Source: Syntrophaceae bacterium
GTDB lineage: Bacteria; Desulfobacterota; Syntrophia; Syntrophales; PHBD01
Length of the DNA: 64,000 bases
Direction: 5' to 3'
NCBI GenBank assembly: GCA_013177825.1
Contig: JABLXX010000003.1
Span: 124,001-188,000 of the forward strand
A program made the position numbers and the translations under genes. Each line of letters opens with the position of its first letter. Position 1 is the stretch's first letter. Under the pieces are notes generated by a model, which did not search any database, had not been told where the DNA came from, and saw only the letters and a list, made by a program, of their open reading frames with translations. Positions 1 through 64,000 of the stretch are shown here, one piece after another.

Positions 1-255
1 ATAGAAGTAGTAACTCAAGCCGCCATAAACCACGATGCGGTGACGCGGAGGCAGGACCCTGATGTACTGGCCGCGGGCCGGGTACATCCGGTTGTGATGG
101 TAGCGCGAATCCCTGAATTCCCGGTGGCGGGACCAGTCGGGAGGCGGCGGTTGTGCCGCAGCCGTCTGCATGGTCACAGACAACAGGATTCCGGACAGGA
201 CGGCCGCCAGAAACCAGAATGCAAATCCACGATATTTAAAGCGAATATTTGACAT
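1..255 (-). CDS. Secreted DUF6515-like protein, partial (runs off left end)
   Basis: The 85 visible codons encode the N-terminal part of an exported protein; the C-terminus lies beyond the window. Residues 1-34 look like a Sec signal peptide: Lys/Arg early, then FWFLAAVLSGILLSV and an Ala-rich cleavage region before QPPPPDW. The mature part is rich in His, Arg and Tyr (RYHHNR, then PPRHRIVVYGGLSYYFY), which resembles the DUF6515 family, small envelope proteins of unknown function. I chose the ATG at 255 because the GGGGAGG at 264-270 is 8 bases away; the in-frame ATG at 261 would lie too close to it. It starts 15 bases after the stop of the lipoprotein gene upstream on the same strand, so the two are probably co-transcribed. 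Confidence 0.75.
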   Translation of the reverse strand, partial: MSNIRFKYRGFAFWFLAAVLSGILLSVTMQTAAAQPPPPDWSRHREFRDSRYHHNRMYPARGQYIRVLPPRHRIVVYGGLSYYFY

Positions 256-270
256 GGCCATTTCCTCCCC

Positions 271-897
271 TCATTTCACGGTGTAGCCGCGCCCTTCCAG
301 GCAGGCGGACATGGCGCGCCGGAAGCGAAGCTCCTGCTCCTGCAGCTGTGCATTCCGCGCCTGATCCTGCCGGGCGTATGCCTCCTCCATCTGCCGGGCC
401 GACTCCTGCCTGGCCGCGTCGGACATCGCTCCGGCAATGGCACCGCCGGCCGCGCCGATCAGGGCTCCGCCCCCGGCATGTCGGTGCCCGCCGATCAGGG
501 CGCCCAGAACCGCCCCGGCAATGGCCATCCTGACGGTTTCGAACCCCGGCGGGGGTAACGGGACCACCTGGATGCGCTGCTCCAGGGGGATGGCCGACCG
601 GCCCGGATCGAACCCGGTCTGTTTCACCGCCCAGTTGTAGCACTCGTAGTGGTCGCGGGACTGCTGCTCATCCGTCTGGCCCGCCTTCGGGTAAAAGTAG
701 ATCTGGGTAAGAGGAGTCCTTTGGCTCACGGCCGGTTTTTCGGGCGTGGCCGGCGAGACCTCGCGATAAGGCGCCCGGTGGTAGCAGGCGGACAACGCAA
801 AGACGGATAGAAGAGCAAGCACCCCGAGACCGGTCCCGGTGAACCGCCGCCTGGATCCCTGCCCGATAGACGATGCCGCATGGTCTGAAGTCTTCAT
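271..897 (-). CDS. Glycine-zipper lipoprotein
   Basis: This 208-residue protein has a lipoprotein signal: a hydrophobic stretch (VLALLSVFA) ends in the lipobox LSAC, with Cys38 as the likely acylated residue. A conserved-looking segment HYECYNWAVKQTGFDP lies near residues 83-98. Residues about 125-158 form a Gly/Ala zipper of the type that inserts into or packs against membranes. The C-terminal third is a charged, Gln/Glu/Arg-rich helix ending in SACLEGRGYTVK. Envelope-anchored glycine-zipper proteins of this shape are common in Gram-negative bacteria, but the exact role is unknown. The start is supported by GGAG just upstream. It is the first gene of a two-gene unit transcribed leftwards. 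Confidence 0.8.
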   Translation of the reverse strand: MKTSDHAASSIGQGSRRRFTGTGLGVLALLSVFALSACYHRAPYREVSPATPEKPAVSQRTPLTQIYFYPKAGQTDEQQSRDHYECYNWAVKQTGFDPGRSAIPLEQRIQVVPLPPPGFETVRMAIAGAVLGALIGGHRHAGGGALIGAAGGAIAGAMSDAARQESARQMEEAYARQDQARNAQLQEQELRFRRAMSACLEGRGYTVK

Positions 898-1342
898 TTC
901 ATCACTCCTTCGTTGTTTCGCGCCGCGGAAGCGTCGATACGGTCCGGCGGCGGATCCACGGCTCCCGGTTCGTTATCCTCTCGGGAAAGCTTGGACCTCT
1001 TCCATGGGAAAAGCAATCCCTATGCCAGATCCGTGCTACCATACGGTATTGCATGGATATCATGAAGAATATGGTTAGGTCGATCCGGAGCGGACGATCC
1101 GGGATGAAATGAAAAACGGGTAAAAAGTACACAATCTGCATGTCCCGCCCGTGTACAAAGTATACACCCGCAGCCAGGGTCGCGACTGACCTCCGGTCGA
1201 AAAAAGATGATTGAGCGCCCCTCCATATTGGCATATGATGCGCGCCACGGAATGGAGGCGCCCGCAATCGGCGGCGTTCTCGATGGATTAACGGCGGCAG
1301 GTCTTGGAGGCAAGTCTGCCGGGTTTTCGGGAAGGAGGATGT
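898..1342. promoter_or_regulatory. Divergent intergenic region, no gene
   Basis: This 445-base gap separates two divergently transcribed genes and must hold both promoters, but I see no strong sigma-70 match. Repeated half-sites occur: GTACAC at 1127-1132, GTGTAC at 1151-1156 and GTATACAC at 1160-1167. They could be an operator, but this is weak evidence. No convincing small gene was seen. Confidence 0.3.
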
Positions 1343-2149
1343 ATGTCGTTTGACGATATTTTCAAAGTGGAGATGGACGGCCATATCGCGTGGCTGGTGC
1401 TGAATCGTCCGGAGAAACGGAACGCCATGGGGTTCGCTTTTTATCAGGGGTTGAAAGAGCTTTTCACCCGTTTCGATCAGGATCCGGATGTGCGGGTTGT
1501 CGTGATCCGCGCCGAGGGCAAGAGCTTCACCGCCGGGACCGATCTGGCCGAGCTGGGGGGCGCCTGTGCGGATCCCAGTACCGCCACGCGGGAGAAGTTC
1601 CGCATGATGATTCTCGAGGCGCAGGACGGCATCAACGCCGTCGAGCTGTGCAAAAAGCCCGTCATCGCCGCCATCCATGGCCATTGCATCGGCGGCGGCG
1701 TCGATTTCGTCTGTGCCGCCGATGTCCGGTTCGGGACCCGGGACGCCCTGTTCAGCATCCGGGAGACCCGCGTCGCCTTCATCGCCGACGTGGGCACCCT
1801 GCAGCGCATGCCCCACATCATCGGGCACGGCTGGTTCCGGGAACTGGCCCTTTCGGGGCGGGACTTCGGCGCCGAGGAGGCCCTGAAGATGGGATTCCTG
1901 ACGAGGGTCTGCGAAGACAAGGACGCCCTGTACCGGGAGGCGGGAAAGCTCGCCGCCGAGATCGCAGGCTGCGCTCCCCTGGCCGTGCAGGGAACCAAGG
2001 ACGTGATCCTCTACAGCCGGGATCACGGGATTTATCCTGGACTCCGGTACGTGGCGCAGAAAAACGCCGCCGTCGTGCCGTCGGACGACCTGTTCGAGGC
2101 CGTCACCGCCTTTTTCGAGAAGCGGCCCCCGAATTTCAAGGGGCGTTGA
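1343..2149 (+). CDS. Crotonase-family delta(3,5)-delta(2,4)-dienoyl-CoA isomerase (ECH1-type)
   Basis: This is a 268-residue crotonase-fold enzyme. The oxyanion-hole regions are visible as SFTAGTDLAELGG (61-73) and GHCIGGGVDF (113-122). Three acidic residues, Asp121, Glu141 and Asp149, have the same spacing (20 and 8) as the catalytic Asp176, Glu196 and Asp204 of rat ECH1. The stretch IADVGTLQRMP matches the ECH1 signature. In that family the enzyme shifts 3,5-dienoyl-CoA to 2,4-dienoyl-CoA during beta-oxidation of unsaturated or cyclic acids. The ATG at 1343 follows GGAGG at 1334-1338; an upstream in-frame start at 1304 has no good ribosome site. A plain enoyl-CoA hydratase is the alternative, but the conserved acidic triad argues against it. 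Confidence 0.85.
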   Translation: MSFDDIFKVEMDGHIAWLVLNRPEKRNAMGFAFYQGLKELFTRFDQDPDVRVVVIRAEGKSFTAGTDLAELGGACADPSTATREKFRMMILEAQDGINAVELCKKPVIAAIHGHCIGGGVDFVCAADVRFGTRDALFSIRETRVAFIADVGTLQRMPHIIGHGWFRELALSGRDFGAEEALKMGFLTRVCEDKDALYREAGKLAAEIAGCAPLAVQGTKDVILYSRDHGIYPGLRYVAQKNAAVVPSDDLFEAVTAFFEKRPPNFKGR

Positions 2150-2255
2150 ACATATAGAGACTTTTCCCCTGTTTCCGGTCTTTCCATCACGGATTACGCA
2201 AACAGCGGGTCGCCGGCCGGCATTCATGGCGGTCCGCCGGGACAAGGAGGTCGTT

Positions 2256-2996
2256 ATGGGAAAAATCTCCATCTTGTGTGCGGGCATGCTGATTTCCATG
2301 GCCATGGTCGCCGGTGCGGCGGAAAAAACCTTTGAGACAGACGTGTTTCCAACCTCGGACGGCGATCTGACCATCACGTTCCTGGGCCATGGAACCCTGA
2401 TGATGGCCGTCGGCGGCAAGGTGATCCACGTGGATCCGGTCGGCCAGTATGCCGATTATGCCAGGCTGCCGAAGGCGGACCTGATCCTGGTCACCCATGA
2501 GCACTCCGATCACCTGGACCTCAAGGCCATCGGCCGGATCCGGAAGGCAGGGACGGTCGTTGTAGCCAACGGAACCGCGGGCAGGCAGGTGGAGGGGAGC
2601 ATCGTCATGAAAAACGGCGATGTCCGGAACGCCGCGGGCTTCGGGATCGAGGCCGTCCCGGCGTACAACCTCGTTCACATGCGCAGCCCCGGTGTGCCGT
2701 ATCACCCGAAGGGCAACGGGAACGGGTATGTTGTCACCTGCGGCGGCAAGCGGATCTACATCGCCGGCGACACGGAAAACACGCCCGAGATGAAGGCACT
2801 CAAGGGAATCGACATCGCCTTCCTGCCCATGAATCTTCCCTACACGATGACGCCGGAAATGGTGACGGACGCCGCAAAGGCGTTCCGGCCGCGCATTCTC
2901 TACCCCTACCATTTTGGAGGCACGAAAACGGACAGGCTGAAGGATCTACTCAAAAACGAAAAGGATATCGAGGTGCGAATCCGGAAGATGAGTTGA
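2256..2996 (+). CDS. Secreted metallo-beta-lactamase-fold hydrolase (UlaG-like)
   Basis: This 246-residue protein has an N-terminal signal peptide (to about residue 22, ending GAA) and a metallo-beta-lactamase fold. The metal motif is H81-E-H83-S-D85-H86, further ligands are suggested by the His of YNLVHMRS and the Asp of IAGDTEN, and HFGG lies near the C-terminus. The closest pattern is the UlaG/UPF0173 branch, which hydrolyses phosphoesters or lactones; the substrate here is unknown. Export to the periplasm is inferred from the leader. The ATG at 2256 follows AAGGAGG at 2244-2250. It stands 106 bases downstream of the isomerase gene on the same strand. Confidence 0.85.
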   Translation: MGKISILCAGMLISMAMVAGAAEKTFETDVFPTSDGDLTITFLGHGTLMMAVGGKVIHVDPVGQYADYARLPKADLILVTHEHSDHLDLKAIGRIRKAGTVVVANGTAGRQVEGSIVMKNGDVRNAAGFGIEAVPAYNLVHMRSPGVPYHPKGNGNGYVVTCGGKRIYIAGDTENTPEMKALKGIDIAFLPMNLPYTMTPEMVTDAAKAFRPRILYPYHFGGTKTDRLKDLLKNEKDIEVRIRKMS

Positions 2997-3087
2997 AACG
3001 GAGCGGTGGGAAGGAGAAAGCATCCTGCACCGGTTGCCCGGTTCGGATGATGATCGAGGCACCTGTTGTTGCGGAAAGGGATATGAC

Positions 3088-3627
3088 ATGAGAAAGTTCG
3101 TTTCGGCAGTCCTGGCGGGTGTGCTGGTGCTTGCCTTCCTGTGCGCCTGCAACCGGGAAGAGACCAGGGGTGCACCTCCCGCGGCCCGGGAGAGTTCATT
3201 CGATCCCGACGTGCTGACCGTGAAGGAGGCTGACTTGAGGAAGGTGCGGGGGCAGGTCCTGTACGTCCCGATCTATTCGAATCTTCCCCGCGACGAGAAG
3301 CGGATGTTCGATGTCAGCGCCTTCATCGCCATCCACAACACGGACCTGGATCACAAGATCCGGATTCTGAAGGTGCTGTATTTCGACAACGACGGCCGGC
3401 TCGTCAAGGATTTCACGCTATCGAACCTTTCCCTCCCTCCCCTCGGGGCGACCAATTTCTTCATCCCCCAGAGCGACCAGAGCGGAACAGGGGCGAACTT
3501 CCTCGTGGAGTGGGTCTCGGAAAAGCCGGTGCGCGAGCCCCTGATTGAGTCCGTGATGATCAACCTGGAGACACACCGCTCCTTCGCATTCCAGAGCCGG
3601 GGTCACGTCGTCCGGGAGCGGCAATAG
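3088..3627 (+). CDS. DUF3124-family lipoprotein
   Basis: This 179-residue protein has a hydrophobic leader ending in LCAC, with Cys21 as the predicted lipidation site. The mature domain carries VLYVPIYSNLP, an IAIHNTD segment and a C-terminal EPLIESVMI, a pattern typical of DUF3124, a family of small extracytoplasmic beta-rich proteins without known function. The ATG at 3088 is preferred over the in-frame start at 3034 because the leader begins exactly there with MRKF. It lies 91 bases after the metallohydrolase gene, so the two may be co-transcribed. No catalytic residues are apparent. Confidence 0.8.
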   Translation: MRKFVSAVLAGVLVLAFLCACNREETRGAPPAARESSFDPDVLTVKEADLRKVRGQVLYVPIYSNLPRDEKRMFDVSAFIAIHNTDLDHKIRILKVLYFDNDGRLVKDFTLSNLSLPPLGATNFFIPQSDQSGTGANFLVEWVSEKPVREPLIESVMINLETHRSFAFQSRGHVVRERQ

Positions 3628-3722
3628 AGGCCGTCTCCCCCTGTTCCAGGAGCGCAGGCTCCGGGAGCAGGGGCGGACAGCCCGTAAACGGCAGTCTTGA
3701 AATCATTGAAAAGGAGGTTGGA

Positions 3723-4502
3723 ATGGCAGACCAGAACATCAACATAGCGGAGTTTCCCCAGACGGCCATGAGGGTCATCATGTCTCCGGCGGCATTTTTC
3801 CGGGACATGCCCAAAAGCGGGGGTTACGTGGAACCCCTGGCATTCATGGTTGCCATGGGGGTCATCAGCGGACTCCTGCAGGCCGTTTTCAGTTTCCTGG
3901 GACTGCAGTTCAAAGCAAGCATCGGCATGGCGCTCAGCTCCATCGTAATTTTCCCCATCATGATCGCCATAATGGGTTTCATCGTCGCCGCCATCATGTT
4001 TGCCATCTGGAAGCTTATGGGATCCGAGGAATCCTATGAGACCTCCTACCGCTGCGTGGCCTACGTCTCCGCCCTGTCCCCCATCATGACCGTCCTGAAC
4101 CTGATTCCCTATCTCGGGTCCGTTGTTTCACTCGTTTTCGCCTGCTATTTCTACGTCATTGCCAGCGTGGAGACGCACGGAATCCCCGCGCGCAAGGCAT
4201 GGATGGTGTTCGGCATCATCGCCGCCGTCCTGGCCGTGATGAGCCTCTCCGGCCAGTTCGCCGCCAAGAAGGCGCTCCGCGAGGCGGAGCGGATGCAGAA
4301 GGAAGCGGAGGTCATGCAGCAGAAGTACCTGGAACAGGCGGAAGCCCTGCGGAAACAGGCTGAAGAAGCGGCCAGGGCGGCACAGCAGCAGCAGGGAAGC
4401 CAGCCGGGAGAACAGCCGACGATGACTCCGGAGCAGGCCAAAGAAGTTCAGAAGGCCATGGAGGAAATGCGCAAGGCCATGGAAAAGCAGAAGCGGGACT
4501 AG
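3723..4502 (+). CDS. Yip1-domain integral membrane protein with C-terminal coiled coil
   Basis: The protein has 259 residues. The N-terminus, with a segment like SPAAFFRDMPKSGGYVEPL, is typical of bacterial Yip1-domain proteins. About five hydrophobic segments occupy residues 40-180. Residues from about 183 to 259 are a highly charged helix rich in Glu, Lys, Gln and Ala, likely a cytoplasmic coiled coil. The family's bacterial role is not established; membrane organisation or trafficking is only inferred from the eukaryotic relatives. AAGGAGG at 3712-3718 supports the ATG at 3723. A strong hairpin follows the stop, so transcription probably ends there. Confidence 0.8.
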   Translation: MADQNINIAEFPQTAMRVIMSPAAFFRDMPKSGGYVEPLAFMVAMGVISGLLQAVFSFLGLQFKASIGMALSSIVIFPIMIAIMGFIVAAIMFAIWKLMGSEESYETSYRCVAYVSALSPIMTVLNLIPYLGSVVSLVFACYFYVIASVETHGIPARKAWMVFGIIAAVLAVMSLSGQFAAKKALREAERMQKEAEVMQQKYLEQAEALRKQAEEAARAAQQQQGSQPGEQPTMTPEQAKEVQKAMEEMRKAMEKQKRD

Positions 4503-4525
4503 CGCTGACGCATTGGGTCAGCTGA

Positions 4526-4569
4526 AATGCAAAAAGGGGACAGGCTGCAATCTGTCCCCTTTTTGCATT
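4526..4569 (+). terminator. Perfect 18-bp stem hairpin, GGGGACAG type
   Basis: Arms 4526-4543 and 4552-4569 are perfectly complementary around an 8-base loop. The right arm contains CCCCTTTTT, so the hairpin can act as a terminator for the Yip1-like gene. A related hairpin (same GGGG-CAG / CTGTCCCC core) is present at 60398-60430, so it is also a member of a dispersed repeat family within this genome. Confidence 0.8.
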
Positions 4570-4592
4570 ATTATAACCATTTGATTTTATGC

Positions 4593-4621
4593 TTGACATA
4601 TTAGAATTTGCATTCTAATAA
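4593..4621 (+). promoter_or_regulatory. Sigma-70 promoter with embedded palindromic TetR operator
   Basis: TTGACA (4593-4598) and TAATAA (4616-4621) are separated by exactly 17 bases. A perfect 9+9 inverted repeat, TATTAGAAT / ATTCTAATA with a 4-base spacer (4599-4620), fills the spacer and overlaps the -10 box. Binding there would block RNA polymerase, as expected for autorepression by the TetR-family protein encoded immediately downstream. The predicted transcription start (4627-4629) falls on the regulator's ATG. Confidence 0.85.
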
Positions 4622-4628
4622 AGCCTCC

Positions 4629-5210
4629 ATGGGACGCAAACCTCACTTTACGAACGACCAGTTTGCCGACGCCGCCCTGGAACTGATTTCGGAAGGTGGG
4701 CCGAAGGCCGTGACCATTTCCGCCATTGCCGCCCGGATTGGAGCGCCCGTAGGGTCCGTGTACCATCGTTTTCAGTCCCGGGAGCGCATCCTGGCCGAGG
4801 CATGGCTTCACCTGGCCGAGTCTTTCCAGGAGGGCTTCATCAGCCTGCTGGAGAAAGATGACGCCGTGGAAGCGGCCCTTTACACCCCCCGCTGGGTCCG
4901 GCGTTATCCGAAGGAGGCAAGAGTGCTGCTCCTGCACCGGCGGGAAGAGCTGGTTGCGGGACCGTGGCCCCAGGAAATCCGGCGCCGGGCCGAGAAGCTG
5001 GAAGGCGATCTCCGGGCGGCCCTGGCCGCCTTCTCCCTTCGCTTCTTCGGTTCGCCGGAGAAGGCCTTGATCCGGCGAACCGTTTTTGCGCTCATCGACG
5101 TGCCCCTGGCGGCGGTGCGCCGCCCCCTGGAAGAGGGACGCCTGCCGCCGTCGGCCGTTCATTCCCTGATCCGGGAAAGCTGCAAGTCCATCATGAGGAG
5201 GAAGCCATGA
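4629..5210 (+). CDS. TetR-family transcriptional repressor
   Basis: This 193-residue protein has a TetR-type N-terminal helix-turn-helix (VTISAIAARIGAPVGSVYHR, about residues 28-47) followed by an all-helical ligand domain. TetR proteins are dimers that leave the operator on binding a small molecule. The ATG at 4629 is chosen over the in-frame TTG at 4608, which lies inside the operator. No Shine-Dalgarno sequence precedes the ATG and the predicted transcript start is at or next to it, so the mRNA is probably leaderless. The last four bases overlap the start of the SRPBCC gene, so both are under the same self-controlled promoter. The inducer is unknown. Confidence 0.9.
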   Translation: MGRKPHFTNDQFADAALELISEGGPKAVTISAIAARIGAPVGSVYHRFQSRERILAEAWLHLAESFQEGFISLLEKDDAVEAALYTPRWVRRYPKEARVLLLHRREELVAGPWPQEIRRRAEKLEGDLRAALAAFSLRFFGSPEKALIRRTVFALIDVPLAAVRRPLEEGRLPPSAVHSLIRESCKSIMRRKP

Positions 5211-5719
5211 AGGTCCTGAACATCCATGAGCGAAGCATGAAGGTGAAGCCCGCGGAGGCCGGAGGAGCCATTGACGGCCTGGCCGGACGGGACGATTTTC
5301 TCTGGCCTCGACACCGCTGGCCGGCAATGGAGTTCGACGGCCCCCTGGCCGTGGGCTCCTCGGGCGGGCACGGTCCGGTCCGCTATTCCGTTACGGAGTA
5401 TGTTCCGGGGCGGCGCGTCGAATTCCGGTTCAGCGGGGCGGGATTGACCGCAGGGCTGGACGGACGCCACTTTTTCGAGGTCATTCCCCGGAACGGCCAC
5501 GTCGTGCTCCGCCATGTCGTGGACGCCGAGTGCGACTTCAAAAGCTGGCTGAAATGGCAGCTTCTGGTCGGTCCGCTCCATGACGCCCTTTTGGAAGACG
5601 CCCTTGCCGGTGCGGATCGAACGCTGGCGGACGGCAATGCGAAGCTCCCGAAGTGGAGCCCCTGGGTCCGCTTTCTCCGCTGGCTGATCGAGAAAAAAAG
5701 GCGGGGGGTGCCGGGTTGA
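5207..5719 (+). CDS. SRPBCC/polyketide cyclase-like lipid-binding domain protein
   Basis: This 170-residue protein resembles the SRPBCC (START/Bet v1-like) fold. It has an N-terminal strand segment, a GPVRYSVTEYVPGRRVEFRF segment typical of the domain's central strands, then HVVLRHVVDAE and a long C-terminal helix. Such proteins bind hydrophobic ligands or act as cyclases, dehydratases or co-chaperones; nothing here fixes the ligand. The gene overlaps the TetR stop by ATGA, so the two are translationally coupled and this is probably the regulated effector gene. GGAGG at 5196-5201 supports the start. Confidence 0.7.
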   Translation: MKVLNIHERSMKVKPAEAGGAIDGLAGRDDFLWPRHRWPAMEFDGPLAVGSSGGHGPVRYSVTEYVPGRRVEFRFSGAGLTAGLDGRHFFEVIPRNGHVVLRHVVDAECDFKSWLKWQLLVGPLHDALLEDALAGADRTLADGNAKLPKWSPWVRFLRWLIEKKRRGVPG

Positions 5720-5798
5720 CGAACCCGAAGGGGCACGGTATGATGGTTCCGTGATTCGGGGATTGCTTCCCGAAGACTCCTTTCCTTCAGGGCCGCCC

Positions 5799-6038
5799 AT
5801 GCAGAATGTCGAGGAGCTGACTGCAATCCGCGAAGCCGCCGAGTTCGTCTGCAACGGCCTCCTGTGCGGCTGCATCCAGATGTCCACCGAGGCGAACCGG
5901 GCCCACCGGGAGCTGGTCGACCGTTTCTTCATCGAGAATGAGGGTTGCATGGACGGGGACCAGTACGAGGAAGCGCGGCTGAACATCTTTCACTTCATGG
6001 AACTGATCGACCGGGCGATCGCCGACCGTAAAAAATAA
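5799..6038 (+). CDS. Small hypothetical protein
   Basis: This is a small acidic, helical, soluble-looking protein of about 79 residues (95 if the GTG at 5751 is used) with no family that I recognise. It carries several Cys residues (VCNGLLCGC and a later GC) that could bind metal, and a helical C-terminus (FHFMELIDRAIADRKK). Neither possible start has a strong ribosome site. It sits between the SRPBCC gene and the GH15-like gene on the same strand. Its reality rests on the intact frame and non-random composition, so the call is moderate. Confidence 0.5.
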   Translation: MQNVEELTAIREAAEFVCNGLLCGCIQMSTEANRAHRELVDRFFIENEGCMDGDQYEEARLNIFHFMELIDRAIADRKK

Positions 6039-6166
6039 ATTTCACAGTGACGGAAAGTTGGAAAGATTGCCGGCGGCCTGTAGGATGCCAGTCCCCGTTT
6101 CTGCGGGATCGGCGTTCCCGGGCGTTCTCTTTCCCGTATTCCCGCTATCCTCCCGCGGATGAAACG

Positions 6167-7735
6167 ATGAAGAAAAGCCCCTCCGAACGGACGGCCTTCC
6201 CGGCCTACATGCCGGCATCCAGGACGGTGCCCGTGCCGGAGGGGACGTTCGTCGTCGTTTTCAACCCGCAGGTGGAGAAATGGGTCTCCCGGCGCCTGAC
6301 GAAGGATGCGGTCCGCGAGATCCGTTCCGAGCTGGAGCCATCCCTGCAAATCCCCCTGACGAAGGAGGGCTTTGCCCGGGCCGCTGACCGGAGAACGGAC
6401 GGAATGCGCGACGAGCTGCATTACGACACCGTCTGGATCCGCGATGCCATGTGGGTTTTCTTCGATCTCCGGGAGCGTCCCGAACGGCGTCCGGACGCCC
6501 GGCGGCTCCTCCTGGCCGTCTGGGATTACTATGCCACACCCGCCCAGCTCCGGCGGTTCGACGAGGTCATCGCCCGTCCCCGCCTCGCCTCCGATATGAT
6601 GCGGGTTCCCCACATCCGCTTCGACGTTCATCCCCATGGGCCCGACGACGTCCTGGCCGCGGACGGACGGCCCCAGACCTGGAACCACCGGCAGAACGAC
6701 GCCCACGGCCTGTTTCTGATCGCCCTGGCGGAAGCGGTCCGGGAAGGAATGGTCGATCCCGGGGATCTGGGCGAAGGGCGATGGGAGGTCCTGCTCCGTT
6801 TCCCCGCCTTTTTCAGGCGGATCCGCTTCTCGACCTTCGAGGACGCCGGCGCCTGGGAGGAACTGGAGAGACGGAACACGTCGAGCATCGGACTGGTTGC
6901 CCGGGCGATGGAGGCATGGCGAGGCCTTCTTTTCTCCGGCGAAGGGGAGCGCGCCCCGGAGCCTTTCCGCAAACGCTTCCGGCAGCTTCTCGATGCCTCC
7001 TCCCCTCCATGGAATGGGGAGTGGCGTGTGGAGGCCCTGAACCGTCTGATTGCGCGGGGGGTGAGAACGATCCGCCGCCAGCTCGCACTGGGGGGGGAGT
7101 CGCCGGATTACGATCCCCATGACGTCCGGTTCCGGACGGCCGATGCCGCACTTCTCATGCTTCTTGTCCCGTCGCCGCTGGAAGGCCTCCGGGAGAGCGA
7201 ACTCCGGCAGGCTGTCGCCATCGTGGAAACCCTCCGGGGCCCTGCCGGAATCCTGCGCTACCGGAACGACAGCTACCAGTCGGGGAACTACTGGATCCGG
7301 TCGCCTGCGAAGAAAAAGGAGCTCCGGCGGCAGGGCGGGACGGAGGAGTCCTCTTCCCGGGATGCCTTCCTGAGACGGGGGGAGAACCTGATTCCGGGCA
7401 CCGAGGCCCAGTGGTTCTTCGACAGCCTCCTGTCGCTGGCCAGGCTGCAACTGGCCGCGATGAGCAGGGACGGAAAGAGAAGAGAACGGGACCGCTTCCT
7501 GGCGGTCGTACACCTGAAGCGCGCCCTGGGCCAGCTGACGGGGTCCTTCGGCGGGAATCCCGTCCTGGCGGCCAACGGCGAGATCCTGGAGCCGCTGCTC
7601 CCCCCGGAGAGCATCAACACCCTGATGATCGGGGGACGGGTACACTGGCTTCCCTCCCCGATCACGCCGCTCAACTGGGCCCGGGCGGCCCTGAGCATGG
7701 CCCTGCGCCGCTGCGAGCAGGAGGCGTTTCCGTAA
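6167..7735 (+). CDS. GH15-like (phosphorylase-kinase alpha/glucoamylase-type) six-hairpin protein
   Basis: The protein has 522 residues. Motifs of the GH15-like alpha/alpha barrel are visible: YDTVWIRDAMWVFF near 87-100, TWNHRQNDAHGLFLIALAEA in the middle, and EELERRNTSSIGLVARAMEA, which resembles the segment following the first catalytic Glu in phosphorylase-kinase-like members. The family includes glucan hydrolases and regulatory subunits of phosphorylase kinase; which applies here is not clear. No signal peptide is seen, so it is probably cytoplasmic. The ATG at 6167 was chosen because the upstream 40 codons of the same frame are low-complexity and unlike the family. A role in glycogen or trehalose-type metabolism is inference. 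Confidence 0.7.
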   Translation: MKKSPSERTAFPAYMPASRTVPVPEGTFVVVFNPQVEKWVSRRLTKDAVREIRSELEPSLQIPLTKEGFARAADRRTDGMRDELHYDTVWIRDAMWVFFDLRERPERRPDARRLLLAVWDYYATPAQLRRFDEVIARPRLASDMMRVPHIRFDVHPHGPDDVLAADGRPQTWNHRQNDAHGLFLIALAEAVREGMVDPGDLGEGRWEVLLRFPAFFRRIRFSTFEDAGAWEELERRNTSSIGLVARAMEAWRGLLFSGEGERAPEPFRKRFRQLLDASSPPWNGEWRVEALNRLIARGVRTIRRQLALGGESPDYDPHDVRFRTADAALLMLLVPSPLEGLRESELRQAVAIVETLRGPAGILRYRNDSYQSGNYWIRSPAKKKELRRQGGTEESSSRDAFLRRGENLIPGTEAQWFFDSLLSLARLQLAAMSRDGKRRERDRFLAVVHLKRALGQLTGSFGGNPVLAANGEILEPLLPPESINTLMIGGRVHWLPSPITPLNWARAALSMALRRCEQEAFP

Positions 7736-7812
7736 GGAGAAGCGGGAATGAAGGGGGGGCAGGCATCCGATTCCCGGGCGGAAAGGATTGCAGGTCCCTC
7801 CTCTTTTCCCGT

Positions 7813-8655
7813 TCAAAGGTTGGGACTGTCGGGGATCCGGATGATGTGGAGACGGCTCTCCAGGCCGATCGCCCTGAATTTGTCGGTGATGATCGCCTCG
7901 AGGGTGCGGCTCGTGTCCGTGGCGGGCCGGGGGATCTTGCACATCAGGACGAGGCGGCCCCCATACCGGTAGAAGCTGGTCCCTACCGTGTCGTGGGCCA
8001 GGCGGACAACGGCGGACAGCGACAGATCCCGGTCATCGAGAACCAGGGCGCGGGTGCGGATCATCGACCGGACGTACGGCGGCAGACCGAAAAACGCGGC
8101 CAGCCGCTCCCCCAGGTAGGGATGATAGGCATCGATGAATTCTTCGTCCAGGACGCCCTCTTCGTCCCCAACCGTTTTCCGGTATACGATCATTCCTTTT
8201 CTGCCCATCTCCAGAAGCATCCCCCCCAGTTCCGCCTTCCTCACCGCCTCATCCCGGAAGCCCATCTGGATGGCCAGGACCTGTGCCATCACCGAAGTGG
8301 CATAGGATCGCGCAAACAGCAGCTCCAGTTCCTCGTCGCCGCGACCGTGGTGAAGGATGGCCAGGGTCAGAATCAGGGCCTTCACCTGGTGGAGGCCGAG
8401 ACGGTTCACGACCTCGAAGAACGTCTTGGCGTCTCCCCGGCGCAGCGTGCCGAGATAGACCGAGTTGGCGATGCTGAAGAGGGAGAGGGAAATGTCGTCG
8501 CCGATCTTGCCTCGCAGGGCTTCGATCTCTTCCCGGGCGGCGTCCGGGTTGTCGAGGATCTGAAATATTTCCGGCTTGAGGAAACGATCATGAATCGTTC
8601 CCGTCAGCGCCGTCTCGATCTTGTCAATGAGAGCGATCGCGTTGTCGGATACCAT
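7813..8655 (-). CDS. HDOD-domain signalling protein
   Basis: This 280-residue protein matches the HDOD fold: FQILDNPDAAREEIEALRGK and DISLSLFSIANSVYLG near residues 30-70, then FFEVVNRLGLHQVKALILTLA, the characteristic segment after the first helices. The central region keeps HYHP/YHPYLGERL-like and ARSYATSVMAQVLA motifs. HDOD proteins are degenerate HD phosphohydrolases without activity that act in signalling and sometimes bind (p)ppGpp or partner kinases. It is transcribed opposite to its neighbours, with a 259-base region upstream that holds the divergent promoters for it and for the hydrolase gene at 8915. Confidence 0.8.
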   Translation of the reverse strand: MVSDNAIALIDKIETALTGTIHDRFLKPEIFQILDNPDAAREEIEALRGKIGDDISLSLFSIANSVYLGTLRRGDAKTFFEVVNRLGLHQVKALILTLAILHHGRGDEELELLFARSYATSVMAQVLAIQMGFRDEAVRKAELGGMLLEMGRKGMIVYRKTVGDEEGVLDEEFIDAYHPYLGERLAAFFGLPPYVRSMIRTRALVLDDRDLSLSAVVRLAHDTVGTSFYRYGGRLVLMCKIPRPATDTSRTLEAIITDKFRAIGLESRLHIIRIPDSPNL

Positions 8656-8914
8656 GGAACGTTCCTTTCGCGGGAGGCTTTCGAGGCCGAAAGGATCGGG
8701 AACGGTCTCTATTTCATTATTTCGGCACGTTTAGCACGAAACTTGACCCGCGGCCACACCCTTTCGACCGGAAGGCCGGCGTCCGGCGGGGGACCGTGTG
8801 GCCCGATCCGCCGATCCGAGATTCCTGCGGGCCTTCGCCGGTGCGTGCAAACGCATTTGACAGATCCAATTCACTGACCTATCTTCATCTCTCCAATTCA
8901 CGATTCGGATCGGA

Positions 8915-10072
8915 ATGCAGAACATGAACAGAAAGCGTGTATTGTTCGTCGCCCTTGTCGTCCTGGCGGGGATCATCCTACTTTATGCAGGCCGGGTGGA
9001 ACCGGACGCATCGGCGACGGTGGCCGGTCGGACGTCGAATCATTTCAACGGCGAGGTCTTTTTCAATCCCGTCGTCCAGGGACAATCGTTACCGCAGGGC
9101 ACGGAGCAGAGACGCGGTTTCTCCCGGTGGGTCTGGCGCTGGATTTTCAGCGACGACTGGCCCCGATGGCCTGAGGCCGCGTCCTTCCCTGCCGGTCCGC
9201 CCCCGGCGGCCCGCGTTTCCCGGGGTGATCTTCGCGTGACCCCCGTCGGTCATGCGACTTTCCTCATCCAGATGGACGGGATCAACATCCTCACCGATCC
9301 GATCTGGTCGGAGCGGTGCAGCCCCGTTTCGTGGGCGGGGCCGCGGCGATACCGGGCACCGGGCATCCGGTTTGACGACCTGCCTTCCATCGACGTTGTC
9401 CTGGTATCCCACAATCACTATGACCATCTCGATCTTCCCACCCTGAAGCGCCTGGCCGGAAAAGGCGTGCCGCGGACCGTCACGGCCCTCGGCAACGGGG
9501 ATCTTATCCGGGAATCGGGCCTGACCACCGTGGAGGTGCTCGACTGGTGGCAGACGGTCCGACTCTCCGCCGACATCACGGTCACGCTGGTGCCCGCTCA
9601 GCACTTCTCGTCCCGGACCCTCTGGGACCGCAACCGGACGCTCTGGGGAGGATTTGTCGTTACCGGACCGTCGGGCAGCGTCTACTTCGCCGGGGACACG
9701 GGGTACGGACCCCATTTCCGCGAGATCGCCCGCCGTTTCGGTCCCATCCGGATGGCGCTCCTGCCGATCGCACCGTTCAATCCGCAGCGGGCGAAAGAGC
9801 CGTCCCGCACCCGTTTCCCGAATGTCCACATGGGCCCCGACGAGGCCGTCCAGGCGCACCTGGACCTGGGTGCCCGGGTGAGTATCGCCGCTCATTTCCA
9901 GGTGTTTCAGCTGGGCTGGGATGCCTTTGACGAGGCCCCGAACGGGATCGTCTCGACACTGAAAGAACGGAATCTGGATCCCGCCTCGTTTATCTTGCCC
10001 GCCTTCGGACGGGCCGTTTCCGCTCCCCGGGAAACGGAACGCGCGAGCGTGACCTACCGGGAGGCTTCCTGA
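8915..10072 (+). CDS. NAPE-PLD/RomA-like metallo-beta-lactamase-fold hydrolase, membrane anchored
   Basis: This 385-residue protein has an N-terminal hydrophobic anchor or signal (VLFVALVVLAGIILLYAG, 9-26). The metallo-beta-lactamase domain begins at GHATFLIQ (112-119) followed by ILTDPIWSERCSP, a phrase typical of N-acyl-phosphatidylethanolamine phospholipase D-like proteins. The metal motif is H166-N-H168-Y-D170-H171-L-D, and further ligands are likely at PAQHFSSR and AGDTGYG. By family it hydrolyses a phosphodiester in lipids; the actual substrate is unknown. The anchor suggests action at the outer face of the inner membrane. Confidence 0.85.
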   Translation: MQNMNRKRVLFVALVVLAGIILLYAGRVEPDASATVAGRTSNHFNGEVFFNPVVQGQSLPQGTEQRRGFSRWVWRWIFSDDWPRWPEAASFPAGPPPAARVSRGDLRVTPVGHATFLIQMDGINILTDPIWSERCSPVSWAGPRRYRAPGIRFDDLPSIDVVLVSHNHYDHLDLPTLKRLAGKGVPRTVTALGNGDLIRESGLTTVEVLDWWQTVRLSADITVTLVPAQHFSSRTLWDRNRTLWGGFVVTGPSGSVYFAGDTGYGPHFREIARRFGPIRMALLPIAPFNPQRAKEPSRTRFPNVHMGPDEAVQAHLDLGARVSIAAHFQVFQLGWDAFDEAPNGIVSTLKERNLDPASFILPAFGRAVSAPRETERASVTYREAS

Positions 10073-10094
10073 TTCGGGCCGGCGTCCATGGAAC

Positions 10095-10814
10095 TCAGGT
10101 CCCGCCGAGGTACTTCTCCCTGTTTTCCAGGAAGTTCCGGTAGAGCCGATAGTTCTCCGTGTCCTCGTACTTTACCGGTGTGATGGGAATGTGGTCGAAG
10201 CTGTAGATGACGGCTTCGGGGCAGGCCAGCAGGATCGGGGAATGGGTCGCCATGACGAACTGGGCTTTTCCGGTGCGGCTCATCGTGGAAAGAACCTCCA
10301 GCAGCTCGATCTGGGAACGGGGCGAAAGGGCCGTTTCGGGTTCATCCATCAGATACAGGCCGCGGATGGCGTAGCGGGCCCGGAAAAAGGACATCACCGA
10401 TTGGCCGTGGGACTGGGTCAGGAGAGACCGGCCGCCCAGGAAATCGAGCTGGCCCGGATCCGCCGCCGCCCATTCCTCGATGATCCGTGCAAAGTCCCGG
10501 AACACGGAGGAGCCGAAAAACGAACCCGGCACGCGGCCGTCGGTCCATTCCACGGAGATGTACTCGCAGAACCGCTTTTCATGCGGATTGCGCTTGATCC
10601 GCCTTCCCTCGACATTCTGCCAGATATGGATGCCGCAGCGCCGGGCGATAGCCTCCAGCAGGGTGGACTTGCCCGTCCCGTTTTCCCCGGTGAAGAGCGT
10701 GACGGGGGCATCGATGCGGAGGCTCTGCGTCTGCTGGAAGGCGGGAAGGTGGAAGGGGTACATGTCCCGCACCGGATATCGTTCCGAATGAAAGGTGATG
10801 CATTTCAGGTGCAT
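10095..10814 (-). CDS. AAA/ABC-type ATPase (AAA_21-like)
   Basis: This 239-residue P-loop ATPase has Walker A GENGTGKS (43-50), an ABC-like signature region LTQSHGQSV, Walker B with catalytic acid in LYLMDEPETALSP and an H-loop in VMATHSPILL. This is the arrangement of SMC/ABC-like soluble ATPases rather than transporters, as no partner membrane gene is present. Its start overlaps the stop of the methyltransferase gene by 10 bases, so it is downstream in the same transcript. No nuclease domain or TOPRIM domain is present, so it is not an OLD nuclease. Function unknown. Confidence 0.8.
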   Translation of the reverse strand: MHLKCITFHSERYPVRDMYPFHLPAFQQTQSLRIDAPVTLFTGENGTGKSTLLEAIARRCGIHIWQNVEGRRIKRNPHEKRFCEYISVEWTDGRVPGSFFGSSVFRDFARIIEEWAAADPGQLDFLGGRSLLTQSHGQSVMSFFRARYAIRGLYLMDEPETALSPRSQIELLEVLSTMSRTGKAQFVMATHSPILLACPEAVIYSFDHIPITPVKYEDTENYRLYRNFLENREKYLGGT

Positions 10815-11503
10815 GCGGCCTCCATTTCCTTCCTGGCCGCCAGGACGGCATAGGGACAGGCTGCGGAAGTGGCGGCGGCGATGTCCACGAATCCGACCCC
10901 TGCTGCAAAGGCGGCGAGATCCTTTCGGGAGAAGCTCTCACCGAAGATGATGTTCCGGAGACCCCAGAAAAGCAGGGGGTCGAGGGGACGATAGGGGCTC
11001 AACCGCTTCATGAAGCTCCGGAGTTCCCCGTCCGATACCTCCCGGTCGGTTTCCGACAGGATGATCCACCCGCCGGGCCGGAGGACACGATGGATTTCCG
11101 CAAGTCCCTGGTGCCGGTCCCTCCAGTGTTTGAAGGATCCGACGGTTACAACTCCGGCGAAAGAGGCATCCGCGAAGGGGAGGTTGAGAGCGTCGGCCTG
11201 TTGGAAGCGGCAGTTGGCAATGCCGCTCCTCCGGCGCAGGCGCTCGGCGGAGCGAACCTGCGTGGCGGAGTAGTCGATGCCGGTGACGTCCGCGTCCGGG
11301 TGGGATGCCGCAAGTTGAAGGGCCATGTACCCCCTGCCGGTGCCGACATCCAGGTAGGAAACCGGCCCCTCGGGGGGGACGCTTCTCGCGAGGTCCTCAT
11401 AGAGACCGAAGACCGCCCCATAGATGTGGTGGTTGTAGACGGGACCAAGAAGGTTCCACATCCACCGGGCGTCCCGAGCCATCGTGACGAGTTTTTTCAG
11501 CAT
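10805..11503 (-). CDS. Class I SAM-dependent methyltransferase
   Basis: This 232-residue protein carries the methyltransferase type 11 fold. Motif I is YLDVGTGRGYMALQLA (about 49-64), motif II is VTGIDYSATQV, motif III is CRFQQADALNLPFADASFA, and a post-motif region reads EIHRVLRPGGWIILSE. This arrangement resembles UbiE/biotin BioC-like small-molecule methyltransferases; the substrate cannot be told. It is 35 bases downstream of the flavoprotein gene and overlaps the ATPase gene, so the three genes form a leftward operon. Confidence 0.85.
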   Translation of the reverse strand: MLKKLVTMARDARWMWNLLGPVYNHHIYGAVFGLYEDLARSVPPEGPVSYLDVGTGRGYMALQLAASHPDADVTGIDYSATQVRSAERLRRRSGIANCRFQQADALNLPFADASFAGVVTVGSFKHWRDRHQGLAEIHRVLRPGGWIILSETDREVSDGELRSFMKRLSPYRPLDPLLFWGLRNIIFGESFSRKDLAAFAAGVGFVDIAAATSAACPYAVLAARKEMEAACT

Positions 11504-11538
11504 GGCATCTGCAGTGCCGGAGAGGAAGGCACGGGTCT

Positions 11539-13470
11539 TCAGATCTTCAGGCCGACGGTCAGGCCCTCCTCGACGGCCTCCCGGATCATGCGGGGCCGGA
11601 CGCAGTCACCGACGGTGTAAACTTCCGGGGCCTTTCCCCGGAAGGCCTCGACAACCGCCGGGTCCAGGCGGAGACCTGCGGCCAGAACCACCGCGTCACC
11701 CTCGATGAATTCGGGGGTTCCCTTCCGGTTCACCTTCACGCCCTGCCCGGTGATCTCCTCGACGGTCGTCTGGGTCTCGAGGCGAATACCGAGCATTTTC
11801 AGCATCCCCAGGAAAAACGGCCGGTAGCTTGTGGAGATGGTCGGCGCCAGCCGGTCCAGCATCTCCAGGACGGCGACGCTCGTGATGCCCTTGGTCTTCG
11901 AAACCAGGAACTCCGCCGTTTCGCACCCTACCAGGCCGCCCCCGAGGATGATGACCCGGCCCTGGACGACTTTTTCCCCCGTCAGGACTTTTTCCGCGGG
12001 TACGACGTGGGCCGCCTCGACGCCGGGGATGTTCGGGACGATGGGGGTGGCCCCTATGGCCAGGATCAGGGCGTCCGGCTGCTCCGCCTCCACGGTCCGG
12101 GGATCCAGCACGCTTCCCAGGCGGATCTCGACGCCTGCCTTGCGGGCCTGCGTGACCAGGCTCCGGGTGAGGTTCGCGATTTCCTCCTTGTGGGGTGGCA
12201 GGCAGCCGATCCGCATCCAGCCGCCCGGTTCCGCCTCCTTCTCGAAGAGCGTGACCCGGTGTCCCCGTTCGGCAGCCGTTATGGCTGCCTGCAGGCCCGC
12301 GGGTCCGCAGCCGGCCACGAAGACCCTTTTCACCTTGCCCGCAGGTGCAGAAACATAGAGCAATTCCTTTCCCGTGCGCGGATTGACGGTGCACCCGGCG
12401 GACGCGCCGCAGTGGGGATCCTTGTAGACGACCATGATGTCGGAGAGGCAATTCCCGCAGGCGAGGCAGGGCACGATCTCCTCGGCACGCCCCTCCTTCG
12501 CCTTGTTCGGGAGGTATGGATCGGCGATGAGGGCCCGCCCCATCCCGACGAAATCCGCCTGCCCCTCCGCGATGATCCGCTCCGCCGTTACCGGATCGTT
12601 GATCCGGTTGGAGGCGATGACGGGGATGCCGACGACGGCCCGGATCTGGGCGGACAGGGGGGCGAAGGCCCCTTTCGGAACGAAGGACGCCACGGTGGGA
12701 ACGCGCGATTCGTGCCACCCCGTGTAGGTGTTGATGAAGTTCACCCCTGCCCGCTCGAGGGCCCGGGCCACGAGTTTCGATTCTTCGACGGTGTGTCCCC
12801 CCGGCATCTGCTCCTCGATGTTCAGACGGACCCCCAGCGGGAAGTCGTCTCCCACTTCCCGGCGGATGCTCGCGATGATCTCCAGAACGATGCGCATCCG
12901 GTTCTCCAGGCTTCCTCCGTACTCGTCTTCGCGATGGTTCGTGATGGGGGACAGGAAGCGGTTCAGCAGATAACCCGCGCCGACGATGAACTCCAGGGCG
13001 TCGAAGCCCCCCTTGCGGGCCCGCCCGGCGGCCCTTCCGTAGTCTTCGACCAACCGGTGGATCTCATCGACCGTGAGGGCCCGGGGGACGCCCCGCATCA
13101 TCTGGTTCATCACCGGCGAGGGACCGACAAGCTCGGGCACGTCGTCTTTGAAAACCATGTGGTAGGAGGTGATGAGCTGGCAGGCGACCTTCGCCCCGTG
13201 AGCCTGGATGGCCTTTGTGAACCGTTGAATTCCCGGCAGGTAGCGGTCGTCGAAGATGCCCGGCGCCATGTGCGAGCCGGCGTACATGGGCGTGAAGGGA
13301 ATGATGATCATGCCCGCGCCGCCCTTTGCCCGTTCGGCGAAGTAGGCGATGAAGCGGTCTCCGACGGAACCGTCGGGTTCCGAATACCCCATGGTCATGG
13401 GCAGCATGACGATTCGATTCCTGATTTCCAGGATTCCGATGCGTCCGGGGGTGAACAGGTGCTGGAACAT
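11539..13470 (-). CDS. NADH:flavin oxidoreductase/2,4-dienoyl-CoA reductase-family iron-sulfur flavoprotein
   Basis: This 643-residue protein has three parts: an old-yellow-enzyme TIM barrel binding FMN (1 to about 330), a cluster-binding linker, and an FAD/NAD(P)H disulfide-reductase-like half starting VFVAGCGPAGLQAA (383-396) with a second nucleotide motif VIILGGGLVGCETAEF. Cluster cysteines are C335, C338 and C341 and, further on, C354 or C360 before TVNP. The first three are spaced CxxCxxC rather than the usual CxxCxxxC, which is worth noting. In the barrel, the family motif HGYL reads AGYL, with the Tyr kept and the His replaced by Ala. It probably reduces an enoyl- or dienoyl-CoA or another enone; exact substrate unknown. 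Confidence 0.85.
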   Translation of the reverse strand: MFQHLFTPGRIGILEIRNRIVMLPMTMGYSEPDGSVGDRFIAYFAERAKGGAGMIIIPFTPMYAGSHMAPGIFDDRYLPGIQRFTKAIQAHGAKVACQLITSYHMVFKDDVPELVGPSPVMNQMMRGVPRALTVDEIHRLVEDYGRAAGRARKGGFDALEFIVGAGYLLNRFLSPITNHREDEYGGSLENRMRIVLEIIASIRREVGDDFPLGVRLNIEEQMPGGHTVEESKLVARALERAGVNFINTYTGWHESRVPTVASFVPKGAFAPLSAQIRAVVGIPVIASNRINDPVTAERIIAEGQADFVGMGRALIADPYLPNKAKEGRAEEIVPCLACGNCLSDIMVVYKDPHCGASAGCTVNPRTGKELLYVSAPAGKVKRVFVAGCGPAGLQAAITAAERGHRVTLFEKEAEPGGWMRIGCLPPHKEEIANLTRSLVTQARKAGVEIRLGSVLDPRTVEAEQPDALILAIGATPIVPNIPGVEAAHVVPAEKVLTGEKVVQGRVIILGGGLVGCETAEFLVSKTKGITSVAVLEMLDRLAPTISTSYRPFFLGMLKMLGIRLETQTTVEEITGQGVKVNRKGTPEFIEGDAVVLAAGLRLDPAVVEAFRGKAPEVYTVGDCVRPRMIREAVEEGLTVGLKI

Positions 13471-13807
13471 TTCCTTCTCCTTTCGGGATGATCCCTGGCG
13501 GGACGGGCATCCGGCCCGTGAAGCGGCTGCGTCGGCGGAGACGGTTCCCGGGCCGTTGCTGTATCGGTATGAAGTTCATACCTGAATCCGTGCCGGGCTT
13601 CAATGCCTGATGACGTTCCCGGGTGTGATTTCCCGGCGGGACGGACAGTCCCTGCCGCACATGTGTTTTTCATATCCAGCGAATGAAAAACGGAGACATC
13701 GAATGAAAACTCAAGTTCCGGATGAAACTGTCGATTAAACATAGAGTAAAGATCTTCGTCATCAACACGCGGGATAAGGAAAAACAGTTACCGAAAAACC
13801 AACCGCA

Positions 13808-13849
13808 TGTGATCTTTATCACAGAAAAAAGATCATTTTTCCGTAAAGT
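13808..13849 (+). promoter_or_regulatory. CRP-type activator site with class II spacing to a -10 box
   Basis: TGTGA-N6-TCACA at 13808-13823 is a perfect match to the CRP consensus half-sites. A -10-like TAAAGT lies at 13844-13849, so transcription would begin near 13856-13857 and the site would be centred near -41, the classical class II position where CRP replaces the -35 box. No TTGACA-like -35 is present, in agreement. The likely regulator is the Crp/Fnr protein encoded at 23374, whose recognition helix (SRETVSRIL) keeps the Arg, Glu and Arg that read TGTGA in CRP. Confidence 0.7.
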
Positions 13850-13875
13850 CCTTCAGCAGCAATGAACAGTGTAAT

Positions 13876-13897
13876 GGAATTCCCGATGCGGAATTCC
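13876..13897 (+). repeat. Paired GGAATTCC palindromes in the 5' leader
   Basis: The self-complementary octamer GGAATTCC occurs at 13876-13883 and 13890-13897 with 6 bases between. In RNA this makes an 8-bp stem with a 6-base loop in the untranslated leader of the module starting at 13951. It may be an operator or an mRNA-stabilising stem; there is no T-run, so a terminator is unlikely. Confidence 0.5.
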
Positions 13898-13950
13898 TTC
13901 TTCAATGTCGCCGGCAGTGTGTTTTTTATTTGTCGAATTCGGAGGAGGCC

Positions 13951-14148
13951 GTGGGAGAAAAACTGGTGTGCATCTATGAACTCGTGACCGAGAAAATCGG
14001 GCTGCATGGAAGGCTCGAACTGGCCGTGAAGACTGGAATCTCCATGAGCCAGGCGGCTGAGGTGGATGACACGGAAGAACTCGTCAACAAGTTCAAGGAT
14101 GCGGCAAGCGACGTCTATGAAGAATTTTGCGGCAAAACGACAGCCTGA
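13951..14148 (+). CDS. Small conserved protein of the MglA/roadblock module, copy 1
   Basis: This 65-residue protein begins MGEKLVCIYELVTEKIGLHG. It is a clear paralogue of the protein at 15537: about 60% of the first 50 residues are identical by eye, including MGEK, GRxELA, TGIS and DTEELV. The pattern is a helical pair with a TGIS turn, reminiscent of a small helix-turn-helix or an adaptor, but no named family is recognised. The start is the GTG at 13951, 2 bases after GGAGGAGG at 13941-13948; the paralogue's ATG start at the same residue confirms the choice. It is the first gene after the CRP-type promoter. Confidence 0.75.
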   Translation: MGEKLVCIYELVTEKIGLHGRLELAVKTGISMSQAAEVDDTEELVNKFKDAASDVYEEFCGKTTA

Positions 14149-14163
14149 TGTCTTCGGCAGGAG

Positions 14164-15015
14164 ATGAAGCCTGTGGAAAGTGCTACCAGAAGAGATCTGA
14201 AACTGATTGTGGACAATGAAAACTTGACAGAATCTCTGCCGCACGCAGAAAGGCCGGCTTCAAAAGAGGAATTGAATCGCTGGCCCATCTGCGGCCTTCC
14301 GGTGGGGAGTTTTCTGCAGGTCATCTCCATGGACCAGCAGACGTGCGTCCTGGAAGTCTATCAAAACGCCGATCGTCAGGGCCGTTTCTGCTTCGTTCAG
14401 GGAGCTCTTTTCGACGCTGTCTGCAACGGCCTGGAAGGGGAAGATGCGGCGCTGGAGATGGTCTCCTGGGAGAACGTCAGGCTCAACATCAGGCAGATCA
14501 TCGATGCCGGTGGTTTTGTAAGGAAGATCGACAAGAGCCTCATGTCGATCCTGATGGAGTATTCGAGGCGACGCGACGAGGCGGAAGAGAAGCGGGCAGG
14601 CGAGGAAGCAGAGGAAGCGGAGGCGGAGGATGAAGGCGGCGAGGGACACACATTCAAGAAATGCCTGCGCATTCTTCGGGAGAACATGGGGGATGCACTC
14701 GTCTCGGCAAGCATTTCAGACCTTCGTGACGGTAAGGTGCTGGCCTCGCATCACGATCGAAAAACCCTGGAAACGGCACAACTGTTCATAAACCTGACGG
14801 GTTCCCTCCGGAAGGCCTTCGAACGGGATCCCGACCGGAAACAGCTCGGCGGCCACTACATCCTGAACCTGAGAGACGAGCGGACCCTGATGGTGCTTCT
14901 TTTTGGAGACCATCAGCTGGGTATCCTCTTCAATCATGCCAGATGCTCTCTGGGACTTGTCTGGAAGGCCGTCATTCCCAAGGTATCCGGAATTTTTGAA
15001 ACAGGAGATTTGTAA
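14164..15015 (+). CDS. DUF4388 (PATAN) plus roadblock-like protein
   Basis: The protein has 283 residues. Residues about 45-115 match DUF4388/PATAN, a domain found with signalling proteins, seen in GSFLQVISMDQQTCVLEVY and GRFCFVQGALFDA. A charged linker rich in Glu and Ala (about 138-160) follows. The last 120 residues resemble a roadblock/LC7 domain (FKKCLRILRENMGDALVSAS, then LGGHYILNLRDERTLMVLLF). Roadblock domains bind Ras-like GTPases such as MglA, and an MglA gene lies 1.4 kb downstream. It follows the small gene by 15 bases, so they are co-transcribed. The linkage of a PATAN domain to a roadblock domain suggests a GTPase regulator or scaffold; this is inference. Confidence 0.75.
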   Translation: MKPVESATRRDLKLIVDNENLTESLPHAERPASKEELNRWPICGLPVGSFLQVISMDQQTCVLEVYQNADRQGRFCFVQGALFDAVCNGLEGEDAALEMVSWENVRLNIRQIIDAGGFVRKIDKSLMSILMEYSRRRDEAEEKRAGEEAEEAEAEDEGGEGHTFKKCLRILRENMGDALVSASISDLRDGKVLASHHDRKTLETAQLFINLTGSLRKAFERDPDRKQLGGHYILNLRDERTLMVLLFGDHQLGILFNHARCSLGLVWKAVIPKVSGIFETGDL

Positions 15016-15144
15016 GCGGGCTTCGACCGTATCCGCGATCCATCGGACCGACCAATGAAGGGGGGAATGTCGATGATTTCCCGATAGGCAGTCAGTTGAT
15101 AGGTTACCCGGTATAAATATCATGATTCAGAAAGAGGAGGCGTG

Positions 15145-15516
15145 ATGAACATACAGAAACTGAACGGTTGTCTGGACGGCTTGAGGAAAGATCTGGGGGA
15201 TGGTCTCCTTGCATCGAGCATCGTTTCCACGGAGGACGGACAGGTACTGGTCGCAACGGAGGGATCCAATACGGCCGGAGCAACCCTGCTGAACGAAATC
15301 ACGGCGTCCATTCGCGAGGGCCTGAAGACCTATCCCGTGGAGCTGGGGCAGTATTACTACATCGACGTTGCCGGCAAAATGGGCATTCTGGCCATTCCTT
15401 TCGGCGATTACCAGTGGGCGATCGTCGTCAACAAAAAGCAGGTCAAGCTTGGGCTGCTTTTGAATATTGTTCTGCCCAAGATCATCAACGCATTCGAGGA
15501 TGCGGTCGTATCCTAG
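15145..15516 (+). CDS. Roadblock/LC7-domain protein
   Basis: This 123-residue protein is made of one roadblock/LC7 domain: an N-terminal helix (LNGCLDGLRKDLG), strands LLASSIVSTEDGQVLVA, a central helix TLLNEITASIREGL, then YYYIDVAGKMGILAIPFGDY and a C-terminal helix. The fold is that of MglB, the GTPase-activating partner of MglA. The start is ATG at 15145 after AGGAGG (15135-15140); a GTG at 15142 is directly adjacent and possible. It resembles the C-terminal half of the preceding protein, so the two probably arose by duplication. Confidence 0.85.
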   Translation: MNIQKLNGCLDGLRKDLGDGLLASSIVSTEDGQVLVATEGSNTAGATLLNEITASIREGLKTYPVELGQYYYIDVAGKMGILAIPFGDYQWAIVVNKKQVKLGLLLNIVLPKIINAFEDAVVS

Positions 15517-15536
15517 AAAGGCAGAGAGGAAGGACG

Positions 15537-15737
15537 ATGGGAGAGAAAATGGTCCGGATCTTTGAGATTGTCATGGAGCAGGCAGGTCTCAAAGGGAGAA
15601 TGGAACTGGCGACCAGGACGGGCATTTCCCAGGCCATGGCTGCTCAGATGAAGGATACGGAGGAGTTGGTGAAGAAGCTAAAGGAAAACGCCAACCTGAT
15701 CCTTGATCGGAGCAATCTGAATTCAATCGGCCATTGA
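15537..15737 (+). CDS. Small conserved protein of the MglA/roadblock module, copy 2
   Basis: This 66-residue protein begins MGEKMVRIFEIVMEQAGLKG and is the paralogue of the product at 13951, sharing the GRMELA, TGIS and DTEELVKK landmarks. The C-terminal 15 residues diverge. It follows the roadblock gene by 20 bases and has an AGAGGAAGGA ribosome site. The repeated arrangement small protein then roadblock proteins suggests an ancestral two-gene unit that was duplicated, and a small partner for each roadblock or GTPase state. No family is recognised and no function should be assumed. Confidence 0.75.
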   Translation: MGEKMVRIFEIVMEQAGLKGRMELATRTGISQAMAAQMKDTEELVKKLKENANLILDRSNLNSIGH

Positions 15738-15984
15738 TGTGCGCTTTCCCGCGGCAGGTCATCGTCAGGGAAACGCCCGGCATGGGCCGCCGCGGGGTCT
15801 GTTCTTATCGCGATGATCCGGGGTCGGGCAGAGGCGTCCGGCAACCGGCCCCGGCGGGATAAAGCAGCTGAAAAAAACCGGTCGCCTGAAGGGTGTCACA
15901 CGACGGCCGGGGGCCGAAAGGAAAGAAAATGAATATCGGGCGATGCGTTCGCGATGCGTTCTACCCTTTACGAGAGAAATCACA
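15738..15984. other. Short gap with tandem 9-base repeat
   Basis: This 247-base gap lies between the second small gene and the next roadblock gene. It contains a tandem repeat of CGATGCGTT at 15941-15949 and 15951-15959. No promoter of good quality or small gene is evident. Confidence 0.3.
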
Positions 15985-16374
15985 GTGAGTCTGATCTTAG
16001 GCAGGCAACATCTTGACAGGATACAGGACACCCTGAAGAAAAACCTGATCGGGTCGGGTGTGCAAAACACCATGCTGATCGATATGGCCGGCAACGTCAT
16101 TGTAACGGTCGACAACGGAGGGGAAACCCGCGACATGTATTCCCTGGCGGCCCTCGCGGCCGCCAATTTCGGGGCCATGTGCAGCATGGCAAAGATCGTC
16201 GGGGAGGACGAATTTTCCCTTCTGTTCCACAAGGGCCAGAAAGAAAACATCTATTTCAGCAGGGTCAATGACGAACTGCTCCTGATCAACATCTTCAACA
16301 ACCAGGTGACGTTGGGATTTCTCAGGCTGAAGATGGCCCAGGTCATTGAAGAATTGTGCAAAGTACTGGACTAG
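15985..16374 (+). CDS. MglB-like roadblock/LC7 protein next to MglA
   Basis: This 129-residue protein has the roadblock/LC7 fold: helix SLILGRQHLDRIQDTLKKNL, strands NTMLIDMAGNVIVTVD and a hydrophobic helix LAALAAANFGAMCSMAKIV, then ENIYFSRVNDELLLINIF. The ala-rich helix resembles that of MglB. It sits 76 bases before the MglA gene, the position of MglB in characterised polarity systems, where it stimulates GTP hydrolysis. I chose GTG at 15985 because the family begins there; an upstream ATG at 15943 adds 14 atypical residues. Function as the GTPase-activating partner is inferred from position and fold. Confidence 0.8.
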   Translation: MSLILGRQHLDRIQDTLKKNLIGSGVQNTMLIDMAGNVIVTVDNGGETRDMYSLAALAAANFGAMCSMAKIVGEDEFSLLFHKGQKENIYFSRVNDELLLINIFNNQVTLGFLRLKMAQVIEELCKVLD

Positions 16375-16450
16375 GCGGAATCTTCGTTCGGCTGGCGTCC
16401 GGGCCGAGCGGGCAAAGCGCGTCAGGCATCCCGGCGAGGAGGAAACGGAT

Positions 16451-17071
16451 TTGGCATTCATCAACCTGAAAGACAGGGTCATTCAAGCCAAGATTGTCTA
16501 TTACGGCCCTGGAAGGTGCGGCAAAACGACGAACCTGGAATTCATCTACAGCAAGTGCCGCGAGCAGATCAATTCCGAGATGGTAACGGTCAAGACACAG
16601 GGCGACCGCACCCTGTTCTTTGATTTCTTTCCTTTCGATATCGGAAAGATTGCCGGATATGACGTGAAAATCCAGCTGTATACCGTTCCCGGCCAGGTGA
16701 AATACAACTCGACGAGGCGGCTGGTCCTCAAAGGAGTGGACGGGGTTGTGTTTGTCGCGGATTCGGAAGCGGAGCGTCGAAGCAAAAACGTATCCTCCCT
16801 GGCGAATCTTCAGGAAAACCTTGCTCTTTACAACAAGAACATTTTCGAGATTCCGCTGGTCATCCAATACAACAAACGGGATCTCAAAAATCAGGGCATC
16901 GAGGTGCTGGATGTCGAGACGATGGAGAGGGATCTCAACGAGACCTTGAAGGCGCCTTCGTTTGAAGCGAGCGCGCTGGATGGAGACAACGTCGTTGCGA
17001 CCCTGAAGAAAATCATATCGCTGACCATGTCCTCCCTGGAAAAGGAACTGGAGAACGGGGATTGGCAATGA
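16451..17071 (+). CDS. mglA: MglA-family Ras-like GTPase
   Basis: This 206-residue small GTPase has a P-loop YGPGRCGKTTN (18-28), a switch II TVPGQ (78-82) instead of the usual DTAGQ, and NKRD (141-144) for guanine recognition. These are the diagnostic traits of MglA, the bacterial GTPase that sets front-rear polarity and controls type IV pili and gliding in Myxococcus. It should bind GTP and interact with roadblock proteins; three such proteins are encoded just upstream. The start is a TTG at 16451 after GAGGAGGAAACGG (16436-16448); initiating at the ATG 16346 would add an unrelated leader. It overlaps the next gene by ATGA, implying translational coupling. Confidence 0.9.
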   Translation: MAFINLKDRVIQAKIVYYGPGRCGKTTNLEFIYSKCREQINSEMVTVKTQGDRTLFFDFFPFDIGKIAGYDVKIQLYTVPGQVKYNSTRRLVLKGVDGVVFVADSEAERRSKNVSSLANLQENLALYNKNIFEIPLVIQYNKRDLKNQGIEVLDVETMERDLNETLKAPSFEASALDGDNVVATLKKIISLTMSSLEKELENGDWQ

Positions 17072-18126
17072 AAGAGTCGTCATTCGTTCGGGAAGTGGAA
17101 GATCGCCTGGATGCCCTGTTCGGAATCGATGAAGATTCCACGGGCCGCAGCGGGAAGGTCGGACCGGATCATTCGAACGCCAGGGACATGCTGGAAAGCA
17201 TCGCCGCCGAACCCGCGGAGCCGGCCGGGCGGGATGCGGACGCCACGGTGGATCCGGATGTCGGCGATCCGCTGAATGGAAAGGATGAATCCGAGTCGCC
17301 CGTCCGCGACGGGCGCTATCATATCCTCCTCGAGGAGAACGAACAGGAATCCGCAACGGAATCACCCGTCGCCGATCACCCCAGCCTCGACGAGATTGCA
17401 TCCGTCGCCGAACCGGACGCGGGAGACAGGGAAGGAGCGGAGCGCTTCGAGCGCATCTTCGGCGACATCGCGTCGTACACGCCGGCCCTGTTTTCTCCGA
17501 TCAAGAATCTGAAAAGCATCCTCCTGTCCCTCGAATGGGAAATCAACGACACCATTCTGAACAGGCTGGACGCGGAACTGAGCGGATTGCAGGATCTCTA
17601 TCGCCACGAGCGGACCGTTCTCGGCTTTCTCAGGATTCTTCGATTCCTGGAACGTTACATCCGGGTGAAGCAGGGGGATTCTCACACCGAGTCCATCCGT
17701 CTGCTTTTTTCCGTTTACGACGACCTGGAGCGGATCATCCTCTCGAAAACCGTGTCGGAAGATATGAAGCGGGCCATCCTGGTGGCCGATATTGGGAAAT
17801 ACAGGGATTGGGTGGAGAATATCGACCTCTCCGCCCCGCCGGAAGCGGACGCCGGAGAAAACGTCACGCCCGTCGCCGCGGAGCCCGGGAGCCCCGCTCC
17901 CGAGTTTCTGCCTGAGGTTCCGGCAGTTGAAGCCCCTGTGGAGCAACCTGTGGAGGCATTCGAACATCCCGCGCCGGATCCCTGCGCGGCCATGCAGAAC
18001 ATGGAGCCGCACGAGGCATTTGCCTATGCACTGGAAGAGATCAAAAAGACGATCCACAGGGAGTTCGAGGAGCTGAGAGCGGAAATTCGAACGCATGGCG
18101 CCGGAGGGACGAATCCGCAGGCATGA
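17068..18126 (+). CDS. Charged protein of unknown function coupled to MglA
   Basis: The protein has 352 residues and no domain that I recognise. An acidic low-complexity stretch makes up residues 15-115, a helical domain begins near FERIFGDIASYTPALFSPIK and includes SLEWEINDTILNRLDAELSG and GFLRILRFLERYIRVK (about 130-240), a Pro/Glu/Ala linker follows and the protein ends in a helix HREFEELRAEIRTHG. It overlaps the MglA stop by four bases, so it is made together with the GTPase and is likely an effector or scaffold of it. The Ras-like partner role is inference; a search of homologous loci would show whether the pair is conserved. Confidence 0.65.
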   Translation: MKESSFVREVEDRLDALFGIDEDSTGRSGKVGPDHSNARDMLESIAAEPAEPAGRDADATVDPDVGDPLNGKDESESPVRDGRYHILLEENEQESATESPVADHPSLDEIASVAEPDAGDREGAERFERIFGDIASYTPALFSPIKNLKSILLSLEWEINDTILNRLDAELSGLQDLYRHERTVLGFLRILRFLERYIRVKQGDSHTESIRLLFSVYDDLERIILSKTVSEDMKRAILVADIGKYRDWVENIDLSAPPEADAGENVTPVAAEPGSPAPEFLPEVPAVEAPVEQPVEAFEHPAPDPCAAMQNMEPHEAFAYALEEIKKTIHREFEELRAEIRTHGAGGTNPQA

Positions 18127-18206
18127 ACGTCGCCGGTGGGGCATGAGACAAGGCGCCCGCTGCTTGTGGCGTTTCAGGAGGGACTGCTGATGAGGACTGT
18201 CGAACC

Positions 18207-18365
18207 ATGATCGTTTTCTGCGAAGAGTGCGGGGAAAGAATCATCATCGAACCCGAGGAGATAAAGGGGTCTGTCATTGTCATGGTTTGTACGGCCTGCA
18301 GCGACGTCATCAAAATAACGGTTCCGGATGTCGTGATGCAGGGGCTTCGGCTTCTGAAAGCCTGA
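18207..18365 (+). CDS. 52-residue zinc-ribbon protein
   Basis: This short gene encodes MIVFCEECGERIIIEPEE followed by a strand region and a second cysteine pair; it is too short for most gene callers. The four cysteines are at 5, 8, 28 and 31, spaced CxxC-19-CxxC, as in zinc ribbons of the MJ0042 type that normally open DUF3426 proteins. The next gene at 18447 encodes a DUF3426 protein lacking such a ribbon at its N-terminus, so the ribbon may have been separated. The reading frame is intact, ends TGA at 18363, and lies between co-directed genes of the module. Confidence 0.65.
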   Translation: MIVFCEECGERIIIEPEEIKGSVIVMVCTACSDVIKITVPDVVMQGLRLLKA

Positions 18366-18446
18366 GTTGCGAATCATGCGGAGAATTCATTCCGACACAC
18401 ATCGGCGTGACGACAGCGCGCCGGGATTCCATGGAATCAAAGGGAA

Positions 18447-19778
18447 ATGATGAACATCCAGAACGAAGCCTTCGATCTGATCCGCGAAAAACAGGAACTC
18501 GATCTTTTCCTGTCCACGTTTACGAACATGCATCCGTCCCCGGCTGCGGAAAAAGAGAAGGGGACGGCTACCCTCGCAATTCCCGAGCCGCCACCGCCGG
18601 CGGAGGGAGAAAGCAATGGCTCCCGCGCCGAAACGAGCAGGGATATCCATGACTCGACATCGGAGACGGCCCTTTCGGCACAATCCGCCCTCCCCGATGC
18701 GGAGGTTCCGAAGGATCGGGCTGAGGAAGAGGTCGCTGCGGCCGCACCGGAAACAGAGCGGGAAAGGCCGCTGTTCCTGGAAATGGAGCCGGACCGGCAG
18801 CCGGAACCCCCGGTGGAGGCACCGGAAACGGCGGTTCCTGCGCAAAACTCCCTCTCCCCGGAGGAGGCCGTGAAAGACCCGGAACCGCCCCCCGCAGAGA
18901 CCGAAGCCGTTGCCCTGGAAACGGAACAGGAAGATTCGTTGTCCCCCGAAGGGGAGTCGGACAGGCAACCGGCGCCGCCCGTAAATCAAGCGCCCCCCGC
19001 CTTTTCGGAGTTTCTGCAGATCGGCCGGCCGTCCATTGCAGTGGAAAGCCGCAGCGATGTGCCGGAGATGGACCGGACCCAGAGGATTGAGCGAAAAAAG
19101 ATCGAGGAAGCCGCCGCCGAGAACAGGGAAGCCCTCGAGTCGGCTGGGGACGGCGGGGCCGGAAGCGTAGAGGCAGGGTATGATTCCGCTCTCCCGGGCA
19201 TCGGAAGAAAATCCCGGCGCGTCGTCATCCTCTCCGTGCTGCTCTTCTGCCTCGTTCTCGCCTTGGCCGCGCTCGGTTATTCATGGCTCAACCCGGCAAG
19301 CGGACACGGGGCCGTTCATTGGCTGTCCATGCATATGCCTTTTGCCAGTCAATATCTGGAAGCAGGGCGGCCGGACCGGAATCCCGCGGGCGAGCAGGTT
19401 GGAATCGTCAATCTCAGGCAGCGGCTCGTCAGGAACGCGGCCTCGGGGCGGGACATCCGGATCATCGAGGGAACCGCGTTCAACCGGGGGCAGGAAAACA
19501 TATCCAAAATCGGGATCAGGGGAGAGCTTTACGATGCCCGGGGCAGGCTCCTGGCCGCGCGGATCTCTTTCTGCGGAAGCGTGATTCCCGTCGATCAGCT
19601 GGAGATCCTGGGCGAGGAAGAACTCCGTCCGGTCCTCTCGAATATCCAGGCAAACAATCAGACGAACAGTGTGGTTCCACCCGGAGGTCAGACACCGTTC
19701 ATGATCGTGTTCCTCCAGGAGCCTGCCGGGGTCGTCCAGGCGATGGTCGAACCCGTCAGCATGGAAAAAGCCCGGTAA
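18447..19778 (+). CDS. DUF3426-family membrane protein with long acidic N-terminus
   Basis: The protein has 443 residues. The first 245 residues are Glu/Pro/Ala-rich and low-complexity, then one transmembrane segment (VVILSVLLFCLVLALAALGY, about 255-275), then an extracytoplasmic DUF3426 domain with LRQRLVRN, IRIIEGTAFNRGQE, GELYDARGRLL and VVPPGGQTPFMIVF. That domain is linked with MJ0042-type ribbons in delta-proteobacteria; its role is unknown. The ATG at 18447 and the second ATG at 18450 are both possible after AAAGGG. It lies in the MglA cluster and could link a cytoplasmic scaffold to the periplasm, but that is speculation. Confidence 0.8.
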   Translation: MMNIQNEAFDLIREKQELDLFLSTFTNMHPSPAAEKEKGTATLAIPEPPPPAEGESNGSRAETSRDIHDSTSETALSAQSALPDAEVPKDRAEEEVAAAAPETERERPLFLEMEPDRQPEPPVEAPETAVPAQNSLSPEEAVKDPEPPPAETEAVALETEQEDSLSPEGESDRQPAPPVNQAPPAFSEFLQIGRPSIAVESRSDVPEMDRTQRIERKKIEEAAAENREALESAGDGGAGSVEAGYDSALPGIGRKSRRVVILSVLLFCLVLALAALGYSWLNPASGHGAVHWLSMHMPFASQYLEAGRPDRNPAGEQVGIVNLRQRLVRNAASGRDIRIIEGTAFNRGQENISKIGIRGELYDARGRLLAARISFCGSVIPVDQLEILGEEELRPVLSNIQANNQTNSVVPPGGQTPFMIVFLQEPAGVVQAMVEPVSMEKAR

Positions 19779-19997
19779 TCCCGATGTCCGTCGACATGGA
19801 ACCCTGAAACCTGCGGATGGCTGATGGATCACGAACCGCTGCCGCGCCGCTCGAAAACGATGCCGGCTTTGCATCGCCGGATCAAAGACCGTGCTTTCCC
19901 AAAGACGTTCCGCATGGAGATCCGGCTGATGTTTCGATGAATCCCCATCCCTTTCGAACCCATTGTCTTACAGACTCTTCCACTTCCGGTCCCGGTC

Positions 19998-22310
19998 ATG
20001 CAAGCAGCAAATCCATCCGCTAGAAACAGCAATTATAGTGAAATCAACGAACTGGAGGAGATACTCCGCCTCCAGAACGAACTTCAGGATATCACCAACG
20101 AAATTTACGCCTCACAGGGCATGGCCCAGATATTCACCGATTGCAGCGGGCGGATCATGAATCTCTTCAACGTCGAGGCCGTGAACATCTATGCCGTCGA
20201 CGCGCAGAGGAAGGAAGTCTACACCATCATCAAAGCGAGGCACCTGTTCAGGGAACAGAGAATGGCCATCAACAGCCGGACGATTCCCGGTTATATCGTC
20301 GGAACGGGTGCCGCAATCAACATTGCCGATGTCGAAGACCCGGACGAGATGAAAAGCGGCTGCCCGGGACTGATGCTGGCCAGTGATCGGGACGGCCGGT
20401 CGAATGTCCGCCTGAAGCAGGTCATGGCCATGCCCGTGATTCATCAGGGCGAGACCATCGGCGTGATCGAGGTGATCAATAAAAAGGGGCGGGGCGGCAG
20501 ATTTGTCGATGAAGAGCCCGTTCTGCTCCAGGAAATATCGGAAGTCCTCGCCATTGCGTTCTCCAATCATGCGCGGTTTGCCCGCCGCCGGAAAACGCGC
20601 TTCGACTCCCTCATCCTGAAAGGTTTCCTGAAGGAAGAGGAGCTCGACCAGGCCTGGGACGAATCACGGGAGCAGAAAGAAACGATGGAAAGCTTCCTGA
20701 TGAGAAAATACAGCGTCCCGAAAGAAGAGCTCGGCAGGTCGCTGGAAGAGCATTACCGGTGCAAATTCTTCCAGTTCAGCGATCAACTCCCCATTCCCAC
20801 AGAACTACTGACCCGTCTGAACAAAGAATATCTTCAACGGGAGTTGTGGGTGCCGATCGAGAAAACAGACGGACAGATCCATATCCTCGTGAGCGACCCC
20901 GACAATATCATCAAGCGGGACATGATTGAAAATCTTCTGAAAACGAAGGCCATCCGGTATGATGTCGCCCTTCCGGAGGACATAACCCGGTTCATCGGCC
21001 ATTTCTATAAGTCTTACGGCGATGAAACGTCGATTTCGGACATCATCGGCAAGCTGGACAACACGGAGGAGGGGGAAGAGGAGGACGAGGGAGAGTCCGT
21101 CACGGAATCGGACAGCGCGATCATGCTGCTCGTCAACAAGATCATCAACGATGCCATCATTCGAAGGGCGTCCGACATCCACATAGAACCCAATATCACG
21201 CGCAAGAACGTGGAGGTCCGCTTCCGCGTCGACGGCGACTGCGCCGTTTATCAGACCGTTCCCTTCAGCTACCGGGCCGCTTTGGTGTCGCGGATCAAGA
21301 TCATGTCCAATCTGGACATCACGGTCAAAAGGATCCCCCAGGACGGCAAAATCAAGTTTCGCCGGAGCGGAAGCGACGAGATCGAGCTTCGCGTGGCGAC
21401 GCTCCCGACCCAGGGGGGAGTGGAAGACGTCGTGATGCGCCTTCTCGCCAAAGGGGAAACGCTGCCCCTGGAGGCCATGGGGATGCTGGAGAGGAATTAC
21501 AGGGAACTCCTGAATATCTGCGAAAAACCCTATGGCATGGTCCTCGTGGTCGGGCCGACGGGGTCGGGAAAAACAACGACCCTCCATGCGGCCCTCCGCC
21601 ATATCAACACGCCGGAGAAAAAGATCTGGACGGCTGAGGATCCCGTGGAAATCACCCAGTACGGCCTCCGGCAGGTCCAGGTGCAGCCCAAGATAGGCTT
21701 CGATTTTGCCACCGCCATGCGGGCCTTTCTCCGCGCAGACCCGGATGTGATCATGGTGGGGGAGATGCGCGACTTCGAGACGGCCAAAACCGGCGTGGAG
21801 GCTTCCCTGACGGGGCATCTCGTTTTCAGCACCCTGCATACGAACAGCGCCCCGGAAACCATCATCCGGCTGCTCGACATGGGCATCGATCCCCTGAACT
21901 TCGCCGACGCCCTCCTCGGCATTCTTGCCCAGAGGCTGGTCCGGACATTGTGCAAGAAGTGCCGGGAGCCGTACCATCCAACCGAGAGAGAATACGACGA
22001 GATGGCGGCCAGTTACGGGCGGGAAGCGTTTGAAAAACTGGCTGTACCCTACACGGGCGACCTGACCCTATACCGGCCCCGGGGGTGCGATGTCTGCGAC
22101 CGCTCGGGATACAAGGGACGCGTCGGCATTCACGAACTGCTCATCGCCAGCGACAGTGTGAAACGCCTGATCCAGAGGCACGAGACCGTCGAAGTGCTGC
22201 GGGAGAAGGCCACGTCCGAAGGGATGTCCACGCTCCTCCAGGACGGCATTCAGAAGGCCCTGCAGGGCATCACGGACTTCCGGCAGGTCAGGAGGGTCTG
22301 CATCAAGTAG
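19998..22310 (+). CDS. GAF-MshEN-PilB/GspE-type assembly ATPase
   Basis: The protein has 770 residues. An N-terminal GAF-like domain (about 35-195; FNVEAVNIYAVDAQRKEVYT, IGVIEVINKKG) is followed by an MshEN/T2SSE_N region (200-340), which in relatives binds cyclic di-GMP, and an ATPase core. The core has a Walker A GPTGSGKTTTLH (519-530), the Asp box (DPVEITQYGLRQVQ), Walker B (RADPDVIMVGEMRD) and a His box (STLHTNSAPETI). A zinc-binding tetracysteine is seen as CKKC (about 652) and CDVC (about 697). Such ATPases power type IV pilus or type II secretion assembly. The GAF fusion is unusual and implies a small-molecule input. A link to MglA makes a pilus motor likely. Confidence 0.9.
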   Translation: MQAANPSARNSNYSEINELEEILRLQNELQDITNEIYASQGMAQIFTDCSGRIMNLFNVEAVNIYAVDAQRKEVYTIIKARHLFREQRMAINSRTIPGYIVGTGAAINIADVEDPDEMKSGCPGLMLASDRDGRSNVRLKQVMAMPVIHQGETIGVIEVINKKGRGGRFVDEEPVLLQEISEVLAIAFSNHARFARRRKTRFDSLILKGFLKEEELDQAWDESREQKETMESFLMRKYSVPKEELGRSLEEHYRCKFFQFSDQLPIPTELLTRLNKEYLQRELWVPIEKTDGQIHILVSDPDNIIKRDMIENLLKTKAIRYDVALPEDITRFIGHFYKSYGDETSISDIIGKLDNTEEGEEEDEGESVTESDSAIMLLVNKIINDAIIRRASDIHIEPNITRKNVEVRFRVDGDCAVYQTVPFSYRAALVSRIKIMSNLDITVKRIPQDGKIKFRRSGSDEIELRVATLPTQGGVEDVVMRLLAKGETLPLEAMGMLERNYRELLNICEKPYGMVLVVGPTGSGKTTTLHAALRHINTPEKKIWTAEDPVEITQYGLRQVQVQPKIGFDFATAMRAFLRADPDVIMVGEMRDFETAKTGVEASLTGHLVFSTLHTNSAPETIIRLLDMGIDPLNFADALLGILAQRLVRTLCKKCREPYHPTEREYDEMAASYGREAFEKLAVPYTGDLTLYRPRGCDVCDRSGYKGRVGIHELLIASDSVKRLIQRHETVEVLREKATSEGMSTLLQDGIQKALQGITDFRQVRRVCIK

Positions 22311-22456
22311 GGCTTCCGGGACATATGCCCGCCTCCGTCCCTACCTGCCGGTGTTCACCCCGTATCCCACGGAAATCCGCAATTTCCCCCCGTAACAATC
22401 CCTCTCCTCCCCCGTCCCGCAACGATCCGTATCCATGAGTGAAACTGCATTTTGCG

Positions 22457-22485
22457 TTGACAAGCCCCCCCGGTTCTTCTAATGG
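22457..22485 (+). promoter_or_regulatory. Possible sigma-70 promoter upstream of the J-domain gene
   Basis: TTGACA at 22457-22462 is a perfect -35. The -10 match is poorer: TCTAAT (22478-22483, 15-base spacer) or TAATGG (22480-22485, 17-base spacer). It would let the J-domain and Crp genes be transcribed independently of the upstream ATPase gene. Confidence 0.4.
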
Positions 22486-22569
22486 CATGGAAAACAGGCC
22501 CTCCGCGAACGCCGTCGAAGGAAGCTGACCGAATTCAACATCTGCGCTGAGACAAGAAGAGGGACCGAC

Positions 22570-23352
22570 TTGCAGAAAAGCGAAATCCATGCCTCCGACC
22601 TGTTTGAGGCCTGTCACGTCCTATTTGGCAAACAGACCGACGTCTCCGTTCAATTTTTGAACAATTACCTGCAATTATCCGGTTTGAAGGCAGCCTACCG
22701 AAAAAGGGCCCGGGAGACCCACCCGGATCTTGCCCTGTCACTCGCCGTCGAATCCCACGTCCTCGAGGAGCAGTTCAAACAGGTCCAATCCGCTTTTGAG
22801 CGGCTTCGACTCTATCTGGAGAATCCATCCCGTTTCCGTCTGGTTGAAGGAATTCCGCGCAAGGCGCCGGTTTCCGCCTCCAAGGGAGACGCCCCGATCA
22901 AGAGAAGAGCGGCGAGGAAGCGGGATCCCGTGCACGATCATGTCCATACGGGGCCGGTTCCCGGAGGCAAGCTCCTCTTCGGACGATATCTTTATTATTC
23001 GGGCGTGATTTCCCACCGGATTCTGGTCGATGCGGTGGTGTGGCAGAAGAAACAGAGGCCCCTCCTCGGTATGATCGCCTGCAAGTGGGGCTGGCTGACC
23101 CGGGAAGACGTCATCGTTATTCTGAAACGCTGCCGTCCGGGGGAGCGTTTCGGCGAATGCGCCGTCCGTCTCGGGTATCTGGACGGTAAGCAGCTGCGCC
23201 GCCTGACGGTTTGGCAGAATCTGCTGCAGCCCCGGTTCGGCGACTTTTTCGTCTCGAAAGGGATCCTGACGGCCGGGCAGATCGACCGTCTCGCGAAGGA
23301 TCACCGGCTGCACAACTGGACCTTCCGAAGAACCGCAAGGAAGCGTCCCTGA
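22570..23352 (+). CDS. J-domain protein with MshEN-like C-terminal repeats
   Basis: The protein has 260 residues. The N-terminal 80 residues form a J domain: helix LKAAYRKRARETHPDLAL contains the His-Pro-Asp motif (about 54-56) that stimulates DnaK. The C-terminal half has repeated GxxLFGRYLYYSG / RFGECAVRLGYL / RFGDFFVSKGIL units, which resemble the N-terminal repeats of GspE/MshE ATPases. It lies just after a GspE-type ATPase gene, so a role in assembling or regulating that machine with DnaK is plausible inference. The start is TTG at 22570 after AAGAAGAGGGA (22555-22565); no better start was found. Confidence 0.75.
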   Translation: MQKSEIHASDLFEACHVLFGKQTDVSVQFLNNYLQLSGLKAAYRKRARETHPDLALSLAVESHVLEEQFKQVQSAFERLRLYLENPSRFRLVEGIPRKAPVSASKGDAPIKRRAARKRDPVHDHVHTGPVPGGKLLFGRYLYYSGVISHRILVDAVVWQKKQRPLLGMIACKWGWLTREDVIVILKRCRPGERFGECAVRLGYLDGKQLRRLTVWQNLLQPRFGDFFVSKGILTAGQIDRLAKDHRLHNWTFRRTARKRP

Positions 23353-23373
23353 CCCTTTATCAAGTTGAGGACC

Positions 23374-24075
23374 ATGAAACAGCCCGCCATATCGATTCGC
23401 ACCGATTCTCTCCTCCAGGAGCTGCCCATTTTCCGGGGCCTTCCCGGCGGGGACGTGGCCGAATTGCGGACGGTCATGGGCGAACGGAATTTTCGCCGGA
23501 ACGAGGTGATCCTCTTCGAAGAGGATACGCCGCGCTGCCTCTATGTCATCTATGAGGGACGGGTGAAGGTTGCGCAGATCGATGAGGAGGGACGGGAGCA
23601 GATCCTGGCCGTCCACAAGCGGGGCGATTTCTTCGGCGAGATGGCCCTCCTGGACGGAAAGACTTCCCCGGCGAGGGTCGTGGCCCTGGAAGAGACACGG
23701 GTCGGGTTCCTCGGCCGGGCGGATTTCGAGACCCGTTTTCTGAGCAATCCCATCGCCGCAAGACAGATCATGTCCCTGCTGTGCGAGCGGCTCCGGGATG
23801 CCTGGTTCATGCTCAAGGTCCTGAACCTGCAGCGGGCGGAAGACCGGGTCCGGGCGGTTCTGAGCCACATGGCGGCCCGCTTCGGGACGAGGGACGCTCG
23901 GGGCACCGCGATCCGCCTCCGGATGACCCATAGCGAACTGGCCGATTACGCCTCCCTCTCCCGGGAAACGGTCAGCCGGATTCTCAAGCGCCTGGAGCAG
24001 GCCGGGGAGATCTCCGTTCTGGAAAAAAGGCGGATCCTGATCACACCGGGTTTCCAAAAAATCGATTTTGTGTGA
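23374..24075 (+). CDS. Crp/Fnr-family transcriptional regulator
   Basis: The protein has 233 residues. The cyclic-nucleotide-binding-fold sensor domain (FRGLPGGDVAELR to about residue 130) has the GDFFGEMALLDGKTSPARVVA phosphate-binding cassette motif. In E. coli CRP the equivalent cassette is FGELGLxxxxxRSAxV; here the Arg before Ala is kept in PARVV only partly, so cAMP binding is uncertain. A winged HTH follows (THSELADYASLSRETVSRIL, about 189-208) with the CRP-like Arg-Glu-xx-x-Arg readout. There are no Fnr-type cysteines. The ATG at 23374 follows TTGAGGA. Two perfect TGTGA-N6-TCACA sites, at 13808 and 24071, flank the module it terminates. Confidence 0.85.
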   Translation: MKQPAISIRTDSLLQELPIFRGLPGGDVAELRTVMGERNFRRNEVILFEEDTPRCLYVIYEGRVKVAQIDEEGREQILAVHKRGDFFGEMALLDGKTSPARVVALEETRVGFLGRADFETRFLSNPIAARQIMSLLCERLRDAWFMLKVLNLQRAEDRVRAVLSHMAARFGTRDARGTAIRLRMTHSELADYASLSRETVSRILKRLEQAGEISVLEKRRILITPGFQKIDFV

Positions 24076-24086
24076 CGCCCGTCACA
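24071..24086 (+). promoter_or_regulatory. Perfect CRP-type site overlapping the regulator's stop codon
   Basis: TGTGA-CGCCCG-TCACA matches both half-sites exactly and spans the TGA stop of the Crp/Fnr gene (24073-24075). It lies 105 bases before the next start (24191). The recognition-helix residues of the adjacent regulator fit this site. Whether it activates 24191 or represses read-through cannot be told; no clear -10 box is seen at the class II distance. Confidence 0.6.
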
Positions 24087-24190
24087 TTCATTCCTCTCCG
24101 TTTCAGGCAATCTCCTCACCGAACTCTCTCGCCGGCCCGCCGGTCCTCTTCCAGGCGCCGGCTCCCTTTTTCGACATTCGGAGGTGGAGC

Positions 24191-24460
24191 ATGGAATCGA
24201 TCTGGTCGATGGATGTCGTCATCCCCTTTTCCAACATCTTCGCCGTTTTGCTGATCAGCACGGTCGGTCTGATCTTCGGCCGTCTGAAACTGGCCCTGTT
24301 CGTCCTGTACGGTTTTCTCCTGTACCGGGGGAGGGTGTGGGATGTCACCATCTTCACGGATTCACCCTCGTGGCTGAGCGGACCGGCATTGCTGACCACC
24401 GGCCTGCTTGTCCTCCTGCTGCTCTTTGCCGTGCTGGGCCTCACCCTTCATCGGGAATAG
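24191..24460 (+). CDS. Small membrane protein
   Basis: The 89-residue product has two strongly hydrophobic segments, IFAVLLISTVGLIFGRLKLALFVLYGFLLY (about 16-45) and ALLTTGLLVLLLLFAVLGLTLH (about 65-86), with no recognisable domain. The ATG at 24191 has GGAGGTGG at 24180-24187. It follows the Crp/Fnr gene and its CRP-type site, so it may be a target. Homologues of such two-helix proteins are common and uncharacterised. Confidence 0.6.
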   Translation: MESIWSMDVVIPFSNIFAVLLISTVGLIFGRLKLALFVLYGFLLYRGRVWDVTIFTDSPSWLSGPALLTTGLLVLLLLFAVLGLTLHRE

Positions 24461-24635
24461 CGCTGCCGCCGGCCGCCGTTCCGGAAGCCGGCCGGCCGGC
24501 GATCATCCTGCCCATTGCATCTGCCGGCTCATCCTGCCCGCGTCGCGCGGGACCGGACAACCGGCGGAAGAGCAACTTTGTCTTGCCCGAACCCCCCTCG
24601 ACAGGCTATCAGAGAAAAACTTTTCGGGGGGACTC

Positions 24636-25691
24636 ATGAAATATCGCGTCATCCAGTGGGCGACCGGTTCGATGGGCAAGACCTGCCTGCGGGCTGTCAT
24701 CGATCATCCCGACCTGGAGCTGGTGGGCCTGTATGTCTACAGCGACAAAAAGGCCGGCCGGGACGCCGGTGAGATCGCGAGGCGAAATCCGACGGGGGTG
24801 ATCGCCACCCGGAGCGCCGAGGAGATCATGGCGCTCGATGCCGACGTGGTCATCCACGCACCACGGATCCAGTTCCCATACAGCCACCACAACCGGGACA
24901 TCTGCCGGATCCTGGCCTCGGGGAAAAACCTGATCACCATCAACGGCCACAGCTTCCCGGCCTGGCACGGTGCCGCCTATGCCGCGGAGTTCACCGAGGC
25001 CTGCCGGCAGGGGAATTCGACGTTCTTCAGTACGGGCCTGAATCCGGGCTTCGTGGTGGAGAAGATCGCCGCGGCGGCGACGGGAATCTGCGTGGAGGTG
25101 GAATCCGTCCGCGTCGAGGAGGTCTTCGACGTCAGCGGTGCCCCGGATCACGACTATGTGTTCAACGTCTGCGGGATGGGTTCCGATCCGAAGCGGTTCG
25201 ATGTCGGCACCAGTCCTGTCGTGGAGCTGATCACGGGGATGTACGCCGAGGTGATCGCCCTCCTGGCCCATCGCCTGGGGGTGACGCTGGAGCGGGTGGA
25301 GCCGGACCACCGGGTCACGACGGCCCCGGAAGACATCGAGGCCCGGGCCGGGACCGTCCGGGTCGGGACGGTGGCGGCGACGAACTACTGCTGGCACGGG
25401 ATCGTCGGAGGGCGAAGGTTCATCACGCTGGCGGTGAACTGGGTGATGGGAAACTCGGTTCCGGGATTCGAGAACTTCGACCACTGGAAGATCTCCGTCC
25501 GCGGGAAGCCGGGGATCGACATTGTGATGAACCTGGTGGAGCCGGAGGATACGACGGCCAGAACCAGGTCGGAGCAGTACGGCGTGGCGGGATCGGTCAT
25601 CAACGCCATTCCCGAAGTCTGCGCCGCCCCGGCGGGGATCTTTCATTTCCCGCTCTTTGCACCGTATCGAAGACGATTTTCCGGGGGATGA
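24636..25691 (+). CDS. DapB-fold NAD(P)-dependent dehydrogenase, diaminopentanoate dehydrogenase-like
   Basis: This 351-residue protein starts with the Rossmann motif VIQWATGSMGKTCLRAV (4-20), a WATGSMG variant seen in 2,4-diaminopentanoate dehydrogenase and related dihydrodipicolinate-reductase-like enzymes. The motif DVVIHAPRIQFPYS lies near residues 70-83 and NTGLNPGF-like text (STGLNPGFVVE) near 131. The family reduces or oxidises amino or imino acids with NAD(P)H; the substrate is not known here. The ATG at 24636 is preceded by GGGGGG; longer frames upstream are low-complexity. It is followed 74 bases later by the ferredoxin-like gene. Confidence 0.7.
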   Translation: MKYRVIQWATGSMGKTCLRAVIDHPDLELVGLYVYSDKKAGRDAGEIARRNPTGVIATRSAEEIMALDADVVIHAPRIQFPYSHHNRDICRILASGKNLITINGHSFPAWHGAAYAAEFTEACRQGNSTFFSTGLNPGFVVEKIAAAATGICVEVESVRVEEVFDVSGAPDHDYVFNVCGMGSDPKRFDVGTSPVVELITGMYAEVIALLAHRLGVTLERVEPDHRVTTAPEDIEARAGTVRVGTVAATNYCWHGIVGGRRFITLAVNWVMGNSVPGFENFDHWKISVRGKPGIDIVMNLVEPEDTTARTRSEQYGVAGSVINAIPEVCAAPAGIFHFPLFAPYRRRFSGG

Positions 25692-25765
25692 CAAAATCCC
25701 CCGGCTGTGCAAAGAAGCGGCCGGAACATGGCAGAACGGATCAAAGACAATCAGGGAGGTTACCT

Positions 25766-26851
25766 TTGACAAACGATGTGTATGACCAGTTGGCGAAAGT
25801 TCTCGACACACTGCCCAATGGTTTTCCCAGGACCGACAGCGGCGTGGAGATCAAGCTCCTCAAGAGGATCTTCACCCCTGCCCAGGCGGAGCTGTTCGGC
25901 CGGCTGCGCCTGACCTTCGAGACGGTGGAGGAGATCGCGGCCCGAACGGGAATGCCTGTCGAAGGCCTGAAGGGGGCCCTCATGGATATGGCAAGGCGGG
26001 GTCAGCTCTTCACGATCAAGCCGGGCGGGGTCCGGTACTTCCGGATGCTGCCCTGGGTCTTCGGGATCTACGAGTTTCAGCTCGACAGCATGGACAGGGA
26101 GTTTGCAGAGTTGAATGAGGCGTATTGGCCCCACTTGGCAAAACAGTTCTTTTCCGAGACGCCCCAGCTGATGCAGACCCTCGCCGTGGAGGAGACCGTT
26201 CCTTCGCACCAGGAGGCGCTGCCCTATGAGAAGGTATCGGCGATCATCGAAAAAGGGCACTCGTTCATGGTCAACGAATGCATCTGCAAGAAGGAACAGG
26301 GGCTCCTGGGGAAACCCTGCGACCGGCCCGTGCATGTCTGCCTGGGCATCGCCCTGGAGCCCGGGGTGTTCGACAAGACCCCTTCGGCCCGCATCCTGAC
26401 GAAGGAGGAGGCTTACGAGCTTCTGAAAATGACGGAGGACGCAGGCCTGGTACATCTGACCGGCAATGTGCAGACGGGGCACTACTATATCTGCAACTGT
26501 TGCAAATGCTGCTGCGGCGTGCTCCGGGCCGTCAACGAGTTCGGGGTGCCCGCCTCCCGGGCGGTCAATTCCCATCATTATGCCGAAATCGACGGCGATC
26601 TCTGCTCGGGCTGCGGGATCTGCGCGGACAGCCGCTGCCAGGTCGGCGCCGTCGTGGAGGAGGGGGACGCCTACCGGGTCGTCAGGGAGCGGTGTATCGG
26701 CTGCGGGCTCTGCGTCACGGCGTGCCCGATGGAGGCCGTCCGGCTGGTCCACAGGGATCCGGCGGAGATCGAGACCCCTCCCCTTGCCGAAGACACATGG
26801 TTCGAGGAGCGGGGGCGCCGCAGGGGGGTGGATTTCAGTACGTACAGGTAA
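25766..26851 (+). CDS. Winged-helix plus 4Fe-4S ferredoxin protein, paralogue 1
   Basis: The protein has 361 residues. An N-terminal winged-helix-like region (FTPAQAELFGRLRLTFETVEE to about residue 95) is followed by a central domain with CICKKEQGLLGKPCDRP and then CLGIA, and a segment CNCCKCCCGVLRA (about 245-257). The C-terminus has two ferredoxin motifs, CSGCGICADSRC (with an unusual spacing) and CIGCGLCVTACP. The start is TTG at 25766 after GGGAGG (25754-25759). A paralogue is encoded at 53689. The double cluster suggests electron transfer; the winged helix may make it a DNA-binding redox sensor. This combined role is inference. Confidence 0.8.
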   Translation: MTNDVYDQLAKVLDTLPNGFPRTDSGVEIKLLKRIFTPAQAELFGRLRLTFETVEEIAARTGMPVEGLKGALMDMARRGQLFTIKPGGVRYFRMLPWVFGIYEFQLDSMDREFAELNEAYWPHLAKQFFSETPQLMQTLAVEETVPSHQEALPYEKVSAIIEKGHSFMVNECICKKEQGLLGKPCDRPVHVCLGIALEPGVFDKTPSARILTKEEAYELLKMTEDAGLVHLTGNVQTGHYYICNCCKCCCGVLRAVNEFGVPASRAVNSHHYAEIDGDLCSGCGICADSRCQVGAVVEEGDAYRVVRERCIGCGLCVTACPMEAVRLVHRDPAEIETPPLAEDTWFEERGRRRGVDFSTYR

Positions 26852-26989
26852 CCAATCTGCCTGAACAGGGTCTGCCGGCCGGTCCCGGCGGCGGGTGAGA
26901 GGCAACCGGTCAGGCGGGCCGCGCGTCCCGGAGCGCGGCGGCCCGTCCTATGCTCCTTCCTCTGGAACCGATCCAACGGAGGTGCAGGG

Positions 26990-27640
26990 ATGTTGACCGC
27001 CGCCATCCTCCTGTCGGCCGTTCCTCTCCTGGCGGGCCTTCTCTATTTCAGGAAGCGGGATTCGCTGCCGGGGATTGCTCTGACCAAGCCCACCCTGTCG
27101 GCGCTCTTTGTCCTGGCCGCCCTGACCGGTCCCCACGGTCACCCGGAATATTTCGCCTTCATCCTTGCCGGTTTGCTGTTCTGCCTGGCCGGCGACGTGT
27201 TCCTCATATCCGCCGCGAGAAAGTTTTTCCTGGCGGGCCTGATCGCATTCCTGGCCGGGCATGTTCTCTACAGCATCGCTTTCTTCACCGCGGCGTCGCC
27301 GGGCATGCCGACCGTGTTCACCGCGGCGGCGTGCGTCCTGATAAGCGGCGCCTTCTTTCTACGGATCAGGCCGTACCTGGGAACTATGATGCTCCCGGTC
27401 TTGGCCTATGTCGCAATCATTACGATCATGGTCATCGGCGCCGCGACCCTCATGGGGGAAAGCGAGCTGCCGGTCGGCGGACGGGCTTTGGCCCTGACCG
27501 GCGCCGTTCTGTTTTACCTTTCGGATCTCTTCGTCGCCCGCGAGCGGTTCGTGAAGCATGAATTCCTGAACCGCCTGATCGGCCTGCCCCTGTATTACGC
27601 GGGCCAGTTCATGATCGCCTTCTCCATCCGGCTGCTGTGA
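26990..27640 (+). CDS. YhhN-family integral membrane protein (lysoplasmalogenase-like)
   Basis: This 216-residue protein is nearly all membrane: about eight hydrophobic helices starting LTAAILLSAVPLLAGLLYF and ending LYYAGQFMIAFSIRLL. Conserved polar residues Asp of LAGDVFLI and Asp of LSDLFVARERF match the YhhN/TMEM86 pattern, in which the family members hydrolyse the vinyl ether bond of lysoplasmalogens. Anaerobes of this lineage make plasmalogens, so the activity is plausible. A GGAGG at 26979-26983 precedes the ATG. It ends 20 bases before a possible upstream start in the cyclase gene, but the cyclase has its own promoter. Confidence 0.8.
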   Translation: MLTAAILLSAVPLLAGLLYFRKRDSLPGIALTKPTLSALFVLAALTGPHGHPEYFAFILAGLLFCLAGDVFLISAARKFFLAGLIAFLAGHVLYSIAFFTAASPGMPTVFTAAACVLISGAFFLRIRPYLGTMMLPVLAYVAIITIMVIGAATLMGESELPVGGRALALTGAVLFYLSDLFVARERFVKHEFLNRLIGLPLYYAGQFMIAFSIRLL

Positions 27641-27989
27641 GCAGTCCGGAGCCGCAGCGATGGCCTGCCTGGCGCTGCCCCGGCTGCTCCCGGCAAATCC
27701 GCCTCGTGCGTCGGAGTCCTTCCGCTGTGTCGACCCGGAAAACCGGAAACCTGCCGGGATGGACGGGAGAGCAGTCTCTGCGTTTCGTGACCGGCGGCGA
27801 TTGACTTTCATTTCGATTGACAGAGGAAGAATCGTTTCCTATCCTGCACGCTGGGCGAAGGGATGGATCGAGCCCGCTGTCCGCAGACAGCTGAACGGTG
27901 CTCCATGCAGGGGGCCGCGGATGAAAAGAGTCGTGCTCCCGACTCCCGTCGGTGTTTCGTTCAAATTGCAGACAAGAGAGGACCTTCCC
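27641..27989. other. Intergenic leader of the cyclase gene
   Basis: This stretch holds the promoter at 27817-27845 and the leader of the cyclase gene. An open frame from 27660 in line with the cyclase is not believed to be coding because its residues are unlike any domain and the promoter lies inside it. Confidence 0.4.
27817..27845 (+). promoter_or_regulatory. Sigma-70 promoter for the cyclase gene
   Basis: TTGACA (27817-27822), a 17-base spacer and TATCCT (27840-27845) form a good sigma-70 promoter. Transcription would begin near 27852. This argues that the cyclase starts at 27921 or 27990 rather than at the long-frame position 27660. Confidence 0.65.
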
Positions 27990-29003
27990 GTGGGAGTGAA
28001 GTATTTCCCCGTTGCCATCCTGCATTACGGACTTTCCCTCACCGCCCAGGTCATCAGCCTGGGAATGGCCGTCATCCTGATCTCCACCGCGTATTCGGTG
28101 GCGGTTCCCCGCCTTGCTCCGTACGGCCTGTCGATGGGCAAAGACCACCGATACGCCAGGGCCGCCATTGCGCTTGAACAGACGGTGACCAAGCCCGTCC
28201 GCGCGGTGTTTCCCATCCGGATCGGCGGCCACGACATGACGCCATGGATTGTCCTGGTCCTGTCGTTTGTCCTCACCTTCTGGTTCAACACCCTGAGCTA
28301 TCGATATTTTTACGAGGGACAATACTATCGGCACCGGAAGAGGATCGATGACCTGCAGCGCCGGCTTCATATCTCCGATCAAGCGATGAGCGCATCGGCG
28401 CTTGGCCGGCAAATGGATCTGCTGAAAACGGCAAAGGGGAAAGACCGCCATCAGATCCTCCGGAATATTGCCGAGACGGAGAAAAAGCTCGACGAGGAGG
28501 GGCGCGACCTTGCCTTTCTGTCCATCGACGTCGTGGGCTCCACGGGCATGAAGCAGGACGAGGACAAGGCCGTCGTTCAGAACGATTTCACCCGTTACCG
28601 TCAGTTCGTCAGCGGGATCTTCGACGAACACGGGTGCCTGAAGTCGACCTGGACGCCCGACGGGGTCATGGCCTGCTTCCCGACCGTGGACGATGCCGTG
28701 CGCGCCGCCCGCGCCGTCATCACCGATCTGGATACGTTCAACCGGGAGGTCAGGCAACTGCGGCGCGAGTTTGCCGTCCGTTGCGGCGTGAACTCGGGAT
28801 TCGTCATCTACGACGAGAACTTGCCCCTCGAGGAGATCAGCGATCCCGCCATCGACATCGCGGGCCACATGCAGAAGCATGCCGCCCGGAACGCAATCAG
28901 CATCCCGAAACCCGTCGTCGAACCGCTCCCCGGGAACGGCGGCTTCACGCCGTCAGGCCAGGTCATCGACGGGTACGAAATTTACGAGTGGAAGAAGGGC
29001 TGA
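27990..29003 (+). CDS. Membrane-anchored class III nucleotidyl cyclase
   Basis: The protein has 337 residues from the GTG at 27990. Two hydrophobic segments occur, one near residue 10-35 and one near WIVLVLSFVLTFWFN (about 85-100), with about 50 residues between them, probably periplasmic. A helical linker (KRIDDLQRRLH) leads to the cyclase domain: LAFLSIDVVGST with the first metal Asp, then WTPDGVMACFPT with the second Asp, and FAVRCGVNSGFVIYDENLPL. The site resembles adenylate cyclases; it would supply cAMP to the Crp/Fnr protein, but the family includes guanylate cyclases. A start at ATG 27921 would add 23 residues; AGAGAGGA lies before the GTG. Confidence 0.75.
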   Translation: MGVKYFPVAILHYGLSLTAQVISLGMAVILISTAYSVAVPRLAPYGLSMGKDHRYARAAIALEQTVTKPVRAVFPIRIGGHDMTPWIVLVLSFVLTFWFNTLSYRYFYEGQYYRHRKRIDDLQRRLHISDQAMSASALGRQMDLLKTAKGKDRHQILRNIAETEKKLDEEGRDLAFLSIDVVGSTGMKQDEDKAVVQNDFTRYRQFVSGIFDEHGCLKSTWTPDGVMACFPTVDDAVRAARAVITDLDTFNREVRQLRREFAVRCGVNSGFVIYDENLPLEEISDPAIDIAGHMQKHAARNAISIPKPVVEPLPGNGGFTPSGQVIDGYEIYEWKKG

Positions 29004-29166
29004 AACGGACGTCCCGATTTCTTTCTGAACCGGTTTTCCGATTTCCTTCAGACAATCGTTCGGTCGGTTTCAGGGAATCCTCTGTCCCGGGGGGAGCCCG
29101 TGAGACCGGCTGTCTGCATTTGCGATCCGACTCGTCCGTCCCGGATCGGCTTCTCCCTCAGGACTT

Positions 29167-29790
29167 TCATGGCAGCAGGAATCCTATGATCGCCAGAATC
29201 ACCGCCTGGAAGAAGCGGATGACCGGGTCCAGGACGCCGAGATACAAAAGGCCGATGATGATGAAAAAGCCGAAGGGCTCGATCCGGGCCAGGGTGTTCT
29301 GGAATTTCACGGAGGTGAAGCCCATGAGGATCTTGGACCCGTCCAGCGGCGGAATGGGAATCAGGTTGAAGGCGGCCAGGATGATGTTGATTTTCGCCAG
29401 GTAATAGAGAAACGTGGCGATCGTTCCGGCCGGCTGCGGCTCCAGGATCCGGTAGAGGAGAAAGGCGAGGAAGGCCAGGATCATGTTGGCGACGATCCCC
29501 GCCGAGGAGACCAGGATGAGTCCCTTGCGGGCGTTCCGGATATAGGCGAGATTGAAGGGCACCGGCCTCGCCCAGCCGAAGCCGAAGAGGAAAAGCATCA
29601 GCGTCCCGATCGGGTCGAGGTGGCTGACGGGATTCAGGGTCAGCCTGCCCATCGCTTTCGCGGTGGGATCCCCCATCCTCCATGCGACCCAGCCGTGGGC
29701 CAGCTCGTGGATGATGATGGAATAAAGGAGCGGAACGGCCAGAAGGATGAACGTGATCGGATCCTTGACCAGCAGGTTCAGGAGGCCCAT
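29167..29790 (-). CDS. M50 site-2 protease family membrane metalloprotease
   Basis: This 207-residue multi-spanning protein has the zinc motif H28-E-L-A-H32-G (HELAHGW) in the second helix, LNPVSHLDPIG after it and the third ligand motif NLIPIPPLDGSKIL (about 130-143). Four to six transmembrane helices are seen. It lacks a PDZ domain, so it belongs to the small rhomboid-like M50B group related to SpoIVFB and YwhC. It cleaves membrane substrates in the bilayer; the target is unknown. I chose the ATG at 29790 because the family begins MGLL and an AGAGAAG site lies upstream; a frame start at 29898 adds an unrelated leader. Confidence 0.85.
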   Translation of the reverse strand: MGLLNLLVKDPITFILLAVPLLYSIIIHELAHGWVAWRMGDPTAKAMGRLTLNPVSHLDPIGTLMLFLFGFGWARPVPFNLAYIRNARKGLILVSSAGIVANMILAFLAFLLYRILEPQPAGTIATFLYYLAKINIILAAFNLIPIPPLDGSKILMGFTSVKFQNTLARIEPFGFFIIIGLLYLGVLDPVIRFFQAVILAIIGFLLP

Positions 29791-29969
29791 GTCTTCTCTT
29801 TCCCCATGATTGAATCGTGCACAACGGCTGCATCGTACACGAAACAGCGGCAGCAATACCAGATTGATTTTCAGACGCCGCTGTCGTATTTCACACACGG
29901 ACGGATTTATCTCCCTTCAGGCAGCCCCGACATTCCGAATCTTCAAAATGCGCACCGACAGGCAGAGAT

Positions 29970-31937
29970 ATGAGCATACGCGAGCTGGATCTCAGGACCA
30001 TCCTGGAAAACATGATCGATGTCGTCGTGATCCTCGATCTGAACGGTGTCTTCCGATCCGTCAGCCCGTCCGTGCGGTGCATGCTCGGTTATGCTCCCGC
30101 CGACATGATCGGAACGGTCAGTTTCGACTATCTTTTCCCCGACGATCGGGAGAGGGTTGCCTGGACCTTCCTGAGAACGCTCGAGTCCGAACGGCAGATG
30201 GAGTGGTTCCGTTTCCGCCATGCCGACGGCCGCTTCATCTGGCTGGAAACGGTTGCCCGGGCGGTCCGGGACGGAAACCGTCTCCGGGGGATTGTCGTTT
30301 CCGCCCGCGATGTCTCGGATCGCATGCGGATGGAGGAGGCCCTGCACGAGCGGGAGAGAAGATACCGGATGATCGTCGAGAATGCGAACGATGCCATCTA
30401 TCTCCATGATTTTGAAGGAAATATCATTGATGTGAACGATAACGCCTGCCGGATGCTCGATTACAGGCGGGAGGAACTGGTCGGGGCCAATCTCGGAAAG
30501 ATCGACCCGAAGTGGAGACTTCCGGAGAATCCCGAGCTCGCAAATCTTCTGACACATGAGAGGCATACGTTTGAACGCGAGAATGTCCGCAGGGACGGGT
30601 CCGTGGTCCCCGTGGAAGTCAGCGTGAAAATCGTTGGCTGGGAGGGAAGCGGGCTTGTGATGGGATTCGTGAGGGACATCACGGAACGCAAGACGGCCGA
30701 GGCCCAGCTGCGCCGAAGCGAGAAGCAGTATCGGCTGCTGGTTGAAAACACGATGGATTACGTCGTGCGTTTTCATCTGGACGGGACCGTGCTGTTTGTG
30801 TCGGAGGCCATCGAGACGAATCTCGGTTATCTCCCACAGGAGGTTGTCGGAAGATCCTATCTCGATTTTGTCCATCCGGACGATCGGCCTTCCGCCGGGA
30901 GAGTCTTCCGGCTGGCGAGCAAAGAGGGGCAACAGGGAAGCATGGAGTGCCGCCTGCGCAGAAAAGACGGCCGGTATCGGTGGATGGAGATCCGGGGCAA
31001 GAGCTTTCGGAATGACGTTACGAACCGGCTGGAAATCATTTCCGTGGCCCGCGACGTCACGAGGCGGGTGGAGATGGAGCAGGCGCTGCGCCGTGCGGAA
31101 AAAGGGTACCGGGACATCTTCGACAACGCCCTGGTCGCGATCTACCGGAGCACGCCCGAGGGGCGCGTGGTCATGGCCAATGAGGCGTCCGCCCGGATTC
31201 TGGGATATGAATCTGCCGATGACATGGTGCATTCCGACACGGACGTTGCGGAACAGATTTACGTGGACGGAACGGACCGGCAGTGGATCATCGACCGGCT
31301 GGAGACAAAGGACAGCTGCGTCGTGGAGATTCCCTACCGGCGCAAGAACGGGGAAATCACCTGGTCGATGCATTATATCCGGGCCATCCGGGATGAAGCC
31401 GGCGGACTCCTCTGTTTCGAGGGGGTCGCCCAGGACATCACCGAACAGAAGAAAGCGGAGGAGAACCTCCGGACGACGCTCAACAACCTGGAGGGACTCG
31501 TCCAGGAGCGCACGGAAGAACTCGAGGATGTCAACACGGCCCTCCGGGTCCTTCTGAATCGGAGCAAGGAGGACCGGAGGATTCTCGAAGAGAGGCTCCA
31601 GCGAAACGTCAACGAACTGCTCATGCCCACAATGAACGAACTCAGGACCTGCGGGCTGAACGAAAAGGGTCTTCTTTTCCTGGATCTGCTGCAGTCGAAC
31701 CTGCGGGAAATCACATCTCCGTTTCTGTCGAATCTGAGTTCGTTCTACAAGAACCTGACCCCCAGGGAAATCCAAGTGGCCGGCATGATCCGGGAGGGCA
31801 AGAGGACGAAGGAAATAGCGGAATTGCTTGGAGTCAGTACGGTTACGGTGGATACGCACCGGATCAATATCCGGACCAAGCTGGGGTTGATCGGAGAAAA
31901 AGTGAACCTCCGCTCGCACCTGCTCTCCATGGCCTGA
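29970..31937 (+). CDS. Four-PAS sensor with C-terminal LuxR-type HTH
   Basis: The protein has 655 residues: PAS1 (about 5-120), PAS2 (125-250), PAS3 (250-370) and PAS4 (370-490), each ending in a typical PAC phrase such as GFVRDITERKTAEAQL or GVAQDITEQKKAEENL. A coiled linker and the LuxR/GerE HTH follow (LTPREIQVAGMIREGKRTKEI and TVTVDTHRINIRTKLG, about 590-640). There is no kinase or receiver domain, so the PAS domains probably bind ligand, redox cofactor or light-like signals directly and change DNA binding. It is divergent from the S2P gene and followed by a hexokinase gene; any regulatory link is inference. Confidence 0.85.
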   Translation: MSIRELDLRTILENMIDVVVILDLNGVFRSVSPSVRCMLGYAPADMIGTVSFDYLFPDDRERVAWTFLRTLESERQMEWFRFRHADGRFIWLETVARAVRDGNRLRGIVVSARDVSDRMRMEEALHERERRYRMIVENANDAIYLHDFEGNIIDVNDNACRMLDYRREELVGANLGKIDPKWRLPENPELANLLTHERHTFERENVRRDGSVVPVEVSVKIVGWEGSGLVMGFVRDITERKTAEAQLRRSEKQYRLLVENTMDYVVRFHLDGTVLFVSEAIETNLGYLPQEVVGRSYLDFVHPDDRPSAGRVFRLASKEGQQGSMECRLRRKDGRYRWMEIRGKSFRNDVTNRLEIISVARDVTRRVEMEQALRRAEKGYRDIFDNALVAIYRSTPEGRVVMANEASARILGYESADDMVHSDTDVAEQIYVDGTDRQWIIDRLETKDSCVVEIPYRRKNGEITWSMHYIRAIRDEAGGLLCFEGVAQDITEQKKAEENLRTTLNNLEGLVQERTEELEDVNTALRVLLNRSKEDRRILEERLQRNVNELLMPTMNELRTCGLNEKGLLFLDLLQSNLREITSPFLSNLSSFYKNLTPREIQVAGMIREGKRTKEIAELLGVSTVTVDTHRINIRTKLGLIGEKVNLRSHLLSMA

Positions 31938-32037
31938 CGGCCGGCGGACGGAAAGCAGGTTCAAACCCCGCGGATGGTTCCTCTGATCCTGTCCGCGCTG
32001 CGGGACAGGCGGCCGATCCCTGAAGAACGGCGGATTC

Positions 32038-33381
32038 ATGAGCATCTCCCAGTCGAATAAACGGGACCGTGTCCTTTCGCGTCTGGTCCGTCTCTTTTCC
32101 GTTTCCGTCTCGCATTCGCGGAGCATCATCGGCGGATTCCACGAAGAGATGGCGCGCGGCCTCGCCGGGGAGCGGAGCTCCCTGCGGATGATTCCCTCCT
32201 TTGTGGGCCGCCCGACGGGCAGGGAAAAAGGTCGGTTTCTCGCCCTCGACCTGGGCGGAACGAACTGCCGGGTCCTGGAGGTGGAGCTTGACGGAAGGGG
32301 AGGGGCCTCGATTGCGGCGGCGAGCCGTTTTGTCATTCCGCAGGACCGCATGCACGGCGCCGGCGAGCTGCTCTTCGATTTCCTCGCCGGGTGCGTCGAC
32401 TCCTTTATCCGGGAGCATCCCCGCCGGGACGGGGGGCGGGAAAGGATCCTGGCTTTCACGTTTTCCTTCCCCGTAGAGCAGCACTCCATCGCATCCGGTA
32501 CGCTCATCGGCTGGACGAAGGCCTTCACCGTCTCCGGCGTGGAAGGCGAGGACGTTGCGGTGCTGCTCTACGAGGCCATGAAGCGAAAAGGACTCGGATC
32601 CGTCCGTGTCACGGCCCTGACGAACGACACCGTGGGGACGCTGGTGGCCGGATGTTACGCCGACCGCTGCTGCGACATGGGCGTGATCCTCGGGACGGGA
32701 ACAAACGCCTGCTACCTCGAGCGGGCGGCCCGGATCGGGAAGTTTCCCGGGCCCTTCCGCTCCGGCGAGATGATCGTCAACATGGAGTGGGGGAATTTCG
32801 ACCGGCTGAAGGCCAACCGGTATGATGCGATGCTCGATGCGGACTCTCCCAACCCTGGCCGGCAGCGGCTGGAGAAAATGGTTTCCGGCATGTACCTGGG
32901 AGAGATCGCCCGGCTCGTGATCCGGGAGATGATGGAGCGGGGCATGCTCTTCGAAGGGAAGCACCATCCTGCCTTTCTGGCGTCCTATGCATTCACGACG
33001 GAGCATCTGTCGACCATGGCGGGAGGCGGTGACGAGGCATTCGCCGATCTCGGTCTTGCGGACCTCCCGGGCGAGAGCAGGGCGGCCATCCTTGAGATCG
33101 GCCGTCTGGTCGCCCTCCGGTCCGCGCGCATCGCCGGCGCGGCGATCACCGCCGTCATAACCTGGATGGATCCCGGTCTGGAGGCGGATCATGCCGTGGC
33201 GATCGACGGGGCTCTGTTTGAAAAATACCCGGGATACCGGGATGGAATTCAGGATGTCCTGATCGAGCTTCTCGGAGGCCGCGCGGAACGGGTCGCGCTC
33301 GTACCGGCCAGGGACGGTTCGGGAATCGGTGCCGCCGTTGTCGGTGCCGTGGCGGCTTCGGCCGGCCGCCGGACTGTATGA
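32038..33381 (+). CDS. Eukaryotic-type hexokinase
   Basis: The protein has 447 residues, the length of a single-domain hexokinase of yeast or animal type rather than the ~320-residue bacterial glucokinases. Motifs are GRFLALDLGGTNCRVLEVEL (phosphate 1, about 64-83), LAFTFSFPVEQ (sugar-binding region), LTNDTVGTLVAGCY (catalytic Asp), GVILGTGTNACYLE, IVNMEWGNF and a C-terminal GSGIGAAVVGAV. It would phosphorylate glucose and possibly fructose or mannose with ATP, first step of glycolysis. The ATG at 32038 starts 100 bases after the PAS-LuxR gene. Bacterial members of this class are known but uncommon, so a horizontal origin is possible. Confidence 0.85.
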   Translation: MSISQSNKRDRVLSRLVRLFSVSVSHSRSIIGGFHEEMARGLAGERSSLRMIPSFVGRPTGREKGRFLALDLGGTNCRVLEVELDGRGGASIAAASRFVIPQDRMHGAGELLFDFLAGCVDSFIREHPRRDGGRERILAFTFSFPVEQHSIASGTLIGWTKAFTVSGVEGEDVAVLLYEAMKRKGLGSVRVTALTNDTVGTLVAGCYADRCCDMGVILGTGTNACYLERAARIGKFPGPFRSGEMIVNMEWGNFDRLKANRYDAMLDADSPNPGRQRLEKMVSGMYLGEIARLVIREMMERGMLFEGKHHPAFLASYAFTTEHLSTMAGGGDEAFADLGLADLPGESRAAILEIGRLVALRSARIAGAAITAVITWMDPGLEADHAVAIDGALFEKYPGYRDGIQDVLIELLGGRAERVALVPARDGSGIGAAVVGAVAASAGRRTV

Positions 33382-33451
33382 GGGGGACGCTCCCCGTGTC
33401 GAGACGCCCGGTCGTCCATATCCGCCGGAAACGGCTTGCTCAAGGAGGATC

Positions 33452-34702
33452 ATGAAGTTTTCCAGTTACCGCATATCCGGGGAAATCAAGAAAAACCTGG
33501 ACCATCTCGGCTTCAAGAGGCCTACGGACATCCAGTTCAAGGCCATTCCTTCCATCATGAACGGAGAAGACGTCCTGGCCGTCGCGCAGACGGGAACGGG
33601 GAAAACCGCGGCCTTCGCCATTCCCGTCGTCGACCGGATCCACCGGGCCAAAAGCAGCAGGCGCTCCACCGGCATCCGCTGCCTCGTCATGGTTCCGACC
33701 CGCGAGCTGGCCTTGCAGATCGGAGACGTGTTCATGAGCATCGCCAGGCATACGAACGCGACGGTTTATTCACTCCACGGGGGTGTGGAGCAGGATTCAC
33801 AGGTCAAAAGGCTTCAGGACGGCATCGACATCCTGGTTGCAACCCCGGGGCGGATGTTCGATCTCATCCACCAGGGACACCTCCGCCTGGATCGCATCGA
33901 CACGCTGATCCTCGATGAGGCCGACCGCATGCTGGACCTGGGTTTCATCGAGGACATCCAGTCCGTGAAAAGAAAGCTCACCCGGCCCCACCAGACCCTG
34001 TTCTTTTCCGCGACCATCAACCCGGAGATCAAGAAGCTTGCGTTCTCCCAGGTGAAAAGCAACGCCATCCGGATCCAGATATCCCCGGAGGATCCCGTTT
34101 CAAAAAATGTTTCCCACGCGGTGATGTTCGTGGAGATGGACGACAAGCGGTTTTTCCTGGAGAAATTCGTCCGGGAGCACCCCGAAAGCAGGCTCATTGT
34201 CTTTGTCAGGACCCGCGTCCGCGCCGAGCGGGTCGCGAAAGCAATGGAAAGAGTCCGGATTCCCGTGGTCTCCATTCACGGCGCGAAAGACCAGGATGAA
34301 AGAACCGCCGTGATGAAGCGGTTCCGGGACGGAGACTGCAACATCCTGATCGCCACGGACGTCAGCGCGCGCGGGATTGATGTCCCGGACGTCCGCTACG
34401 TCATAAACTACGATCTGCCGGAGAAGCCGGAGAACTATGTCCATCGGGTCGGGAGAACCGGACGGGGCGTCAACAAGGGGGTTGCACTCTCGTTCTGCAG
34501 CGAGGATGAGAAAGCGCGCCTGGGGGAGATCCAGCAGTTTTTGAACAAAGAGATTGAAGTGATCAAAATCGATAAAAGGGATTATGCCAGGACGCTCGAC
34601 GTTTCCGGGGAGGAAACCGGCCTGCAGGCGATGATCGAGGAGCACGAGGCATGGCTCAGGGCGAAGAAGAAGAAAAAATCCCCCCGGGGCAAGGCAAAGT
34701 AA
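33452..34702 (+). CDS. DEAD-box ATP-dependent RNA helicase (RhlE-like)
   Basis: The protein has 416 residues and both RecA-like domains: motif Q region (DHLGFKRPTDIQ), motif I AQTGTGKTAA, PTRELALQ (Ia), DILVATPGRMFDL, motif II LILDEADRMLDLGF, motif III FFSATI, and in the second domain RLIVFVRTRVRA, ATDVSARGIDVPD (V) and HRVGRTGR (VI). The C-terminal tail is very basic (AKKKKKSPRGK), likely RNA binding. The short form resembles RhlE, which helps ribosome assembly and RNA turnover. AAGGAGG at 33443-33449 sets the ATG at 33452. It starts 70 bases after the hexokinase gene. Confidence 0.9.
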   Translation: MKFSSYRISGEIKKNLDHLGFKRPTDIQFKAIPSIMNGEDVLAVAQTGTGKTAAFAIPVVDRIHRAKSSRRSTGIRCLVMVPTRELALQIGDVFMSIARHTNATVYSLHGGVEQDSQVKRLQDGIDILVATPGRMFDLIHQGHLRLDRIDTLILDEADRMLDLGFIEDIQSVKRKLTRPHQTLFFSATINPEIKKLAFSQVKSNAIRIQISPEDPVSKNVSHAVMFVEMDDKRFFLEKFVREHPESRLIVFVRTRVRAERVAKAMERVRIPVVSIHGAKDQDERTAVMKRFRDGDCNILIATDVSARGIDVPDVRYVINYDLPEKPENYVHRVGRTGRGVNKGVALSFCSEDEKARLGEIQQFLNKEIEVIKIDKRDYARTLDVSGEETGLQAMIEEHEAWLRAKKKKKSPRGKAK

Positions 34703-34740
34703 CGGAAACAGCAAATGCAGCAGGTCATGGAGGTCTGGAC

Positions 34741-35754
34741 ATGAAAAACGGGGTCCCCGGCGCCGTCGCGAAAAAATCGTTCAAGCATTCGTTGGCTCTT
34801 TTGGCAGCAATCGTTTGCCTTTTGGCGGCGACTCCTGCGGATCCTGCCCAGCCGGCGCTGCTCGATGCCGGCATGAGTCCCGATCGGGCCGTGTGGGCAT
34901 TCGACCGGGATGTGCAGGATGCCGCGAAGGATGTCCGGTTCTGGATGCGCGTCCAGAGGCAGGGAAATCTGAATCAATACGGCACGTTTGATTACTATTT
35001 CAGGATACGGGTATTCCGGCCGGACGGTTCGGAGGTGTGGGACACGCAGTACGGCTTCAACGAACAGGGATATTCCGAGCAGACCTTCACCTTCCCGAAC
35101 TTCTTTTATGACCGGAGCCCGGACAAGCGATCGCCTTCCTACGGCACCTGGAAAGTCAGAACCGCCGTTGTTGAAAAAAATTCAAAAAGGGAAGTCTCGG
35201 TGAAGGAATACCCGCTTCAGTTTATCGATGGCAGGAAAACGGCGTCCTCGTCGACCGCGGGTCCCGCCGCGGGAGGCGGCAAACCGTTTCCCGTTCCCCG
35301 TTTTCAGCACGGGAAATGGACCTTGAAGGACTGGGGCATCGGCATCTACGACGAGGTTGTCACGGGGAGCAATACGTATGACCGGGAAATCAGGGAGCTT
35401 GAATCCCGGGACACCTTCTCGGTCAGGGAGGTTATGAATGCCTGGGCGAAAGGACACAAGTTCGGCGCCCTGCTTGCCGGTCCGCCCGTCCGGACGTACG
35501 TCGACAGCAACAGCATGCCCCTGTATCTCTTCGGCTATGTCCTGAAGCGGCCCGGCGGCGAAATCGACGGCCGGAACCCGCAGCACCGGGTCAGCCAGTA
35601 TTGCAACAACCCGGGTTCGCTGATCTTCCCGTTCGACCTGAGAAAGCCGGGTCGTTACCGCATGGAGTTCCTGCTGAGGGAGCGCGACAGGCCTTCATGG
35701 GAAGAATCCTCCTGGGTTCCCATTGGCGGTATCGATTTCACCCTGACCGAATAG
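34741..35754 (+). CDS. Exported protein of unknown function
   Basis: The protein has 337 residues and a signal peptide (KKSFKHSLALLAAIVCLLAATPADPAQ, to about residue 37, split here for length as basic then hydrophobic then Ala/Pro). The mature region contains WAFDRDVQDAAKDVRFWMR, a segment typical of beta-sandwich domains, WKVRTAVVEKN and YDEVVTGSNTY, and the C-terminus ends IGGIDFTLTE. I do not recognise a family. The ATG at 34741 follows GGAGGTCTGGAC and is better than an in-frame ATG at 34651 that would overlap the helicase gene. Likely an envelope beta-rich binding protein, but this is only inferred from the leader and composition. Confidence 0.6.
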   Translation: MKNGVPGAVAKKSFKHSLALLAAIVCLLAATPADPAQPALLDAGMSPDRAVWAFDRDVQDAAKDVRFWMRVQRQGNLNQYGTFDYYFRIRVFRPDGSEVWDTQYGFNEQGYSEQTFTFPNFFYDRSPDKRSPSYGTWKVRTAVVEKNSKREVSVKEYPLQFIDGRKTASSSTAGPAAGGGKPFPVPRFQHGKWTLKDWGIGIYDEVVTGSNTYDREIRELESRDTFSVREVMNAWAKGHKFGALLAGPPVRTYVDSNSMPLYLFGYVLKRPGGEIDGRNPQHRVSQYCNNPGSLIFPFDLRKPGRYRMEFLLRERDRPSWEESSWVPIGGIDFTLTE

Positions 35755-35799
35755 AGCGGGAGGTTCCGGAGGTCTTTTTCAGCAGAGGCATCCCGCGGC

Positions 35800-35828
35800 T
35801 TGACAGGACGGCTTCGGTCCCTGATAAC
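35800..35828 (+). promoter_or_regulatory. Sigma-70 promoter for the M48 protease gene
   Basis: TTGACA (35800-35805), 17-base spacer and GATAAC (35823-35828) fit a sigma-70 promoter; transcription would begin near 35835, about 75 bases before the protease ATG at 35911. Confidence 0.55.
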
Positions 35829-35910
35829 CTGTAACCGGTCAAATGGAACGGGAAACGGGTTCAATCGTAAACGGAAACCGGGTGATGTGCCAAATAGGGA
35901 GGTGTGAATC

Positions 35911-36855
35911 ATGAAAAAGAATCTCACCCTTTTTGCCGTGTTGTTGCTGTTACTGGTTGTTTCCTGCGCCCCAACGGGCAGCTCGCGCTATCGCGAAGGC
36001 AGCAACGTGGGGCAGGAGACCGGCATGACGGTGCAGGACGAGCGGCGTCTGACGGAGGAAGCGCTTCCCAAGATGATGAAAGACTTTCCTCCGGCCCAAA
36101 ACCAGGAGCTGCAGAGGTACGTTTCCAGTCTGGGCATGAAAATCGTCAGGGCGAACAACCTGGAAGGCAACCCCTACCATTACGATTTCACGGTTGTCGA
36201 CGTCGTCGATGTCAACGCGTTTGCGATGCCGGCGGGAAAGATCTTTGTGACCGCGCCGCTGATCGCCGCGGCATCCAATGAAGCCGAGCTGGCCGGAGTC
36301 ATTTCCCACGAGATCGGCCATGTCGTTGCCAGGCACTCGGCGGAGCGTATGTATGCCATGGAAAAGGCCCAGAAGAAGACCTGGCTGTACGCGGCGGGCG
36401 GGGCCGTGGTTGGGGCGGCCGCCGGACTCGGCCTGGGAGCGGTTCTATGCGAAAAGGGGGACACGGCATGCCTGGCGAAAGCGGCGGCCTTGGGAGGAGT
36501 CGTCGGGGCAGGGGGGGGCCTGCTCGCGCAGAAATACACCTTCCTGGTCAATTCGCGGGAAGACGAGATGGAGGCGGATCGTCTCGGATTCCGATATGCC
36601 GTGGGCAGCGGATACGACAAGGACCAGGTCGGGAAATTCTACGAGAAGCTTCTCATCATGGAAAAGAAGTCGCAGCAGGGCGGCGGTCCTGTCTTGAAGA
36701 GTCTTGCCGATGCGATGAGCACGCACCCTCCCAGCGAGGAGAGGGTAAGGCAGATGAACGACCTGGCCGCGAAAAGTCCGGAAAGAAAGGCCGTTACGAA
36801 TACCCCGGCATTCAACCGGGCCAGACAGCTGGCGGCGGGAATGCAGAAGAAATAA
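35911..36855 (+). CDS. M48-family metalloprotease lipoprotein (BepA/YcaL-like)
   Basis: The protein has 314 residues. The leader ends VVSC with Cys19 as the lipid anchor. The zinc motif is H133-E-I-G-H137, in ISHEIGHVVARHSAER, and the third ligand Glu is likely in SREDEMEADRLGFRYA (about 208-223). A Gly-rich hydrophobic insert (about 155-175) may interact with the membrane. This fits the periplasmic M48 proteases that clear or repair misfolded outer-membrane proteins. It ends with a hairpin terminator. The start is confirmed by GGGAGGTGTGAATC upstream. Confidence 0.9.
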   Translation: MKKNLTLFAVLLLLLVVSCAPTGSSRYREGSNVGQETGMTVQDERRLTEEALPKMMKDFPPAQNQELQRYVSSLGMKIVRANNLEGNPYHYDFTVVDVVDVNAFAMPAGKIFVTAPLIAAASNEAELAGVISHEIGHVVARHSAERMYAMEKAQKKTWLYAAGGAVVGAAAGLGLGAVLCEKGDTACLAKAAALGGVVGAGGGLLAQKYTFLVNSREDEMEADRLGFRYAVGSGYDKDQVGKFYEKLLIMEKKSQQGGGPVLKSLADAMSTHPPSEERVRQMNDLAAKSPERKAVTNTPAFNRARQLAAGMQKK

Positions 36856-36868
36856 CGGCGGCGGCAAG

Positions 36869-36900
36869 GCCTTCCCGGCAATGGGAAGGCTTTCTCTTTT
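36869..36900 (+). terminator. Rho-independent terminator of the M48 gene
   Basis: Stem GCCTTCCC / GGGAAGGC (36869-36876 and 36883-36890) with a 6-base loop, then TTTCTCTTTT. This is a standard intrinsic terminator immediately after the protease stop codon. Confidence 0.75.
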
Positions 36901-37003
36901 GCCCGGCGACACGGATTGCAGCTTGGGGGCGGAAATCAGACGTTAAATGTGATACAGGACGCGAAACGGCGAGCATTCCGTTCGCGCGGGAATACTTCGA
37001 GTC

Positions 37004-37612
37004 ATGCGGGCCGTATCCATGAGAATCAGCCTTCATCACATTTTTGTCGCCGTCGTGGTTGTCCTGTTCGGCGCCTCTCTTTTCTTCACGGTCCAGGTGG
37101 TCGCCTTCAAGAAGAGCCTGGCGCCCGGCTCCGCCGCCCCGGGCCTGAAAAGCGGCCAGGCGGCGGTCGTCACGAACATCATCGACGGCGACGAGGTGAT
37201 CGTCAAGTGGGGCGAAGAGTCGCTCCGGGTCCGGCTTCTCGGGATCTATTCCTATGATCCGACCGCCGACGATCCCCTGGTCAAACCCATGGCCAGGCAG
37301 GCGTTTCTCCACCTGGACCGAACCCTGCTCAATCAGAATGTGGAAATTGTCTTCGACGAGCTGAAGTTCGATTCGCGGAAGCGGCTCCTCGCCTATCTCC
37401 AGAAGGGCGGCGCCGACGTCGGTCTGGAGATGATCGCCGGGGGCCTGGCCCTGGCCTACACGAAATACCCCTTCTCCAGGATGAATCCCTATCTGCTGGC
37501 GCAGGAGAACGCCATGCAGGACAAGGCGGGTCTCTGGGCGGACCGGCAGCTGGCCCTCCGGTCCAGCCAGCTGAAGATCCTCTGGGATGCGGAAAGGACG
37601 AGGGGAGACTGA
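37004..37612 (+). CDS. Membrane-anchored staphylococcal-nuclease-fold protein
   Basis: The protein has 202 residues: an N-terminal signal anchor (IFVAVVVVLFGASLFFTVQVV, about 13-33), then an SNase-like barrel with VVTNIIDGDEVIV, LRVRLLGIYSYDP and SRKRLLAYL. In micrococcal nuclease the metal and catalytic residues lie in DGDT and RLIGIDTPE. Here the Asp40 position reads Tyr and the Glu43 position reads Asp (in IYSYD), whereas the Arg of RLLAYL is kept. Activity may be altered or lost. The start could be ATG 37004 or ATG 37019 (signal anchor intact in both). It is followed 2 bases later by the K+ channel gene, so the two are one operon. Confidence 0.7.
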   Translation: MRAVSMRISLHHIFVAVVVVLFGASLFFTVQVVAFKKSLAPGSAAPGLKSGQAAVVTNIIDGDEVIVKWGEESLRVRLLGIYSYDPTADDPLVKPMARQAFLHLDRTLLNQNVEIVFDELKFDSRKRLLAYLQKGGADVGLEMIAGGLALAYTKYPFSRMNPYLLAQENAMQDKAGLWADRQLALRSSQLKILWDAERTRGD

Positions 37613-37614
37613 CC

Positions 37615-38670
37615 GTGTACCGGATCCTTCAGTTCTTCCTGCGAAAAAGCCGGGTCCTCACGGCGGCGAACATCAGGGTGAAGGCCTCCGCGTTCTTCGT
37701 GCTGCTCCTCTGGTACGCGGCCTCGGGCTTCCTGTATTTCGAGCTTCCGGGAAAGCCCGACCTGAACTGGGCGGACGCACTCTGGTGGGCCCTGGTGACG
37801 ATGGCGACGGTCGGCTACGGGGATTTGTTTCCCGTCACCCCGGCAGGGCGCTATCTCGTCGGCGTTCCGGCGATGGTCTTCGGAATCGGTTTCCTGGGCT
37901 ATCTGATCTCCGAGATCGCCGGAACCATCCTTGAAACCCGGTCCAGGAGGCTGAAAGGCATGATCGACATCACGGCGAAAAACCACATCCTGATCGTCAA
38001 TTTCAACCAGATCGACAAGGTGTTGAAACTGGTCCGGGAGCTGAAATCGGACCCGTCGACAAGGGACAGGGGCATCTGTCTCGTCGACGACACGCTGGAG
38101 GAACTCCCGGCGGAGCTCCTCGCAAAGGGCATCCTGTTTTTCAAGGGCGACCCGACCCGGCGGGAGGTCCTGCGGGGGGCGAACATCGCCGAGGCGAGCC
38201 ATGTCATCATCCTGGCGAAGAACCCCGCCGACGTCCACTCCGACGACCGGAACCTGGCGACGACCCTGGTGATCGAGAGCCTGAACCCCCGGGTCTTTTC
38301 CGTGGTGGAGGCGGTCAGCGAGGAGAAAATCGAACAGCTGCGCATGGCCGGCGCCGACAGCGTCGTCTGCGCCTCGGAGCTGGCCGCCGGCCTGATCGTC
38401 CAGGAGCTGCAGGATCCCGGCATCCAGGACGTCATCCAGGACTTGGTCAGCGACATCGGGGGACACCAGATCTATTTCGTCCCCATCCGGCAAATGGCGC
38501 GGTGGGACTACGGAGAGCTGGTCAACTGGGGGCTTGCCAACGGCCACACGGTCATCGGGCTGGCCCGGGAAGGGGCCCCGATGCTCAACTGCCGGGCGGC
38601 GGAGTCCGTCCGGGAGACCGACCGGGCCATCGTCATCAGCGGCACCCGGGCGGACGGGGTCGTCGTTTAG
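37615..38670 (+). CDS. Two-helix potassium channel with RCK/TrkA-N domain
   Basis: The protein has 351 residues. Transmembrane helices are at about 25-42 and 83-106 with the selectivity filter MATVGYGD (63-70) between them. The cytoplasmic part begins with a TrkA-N/RCK Rossmann domain (HILIVNFNQIDKVLKLV, 124-140) followed by a C-terminal regulatory region. It forms a tetrameric K+ pore gated by an RCK ring that binds nucleotide or ions, like MthK and Kch-type channels. The start is GTG at 37615, which follows the nuclease-like stop; the leader region has GGGGAG. The GTG and tight spacing imply translation coupled to the upstream gene. Confidence 0.9.
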   Translation: MYRILQFFLRKSRVLTAANIRVKASAFFVLLLWYAASGFLYFELPGKPDLNWADALWWALVTMATVGYGDLFPVTPAGRYLVGVPAMVFGIGFLGYLISEIAGTILETRSRRLKGMIDITAKNHILIVNFNQIDKVLKLVRELKSDPSTRDRGICLVDDTLEELPAELLAKGILFFKGDPTRREVLRGANIAEASHVIILAKNPADVHSDDRNLATTLVIESLNPRVFSVVEAVSEEKIEQLRMAGADSVVCASELAAGLIVQELQDPGIQDVIQDLVSDIGGHQIYFVPIRQMARWDYGELVNWGLANGHTVIGLAREGAPMLNCRAAESVRETDRAIVISGTRADGVVV

Positions 38671-38787
38671 GATGTGATCCTCTTCGGACCGGCACCGTCC
38701 CGTGTTTGCCGGCGGGACGTTCAGCCTGCCCGCCCGTGTTCCTTCCGGCGGCGTGGCAGAAAGACAATACAAGGAGCGACAAAACCG

Positions 38788-39528
38788 ATGAAAATCTGCA
38801 TGCGACTGGCCGTCATGGCCGGACTGGCCGTCTTTCTTGCAAGCGGCTGCAGCAGCCCGGTCCTGAAGCAGGACATCCCCGTATCGACCAATCCGATGGG
38901 TGCCAGAATCTATGCCAACGGACAGCCCGTGGGGATGACGCCGGGCACTGTTTCGCTGGAGCGGAACCGCAGTCATATCCTGACCCTGGTCAAGGAGAAC
39001 TACCGCCAGGAGGACGTGGTGATCGAAAGGCTGTACCAGAAAGACAAGGCCTATCTGAAAGCGATCCAGGCGGGTGTCCGTTCGGGCCTCTTTTTCAAGG
39101 ATGCCGCCATGGGCGTCGGCAGCAGCATGACGTCGCTCTCCTCGCAGGAAGAGACGGGGGAAGCCTATATTCTTTATCCGCCGGCCGTCAAGGTGGCCCT
39201 GACACCGCTGGGCGGCATCGGCGGGAACGATCCGGTCGCGCCGTCCGCACCGTCGTCGCCGGGCGCCGTCTCACCGGACCGGTCGGCAGGGTACGGCGAG
39301 GCCCCGCGAATGGCCGATAAGGACTTTGCCCGAGAGGTCGTCAAAATGGGCGCCGGCGCTGCGCTGACCCAGGTCAAACCCATCGGGAAGAAGGTGGAGA
39401 CCTCTTCCTCGTCCAGGAGCTACGTCACTCCGGGCGGGACCATGGTAACGGAAAAATCGAGCACGTCGGTCGGCGTCGGCATCAACCCCGCGGGGCTGGT
39501 CGACGTCATCGATACGCTGTTCAAGTAG
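38788..39528 (+). CDS. PEGA-domain lipoprotein
   Basis: The protein has 246 residues. A lipobox LASG-C21 ends the leader. The PEGA-like domain spans about 27-80 with STNPMGARIYANGQPVG and MTPGTVSLERN, typical of surface carbohydrate- or protein-binding beta sandwiches. The middle is low-complexity (Ser/Pro/Gly) and the C-terminus is glycine-rich. Located 117 bases after the K+ channel gene with its own AAGGAG site (38771-38776). The function is unknown; cell-surface attachment is inferred from the lipobox and PEGA domain. Confidence 0.75.
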   Translation: MKICMRLAVMAGLAVFLASGCSSPVLKQDIPVSTNPMGARIYANGQPVGMTPGTVSLERNRSHILTLVKENYRQEDVVIERLYQKDKAYLKAIQAGVRSGLFFKDAAMGVGSSMTSLSSQEETGEAYILYPPAVKVALTPLGGIGGNDPVAPSAPSSPGAVSPDRSAGYGEAPRMADKDFAREVVKMGAGAALTQVKPIGKKVETSSSSRSYVTPGGTMVTEKSSTSVGVGINPAGLVDVIDTLFK

Positions 39529-39584
39529 GTTGCCGAACGGCGCCGTGCGCATCCTTACAGTGCCGGAGGGAAAAGGAGTAGTAT

Positions 39585-40058
39585 ATGAGAAAGAGCGTGC
39601 TGATCATTCTGTGGGTCATCCTGATCCTTGTTCCGGCGTCGACGGCCTGCGCGGTGGGTCTCGCCGCCCTTGACCGGGTGAGTGTCCTCATGACGAAAAC
39701 ACAGGTGATTTCCATCCTGGGTGTGCCAGCCGAAGTAACGTCGATGGGCCCCCTGAAGGTCGAGCTGTACCGCGTCACCGGTGCGAGTCCCCTGGTGAGT
39801 GCGGGCTGCATCTACGAAAAGGAAGCGACGCTGGCCGGGATCGTCTTCATCTTCCAGGGGGATCTCACGATCGAGACGGCGAAGAGGCTGCGGGAGAACG
39901 GATTCACCCTTTCCGGAGGAAGGGGGACCGCCGTTCGCCTGTCGGGGAAAGACGACGATACGGGCCTCCCCGTGATCGTCACGATCGACGTGAACAACGA
40001 ACTGATGACGGTCATCGCCTTCGAGAAGGGATTTTTCGAACGGAACGTACAGCACTGA
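39585..40058 (+). CDS. Exported hypothetical protein, BamE/SmpA-like
   Basis: This 157-residue protein has a signal peptide (VLIILWVILILVPASTACA, residues 5-23) and a small alpha/beta domain. The phrase MTKTQVISILGVPAEVTSMGP resembles the early helix-turn of SmpA/BamE-like outer-membrane lipoproteins, but there is no clear lipobox and the match is loose. GTASG-like elements and VIVTIDVNNELMTVIAF follow. It is 56 bases after the PEGA lipoprotein gene and has GGAG at 39572-39575. Function unknown. Confidence 0.6.
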   Translation: MRKSVLIILWVILILVPASTACAVGLAALDRVSVLMTKTQVISILGVPAEVTSMGPLKVELYRVTGASPLVSAGCIYEKEATLAGIVFIFQGDLTIETAKRLRENGFTLSGGRGTAVRLSGKDDDTGLPVIVTIDVNNELMTVIAFEKGFFERNVQH

Positions 40059-40198
40059 TCGGGCGGCCGCATGCCGGCACACCCGAACCGGTCACCCGCT
40101 TCAGGAGCTTCCGTCCGGGTGTCCGGGGAAGAAAGACGGGAACATTCAATCCGGGCGTTGCATTGCCGGCTCGCGCCCGGAGAAGGACACAGGCCGGC

Positions 40199-40708
40199 GT
40201 GATCACATTCGACATGGAAAACTGGAAGAGGGTGCGCGAAGCGACGCCTGACCATTTCGACGGCTGGCTTGAACTGGCAAGGGAGGTCGAACCTCTGTTC
40301 GGCCCCATGGTGGACGATGCGGCTTTCCGGGAGGGCTTGAAGCGGGCGATTGAAGAGAAAATCGCCTGGTGTATCGAGGAGCCGGAAGAGCAGGACCGCT
40401 CCGCGTTTCGCGGCGGTATCGTCGCTTCGAGGGAGGCAAACGAGATTCTCTGGCTCGCGGTGTCCGGGGACCACCGGGGACGGGGAACGGGGGCGGCCCT
40501 GCTGTCCGAGGCAATCGGACGCCTGGATCGGAGCCGGCCGATCACCGTGACGACATTCGACGACACGATCCCGGACGGACTTCCCGCAAGGAGGCTTTAC
40601 CAGCGATTCGGATTCGAGGATTCGGCTGCCGCGGGCTTGAATCCAGCCGGAATCCCAACGGTCACGATGACCCTGATGGAAAAGGGGGCACGGGGAGGGG
40701 AGGGCTGA
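40199..40708 (+). CDS. GNAT-family N-acetyltransferase
   Basis: About 169 residues from the GTG at 40199. The acetyl-CoA motif A is ILWLAVSGDHRGRGTGAALL (about 82-101), with RGRGTG forming the pyrophosphate loop, and motif B is GLPARRLYQRFGFED near 130-145. The acceptor substrate cannot be told from sequence. The N-terminal start is uncertain: GTG 40199 has a distant AAGGA, while the ATG at 40214 has no clear site. It precedes the selenoprotein gene by 34 bases on the same strand. Confidence 0.75.
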   Translation: MITFDMENWKRVREATPDHFDGWLELAREVEPLFGPMVDDAAFREGLKRAIEEKIAWCIEEPEEQDRSAFRGGIVASREANEILWLAVSGDHRGRGTGAALLSEAIGRLDRSRPITVTTFDDTIPDGLPARRLYQRFGFEDSAAAGLNPAGIPTVTMTLMEKGARGGEG

Positions 40709-40742
40709 CCCGTTTTCTCCCAATAGGAAAAAGGAGGGTGCC

Positions 40743-41216
40743 ATGACGCCGGACGAAATGAAGGACAGGGCAATCCAGATTATGTTGAAGAGGTTCCATT
40801 GAAGCCAGGCGGTTCTTGCGGTTGCGCAGGAAAAACTGGGGCAGGAAGCAAACGAGGGGCTGATCCGGGCCATGGGACCGTTCGGTGCGGGCCTGGCGGC
40901 TACCGGCGAGGTATGCGGGAACGTTATCGGCGCTCTCGCCGCGTTCGGCCTGATGTTCAGCCGCAGCAGGGAGGAGGAGCGGGAAAGTCCCCTGATGTGG
41001 TCGTATTCTCAGCAGTTTCAGCGACGCTTCCGGGAGGAGATCGGCCGGGGAAGCATTCTCTGCCGCGACCTGATCGGCGTGGACTGGCAGGACAAGGCCC
41101 AGGCGAAAGATTTCCATGCCGGTGAAAAGTACCGGGAGTGCCTGCGGATCACCGGTGAAACCGCGAAAATCTTGGGTGGGATGATCGAGCAGTATCTCTT
41201 GTCTCAGCGGGCTTGA
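40743..41216 (+). CDS. C_GCAxxG_C_C-family redox selenoprotein (UGA = Sec20)
   Basis: Read through the in-frame TGA at 40800-40802, this gene gives 157 residues. The ATG at 40743 is 4 bases after AAGGAGGG. The protein fits the C_GCAxxG_C_C family of small redox proteins: its four conserved Cys positions fall at residue 20 (here U, in KRFH-U-SQAVLAV), then Cys in EVCGNVIGAL, in ILCRDLIG and in YRECLRIT. The UGA thus sits exactly where the family has its first Cys. A hairpin just downstream meets the bacterial SECIS rules. Standard annotation would end the gene at 40802 or start it at 40872. Function is inferred as thiol/selenol redox chemistry; partner unknown. A simple nonsense mutation is the alternative. 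Confidence 0.8.
40803..40839 (+). promoter_or_regulatory. Candidate bacterial SECIS element
   Basis: Immediately after the UGA, an inner 8-bp stem (40813-40820 with 40825-40832, including one G-T wobble) closes a GTTG loop, and an outer 4-bp stem (40805-40808 with 40836-40839) is separated by a small internal loop. The loop starts 18 bases after the UGA, inside the 16-37 range known for bSECIS, and has the G-U in the apical loop. Confidence 0.7.
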
Positions 41217-41276
41217 GTCTTCCACCGTCCCGGTAGGAAAACGGTGCCGGACGTCTTGATTCGGGAGGGATGTAAG

Positions 41277-41813
41277 ATGAATACCATCGATCGGATGACC
41301 AGGGACGAGATCGTCGAGTTCTTGAACCGCTCCTGGATGACCCATGACGGGATGTGGTTCTACAACTGCTTCAAGGAATGCGGCATCGAGACGGCCAACC
41401 GGCTCAACAAGGCGGCGATCCGGTCCATGGCGCCCATGGAGATGGCCAGGATGAAAAAAGCCCTGGGCATCGTGGCGGAGAGGATCGAATCCTTCGCGGA
41501 ATTCAAGGATTTCTTCACGGGCGCCGCCCGCTTCTGCATCCCGCCGTTCATGAACGGGAAGTTCGATACGTCCCGTGAAAACACCCTGCACTGGGAATTT
41601 GCGCCCAAGAACTGCTTTGCCTACAAGGGGATGGTCAGAATCGGGGCCATCGACGGGTACGAGTGCGGGGTCATCTACCGGCTTGCCTGCTGGTTCGACG
41701 CCCTGGGTCTCAAGTACAGGGCAACGCCGGAAATCACGGGCTGCCGGATGCGGTCGGGGGACACCTGCGAGGGCGAATTTGTCTTCGACTTCGGCACGTT
41801 TGCCGCGTCCTGA
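41277..41813 (+). CDS. DUF6125-like protein
   Basis: This 178-residue soluble protein starts MNTIDRMTRDEIVEFLNRSW and contains WMTHDGMWFYNCFKECGIE and MAPMEMARMKKALGI, text typical of DUF6125 (L-2-amino-thiazoline-carboxylate hydrolase-like) proteins of anaerobes. The C-terminal half holds cysteines in GYECGVIYRLACWFD and GDTCEGEFVFDFG that could bind metal or act in redox. The ATG at 41277 follows GGGAGGG (41263-41269); the in-frame start at 41244 has no such site. It lies 60 bases after the selenoprotein and is probably co-transcribed; a shared substrate is a reasonable guess but unproven. Confidence 0.7.
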   Translation: MNTIDRMTRDEIVEFLNRSWMTHDGMWFYNCFKECGIETANRLNKAAIRSMAPMEMARMKKALGIVAERIESFAEFKDFFTGAARFCIPPFMNGKFDTSRENTLHWEFAPKNCFAYKGMVRIGAIDGYECGVIYRLACWFDALGLKYRATPEITGCRMRSGDTCEGEFVFDFGTFAAS

Positions 41814-41827
41814 TCCGCCGTTCCGGG

Positions 41828-41848
41828 AAAAGGGAGCAGACCCCTTTT
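41828..41848 (+). repeat. Short inverted repeat AAAAGGG/CCCTTTT
   Basis: AAAAGGG (41828-41834) pairs with CCCTTTT (41842-41848) around a 7-base loop. No run of T follows, so it may be a weak terminator or one copy of a dispersed palindrome rather than a functional signal. Confidence 0.4.
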
Positions 41849-42001
41849 CGGCAAAAGCATGAGGAAGTAGAAGAGAGATCTGATACCGCTCATCCAGTCA
41901 TAACGGGTATTCCGGGAGGAGGACCTGTCGCCGAAGGTCCGGCTGGTGTCCCTGGAAAAAATCAACGATGGCCGCCCGCGGGCGGAGGGAGGGACAGGAG
42001 A

Positions 42002-42940
42002 ATGATCGTACATGACACCGCGATGATGGCGGAAGGCCGCCGCCGATCGACCCCGAAGCATTTCATGTTCCTGGCAGTCTGCCTGGTGTTCCTGGTCATG
42101 ACGATCGGGACGGTGTCTGCCGCCCCGGCGGACTGGCCCCATGTCGCCCTGTCCGGTGACGGCACGCCGGTTTCCTACGAGGTCTATGGCACGGGAGAGC
42201 CGGCCCTGGTGTTCGTCCATGGCTGGAGCTGCGACGCCCGCTACTGGCGCGAGCAGGTGCCGTTCTTTTCCCGGACGAACCGCGTGGTGGTTCTCGACCT
42301 GGCGGGACACGGCCACTCGGGAATGGGGCGAACGAAGTACACCATGGGGGCCTTCGGGGAGGACGTGCGGGCCGTGGTCGAGGCCACGGGCAGCCGCCGA
42401 GTCATTCTGATCGGCCACTCCATGGGCGGCTCGGTGATCGCGGAGGCCGCCCGTCTGCTGCCCGGCCGAGTCGTCGGCCTGATCGGTGTCGACACGCTCG
42501 AAAATGTCGAGTACCCCATGACCCGCGAAGTGCTCGAAAAGATGACCGCTCCCCTGAAAAAAGATTTCCGGGCCGGGAGCCGGCAGTTCGTCGGGCAGAT
42601 GATCTCGCCCCGGACCGATCAGCGGCTTCGCGAGTGGATTCTCGCGGACATGTCGGCGGCGCCGCCGGCCGTGGGCCTGAGCGCCATGGACGAGTTGATG
42701 ATGCAGTACGTCACGGGGGAGGCGGCCAGGGTCTTCGATCAGGTCCGCGTTCCCGTCGTCAGCGTGAACGGGGATCTCTGGCCCGTCAACTTCGAGGCGA
42801 ACCGGAGGCACATGCTGTCCTTCGATGCCATTGTCCTCAAGAACGCGGATCATTTCCTGATGATGAACCGCCCGGAGGAGTTCAACCCCGCCCTGGAGAA
42901 GGCGATCCGGATGCTTCGGGAGAAAGCGGCCGGGAAGTGA
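42002..42940 (+). CDS. Secreted alpha/beta hydrolase
   Basis: The protein has 312 residues, an N-terminal signal peptide (KHFMFLAVCLVFLVMTIGTVSAAP, to about residue 41, in the usual basic-hydrophobic-Ala order) and an alpha/beta-hydrolase domain. The oxyanion region is VFVHGWSCDARYW, the nucleophile elbow GHSMGG (Ser near residue 140), the acidic residue lies in VNGDLWPVN and the catalytic His in KNADHFLMM. This is the lipase/esterase-like C-C bond or ester hydrolase class; substrate unknown. GACAGGAG immediately before the ATG supports the start. Confidence 0.85.
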   Translation: MIVHDTAMMAEGRRRSTPKHFMFLAVCLVFLVMTIGTVSAAPADWPHVALSGDGTPVSYEVYGTGEPALVFVHGWSCDARYWREQVPFFSRTNRVVVLDLAGHGHSGMGRTKYTMGAFGEDVRAVVEATGSRRVILIGHSMGGSVIAEAARLLPGRVVGLIGVDTLENVEYPMTREVLEKMTAPLKKDFRAGSRQFVGQMISPRTDQRLREWILADMSAAPPAVGLSAMDELMMQYVTGEAARVFDQVRVPVVSVNGDLWPVNFEANRRHMLSFDAIVLKNADHFLMMNRPEEFNPALEKAIRMLREKAAGK

Positions 42941-43605
42941 AGCCGGGCACATGGATCCATTGGACGGCCGGCAGCAGCCGCCGCCGACCGATGTCCGGCG
43001 GAGGGAACGCAAGTTGGAGGTTTCGGTCGATGCAGCCTGTCCGCTGTCGAGGGCGTGGCGGTCTCGAATCGTCCGATAAAGAAGCAAGGCAGGGCCGATT
43101 CCGACAAGCCCGAGAAGTCCCGATCCGAGGAGCCACACAGCCAGGATCCCCGCCAGCGTCGCCGTCCCGGTGACGTTCAGGATGTCGCAGGACATAAGGC
43201 TCGCCAGCCTTTACCCGTCTGCCGGTTTATACATTCATGATTTTGGGAACACCCTGTAGCCAGCCATATATTTATCTATGTCTTTGGATCGAAAAGAGCG
43301 GGGATCCTACCGAAATGATTGGCGGTCCTGAAGAGGGACGTTTGCACAGGTCTTTTCATCCGGCGGAATGGCTTTATTCTGCTGCCGATCGCGGCGCAGG
43401 GCCGCGCGTTCCCTGTCGGATTGTCCGCATCGTGCACAATTCCGTTTGACATGAAACCGGAATTCATGTTCGCTGCATGAAAGATAAGGATCCGCCCGGT
43501 TGCGTTATGGGGATGCACTGCCGGGACGCGCATCGTTCCCGTCCTCACAATATCCGGGTGTGAGACACATCGCGAGCACTCACACCGTTTCACCAGAAGG
43601 AAACC
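42941..43605. other. 665-base region with a possible protein-sorting-signal remnant
   Basis: No complete gene is evident. On the minus strand, 43079-43195 encodes a peptide with VWLLGSGLLGLVGI, very similar to the membrane part of PEP-CTERM sorting signals, but with no body upstream: a stop codon lies 15 bases before the ATG in that frame. A hairpin GGTGTGAG/CTCACACC (43557-43564 and 43579-43586) lies in the leader of the next gene. No promoter of high quality was found. Confidence 0.4.
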
Positions 43606-44454
43606 ATGCTTCGCTGGACTCGCATCCTGCCCGGCCTGTCTTATCTCCTCTTCACGGCTTTGCTGCTGTTTTGTGAGGGCGCACCGGACGCGCTGGCGGG
43701 AGATACGATTCGAATCAACGGATCCGGAGCCGCCCTGGAGATGATGAAGCCCCTCGTGAAGGCCTACGGCAAAACGGCGAGGGGCATCTCGTTCGTCATG
43801 GTCAAACCGCTGGGCAGCTCGGGCTCGATCAAGGCGCTTCTTGCCGGGGCGATCGATATCGCGGTCGTCAGCCGCCCGCTGAGGCCGGAAGAGATTGACC
43901 GGGGGGGGAGAGCGAGGCCTTTCGGCAAAACCCCCCTGGCCATCGTGGTGGAGAAATCGAACCGGCTGAAAACCATTTCGACGACCGAGCTGGAAGACAT
44001 CTATGCCGGCAGAATGACAAAATGGCCTGACGGAGAGACGATCCGGATCATCCTTCGTCCCAGGGAGGATACCGATACGAAGATCTTGAGGAGTCTTTCG
44101 CCTCGCATGGACGAAGCTGTCGCCGCGGCGCACCGGCGGCAGGGACTCCGGATCATGATTACAGATCCGGAGTCGAATCAGGCAGTTGCCAGAACGATCG
44201 GGGGTGTCGGCGCATCCGCGCTGACCGGTGTTCCGGTCGACGGACCGCCGCTCAACGTTCTTGCTCTCAACGGCGTCAAACCGGGCCGAAAAACCCTTGC
44301 CGATGGAACCTACCCGCTTGCCAAGGAGATAAGCTTCGTCACGACCGATCGTCTTTCCGATGCCGCTGCAAAATTCCTGGATTTTGTCTACTCGAGAAAA
44401 GGGCGCGCCATTGCGGAGAAACATGGAGTCCTTTTTACCGCTGACACAAAATGA
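43606..44454 (+). CDS. PstS-like periplasmic solute-binding protein
   Basis: The protein has 282 residues and a signal peptide (LPGLSYLLFTALLLFCEGAPDALA, ending at about residue 31). The mature part opens with IRINGSGAALEMMKPLVKAY, then SSGSIKALLAGAIDIAVVSRPL and TPLAIVVEKSNR, the order of type 2 periplasmic binding proteins of the phosphate-binding (PBP-like) group. No ABC permease or ATPase is nearby. Its stop overlaps by ATGA the histidine-kinase gene that follows, so the pair is probably a ligand sensor. GAAGGAAACC before the ATG supports the start. Ligand unknown; phosphate or molybdate-type oxyanion possible. Confidence 0.8.
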   Translation: MLRWTRILPGLSYLLFTALLLFCEGAPDALAGDTIRINGSGAALEMMKPLVKAYGKTARGISFVMVKPLGSSGSIKALLAGAIDIAVVSRPLRPEEIDRGGRARPFGKTPLAIVVEKSNRLKTISTTELEDIYAGRMTKWPDGETIRIILRPREDTDTKILRSLSPRMDEAVAAAHRRQGLRIMITDPESNQAVARTIGGVGASALTGVPVDGPPLNVLALNGVKPGRKTLADGTYPLAKEISFVTTDRLSDAAAKFLDFVYSRKGRAIAEKHGVLFTADTK

Positions 44455-46091
44455 AGCCACGTGGCGAGTCCGTAACCCGCATCTCATCCGTTCTGGTGGC
44501 CATCATCAGCCTCATGGTTGCCATCATTATCCCTGCAGGCTACTTCCTCATTTCATACGAATACATGGGAGGAGGCACCAACGCCGAACTCGCGTTTTGC
44601 GCGCGAACCGTTGAAAGTCTGGTCGCCAACAATCCCAAGACCTGGCAGTTTGAGGAAGTCCGTCTACGGGAGATCCTGGAGTACCGGCTCGATTATGGAA
44701 TTCAGGAGAAGCGTGCAATCAGAAACAGGAAAGGACAGATCATCGCCGAGACGGCGGAATCCCTCACGGGTCCCGTACTGACGTTCAGCGCGCCCATTTA
44801 CGATGCCGGCATTCGAATCGCAAGCATCGAGGTCACCCGTTCCATAGCTCCTCTCATGCTGAAGACGGTCATCGTCGGTGCCGGTTCCGTCATGACGGGA
44901 ATATTGATTTTCCTTTTCTTTCGGTATTATCCGCTGCGGGCGGTGCGGGAAGCCTATCAGAGACTGGAGGAGAACGAGCGACGCCTCGCCCTCGCCCTGG
45001 AGGCGGGTTCTTTCGGCGTCTGGGATTGTGACATCGGGAAAGACGTCGTGACCTGCAATGACAGGATGTACAAAATATTCGGCGTATCGAGAGATTCCTG
45101 CGTCACGAGAGATGACTGGCTGAATTGCCTTCATCCGGATGACCGCGACAGGGCCCTGAGAGATTACATTCCCAAAACGATAGAAGAAAAGGGATTCAAC
45201 ACCGAGTACCGCATCGTACATTCCGATGGCGCGGTCAGGCATATACAGGCCAACGGCATCGTGTTGCGGGATGACGGAGGCAGTCCGCTGGGACTGATCG
45301 TCCTGAACCAGGATATCACCGATCGCAAACGGGCGGAGGATGAGCAGCTGAAAACCCAAAAGCTGGAGTCGGTCGGCACCCTGGCTGGGGGAATCGCCCA
45401 CGACTTCAATAATCTTCTGGCGGTGATTCACGGGAACATAGAGCTGCTGATGATGGACATACCCTCGGGGGACAGGGCCCATAAAAGGCTTGTGGCCGCG
45501 GAAAAGGCCGTCATCCAGGCAATGGATTTGACAGGTCTTCTGATCACGTTTGCAAAGGGGGGGGAACCGGCCAAGGCAGTCGTCGACATCGGCGACATGC
45601 TCAAAAATACCGTGTTAAGAAGCGTCGCTGAATGGCCCGTGGAAACGAGATTCTTCATGGACGGCGATCTCTGGGCGCTTGAAGTCGATGAAAGGCAGAT
45701 GAGCCAGGTTATCAGGAACCTGGCGATCAATGCCGTGGAAGCGATGCCGAAGGGAGGGATCCTCACGATCCGGGCCGGGAATATGAGAGCCACGAAAGAG
45801 GACGGACTGCCGATCGAAGAGGGGCCTTATATCCGGGTATCCGTTGAAGATACGGGAACCGGCATCCCGAAAGACGATCTGCCGCTCATCTTCGATCCCT
45901 ATTTTTCCACCAAGCAGAGAGGAGCGGAAAAGGGCATGGGGCTCGGCCTGTCGGTCTGCCAGTCCGTGGTCAGAAAGCACAAAGGCTGTATAACCGTGAT
46001 ATCACAGGAGGGAAAAGGGACCACGTTCCATGTTTACCTTCCCGCAGGCGTCAACCTGAGCGTTTCCGCTCCGCCAACTGTCTCCGGCTGA
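44451..46091 (+). CDS. Membrane PAS histidine kinase
   Basis: The protein has 546 residues: two transmembrane helices (about 10-34 and 144-165) enclose a ~105-residue periplasmic region; then comes a PAS domain (about 178-300) ending VLNQDITDRKRAEDEQ, the phosphorylated His in LAGGIAHDFNNLLAVIHG, and the ATPase with NLAINAVEAMP (N box), VEDTGTGIP (G1) and KGMGLGLSVCQSV (G2). There is no receiver domain and no response-regulator gene nearby. It is coupled to the binding protein gene at 43606 by a 4-base overlap, so the binding protein probably presents its ligand to the kinase, as in LuxP/LuxQ-type systems; this is inference. Confidence 0.85.
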   Translation: MKPRGESVTRISSVLVAIISLMVAIIIPAGYFLISYEYMGGGTNAELAFCARTVESLVANNPKTWQFEEVRLREILEYRLDYGIQEKRAIRNRKGQIIAETAESLTGPVLTFSAPIYDAGIRIASIEVTRSIAPLMLKTVIVGAGSVMTGILIFLFFRYYPLRAVREAYQRLEENERRLALALEAGSFGVWDCDIGKDVVTCNDRMYKIFGVSRDSCVTRDDWLNCLHPDDRDRALRDYIPKTIEEKGFNTEYRIVHSDGAVRHIQANGIVLRDDGGSPLGLIVLNQDITDRKRAEDEQLKTQKLESVGTLAGGIAHDFNNLLAVIHGNIELLMMDIPSGDRAHKRLVAAEKAVIQAMDLTGLLITFAKGGEPAKAVVDIGDMLKNTVLRSVAEWPVETRFFMDGDLWALEVDERQMSQVIRNLAINAVEAMPKGGILTIRAGNMRATKEDGLPIEEGPYIRVSVEDTGTGIPKDDLPLIFDPYFSTKQRGAEKGMGLGLSVCQSVVRKHKGCITVISQEGKGTTFHVYLPAGVNLSVSAPPTVSG

Positions 46092-46144
46092 AACGGGGAG
46101 CGGCGGAAACGGCTCCATTCGATTCAATAACCAGGGAGGACAGG

Positions 46145-47386
46145 ATGATCAAAACGAGCGGCCGCATCAATGTTTCATGCCTTCTGGCTTTTTTATTTCT
46201 GACAACGTTTCCCGCATTCCTGCCGATGGATGTCCTGGCGGCACCTCCGATCGGCTCCGGCATGGTTTACATGACCGAACAGTACCCGCCCTTCAACTAT
46301 AAGGAAAAGGGGCGGCTGGAGGGCATAGCGGTCTACCTGCTCGAAGAAATGACGAAAAAGGCGAACATCGATTTCAGCCGCGACCGGATACGGCTGACGA
46401 GCTGGACGGCGGGCTACCGGGAGGCCCTGAAAAAGAAGAATACGGTTCTTTTTTCCACGACCCGAACGCCGGAGCGGGAAACGCTCTTCCAGTGGGTCGG
46501 TCCCATCGCCCCGACGAAGATCGTCCTGATCGCCCGGAAGGACCGGGCGCTAAAGATCAATGCCTTTGACGATTTGAAAGGGCTGAAGATCGCCGCACTG
46601 CGGGACGACATCGGGGAAGCGCTCCTGGCCCGGGGGGGGATCAAGGGCAAGGCCGTCACGGTCGGGAAAAAAGCGGAAGACGCGATCCGCATGCTCGAGG
46701 CGGGAACCGTCGACGCCTGGGCCTACGAGGAAACGGCGGGGCTCTGGCTGATCAAGCATATCGCGGGCGATCCGGGAAATTACGAAAGCGTTTACCGGCT
46801 CTATGAAGGGGAGCTCTACTACGCCGTGAACCGGAACACCCCGAAGATCGTCGTACAAAAGATGCAGGATGCGCTGGACGATCTCAAGCGGGAAAAAACG
46901 AGAGAAGGATTCACCGTCTATGAAGACATTTTTGAACACTACCTGAAGCCCCGTTACGTGAAAGACCGGATTACCGACGAGCAGGCGATGCAGCTGGTCG
47001 ACCGTACGGCAAACGACCTGGCCGGGGACGCGGCCGCGACGATCCGCAGGATCAACGCCGGCGAGCATCCCTACCGGGACGCGAAAAATCAGGCTTTTTA
47101 TGTCTTTATTTACGATTCGGGCGTGACGATGATCGCCCATGCCGCAAATATCAAAACGGTGGGCAGAAACTTCAAGGGCAAAACGGACGTCGACGGGAAA
47201 GCCTTCCGGGACGAAATCGTCGGCAAGGCGCTGAAGAACGGGAGCGGATGGGAGGATTACGTCTACACCAATCCCGGCGAAAGCGGGCTTTACTTCAAGA
47301 CGACCTACTTCAAGGCGGCAAAGGGGAGCGACGGCAGAACGTATGTCGTCTGTGCGGGCAAATTCAAGGAAAAGCCGGGACCGTAG
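46145..47386 (+). CDS. SBP_bac_3 solute-binding protein fused to a Cache-like domain
   Basis: The protein has 413 residues. A signal peptide precedes AAPPIGSGMVYMTEQYPPFN, then SBP_bac_3 (about 40-270) with LTSWTAGYREALKKKNTVLF and FQWVGPIAPTKIVL; then a C-terminal domain (about 280-410) with YRDAKNQAFYVFIYDSG, a phrase of single Cache sensor domains, and GESGLYFKTTYFKA. It is paralogous to the next gene's product. Binding of a polar amino acid or small organic acid is likely, and the Cache domain suggests signalling not transport. AGGGAGGACAGG before ATG supports the start. Confidence 0.8.
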   Translation: MIKTSGRINVSCLLAFLFLTTFPAFLPMDVLAAPPIGSGMVYMTEQYPPFNYKEKGRLEGIAVYLLEEMTKKANIDFSRDRIRLTSWTAGYREALKKKNTVLFSTTRTPERETLFQWVGPIAPTKIVLIARKDRALKINAFDDLKGLKIAALRDDIGEALLARGGIKGKAVTVGKKAEDAIRMLEAGTVDAWAYEETAGLWLIKHIAGDPGNYESVYRLYEGELYYAVNRNTPKIVVQKMQDALDDLKREKTREGFTVYEDIFEHYLKPRYVKDRITDEQAMQLVDRTANDLAGDAAATIRRINAGEHPYRDAKNQAFYVFIYDSGVTMIAHAANIKTVGRNFKGKTDVDGKAFRDEIVGKALKNGSGWEDYVYTNPGESGLYFKTTYFKAAKGSDGRTYVVCAGKFKEKPGP

Positions 47387-47481
47387 AGGAAGCGCGGCAA
47401 TTCCCCGATCGTTCGGGAACGGATCGATCACGCCGCCAGCATACCATGTTTAGGCAATCTTATTTCGAGGAAAGGATTATT

Positions 47482-48267
47482 ATGAAAAAATACGGTTGGT
47501 TCTGTCTGCTGCTGAGCTTGCTGGTTCTTTCCGGGTGTACATGTCCGTTGCAGAAGAACATGAAAGGCTCTTCCAACCTTCAGATGCTGACGGAGGAATA
47601 CCCGCCGGTCACCTTCATGAAAGAAGGGAAGGTCGCCGGTTTCGTCACGGACGTGGTGCGGGAGATCGCCGCCCGCCAGGGGATCCGGGACGACATCCGG
47701 CTGACCTCCTGGGATGAGGCCTACAAGACGGCCCTGAACAGGCCGAACGTCGTGCTTTTCAGCACGGAGCGAACGGAAAAGCGGGAGCAGCTCTTTCGCT
47801 GGGTGGGGCCGGTCGGAAAAAACAGCGCGATCTTCTATGCGAAGAAAGGCTCCGGTATCCGGATCGACAGCCTGGATGACGCCAGAAAGATTGCCGCCAT
47901 CGCCACGACGACCGACTGGTTCACGGAACAGAACCTGAAGAATAAAGGATTCACGAATCTCAAAAGCTCGCCCCTTCCCGTCACCAATGTCAGGCAGCTC
48001 ATGAAGGGCGAGGTGCAGCTTGCCGTCTTCACCGATATCACCGTCCCGGAGATCGTGAAAAATGCGGGATACGCCATGAGTGACCTGGAGCCGGTCTTTA
48101 CCGTGAGCAGCACATATTTCTATATCGCCATATCGCGCGGCACGCCTGAAGAAACGGTCAGGATATGGCAGACAACCCTGGCCGGCCTGAAGGCGGACGG
48201 AACCTTTGAAAAGATATACCGGCGCTACCTGCCCAATGCCGATCTCGCCGACCTGCTGAAAAAGTAG
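47482..48267 (+). CDS. SBP_bac_3 lipoprotein
   Basis: The protein has 261 residues and an inner lipid anchor at Cys19 (lipobox LSGC). The single SBP_bac_3 domain carries LTEEYPPVTFMKEGKVAGFV, DDIRLTSWDEAYKTALNRPN and VLFSTERTEKREQLFRWVGP, very similar to the preceding protein; the two are tandem paralogues. No transporter partner is encoded in the window, so it is either an orphan ligand sensor or serves a distant ABC system. The ATG at 47482 follows GAGGAAAGG; the longer frame from 47248 overlaps the upstream gene. Confidence 0.8.
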   Translation: MKKYGWFCLLLSLLVLSGCTCPLQKNMKGSSNLQMLTEEYPPVTFMKEGKVAGFVTDVVREIAARQGIRDDIRLTSWDEAYKTALNRPNVVLFSTERTEKREQLFRWVGPVGKNSAIFYAKKGSGIRIDSLDDARKIAAIATTTDWFTEQNLKNKGFTNLKSSPLPVTNVRQLMKGEVQLAVFTDITVPEIVKNAGYAMSDLEPVFTVSSTYFYIAISRGTPEETVRIWQTTLAGLKADGTFEKIYRRYLPNADLADLLKK

Positions 48268-48622
48268 GGAACAAGTTTTTGCCGGCGGCACGCCGTTTCC
48301 ATGTTTCCCATCGAGATCAGGAGGAACTCATGGCTGTCCGTCCTGCCGGGAGACGCGATACATGTCTCCCGACAGGACCGGCGGCATAATCCGCCTCATT
48401 CACACCGATTGCCCGAGCCTCTCGGCACCATGAAACTTTCTTCATCATTTTCTCCAAATAATTAAAATATTCGGCTTTGTATCAAAATCTGGTATAAAAA
48501 AACCGGCCGTATCCGGGGCAAAGAAGCGGGAGCCGGAAAATCGGCTGCGGGTCCGTTCGTCCGCCTGACACATCTTGGAGCTGGCCGGTTGTGAATATTT
48601 CCCTTTCGTGCTGGCAAGAAAA
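48268..48622. promoter_or_regulatory. Leader region with AT-rich promoter candidate
   Basis: A strongly AT-rich stretch (48454-48470), a weak -35 TTCGGC (48470-48475) and, 17 bases later, a -10-like TATAAA (48493-48498) form a possible promoter with UP element for the hybrid kinase gene. No coding sequence was recognised. Confidence 0.35.
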
Positions 48623-51238
<2,616 letters not shown>

Positions 51239-51385
51239 GGCGGATTGACTGCGGCGGGCAATCGTCGTGCCCGCAAAGAAAGCCGTTGGCTTCAAGGGGA
51301 AAGTGGAATAAAGTCGCGCGTCGGTCACGGCGCGAAGGCCGTTCATCCGGCAGGGCCTGCAAATCACCGGAGGAAACCGCAATTC

Positions 51386-51805
51386 ATGAAATCATACAGA
51401 GAAGAGCTCTGGTTCAACGTCCCTGCCCGGCGGGGCTTTGTCAACATCACCGCCGCGGTGGAGGAGTGCCTGCGGAAAAGCGGCGTCCGGGAGGGGATGG
51501 TCCTGGTCAACGCCATGCACATCACCGCCTCGGTCTTCATCAACGACGACGAGCCGGGGCTCCACCAGGACTACGAGGAGTGGCTGGAGAAGCTGGCCCC
51601 CCACGAGCCGGTGTCCCGCTACCGCCACAACCGGACGGGGGAAGACAACGGGGACGCCCATCTGAAACGGCAGGTCATGGGCCGGGAGGTGGTCGTGGCC
51701 GTCACCGCCGGGAAGCTGGACTTCGGTCCCTGGGAGCAGATCTTCTACGGCGAGTTCGACGGGCGCAGGAGGAAGCGGGTTCTCGTCAAGATCATCGGCG
51801 AGTGA
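51386..51805 (+). CDS. UPF0047/YjbQ-family protein (secondary thiamine-phosphate synthase)
   Basis: This 139-residue protein has the UPF0047 signature: [37 protein letters not shown] and [20 protein letters not shown]. Members are trimeric metal proteins and one, YjbQ, has thiamine-phosphate synthase side activity; the true role in most species is unclear. The ATG at 51386 follows GGAGGAAACC with a rather long gap; an upstream in-frame ATG adds unrelated residues. It begins a tight operon of four genes ending at 55002. Confidence 0.9.
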
Positions 51806-51842
51806 GGCAGGACAGGAAATCAATCATTTTCAGGAGGAAACC

Positions 51843-52400
51843 ATGTTCATGTTCGTTGTGTTTGTCGGGCTGGTCGCCATTTTCATCGTTTCCGTTTCGA
51901 TTTACAACGGCCTGGTCCGGGGCCGGAACACCATGGAGTCCACCTGGGCGGATGTCGATGTCCTCCTGAAAAAACGCTACGACCTGGTGCCCAACCTGGC
52001 CGAGGCGGTCCGCGCCTATGCGGCCCATGAAAGGGCCCTCTTCGACAAGCTGTCGGAGGCCCGGTTCGCCGCCGCCGGCGCGCCGACCCCGGCAGCGAAG
52101 ACGAAGGCCGAGAATGCGCTGACGGAGGCCGTCCGCGGCCTCTTCGCCGTCGCGGAGGCCTACCCGGACCTGAAGGCCAGCGAGGAGTTCATGAAGCTGC
52201 AGCAGCAGCTCCGGGAACTGGAGGACAGCATCGAGGGGGCACGGAGGACCTACAACGCCGTCGTCCGCGAGTTCAATATCCGGATCGAGGCGTTCCCCTC
52301 CAACGTCATCGCCACCTGGTTCGATTTCAAGAAGGCTGATTTCTTCGAGCTCGAGGCGCCCGAGGTCGAGAAGAAGCCGGTCAAAGTCACCTTTTCATGA
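51843..52400 (+). CDS. lemA: LemA-family protein
   Basis: The 185-residue protein has an N-terminal membrane helix (FVVFVGLVAIFIVSVSIYNGL) and the LemA helical bundle with NTMESTWADVDVLLKKRYDL, VPNLAEAVRAY and EFMKLQQQLRELEDSIEGA and RRTYNAVVREFNI, all typical. LemA proteins are exposed to the cytoplasmic or outer face and often stand with a TPM-domain partner, which is absent here. The role is unsettled. GGAGG at 51831-51836 supports the ATG. It overlaps the transporter gene by ATGA. Confidence 0.9.
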   Translation: MFMFVVFVGLVAIFIVSVSIYNGLVRGRNTMESTWADVDVLLKKRYDLVPNLAEAVRAYAAHERALFDKLSEARFAAAGAPTPAAKTKAENALTEAVRGLFAVAEAYPDLKASEEFMKLQQQLRELEDSIEGARRTYNAVVREFNIRIEAFPSNVIATWFDFKKADFFELEAPEVEKKPVKVTFS

Positions 52401-53692
52401 ACCCGGCCGGCGACCGTCCGGGAAGGCTTCTCCACTGGGCCTGGTTCATTCTCGGGGCCGGCTTCCTGGATCTCTTCGTCAATTACTCGGTCCGTCTGGG
52501 CTACGGCGTCGTCCTGCCGGAGATGATCCGGGACCTGGGCCTCAGCCGCACCGCCGGCGGGACGATCTACAACGCCTACCTGTTCACGTACATCGCCCTG
52601 ACGCCCCTGACCGGCTGGCTCACAGACCGGATCGGGGCCCGGCGGGTGATCCCCGCTTGCCTTGCCGTGTTGGGCCTTGGCGTCCTCCTGATGGCGAAAG
52701 CGTCGAGCCTGGAGGGCGCCTGCCTGGCCTACGCGGTGGTGGGCGTGGGGGCCACGGGAATCTGGACGCCCGTCCTTGCCGTCGTCCAGCGCTGGTTCGC
52801 CCCGCAGCGGCGCGGACTGGCCCTCGGCATCCTCTCGACGGGATATGGCCTCGGATTCGCGGCAGTCGGGGCCTTCTTCCCCCTGGTGGCGCTCCACTAC
52901 GGCTGGCGCCACACCTGGACGATCCTGGGGACGGCCGCCCTTCTCCTCGTGGCGGTCAACGGCCTGCTGCTCAGGAACGATCCCGAATCCTCGGGAACCG
53001 CCGCTTGGGGAGGTGAGGGCCGTGGCCCGGGGACGGCCGGAAGCGGTCCTGAAGCGGCGCCGGGCGGAGTGGGGGCGGTGATCCTCCGGAATCGCCTGTT
53101 CTGGCTGATCGGGTTCTCCTACTTCTGCATCTCCTATTCGCTTTACGGGATCACCACGTTCATGGTGGATTATGCACGGGACCAGGCGGGGCTGTCCCTC
53201 GGTGCGGCGAGCTTCCTGGCGACGATCCACGGCTCCTTCCAGGTCCTGGGCGTCCTGACGCTCCTTCCCCTGTCGGACCGCCTGGGACGGAAGCGGACGA
53301 TCCTGTTCTCGAACGTCTGCATCGCGCTGTCAGTCCTGGGAATCGTGGCAGCGGGGTCGGGCCAGGCCGCGCTTTCGGCTCTGGTCGCGGTCTTCGCCGT
53401 CTTCTACGGCGTCACGTTTCCCATTTACGGCGCCTGCGCCGGTGATTATTTCCCCCGCCCGATGATCGGAACCGTCATCGGGGCGTGGACGCCCCTGTAC
53501 GGCGCCGGGGCCATTCTCTCCCACTGGGTCGGGGGAATGCTTCGCGACGCGCTGGGAACCTACGACGCCGCCTTCCTGCTGGATGCCGGGATGGCCGCCG
53601 TCGCCGTCGCGCTCTTCTGGTTCGTTGGCGAAAGGCCGGCGCAACGGCCGGAAATGACGGTCCGTCCGGAGGCGGAGAAAGAAATGCCATGA
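52397..53692 (+). CDS. MFS transporter
   Basis: The protein has 431 residues and twelve hydrophobic helices. The conserved MFS loop after helix 2 reads GWLTDRIGARRVI, and the motif between helices 8 and 9 reads SDRLGRKRTILF. A cytoplasmic loop of about 45 residues lies between helices 6 and 7. The pattern matches the oxalate/formate and monocarboxylate-like antiporter group: the substrate is unknown. It is coupled to the LemA gene upstream and to the ferredoxin-like gene downstream by 4-base overlaps at both ends, so the three are produced together. Confidence 0.85.
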   Translation: MNPAGDRPGRLLHWAWFILGAGFLDLFVNYSVRLGYGVVLPEMIRDLGLSRTAGGTIYNAYLFTYIALTPLTGWLTDRIGARRVIPACLAVLGLGVLLMAKASSLEGACLAYAVVGVGATGIWTPVLAVVQRWFAPQRRGLALGILSTGYGLGFAAVGAFFPLVALHYGWRHTWTILGTAALLLVAVNGLLLRNDPESSGTAAWGGEGRGPGTAGSGPEAAPGGVGAVILRNRLFWLIGFSYFCISYSLYGITTFMVDYARDQAGLSLGAASFLATIHGSFQVLGVLTLLPLSDRLGRKRTILFSNVCIALSVLGIVAAGSGQAALSALVAVFAVFYGVTFPIYGACAGDYFPRPMIGTVIGAWTPLYGAGAILSHWVGGMLRDALGTYDAAFLLDAGMAAVAVALFWFVGERPAQRPEMTVRPEAEKEMP

Positions 53693-55002
53693 GCCACCAC
53701 CTGCAGAAATCGGGATACACGGCCCTGGTGGACCGGCTGAACCGCTTTCCCCAGGGGGCGCCCCCGTCGGAGTTGCTCTACAAGATTTTGAAGATCCTCT
53801 TCCGGGAGAAGGAGGCAGCGCTGGTCTCCCTGCTCCCGATCCGCCCTTTCACGGCGGCCCAGGCGGCCCGGCGCTGGAAGATGGGCCTGACGGAGGCGCG
53901 CAGGATCCTGGACGAGCTGGCGGGGCGGGCGATCCTCCTCGACACGGAGGACGAAAGCGGTGCGCAGACCTACGTCCTCCCGCCGCCCATGGCGGGCTTC
54001 TTCGAGTTCTCCCTGATGCGGACCCGCGGGGATATCGACCAGAAGGTCCTGAGTGAGCTCTTCTACCAGTACCTCAATGTGGAGGAGGACTTCGTCCGGG
54101 AGCTTTTTGCGGACGGGGAGACCCGGCTCGGCCGGGCCTTCGTCCACGAGCCGGCCCTGCCGGAGGAACCGGGCCTCGTCATCCTCGACTATGAGCGGGC
54201 CACGGAGGTCATCCGGACCGCCACGGTCCGGGGCGTCGGCACCTGCTACTGCCGCCACAAGATGGGGCACCTGGGACGCGCCTGCGACGCGCCGCTGAAT
54301 ATCTGCATGACTTTCAACGGCTCCGCGGAATCCCTGGTGAAGCACGGCCACGCCCGGGCCGTGGGCCCGGAGGAGGGCCTGGACCTGCTCCGGGAGGCCT
54401 GGGAGCGGAACCTCGTTCAGTTCGGCTCCAATGTTCGGGAGCAGGTCAACTTCATCTGCAACTGCTGCGGCTGCTGCTGCGAGGCCATGATCGCCGCCCG
54501 CCGTTTTTCCCTCCTGCAGCCGGTCCACACGACGAATTTCCTGCCGGAGGTTTCGGAGGAGGGCTGCACAGGGTGTGGACGGTGTGCCAACGTCTGCCCC
54601 GTGGAGGCCATGACCCTGGTCTCGGCAAACGATCCCCGCCGACCGAAGAAGCGAAAGGCCCGGCTTCGGGAGGAGATCTGCCTGGGCTGCGGTCTCTGTG
54701 TCCGGGCCTGCCCGGAAAAGCGGATCCGGCTCGTGAGCCGGCCCGAGCGGGTCATCACCCCCCTGAACACAGCGCACCTGGCCGTCGTCATGGCCGTCGA
54801 GCGGGGAAAGCTCCAGAACCTGATCTTCGACAACAGGGCGCTTTTCAGCCACCGGGCCATGGCGGCGATCCTGGGTGTCATTCTCCGGATGCCGCCGGTG
54901 CAGCAGGCCATGGCAAGCCGGCAGATGAAGTCGCGCTACCTGGAGGTCCTGATCCGGCGCATGAGAGGCGACGGGGGGATCGCGCCCTCGTCCCGCGAGT
55001 AA
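53689..55002 (+). CDS. Winged-helix plus 4Fe-4S ferredoxin protein, paralogue 2
   Basis: The protein has 437 residues. A winged-helix-like N-terminus (SLLPIRPFTAAQAARRWKMG, then ARRILDELAGRAILLDTE) is followed by the CYCRHKMGHLGRACDAP and ICMTF segment, then CNCCGCCCEAM (about 262-272), and two 4Fe-4S motifs CTGCGRCANVCP and CLGCGLCVRACP. It shares the order and motif text with the 25766 product, so the two are paralogues. The first cluster motif is canonical here but irregular in the other copy. A redox-linked regulator or electron carrier is possible. It overlaps the MFS gene by ATGA, and a DUF1846 gene starts 165 bases later. Confidence 0.8.
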   Translation: MSHHLQKSGYTALVDRLNRFPQGAPPSELLYKILKILFREKEAALVSLLPIRPFTAAQAARRWKMGLTEARRILDELAGRAILLDTEDESGAQTYVLPPPMAGFFEFSLMRTRGDIDQKVLSELFYQYLNVEEDFVRELFADGETRLGRAFVHEPALPEEPGLVILDYERATEVIRTATVRGVGTCYCRHKMGHLGRACDAPLNICMTFNGSAESLVKHGHARAVGPEEGLDLLREAWERNLVQFGSNVREQVNFICNCCGCCCEAMIAARRFSLLQPVHTTNFLPEVSEEGCTGCGRCANVCPVEAMTLVSANDPRRPKKRKARLREEICLGCGLCVRACPEKRIRLVSRPERVITPLNTAHLAVVMAVERGKLQNLIFDNRALFSHRAMAAILGVILRMPPVQQAMASRQMKSRYLEVLIRRMRGDGGIAPSSRE

Positions 55003-55093
55003 TTTGCCCGGCCTCGGAATTTTCCCGCCCCCGGCCCCTTCTGTTCCCTTCCATTTCCCGTAAAAATAGGGTATCTCGTGTCGGCGGTCCGGT

Positions 55094-55129
55094 ACAAAAA
55101 TGTTCCGTATGGGGACCAAAATTGTTCCG
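55094..55129. repeat. Tandem direct repeat ACAAAAATGTTCCG / ACCAAAATTGTTCCG
   Basis: Two near-identical copies (55094-55107 and 55115-55129) 22 bases apart lie in the leader of the DUF1846 gene. Multiple direct copies like this occur at the ends of IS21-type elements and as regulator sites; no transposase is present here. Function is unknown. Confidence 0.45.
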
Positions 55130-55167
55130 GCGTGCACCCATCAAGCGACGATCCAAAGGAGGAAGGG

Positions 55168-56691
55168 ATGACGGGGCGGGAGAGAATGGGCTTCGACAAC
55201 GAGCAGTACCTCCGGGAGCAGACCGGGGAGATCCTCGAGCGGGTGAAGCGGTTCGACAACAAGCTCTACCTGGAATTCGGCGGGAAGCTCCTGTACGACT
55301 ACCACGCCGCCCGCGTCCTGCCGGGGTACGACCCCAACGTCAAGATGCGCCTGATTCAGGAGTTGAAGAGCAGTGCCGACATCCTGCTGTGCATCTATGC
55401 CGGCGACATCGAACGGAAGAAAATCCGGGCCGACTTCGGCATCACCTACGATTCGGATGCCCTGAAGTTGATCGACGACCTCCGGGGATGGGGCATCGAC
55501 GTCCTGGGCGTGGTCATCACCCGCTACGACAGCCAGCCGGCGGCGGCGCTCTTCAAGAACAAGCTGGAGCGACGCGGCGTCCGGGTCTTCACCCACCGGT
55601 TCACGAAGGGCTACCCGACGGACGTCGAGTCCATCGTCAGTGACGAAGGATACGGTGCCAACGAATACATTCCCACGGAGAAGCCCCTGGTCATCGTCAC
55701 CGGGCCCGGGCCGGGGAGCGGGAAGCTGGCCACGTGCCTGTCCCAGCTCTACCATGAGTACCGGCGCGGCGTGAAGGCGGGGTACGCCAAGTTCGAGACG
55801 TTCCCCATCTGGAGCATCCCCCTGAAGCACCCGGTAAACGTGGCCTACGAAGCGGCCACGGCGGACATCCGGGACTTCAACCTCATCGACCCCTTCCACC
55901 TGGAGGCCTACGGGAAAAGCTCCGTCAACTACAACCGCGACGTGGCGGTCTTTCCCGTCCTGAGGCGGATCCTCGAGAAGATCACCGGGACGGAATCCTT
56001 CTACCAGTCCCCCACCGACATGGGTGTAAACCGCGCCGGCTTCGCCATCATCGACGACGGCGTGACTCGAGAGGCGGCGAAGCAGGAGATCCTGCGGCGC
56101 TATTTCCGGTACCGCTGCGAGTACGTCATGGGCTTCGCCGACCGGGAGACGGTACAGCGGGTCGAGCTGTTCATGAAGGATTTTCGCCTGAAGCCGGAGA
56201 ACCGGCGGGTGGTGGCACCCTCCTGGGAGGCCGCCCGGGAGGCGCAGGAGCAGCAGAAGGGCAACGAGGGGATCTACTGCGGTGCGGCGATCGAGCTGGT
56301 GGACGGGACGATCGTGACGGGGAACAATTCACCCCTCATGCACGCCGCATCCAGCCTGGTTCTCCACGCCATCAAGCATCTGGCGGACATTCCCGACAAG
56401 ATCAAGCTGCTGCCCGCGTACATCACGAACGCGGTGTGCAACCTCAAGACAGAGGCCCTGGGAGAGAAGACCGTGAGCATGGACCTGGAGGAGACGCTGG
56501 TGGCCCTGGCGATCAGCGCGGCCACCAACCCGGCGGCCCAGCTCGCCGTGGAGAAGCTCCACGAACTCCGAAACTGCGAAATCCACATGACCCACATGCC
56601 CACGCCGGGCGACGAGGCAGGCCTGCGGCGGCTCGGCGTCAACCTGACGAGCGAACCCAACTTCGCCACGAAGAACCTGTTCCTCTTCTGA
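55168..56691 (+). CDS. DUF1846-family protein
   Basis: The 507-residue protein matches DUF1846 over its length: NEQYLREQTGEILERVKRFD, YLEFGGKLLYDYHAARVLPG, ILLCIYAGDIERKKIRADFG and a nucleotide-like VTGPGPGSGKLATCLSQL segment that may bind a phosphate group. The middle holds GYAKFETFPIWSIPLKHPVN and the C-terminus HMPTPGDEAGLRRLG. Members are widespread in anaerobes and Firmicutes and lack a known function; the P-loop-like sequence is only suggestive. GGAGGAAGGG before the ATG makes the start clear. Confidence 0.9.
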   Translation: MTGRERMGFDNEQYLREQTGEILERVKRFDNKLYLEFGGKLLYDYHAARVLPGYDPNVKMRLIQELKSSADILLCIYAGDIERKKIRADFGITYDSDALKLIDDLRGWGIDVLGVVITRYDSQPAAALFKNKLERRGVRVFTHRFTKGYPTDVESIVSDEGYGANEYIPTEKPLVIVTGPGPGSGKLATCLSQLYHEYRRGVKAGYAKFETFPIWSIPLKHPVNVAYEAATADIRDFNLIDPFHLEAYGKSSVNYNRDVAVFPVLRRILEKITGTESFYQSPTDMGVNRAGFAIIDDGVTREAAKQEILRRYFRYRCEYVMGFADRETVQRVELFMKDFRLKPENRRVVAPSWEAAREAQEQQKGNEGIYCGAAIELVDGTIVTGNNSPLMHAASSLVLHAIKHLADIPDKIKLLPAYITNAVCNLKTEALGEKTVSMDLEETLVALAISAATNPAAQLAVEKLHELRNCEIHMTHMPTPGDEAGLRRLGVNLTSEPNFATKNLFLF

Positions 56692-56705
56692 TCCATTCGG
56701 CGGGC

Positions 56706-57824
56706 TCAGTTTTCCTCTTCCACGATCCGGATGCGGACGGTCACCGTGCCGGTGCTGGTGTCGCTGGACGATCCGGCCGTCTGCAGCTCTCCCAAAGCCC
56801 GGAGGCGCTCGGACAGACCGGGCAGGGCGGCCGCGGGGAGGTCCGCCGTGATCGTGACCACTCCCTGCCGGGCCCGGCGGCGTATATTCCCGACGCTCAG
56901 TGCGCGCAGCTCCAGCTCGACGGCGGAGGCTGCGGAGAGGACGTCCTGCACGCGGAGCGAGAGATCCCAGGCGGGTTTCGGCGCCCGGGCTTGTTTCCTC
57001 ATTGTTGCCGCATCGGACCGGTCTTCCTTCGCCGCCATGACGGCGGATTCCGATTGATCCTTCCGCTTGGATTCGTAGACGGCACCTGATCGGGCCTTCC
57101 CGGCTTCCCGCAGGGGTGTGAATCCGGTGTCATGGGGGGATTCCGCCGCCGGGGCCCGGGCGGCGCTCCTGCCGACAGGGGCGGGGGCACCGCCGGTTTC
57201 CGGCTTCAGCCGGCGCTCCGCTTCCGGCGGGACAGCCGATTTCGCCCGGTCCGGCGGGGGCGCGAAGCCGAACCCTTTTTCCTCCATCGCCTGCGGGCGA
57301 GACCGGGCCGGCTCCGCCTTGGACGGGGCCGCGCCGCGCATTGCACGCTCCGCCTTCGATTCCTCCTTCCTCAGATCCGGAGCGGGGGCGGGCTCCGGGA
57401 TCCCCGGGGCCGCGCCGGGAGCAGCCGCCTTCTGCTCGACCCGGGCGGGGGGAAGCGGCAGGTCCAGGGCCTGCCGCTCCGGCTCGCTTGTCTTATAGAC
57501 CTGGAAGGCCAGGACGGCGATGAGGACCATGGCGAAGGCCTGGATGGGGACCTTGATGTGAAGCGGGAAGAAAAGGGTCCGGAAGATCCCCCGTTTCGGC
57601 GCCGCCTCCTCGCGGACCCGGGTCATGATCTTCTGCTTGAGCCACGGCGGAGGCTCGACTTCCTCGAGATCCCGAACGAGGCCGACGGTTTTCCGTAGGT
57701 CCTCGACGGCCCGGCTGCAGGACGCGCAGGAGGAAAGATGCTCTTCGATCTGTCTCCGCTCCTCGGGCGGGAGGGCGTCGTCAAGAAAGGCCGACAGTCT
57801 GTCTTCAATCTCTTTGCAGGTCAT
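56706..57824 (-). CDS. DUF2275 anti-sigma factor
   Basis: The 372-residue protein starts with a zinc-finger anti-sigma domain (MTCKEIEDRLSAFLDD, then HLSSCASCSRAVEDL, giving the His-x3-Cys-x2-Cys zinc site). A transmembrane helix (VPIQAFAMVLIAVLAFQVYK, about 92-111), a long Ala/Pro/Lys/Glu linker (115-245) and a C-terminal periplasmic DUF2275-like domain (about 270-372, AWDLSLRVQDVLSAASAVEL, ending RIRIVEEEN) follow. It sequesters the sigma factor encoded just upstream in the same operon; its ATG overlaps the sigma stop by ATGA. The signal sensed is not known. Confidence 0.85.
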   Translation of the reverse strand: MTCKEIEDRLSAFLDDALPPEERRQIEEHLSSCASCSRAVEDLRKTVGLVRDLEEVEPPPWLKQKIMTRVREEAAPKRGIFRTLFFPLHIKVPIQAFAMVLIAVLAFQVYKTSEPERQALDLPLPPARVEQKAAAPGAAPGIPEPAPAPDLRKEESKAERAMRGAAPSKAEPARSRPQAMEEKGFGFAPPPDRAKSAVPPEAERRLKPETGGAPAPVGRSAARAPAAESPHDTGFTPLREAGKARSGAVYESKRKDQSESAVMAAKEDRSDAATMRKQARAPKPAWDLSLRVQDVLSAASAVELELRALSVGNIRRRARQGVVTITADLPAAALPGLSERLRALGELQTAGSSSDTSTGTVTVRIRIVEEEN

Positions 57825-58447
57825 CGCCGTTCACCCAGAAGCCGGGAGAGGCAGTCTTTCATGGCGCTCCGCGCCCGGAACAGCCGGGAGCGCACCGTGC
57901 CGCCGGGGACCTTGAGCATGTCGCCGATCTCCTCGTACGAGAAGCCCTGGATGTCCCGCAAAACCAGGACCTCGCGGTATTCGCCCTCCAGCGTTCCGAT
58001 ACACTCCTGAACCTTTTCCTCCCGCTCTTTCCGCTCCAGCATTTCACTCGGATTCTCCAGGGGCGAAACGGCCCGGCAGGGGAGGCAATTCCCGTCCTCC
58101 GACGGAAAGCCTTCCGGCGCGGGCGCTTCATGCCGGAAGCGGGCCTGAATCTGTTTCATCCGGTTCCTCGTCACGTTCAGGACGATTTCATGAAGCCAGG
58201 TGGAAAAACGCGCTTCCCGTCTGAATTTCGGCAGTCCCCGCCAGGCGGACAGAAAGGCCTCCTGGACGACGTCGCAGGCCTCGTCGTAGTCTCCGAGCAT
58301 CCGGTACGCCAGGTTCAGCATCCGCTTCTGGTGCCGCTCCACGAGCGCCTCGAAGGCGTCCACATGGCCGTCCTGGCAGCGGGCGACGGCTTGGGCGTCC
58401 GGATCATCGACCGGTCGGTTTGCAGGGACATCCGCGGGATCAGCCAT
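57821..58447 (-). CDS. ECF RNA polymerase sigma factor (sigma-E/RpoE-like)
   Basis: This 208-residue sigma-70 family protein has region 2 (VDAFEALVERHQKRMLNLAY, GDYDEACDVVQEAFLSAW) and region 4 (YREVLVLRDIQGFSYEEIGD, GGTVRSRLFRARSAMKD), without regions 1 and 3, as ECF sigma factors have. It directs transcription of an envelope- or stress-linked regulon together with the anti-sigma downstream. The ATG at 58447 was chosen because the earlier frame from 58852 runs through the neighbouring thioesterase gene on the opposite strand. The operon is divergent from the thioesterase gene. A -35-like TTGACA (58515-58510) with a poor -10 precedes it. Confidence 0.9.
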   Translation of the reverse strand: MADPADVPANRPVDDPDAQAVARCQDGHVDAFEALVERHQKRMLNLAYRMLGDYDEACDVVQEAFLSAWRGLPKFRREARFSTWLHEIVLNVTRNRMKQIQARFRHEAPAPEGFPSEDGNCLPCRAVSPLENPSEMLERKEREEKVQECIGTLEGEYREVLVLRDIQGFSYEEIGDMLKVPGGTVRSRLFRARSAMKDCLSRLLGERR

Positions 58448-58639
58448 TCGGATCGGAAAACATCGCTCCTTTGAAAATGCGATCCCATGGCAGCGGATGC
58501 ACCGCTTCTTGTCAAGTCCTTTTAGCCCTCTACCGGTAAGACAGGCGGCAGCCTGGAAAAGTTCCTCCCGCGAAAAATAAATCTGACCAATTTTTTCTTT
58601 GATGATACGATCCGCGCCATCCGGCACGAGGTGTGACGA

Positions 58640-59071
58640 ATGGACGAAAAGGTGAGAGAAGCGATCTTCCGGAGGGTGGAGAAGGAGCCCTTCGCCCGGA
58701 AATTCGACCTGAAGCTCCTGGATCTGGCGGAGGGCTACTCCAAAGTTGGAATGACCTTTACTCAGGACATGGAGAACATCTTCGGCATGGCCCACGGCGG
58801 CGCGATCTTCGCGCTCATCGACGAGGCCTTTGAAACGGCCTCCAACTCGCACGGCACGATGGCCGTGGCCCTGAACATGGGCATCAGCTTCCTGGCCACG
58901 CCCGGCCCGGGAGCGGTGATGACCGCGGAGGCCCGCGAAATCAACCGGACCGCGAGGACCGCCGTCTATGACATCAAGGTCACCGACGACGGGGGGCGCC
59001 TCCTCGCCTCCTGCCAGGCCCTCGTATACCGGAAGGGAACGTTGCTCCCCTTCCTGGAAGAAGGGGCGTGA
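58640..59071 (+). CDS. PaaI-family hotdog thioesterase
   Basis: This 143-residue hotdog-fold protein contains NIFGMAHGGAIFALIDEAFE (about 46-65), the PaaI pattern with a HGG turn and the catalytic acidic residue, and VALNMGISFLATPGPG, the second strand motif. Such enzymes hydrolyse acyl- or aryl-CoA thioesters in the cytoplasm. The GTG/ATG start is set by the ATG at 58640, just after a GAGGTGTGACGA site. It overlaps the DUF401 gene by 4 bases (GTGA), which makes them a translationally coupled pair. This could hydrolyse a CoA ester whose acid is then exported, but that is speculation. Confidence 0.85.
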   Translation: MDEKVREAIFRRVEKEPFARKFDLKLLDLAEGYSKVGMTFTQDMENIFGMAHGGAIFALIDEAFETASNSHGTMAVALNMGISFLATPGPGAVMTAEAREINRTARTAVYDIKVTDDGGRLLASCQALVYRKGTLLPFLEEGA

Positions 59072-60387
59072 CGGGCGCCATGGACTGGCTCTTCGCCCTG
59101 CCCGCCTACGCCAAGATCCTCGGCTCCTTCCTGGGGATCCTGCTCCTGAACCGCTTCGGGGCGCCCCTCGGCGTGGCGATCCTGTCCTTCGCGCTCCTGC
59201 TCACGGCCTGGACGGGAACGGGCCTCCAGGGATTCATCTACCAGGTCGAGACATTCATCCTGCCCCATAACGCGCTCTTGCCCCCGATCATCCTGCTCCT
59301 TCTCTTTTTCAGCGATTCCCTGAAGCAGACGGGACGGATGGAGCGGACCATCGCCGGCCTCAAGGCCTGGCTCCGGAAGAAGCAGCTGATCATCGCGGGG
59401 CTGCCGGCGCTGGTGGGACTGCTGCCCATGCCGGCGGGGGCTCTCTTCTCGGCGCCCTTCGTGGCCGCCATGGACGAGGAAAAGGAACTGGCGCCGGCCC
59501 GCAAGGTGGCGATCAACTACTGGTTCCGCCACATCTGGGAGTACTGGTGGCCCCTGTATCCCGGCGTCATCCTGGCCATGCAGTATGCGGGCCTGTCGGT
59601 CCTCACATATTTCCTCATCCAGGTTCCCTTTACCGCCGCGGCGATCCTGGGGGGCTATCTCTTCATCCTGCGCGGCATCGGGAGAAGAGGGAAGGGGGCC
59701 GGGCGGGAAAACGGCTCCTGGAATGCGGAGGCCGTGTTTTCGGCCATCCTTCCCATCGGGATTCTGGTGCTGGTCTCCATCCTGGGCTCGGCCGTCCTGC
59801 CGCCCCTCGGGGTGAAGGGAACGCTGGCCAACCTCTTGGCCATGCTGGCGGGACTGCTCCTGGCCCTGGCGGCGTCCTTCGCGGGCCATGGATCTACCTT
59901 CCGGCCGGCCCTCTCCCTGTTCCGGAAACGGGAGACATGGCTCATGGTCGTCCTCGTCCTGGGCATCCAGGCCTTTTCGGCGGCGCTCGTCTGCCCGCTG
60001 GACGGTACGGGAGGAAACCTTGTCACGGGCATGCGGGACGAACTGGTCCGGACGGGCATCCCCCTCGTCACGATCATCATGGTGATCCCCTTTATCTCCG
60101 GGGCGGTCACGGGGGTGGCTTTCGGATTCGTCGGGGCCAGCTTCCCCATCGTCTTCGCCCTCCTGGGGCCCGATCCCTCCCTGGGCGTGGCGGCGGCGAC
60201 GACGAGCTTCGCCTACACCTTCGGCTACATGGGCATGATGCTCTCCCCCATGCACGCCTGTTTCGTCGTCACGGCGGAATACTTCCGCACGCCCATCTAC
60301 GGGGCCTACCGGTACCTCCTGGGGCCGGCGGCGATCATGCTGGCAACGGCGGGGATGCTGTCGGCGGCGTGGTATTTTCTGCTGTAA
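59068..60387 (+). CDS. DUF401-family membrane protein
   Basis: The protein has 439 residues and roughly ten to twelve hydrophobic segments (e.g. LIIAGLPALVGLLPMPAGAL, VILAMQYAGLSVLTYFLIQV, IPLVTIIMVIPFISGAVTG). The pattern LLPMPAGALFSAPFVAAM and FAYTFGYMGMMLSPMHACFV is typical of DUF401, related to dicarboxylate-type secondary transporters. No function is proven. The start is GTG at 59068, overlapping the thioesterase stop. The 60398-60430 hairpin follows the gene. Confidence 0.8.
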   Translation: MTGAMDWLFALPAYAKILGSFLGILLLNRFGAPLGVAILSFALLLTAWTGTGLQGFIYQVETFILPHNALLPPIILLLLFFSDSLKQTGRMERTIAGLKAWLRKKQLIIAGLPALVGLLPMPAGALFSAPFVAAMDEEKELAPARKVAINYWFRHIWEYWWPLYPGVILAMQYAGLSVLTYFLIQVPFTAAAILGGYLFILRGIGRRGKGAGRENGSWNAEAVFSAILPIGILVLVSILGSAVLPPLGVKGTLANLLAMLAGLLLALAASFAGHGSTFRPALSLFRKRETWLMVVLVLGIQAFSAALVCPLDGTGGNLVTGMRDELVRTGIPLVTIIMVIPFISGAVTGVAFGFVGASFPIVFALLGPDPSLGVAAATTSFAYTFGYMGMMLSPMHACFVVTAEYFRTPIYGAYRYLLGPAAIMLATAGMLSAAWYFLL

Positions 60388-60397
60388 CCTCACACAC

Positions 60398-60430
60398 AAA
60401 CGGGGGCAGATTTTTAATCTGTCCCCGTTT
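60398..60430 (+). terminator. GGGGACAG-type hairpin (second copy)
   Basis: AAACGGGGGCAGATT (60398-60412) pairs with AATCTGTCCCCGTTT (60416-60430), with one G-T wobble and a 3-base loop, and is followed by TTTCCTTT. Together with the 4526-4569 hairpin it shows that one palindrome family is used at gene ends. Confidence 0.7.
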
Positions 60431-60528
60431 TCCTTTATGGTCGCCCGTCAAGAGCAGGTTGTATCACCTTAGCCTGAATGCTTCTTTCCTCCCGAACTGA
60501 AATGCTCATGGAGGTATCGCATATGGTC

Positions 60529-61653
60529 TCATCTGTGTGCCCCGGCCGCCCGCCTGTTCCTGATCAGCTCGACATAGAGCGCTTCCATCTGCTCGGTTAC
60601 GCGGTCCCAGGAGTAATTCTTCCGGACATGGGCCAGGGCGGCCGCTTTCTTCTCCTCCACTTTTCCCGGGTGTTCAAGAAGCTCGGCAAGCACCCGGCGC
60701 AGATCCTCGGGGCTGCGGTTGCGGAAGACATAGCCGTGATCTTCGATGGCCTCCAGGTTCTCCGGGATGTCGCTGGACACGCAGCAGTTGCCGTAATTCA
60801 TGGCATCGAGCAGGGCAACAGGCAGTCCTTCCACCGTGGACGGCAGGCAGAACAGATAAGCATTGCTGAGCAGCTCCTGCATCGGCTCGCCGGTGACGAA
60901 GCCGAGGAAGAGAATTCGCGGATCATTCCCGGCCAGGCTCCATAGCTCTGCCTTGTACTTCTCCATGTGGGTTGCATCTCCCGCGATGACGAGCTTCATG
61001 TCCGTCTCCAGCTTGCGATAGGCCTCGATCAGGAAATGAGCGCCCTTTTCCTGCACCAGCCGGGCGGCAAAGAGGATATACCGGTCGGGTTCGAGGCGCT
61101 GCTCCAGGATCCATTTCGCCGGTCGTTTCTCCATAGGGGAAACGCCGTTGGGGATATAAACCACTTCACGCTTGAACCGGTCTTCGTAGTACTTTTTCTG
61201 CACTTTCGAGACCGACGTTGTCTTGTCCGGGAAATAGACGACGGAATAGTCCGAGAGCTTGAAGAAAGTCTTGCCGATGATCCCCCATTTATCCCGCTTC
61301 CACTCCAGGCCGTGGGTCTGTACGACTGTCGGAATGCCCTTCATCCGGGGAAAGATGGAGAACACGGACGGCCCGACGGCGTGGACGTGGACGATGTCGG
61401 CATTCCTGCTATGCACGATGTCGCGCGTCGCATGGTAGCAGATGGAAAGCTTGTGAAGGGCCCTGGTGTTGATAGAAGGGACCGTTACAATCCGCATACC
61501 CTGATGGAAACCGTCGACCGTTCCATAATCCCGGCTTGAATACACGGTCACTGCGTGACCCTTCTTAACCATACGTGCGCCGATCTCTTCCGTAACCTTT
61601 TCGATACCCCCGCCGATGGGCATGCCTTTAACGGCAACGTAGGCAATATGCAT
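60529..61653 (-). CDS. Family 4 glycosyltransferase
   Basis: This 374-residue GT-B enzyme has an N-terminal domain with MPIGGGIEKVTEEIGARMVK and ADIVHVHAVGPSVFS and a C-terminal GT1-type nucleotide-sugar domain with YILFAARLVQEKGAHFLIEA, FLGFVTGEPMQELLSNAYLF and CLPSTVEGLPVALLDAMNYG, whose ExxxxxxxE motif (EGLPVALLDA part) binds the donor. It probably adds a sugar to an extracellular or lipid-linked polysaccharide; the donor and linkage are unknown. It ends a leftward group of glycan genes and lies 8 bases after the next glycosyltransferase. Confidence 0.85.
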   Translation of the reverse strand: MHIAYVAVKGMPIGGGIEKVTEEIGARMVKKGHAVTVYSSRDYGTVDGFHQGMRIVTVPSINTRALHKLSICYHATRDIVHSRNADIVHVHAVGPSVFSIFPRMKGIPTVVQTHGLEWKRDKWGIIGKTFFKLSDYSVVYFPDKTTSVSKVQKKYYEDRFKREVVYIPNGVSPMEKRPAKWILEQRLEPDRYILFAARLVQEKGAHFLIEAYRKLETDMKLVIAGDATHMEKYKAELWSLAGNDPRILFLGFVTGEPMQELLSNAYLFCLPSTVEGLPVALLDAMNYGNCCVSSDIPENLEAIEDHGYVFRNRSPEDLRRVLAELLEHPGKVEEKKAAALAHVRKNYSWDRVTEQMEALYVELIRNRRAAGAHR

Positions 61654-61661
61654 TTGATCTC

Positions 61662-62888
61662 TTATTCCTTCAAAGCTTTCCGATATATCTCCATGAGGCT
61701 CTGATAATGCGATTCTGTGCCGTATTCTCTCTCCGCTTTCTTTCGGGCCGCCCTGCCCATGTTTTCAATCTCCGTTGCATCCATCTCTGCAAGACGAGCC
61801 AAGGCAATCGCCAGTGCATTGCTATTCCCGGATTTGAAGAGAAAACCGTTCACTCCGTCCTCGATCATTTCCGGTATTCCTCCGATTGTTGCCCCGATAA
61901 CCGGTTTGCCGCATGCCAGCGCTTCAAGAATGGAAATAGGCGCATTTTCATACCATTCAGAGGGTACTACGACAGCGAGAGCGTTGCGGGTTGCGTCCAG
62001 AAGGGAATTCCCCGACAGGTACCCCGCAAAACGGACTCTCTGATTATTTTCTGCCTGATTTTCCAATTCTTTTCGAATCGGGCCATCGCCGACAACAAGC
62101 AGTTCCGCATTCCGGTTCTGCAGTTTTGAAAAAGCTTTAATCAATGTTCTGATTCCTTTTTCTTCAGACAGTCTGCCAAGATAGAGAAAGTATTTACCGG
62201 GAGTGTAATTTGGATTAAAGTCAGACAAATTCAAGAAATTTGGGACAAATTCAATTTGATTTTCGGACCAGCCGAAGTCGATTAATTTATGTTTTAAAAA
62301 GTGGCTTGGCGATATTAAGTATTTGATGCTTTTCCTGTATTTGTTCAACCGCTCATTAACGTACGATTCCATGGCAATGACGGCCGATGCCCAATAGCTT
62401 TCCTTATGACAGCGATTTTTGACGGCTTTATAATATCGTGCCCGCTTGCAATCCTCACAAATGTGACCATTAAACATAAATTTATAGCTTGGGCATACCA
62501 GTTTATAGTCGTGCAGTGTCATGACCGCCGGTATTTTTTTCTCCGAAAGAAGGTCAAGGATCGAAGTAGTCAAACGTCCATACATATTATGGACGTGAGC
62601 AATATCGGGCTTGAATTCGTCGACCAACTTCTTCAACCTGTCTTTTGCACGGATAGAATAGAATATCTCTTTGATAGTCTTGACTGCCTCCCATGACAGG
62701 CTGATCTTGTTTGTCGTAATATCCGGCGGGAAAAAGCGTTCGTATTCCGATGGCATGTCTAGCGAATGCCTGCGGGCAAATCCGGCAACCGGATGGCCAT
62801 GCCTTTTCATCATGTCCATCTCGCCGAAAAACACTCTCTCTGACCCGCCGCGCATGTAATAGTAATTATTCAGAAAAATGATTTTCAT
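61662..62888 (-). CDS. Family 4 glycosyltransferase, second copy
   Basis: The 408-residue protein begins MKIIFLNNYYYMRGGSERVF and has the N-terminal PDIAHVHNMYGRLTTSILDL and the GT1 domain with FLYLGRLSEEKGIRTLIKAF, NQRVRFAGYLSGNSLLDATR and VVPSEWYENAPISILEALAC. The central cysteine-rich phrase HICEDCKRARYYKAV is typical of GT4 enzymes in O-antigen and capsule loci. Base composition is markedly richer in A and T than the gene before it on the left, as in laterally acquired surface-sugar genes. No acceptor can be named. Confidence 0.85.
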   Translation of the reverse strand: MKIIFLNNYYYMRGGSERVFFGEMDMMKRHGHPVAGFARRHSLDMPSEYERFFPPDITTNKISLSWEAVKTIKEIFYSIRAKDRLKKLVDEFKPDIAHVHNMYGRLTTSILDLLSEKKIPAVMTLHDYKLVCPSYKFMFNGHICEDCKRARYYKAVKNRCHKESYWASAVIAMESYVNERLNKYRKSIKYLISPSHFLKHKLIDFGWSENQIEFVPNFLNLSDFNPNYTPGKYFLYLGRLSEEKGIRTLIKAFSKLQNRNAELLVVGDGPIRKELENQAENNQRVRFAGYLSGNSLLDATRNALAVVVPSEWYENAPISILEALACGKPVIGATIGGIPEMIEDGVNGFLFKSGNSNALAIALARLAEMDATEIENMGRAARKKAEREYGTESHYQSLMEIYRKALKE

Positions 62889-62922
62889 GAAATATCTTTT
62901 TATGGTTATGGGTTAGATGGAA

Positions 62923-64000
62923 TCAACTCACGGAAGCGGAAACACGCTCCATAACCTGCGGACGCTTTTTCTCACCCTTTCCCTGTTTCGACTCATCGAC
63001 AATATTCGGCTTTCCGGCACTGATCATGTAAAGTGCCAGAAGGCTCATCGCCGGAAAATGGTCATAGTTGTTTTCTGTGAAACAGAAGACGGCTATCGCG
63101 ATAACGATCCAGCGATATTTTATGGCCATGCGGCGATAAAGAACGCCCCAGACGATGAGATTGAGGATCAGGCCGATGAGGCCCGTCTCGAAGAGGATCC
63201 TTATGTAATCATTGTGTGCCTTCTGCTTGAAAAGGATGTCCGTCGTCCCGATACCGTATCCAAACATGATCTTGTCCAGTGAAGAACTGAAAAAAAGTGT
63301 GAGGATGCGGTGCCATTGATATAGCCGCCAAAGGCCCGATGTATTGTCGACGCCTTGTCTCTCAACAATCGAATAAAAGTTGATTTCTTTGCCCGAAAGA
63401 ACACGGCTGTAGTTTTTCTCTATAACTGCGATTTTTCCCCTCGTCATATCAATAGCCTCGAATCTGTCATTCGGCATGGCGGTGAACAATATAATGATCA
63501 AGGATATGGAGACAGCAAGGATAACGCTTCTTTTTATAAGATTTCCTTTTTTGGCAAAGAGGTTCAAATGGATAAACCCGGCAACGTATCCGATTAATGC
63601 ACCACTTGTTCGAGCGAGGAATAAAAGTGTTATTGCGACTAAGTGGCTGGCACGTATGGCAGAAGAACGAGAGGATTCGCCATTGGTCAGAAGCAAAAGC
63701 ATCATGGCAGTTAAGGCAAATGTATTTGGATTTGGTAAAAATCCTTTCATTCGAGGGTCTTTGTATCCATGGGCAATACTCCAGAAGCATCCGATTACAA
63801 GAAAAAGCAGGATCGCGGTATAGAGAATCCATGCTTTTTTTGTACGGCTGAGGGGGGTGAGGGGCAATGAGATACCGAATAGAATGACGATGTGTAACGC
63901 CAGGTATTTCGTCAGCTCTTGCATTGAAGAGATCAGGGTTTTCCCATCATACGACATCATCGGTATGAAGGGTATGAAAAGACAGAGAAATATGCAGAAT
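62923..64000 (-). CDS. O-antigen ligase/polymerase-like membrane protein, partial (runs off right end)
   Basis: Visible here are about 359 residues of a polytopic protein; the frame has no stop up to the right end (FCIFLCLFIPFIP precedes MMSYDGKTL), so the N-terminus is missing. It holds many hydrophobic helices and a large periplasmic loop with WRLYQWHRILTLFFSSSLDK, then AHNDYIRILFETGLIGLILN. The AHNDYIRILFETGLIG phrase is the hallmark of the Wzy/WaaL superfamily, with the conserved His. It would ligate or polymerise lipid-linked sugar units at the outer face of the inner membrane. It precedes two glycosyltransferases in the same direction, forming a surface-polysaccharide operon. Confidence 0.8.
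   Translation of the reverse strand, partial: FCIFLCLFIPFIPMMSYDGKTLISSMQELTKYLALHIVILFGISLPLTPLSRTKKAWILYTAILLFLVIGCFWSIAHGYKDPRMKGFLPNPNTFALTAMMLLLLTNGESSRSSAIRASHLVAITLLFLARTSGALIGYVAGFIHLNLFAKKGNLIKRSVILAVSISLIIILFTAMPNDRFEAIDMTRGKIAVIEKNYSRVLSGKEINFYSIVERQGVDNTSGLWRLYQWHRILTLFFSSSLDKIMFGYGIGTTDILFKQKAHNDYIRILFETGLIGLILNLIVWGVLYRRMAIKYRWIVIAIAVFCFTENNYDHFPAMSLLALYMISAGKPNIVDESKQGKGEKKRPQVMERVSASVS

Follow-up and report, generated by a model that had tools for sequence, protein, structure and literature searches.

Selenocysteine (Sec) forms of the small and little-studied protein family PF09719, labelled 'putative redox-active protein' in Pfam, are already known: PF09719 selenoproteins have a single entry in one review (PMC9312934) and are divided into forms 1 and 2 in another (PMC13188914). 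Form 1 is MGD8741185.1 and form 2 is WP_012158890.1, and no redox motif is given for either form (PMC13188914, PMC9312934). For form 2 a 2008 paper is cited, in whose main text the family goes unnamed. The split-Soret cytochromes c (profile NF047622) are the other described system of relevance; PDB entry 1h21, from Desulfovibrio desulfuricans, is titled for a novel iron centre. The gene described here adds a well-supported Sec member to the Pfam family of forms 1 and 2, and its product shares with split-Soret cytochrome c a predicted fold and all four conserved cysteine positions. In contrast, the first of these positions is occupied by Cys, not Sec, in split-Soret cytochrome c, which is also extended at the N-terminus and carries two CxxCH haem motifs in its C-terminal part; the 157-residue product has no such motif.

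A selenoprotein gene of the C-GCAxxG-C-C family

The window, a stretch of 64,000 nucleotides from a Syntrophaceae bacterium (contig JABLXX010000003.1), belongs to a genome of 4.24 Mb in 25 contigs; among the named genomes of the set searched, its closest relative is the metagenome-assembled genome (MAG) Deltaproteobacteria bacterium HGW-Deltaproteobacteria-19. On its forward strand, positions 40743 to 41216 almost certainly encode a C-GCAxxG-C-C family selenoprotein, judging from sequence comparison, with the UGA at codon 20 decoded as selenocysteine. Direct reading bears out the preliminary description of the frame: from the ATG at 40743 to position 41213 it is open except for a single in-frame TGA (40800-40802), which is followed by 137 sense codons and then by the true stop, TGA at 41214-41216, where the conserved frame ends and near which the orthologs end in TAA, TAG or TGA. 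A Shine-Dalgarno sequence, AAGGAGG (40731-40737), is located 5 nt on the 5' side of the ATG. Such a gene would be truncated by plain gene calling with table 11. Further TGA-containing genes were sought across the window, with no other convincing case.

With Sec read at residue 20, the product scores above the curated cut-offs of both PF09719 (82.6 bits, E 3e-23, cut-off 27) and TIGR01909 (68.5 bits, E 5e-19, cut-off 47.4), the latter titled 'C-GCAxxG-C-C family (seleno)protein' by NCBIfam, and the family membership first proposed from the letters alone is thus upheld. Two other family profiles match with low E-values, yet the scores fall below their curated cut-offs, and membership in either was rejected: the DVU_1555 family C-GCAxxG-C-C protein (NF045669; 62 bits against 103) and the HUGP/GUXX-star fusion selenoprotein (NF045501; 47.5 bits against 325). 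The four conserved Cys positions of the family, all on invariant alignment columns, correspond to U20, C58 (40914-40916, within GEVCG), C107 (41061-41063) and C133 (41139-41141); the last three, already thought to be intact, are all present and are invariant in 17 aligned orthologs. The host genome has three further PF09719-family paralogs, which have no in-frame stop.

A DUF6125 (PF19620) gene is found directly on the 3' side of the selenoprotein gene and on the same strand (41274-41813). This adjacency occurs only in the host genome (G000) and its congener G001, and no conserved gene neighbourhood was seen among the relatives, so no operon partner or pathway can be named.

Alternation of selenocysteine and cysteine, and the SECIS element

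The orthologous set comprises 36 copies, of which 35 are full-length and from the same order (including that of the window) and one comes from UBA2168, a MAG labelled Gammaproteobacteria. The preliminary description proposed aligning homologues to see whether residue 20 is U or C, and the orthologs have both: the codon is TGA in 26 copies and TGC in ten, and never TAA or TAG. In contrast, the 26 TGA copies end in mixed stops (12 TAG, eight TAA and six TGA), and random nonsense mutation would not produce a pattern in which codon 20 is only TGA or TGC. On the ortholog tree, U and C have changed places at least four times, three of the changes being forced by well-supported branches, which indicates that Sec and Cys were exchanged several times. 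Searches for relatives found none in viral contigs and only distant ones in plasmids.

One alternative is a pseudogene in which the TGA at 40800 arose as an ordinary nonsense mutation. Decay does occur in this group: a copy from another genus of the order (L054; G053:C201, 1501-1605) is truncated, has TGG (Trp) as codon 20, still carries a remnant of the SECIS and is a decaying copy of the gene, and in genome G097 a TGA copy on a long branch is nested inside a Cys clade, its TGA possibly having arisen recently by nonsense mutation. However, the TGA is common to 26 copies that share only about 50% protein identity and are spread over many families, and beyond it the frame is unbroken and shows purifying selection, which makes a pseudogene very improbable. 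Frameshifts or additional stops in close relatives had been named as signs of decay; the congener G001, whose protein is 92% identical to that of the window, instead has the same SECIS after a retained TGA, and its frame is open and under purifying selection, with codons 21-33 unchanged and with pN of 0.032 and pS of 0.195 over codons 34-157.

Another alternative is that the TGA at 40800 is a true stop, with translation restarting downstream, for example at the ATG at 40872, which opens a frame of 114 residues (40872-41216). Such a frame is present, but its product would lack helices 1 and 2 as well as the family's first Cys. The peptide of residues 1-19 is conserved (MTPxEM..A..FH), although the silent sites of its codons have diverged as much as expected, and the Shine-Dalgarno sequence belongs to the ATG at 40743. 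A restart is therefore about as improbable as a pseudogene, and the evidence points to readthrough of the UGA as selenocysteine.

The element following the TGA is in all probability a SECIS (40805-40839, forward strand), for which the comparison of relatives provides strong evidence. It folds at -17.8 kcal/mol, with an upper stem of seven base pairs in which TTCTTGC (40813-40819) is paired with GCAGGAA (40826-40832), an apical loop GGUUGC (40820-40825) that begins 17 nt after the TGA, and a lower helix (40805-40808 with 40836-40839). The consensus TTCTTGC - GGTYGS - GCARGAR, with its 7-bp stem and a loop opening with GGU, is found in 23 of the 26 TGA copies, and the intact stem in none of the ten Cys copies; these counts come from per-sequence folds and explicit pair checks. 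The UBA2168 and G134 copies fold in the same place into another hairpin, which has a GUG loop, and the third TGA copy that lacks the standard stem is that of G097. Silent sites are also frozen in the TGA copies only: synonymous-codon identity at codons 22 and 24-28 is 1.00, 0.99, 0.92, 0.92, 0.72 and 0.77, against an expectation of about 0.3 (0.72 for Gln22), whereas it is near expectation at the same codons of the Cys copies and at expectation in the upstream codons 2-19 of the TGA copies. Such constraint on the 3' side of the TGA shows that the RNA itself is under selection, chiefly in copies with TGA as codon 20. The stem-loop with bacterial SECIS spacing and loop that was noticed in the preliminary description thus stands, on the fold as well as on the restriction of stem and constraint to TGA copies.

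Taken alone, the hairpin of the window is only modestly unusual, and what places it far beyond chance is the comparison with relatives. In the window, where the DNA is 60% GC, a comparable hairpin in register accompanies about 5% of all TGAs; among synonymous recodings, 21% reach the folding energy of the hairpin and 1.1% give an in-register stem of at least 7 bp. The folding-energy z-score over four stretches ranges from -0.67 to -2.75 and is weak at the longest length. An Rfam scan of the window returned nothing at gathering score, and an RNAalifold consensus of the TGA copies gave a short alternative helix, not the SECIS stem. The order as a whole provides a single data set of 26 Sec and ten Cys orthologous copies in which gain or loss of SECIS constraint can be measured. 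A pair of Cys copies (L093 and L094, in G143 and G138) in which the SECIS sequence is still recognisable, with one stem pair broken, looks like a recent change from Sec to Cys.

The Sec machinery to be expected if UGA is so decoded was suggested as a further check, and all of it is present in the host genome: selA (605.7 bits), selB (363 bits), SelD and a tRNA-Sec with anticodon tca (UCA). By the proposed mechanism, SelB and tRNA-Sec(UCA) would decode the UGA at codon 20, directed by the adjoining SECIS hairpin, and Sec would be inserted at residue 20. Genomes with a Sec copy and those with a Cys copy cannot be told apart by selA and selB, since nearly all of them carry both; the gaps (selA in G113 and G134, selB in G008) are all in MAGs of 77-85% completeness. 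The SelD of the host (L014; G000:C2:171816-172742) is itself a selenoprotein, with an in-frame TGA within GAGUACK.

Likeness to split-Soret cytochrome c

AlphaFold2, run on the ortholog alignment, predicts an almost wholly helical protein (pLDDT 96.3, pTM 0.91), and 1h21 is the sole clear match to it among solved structures, with a Foldseek probability of 1.00 and a VIA-align Z of 15.7 (rmsd 3.8 over 143 residues; 4.8 in the next row). A sequence-profile match to split-Soret cytochrome c was also obtained (E 0.0008); the NF047622 profile itself gives the product 19.1 bits, under its curated 400. In an alignment with the split-Soret cytochromes of the phylum, U20 corresponds to the Cys of YxCxYG, C58 to that of GTICGA, C107 to that of SVLC and C133 to that of SERC. 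It is thus predicted with high confidence that the product folds like the cysteine-rich domain of split-Soret cytochrome c, minus the haem-binding part.

Sec may also be present in cytochromes of the split-Soret type elsewhere in the phylum. Among 48 genomes of the phylum sample with a family match, four matches have a single internal TGA, and in three of the four the TGA coincides exactly with the domain's first Cys. These are L141 (G296:C8:199800-201000), in the context LEKGG-U-GAG and with a 7-bp stem and loop GGUC on the 3' side of the TGA; L142 (G283:C1:1809500-1810700), in the context LENKG-U-GNG and with a weaker hairpin; and L168 (G510:C69:51700-53100), in the context LPGGG-U-MYA and with an 8-bp stem on the 3' side. 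All three have a twin-arginine-like signal, and their other cysteines and CxxCH haem motifs are intact. They are candidates for Sec-containing split-Soret cytochromes, possibly undescribed, and none of the papers searched pairs 'split-Soret' with 'selenocysteine'. L167 of G426 was rejected as a case of this kind, its TGA being merely at the C-terminal end. The TGA-bearing genes of the split-Soret type lend support to the idea that in both families it is at the first Cys of the domain that selenium is of advantage.

Function and wider distribution of in-frame stops

The product is most likely a small redox or metal-centre protein, in which Sec20 may be a ligand of an iron centre or an active residue at it. 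The four cysteines of the split-Soret domain are expected to bind the iron centre of 1h21, and the correspondence of fold and cysteines gives an iron-centre role for the window protein roughly an even chance; iron binding and a redox role are both putative. A serious rival is that the protein is a selenoprotein as described, with Sec or Cys serving as a metal-free thiol or selenol redox group. The annotation of PF09719 as putative redox-active is consistent with such a group, as is the statement in one review that most prokaryotic selenoproteins are thought to be involved in redox reactions (PMC9312934). However, there is no motif of the CxxC or CxxU type, the fold is not thioredoxin-like, and the sole close fold is that of split-Soret cytochrome c, with its title's novel iron centre and all four cysteines conserved; this rival is given slightly less than an even chance.

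Beyond an iron-centre role for the one protein, it is possible, though rather unlikely, that the whole C-GCAxxG-C-C family is the free-standing form of the split-Soret iron-centre domain, with Sec replacing the same iron-ligating first Cys in both families. If true, this would amount to a widespread natural Sec-ligated iron centre, and the Sec-containing cytochromes of the split-Soret type would be an undescribed form. The link to the split-Soret iron centre, strengthened by the TGA-bearing genes of that type, provides a testable function for a family known as 'putative redox-active'.

A phylum-wide sample of PF09719 members with a TGA (L121-L140) includes several from subfamilies other than that of the window protein; in 19 of the 20 the TGA is at this same first Cys, in the contexts GFNU, GLNU, GYNU and FHUSQ. 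In the PF09719 member L125 (G275:C30:14411-15170) the first Cys is kept and the in-frame TGA comes 17 residues after it (GIEHUQAMKI); this could be an additional Sec position of the family or a sign of decay. Three matches to PF09719 or the split-Soret family have an in-frame TAG instead of TGA (G372:C15:14166-14528, G369:C13:24607-24993 and G516:C79:4430-5221), which could represent pyrrolysine, decay or assembly error.
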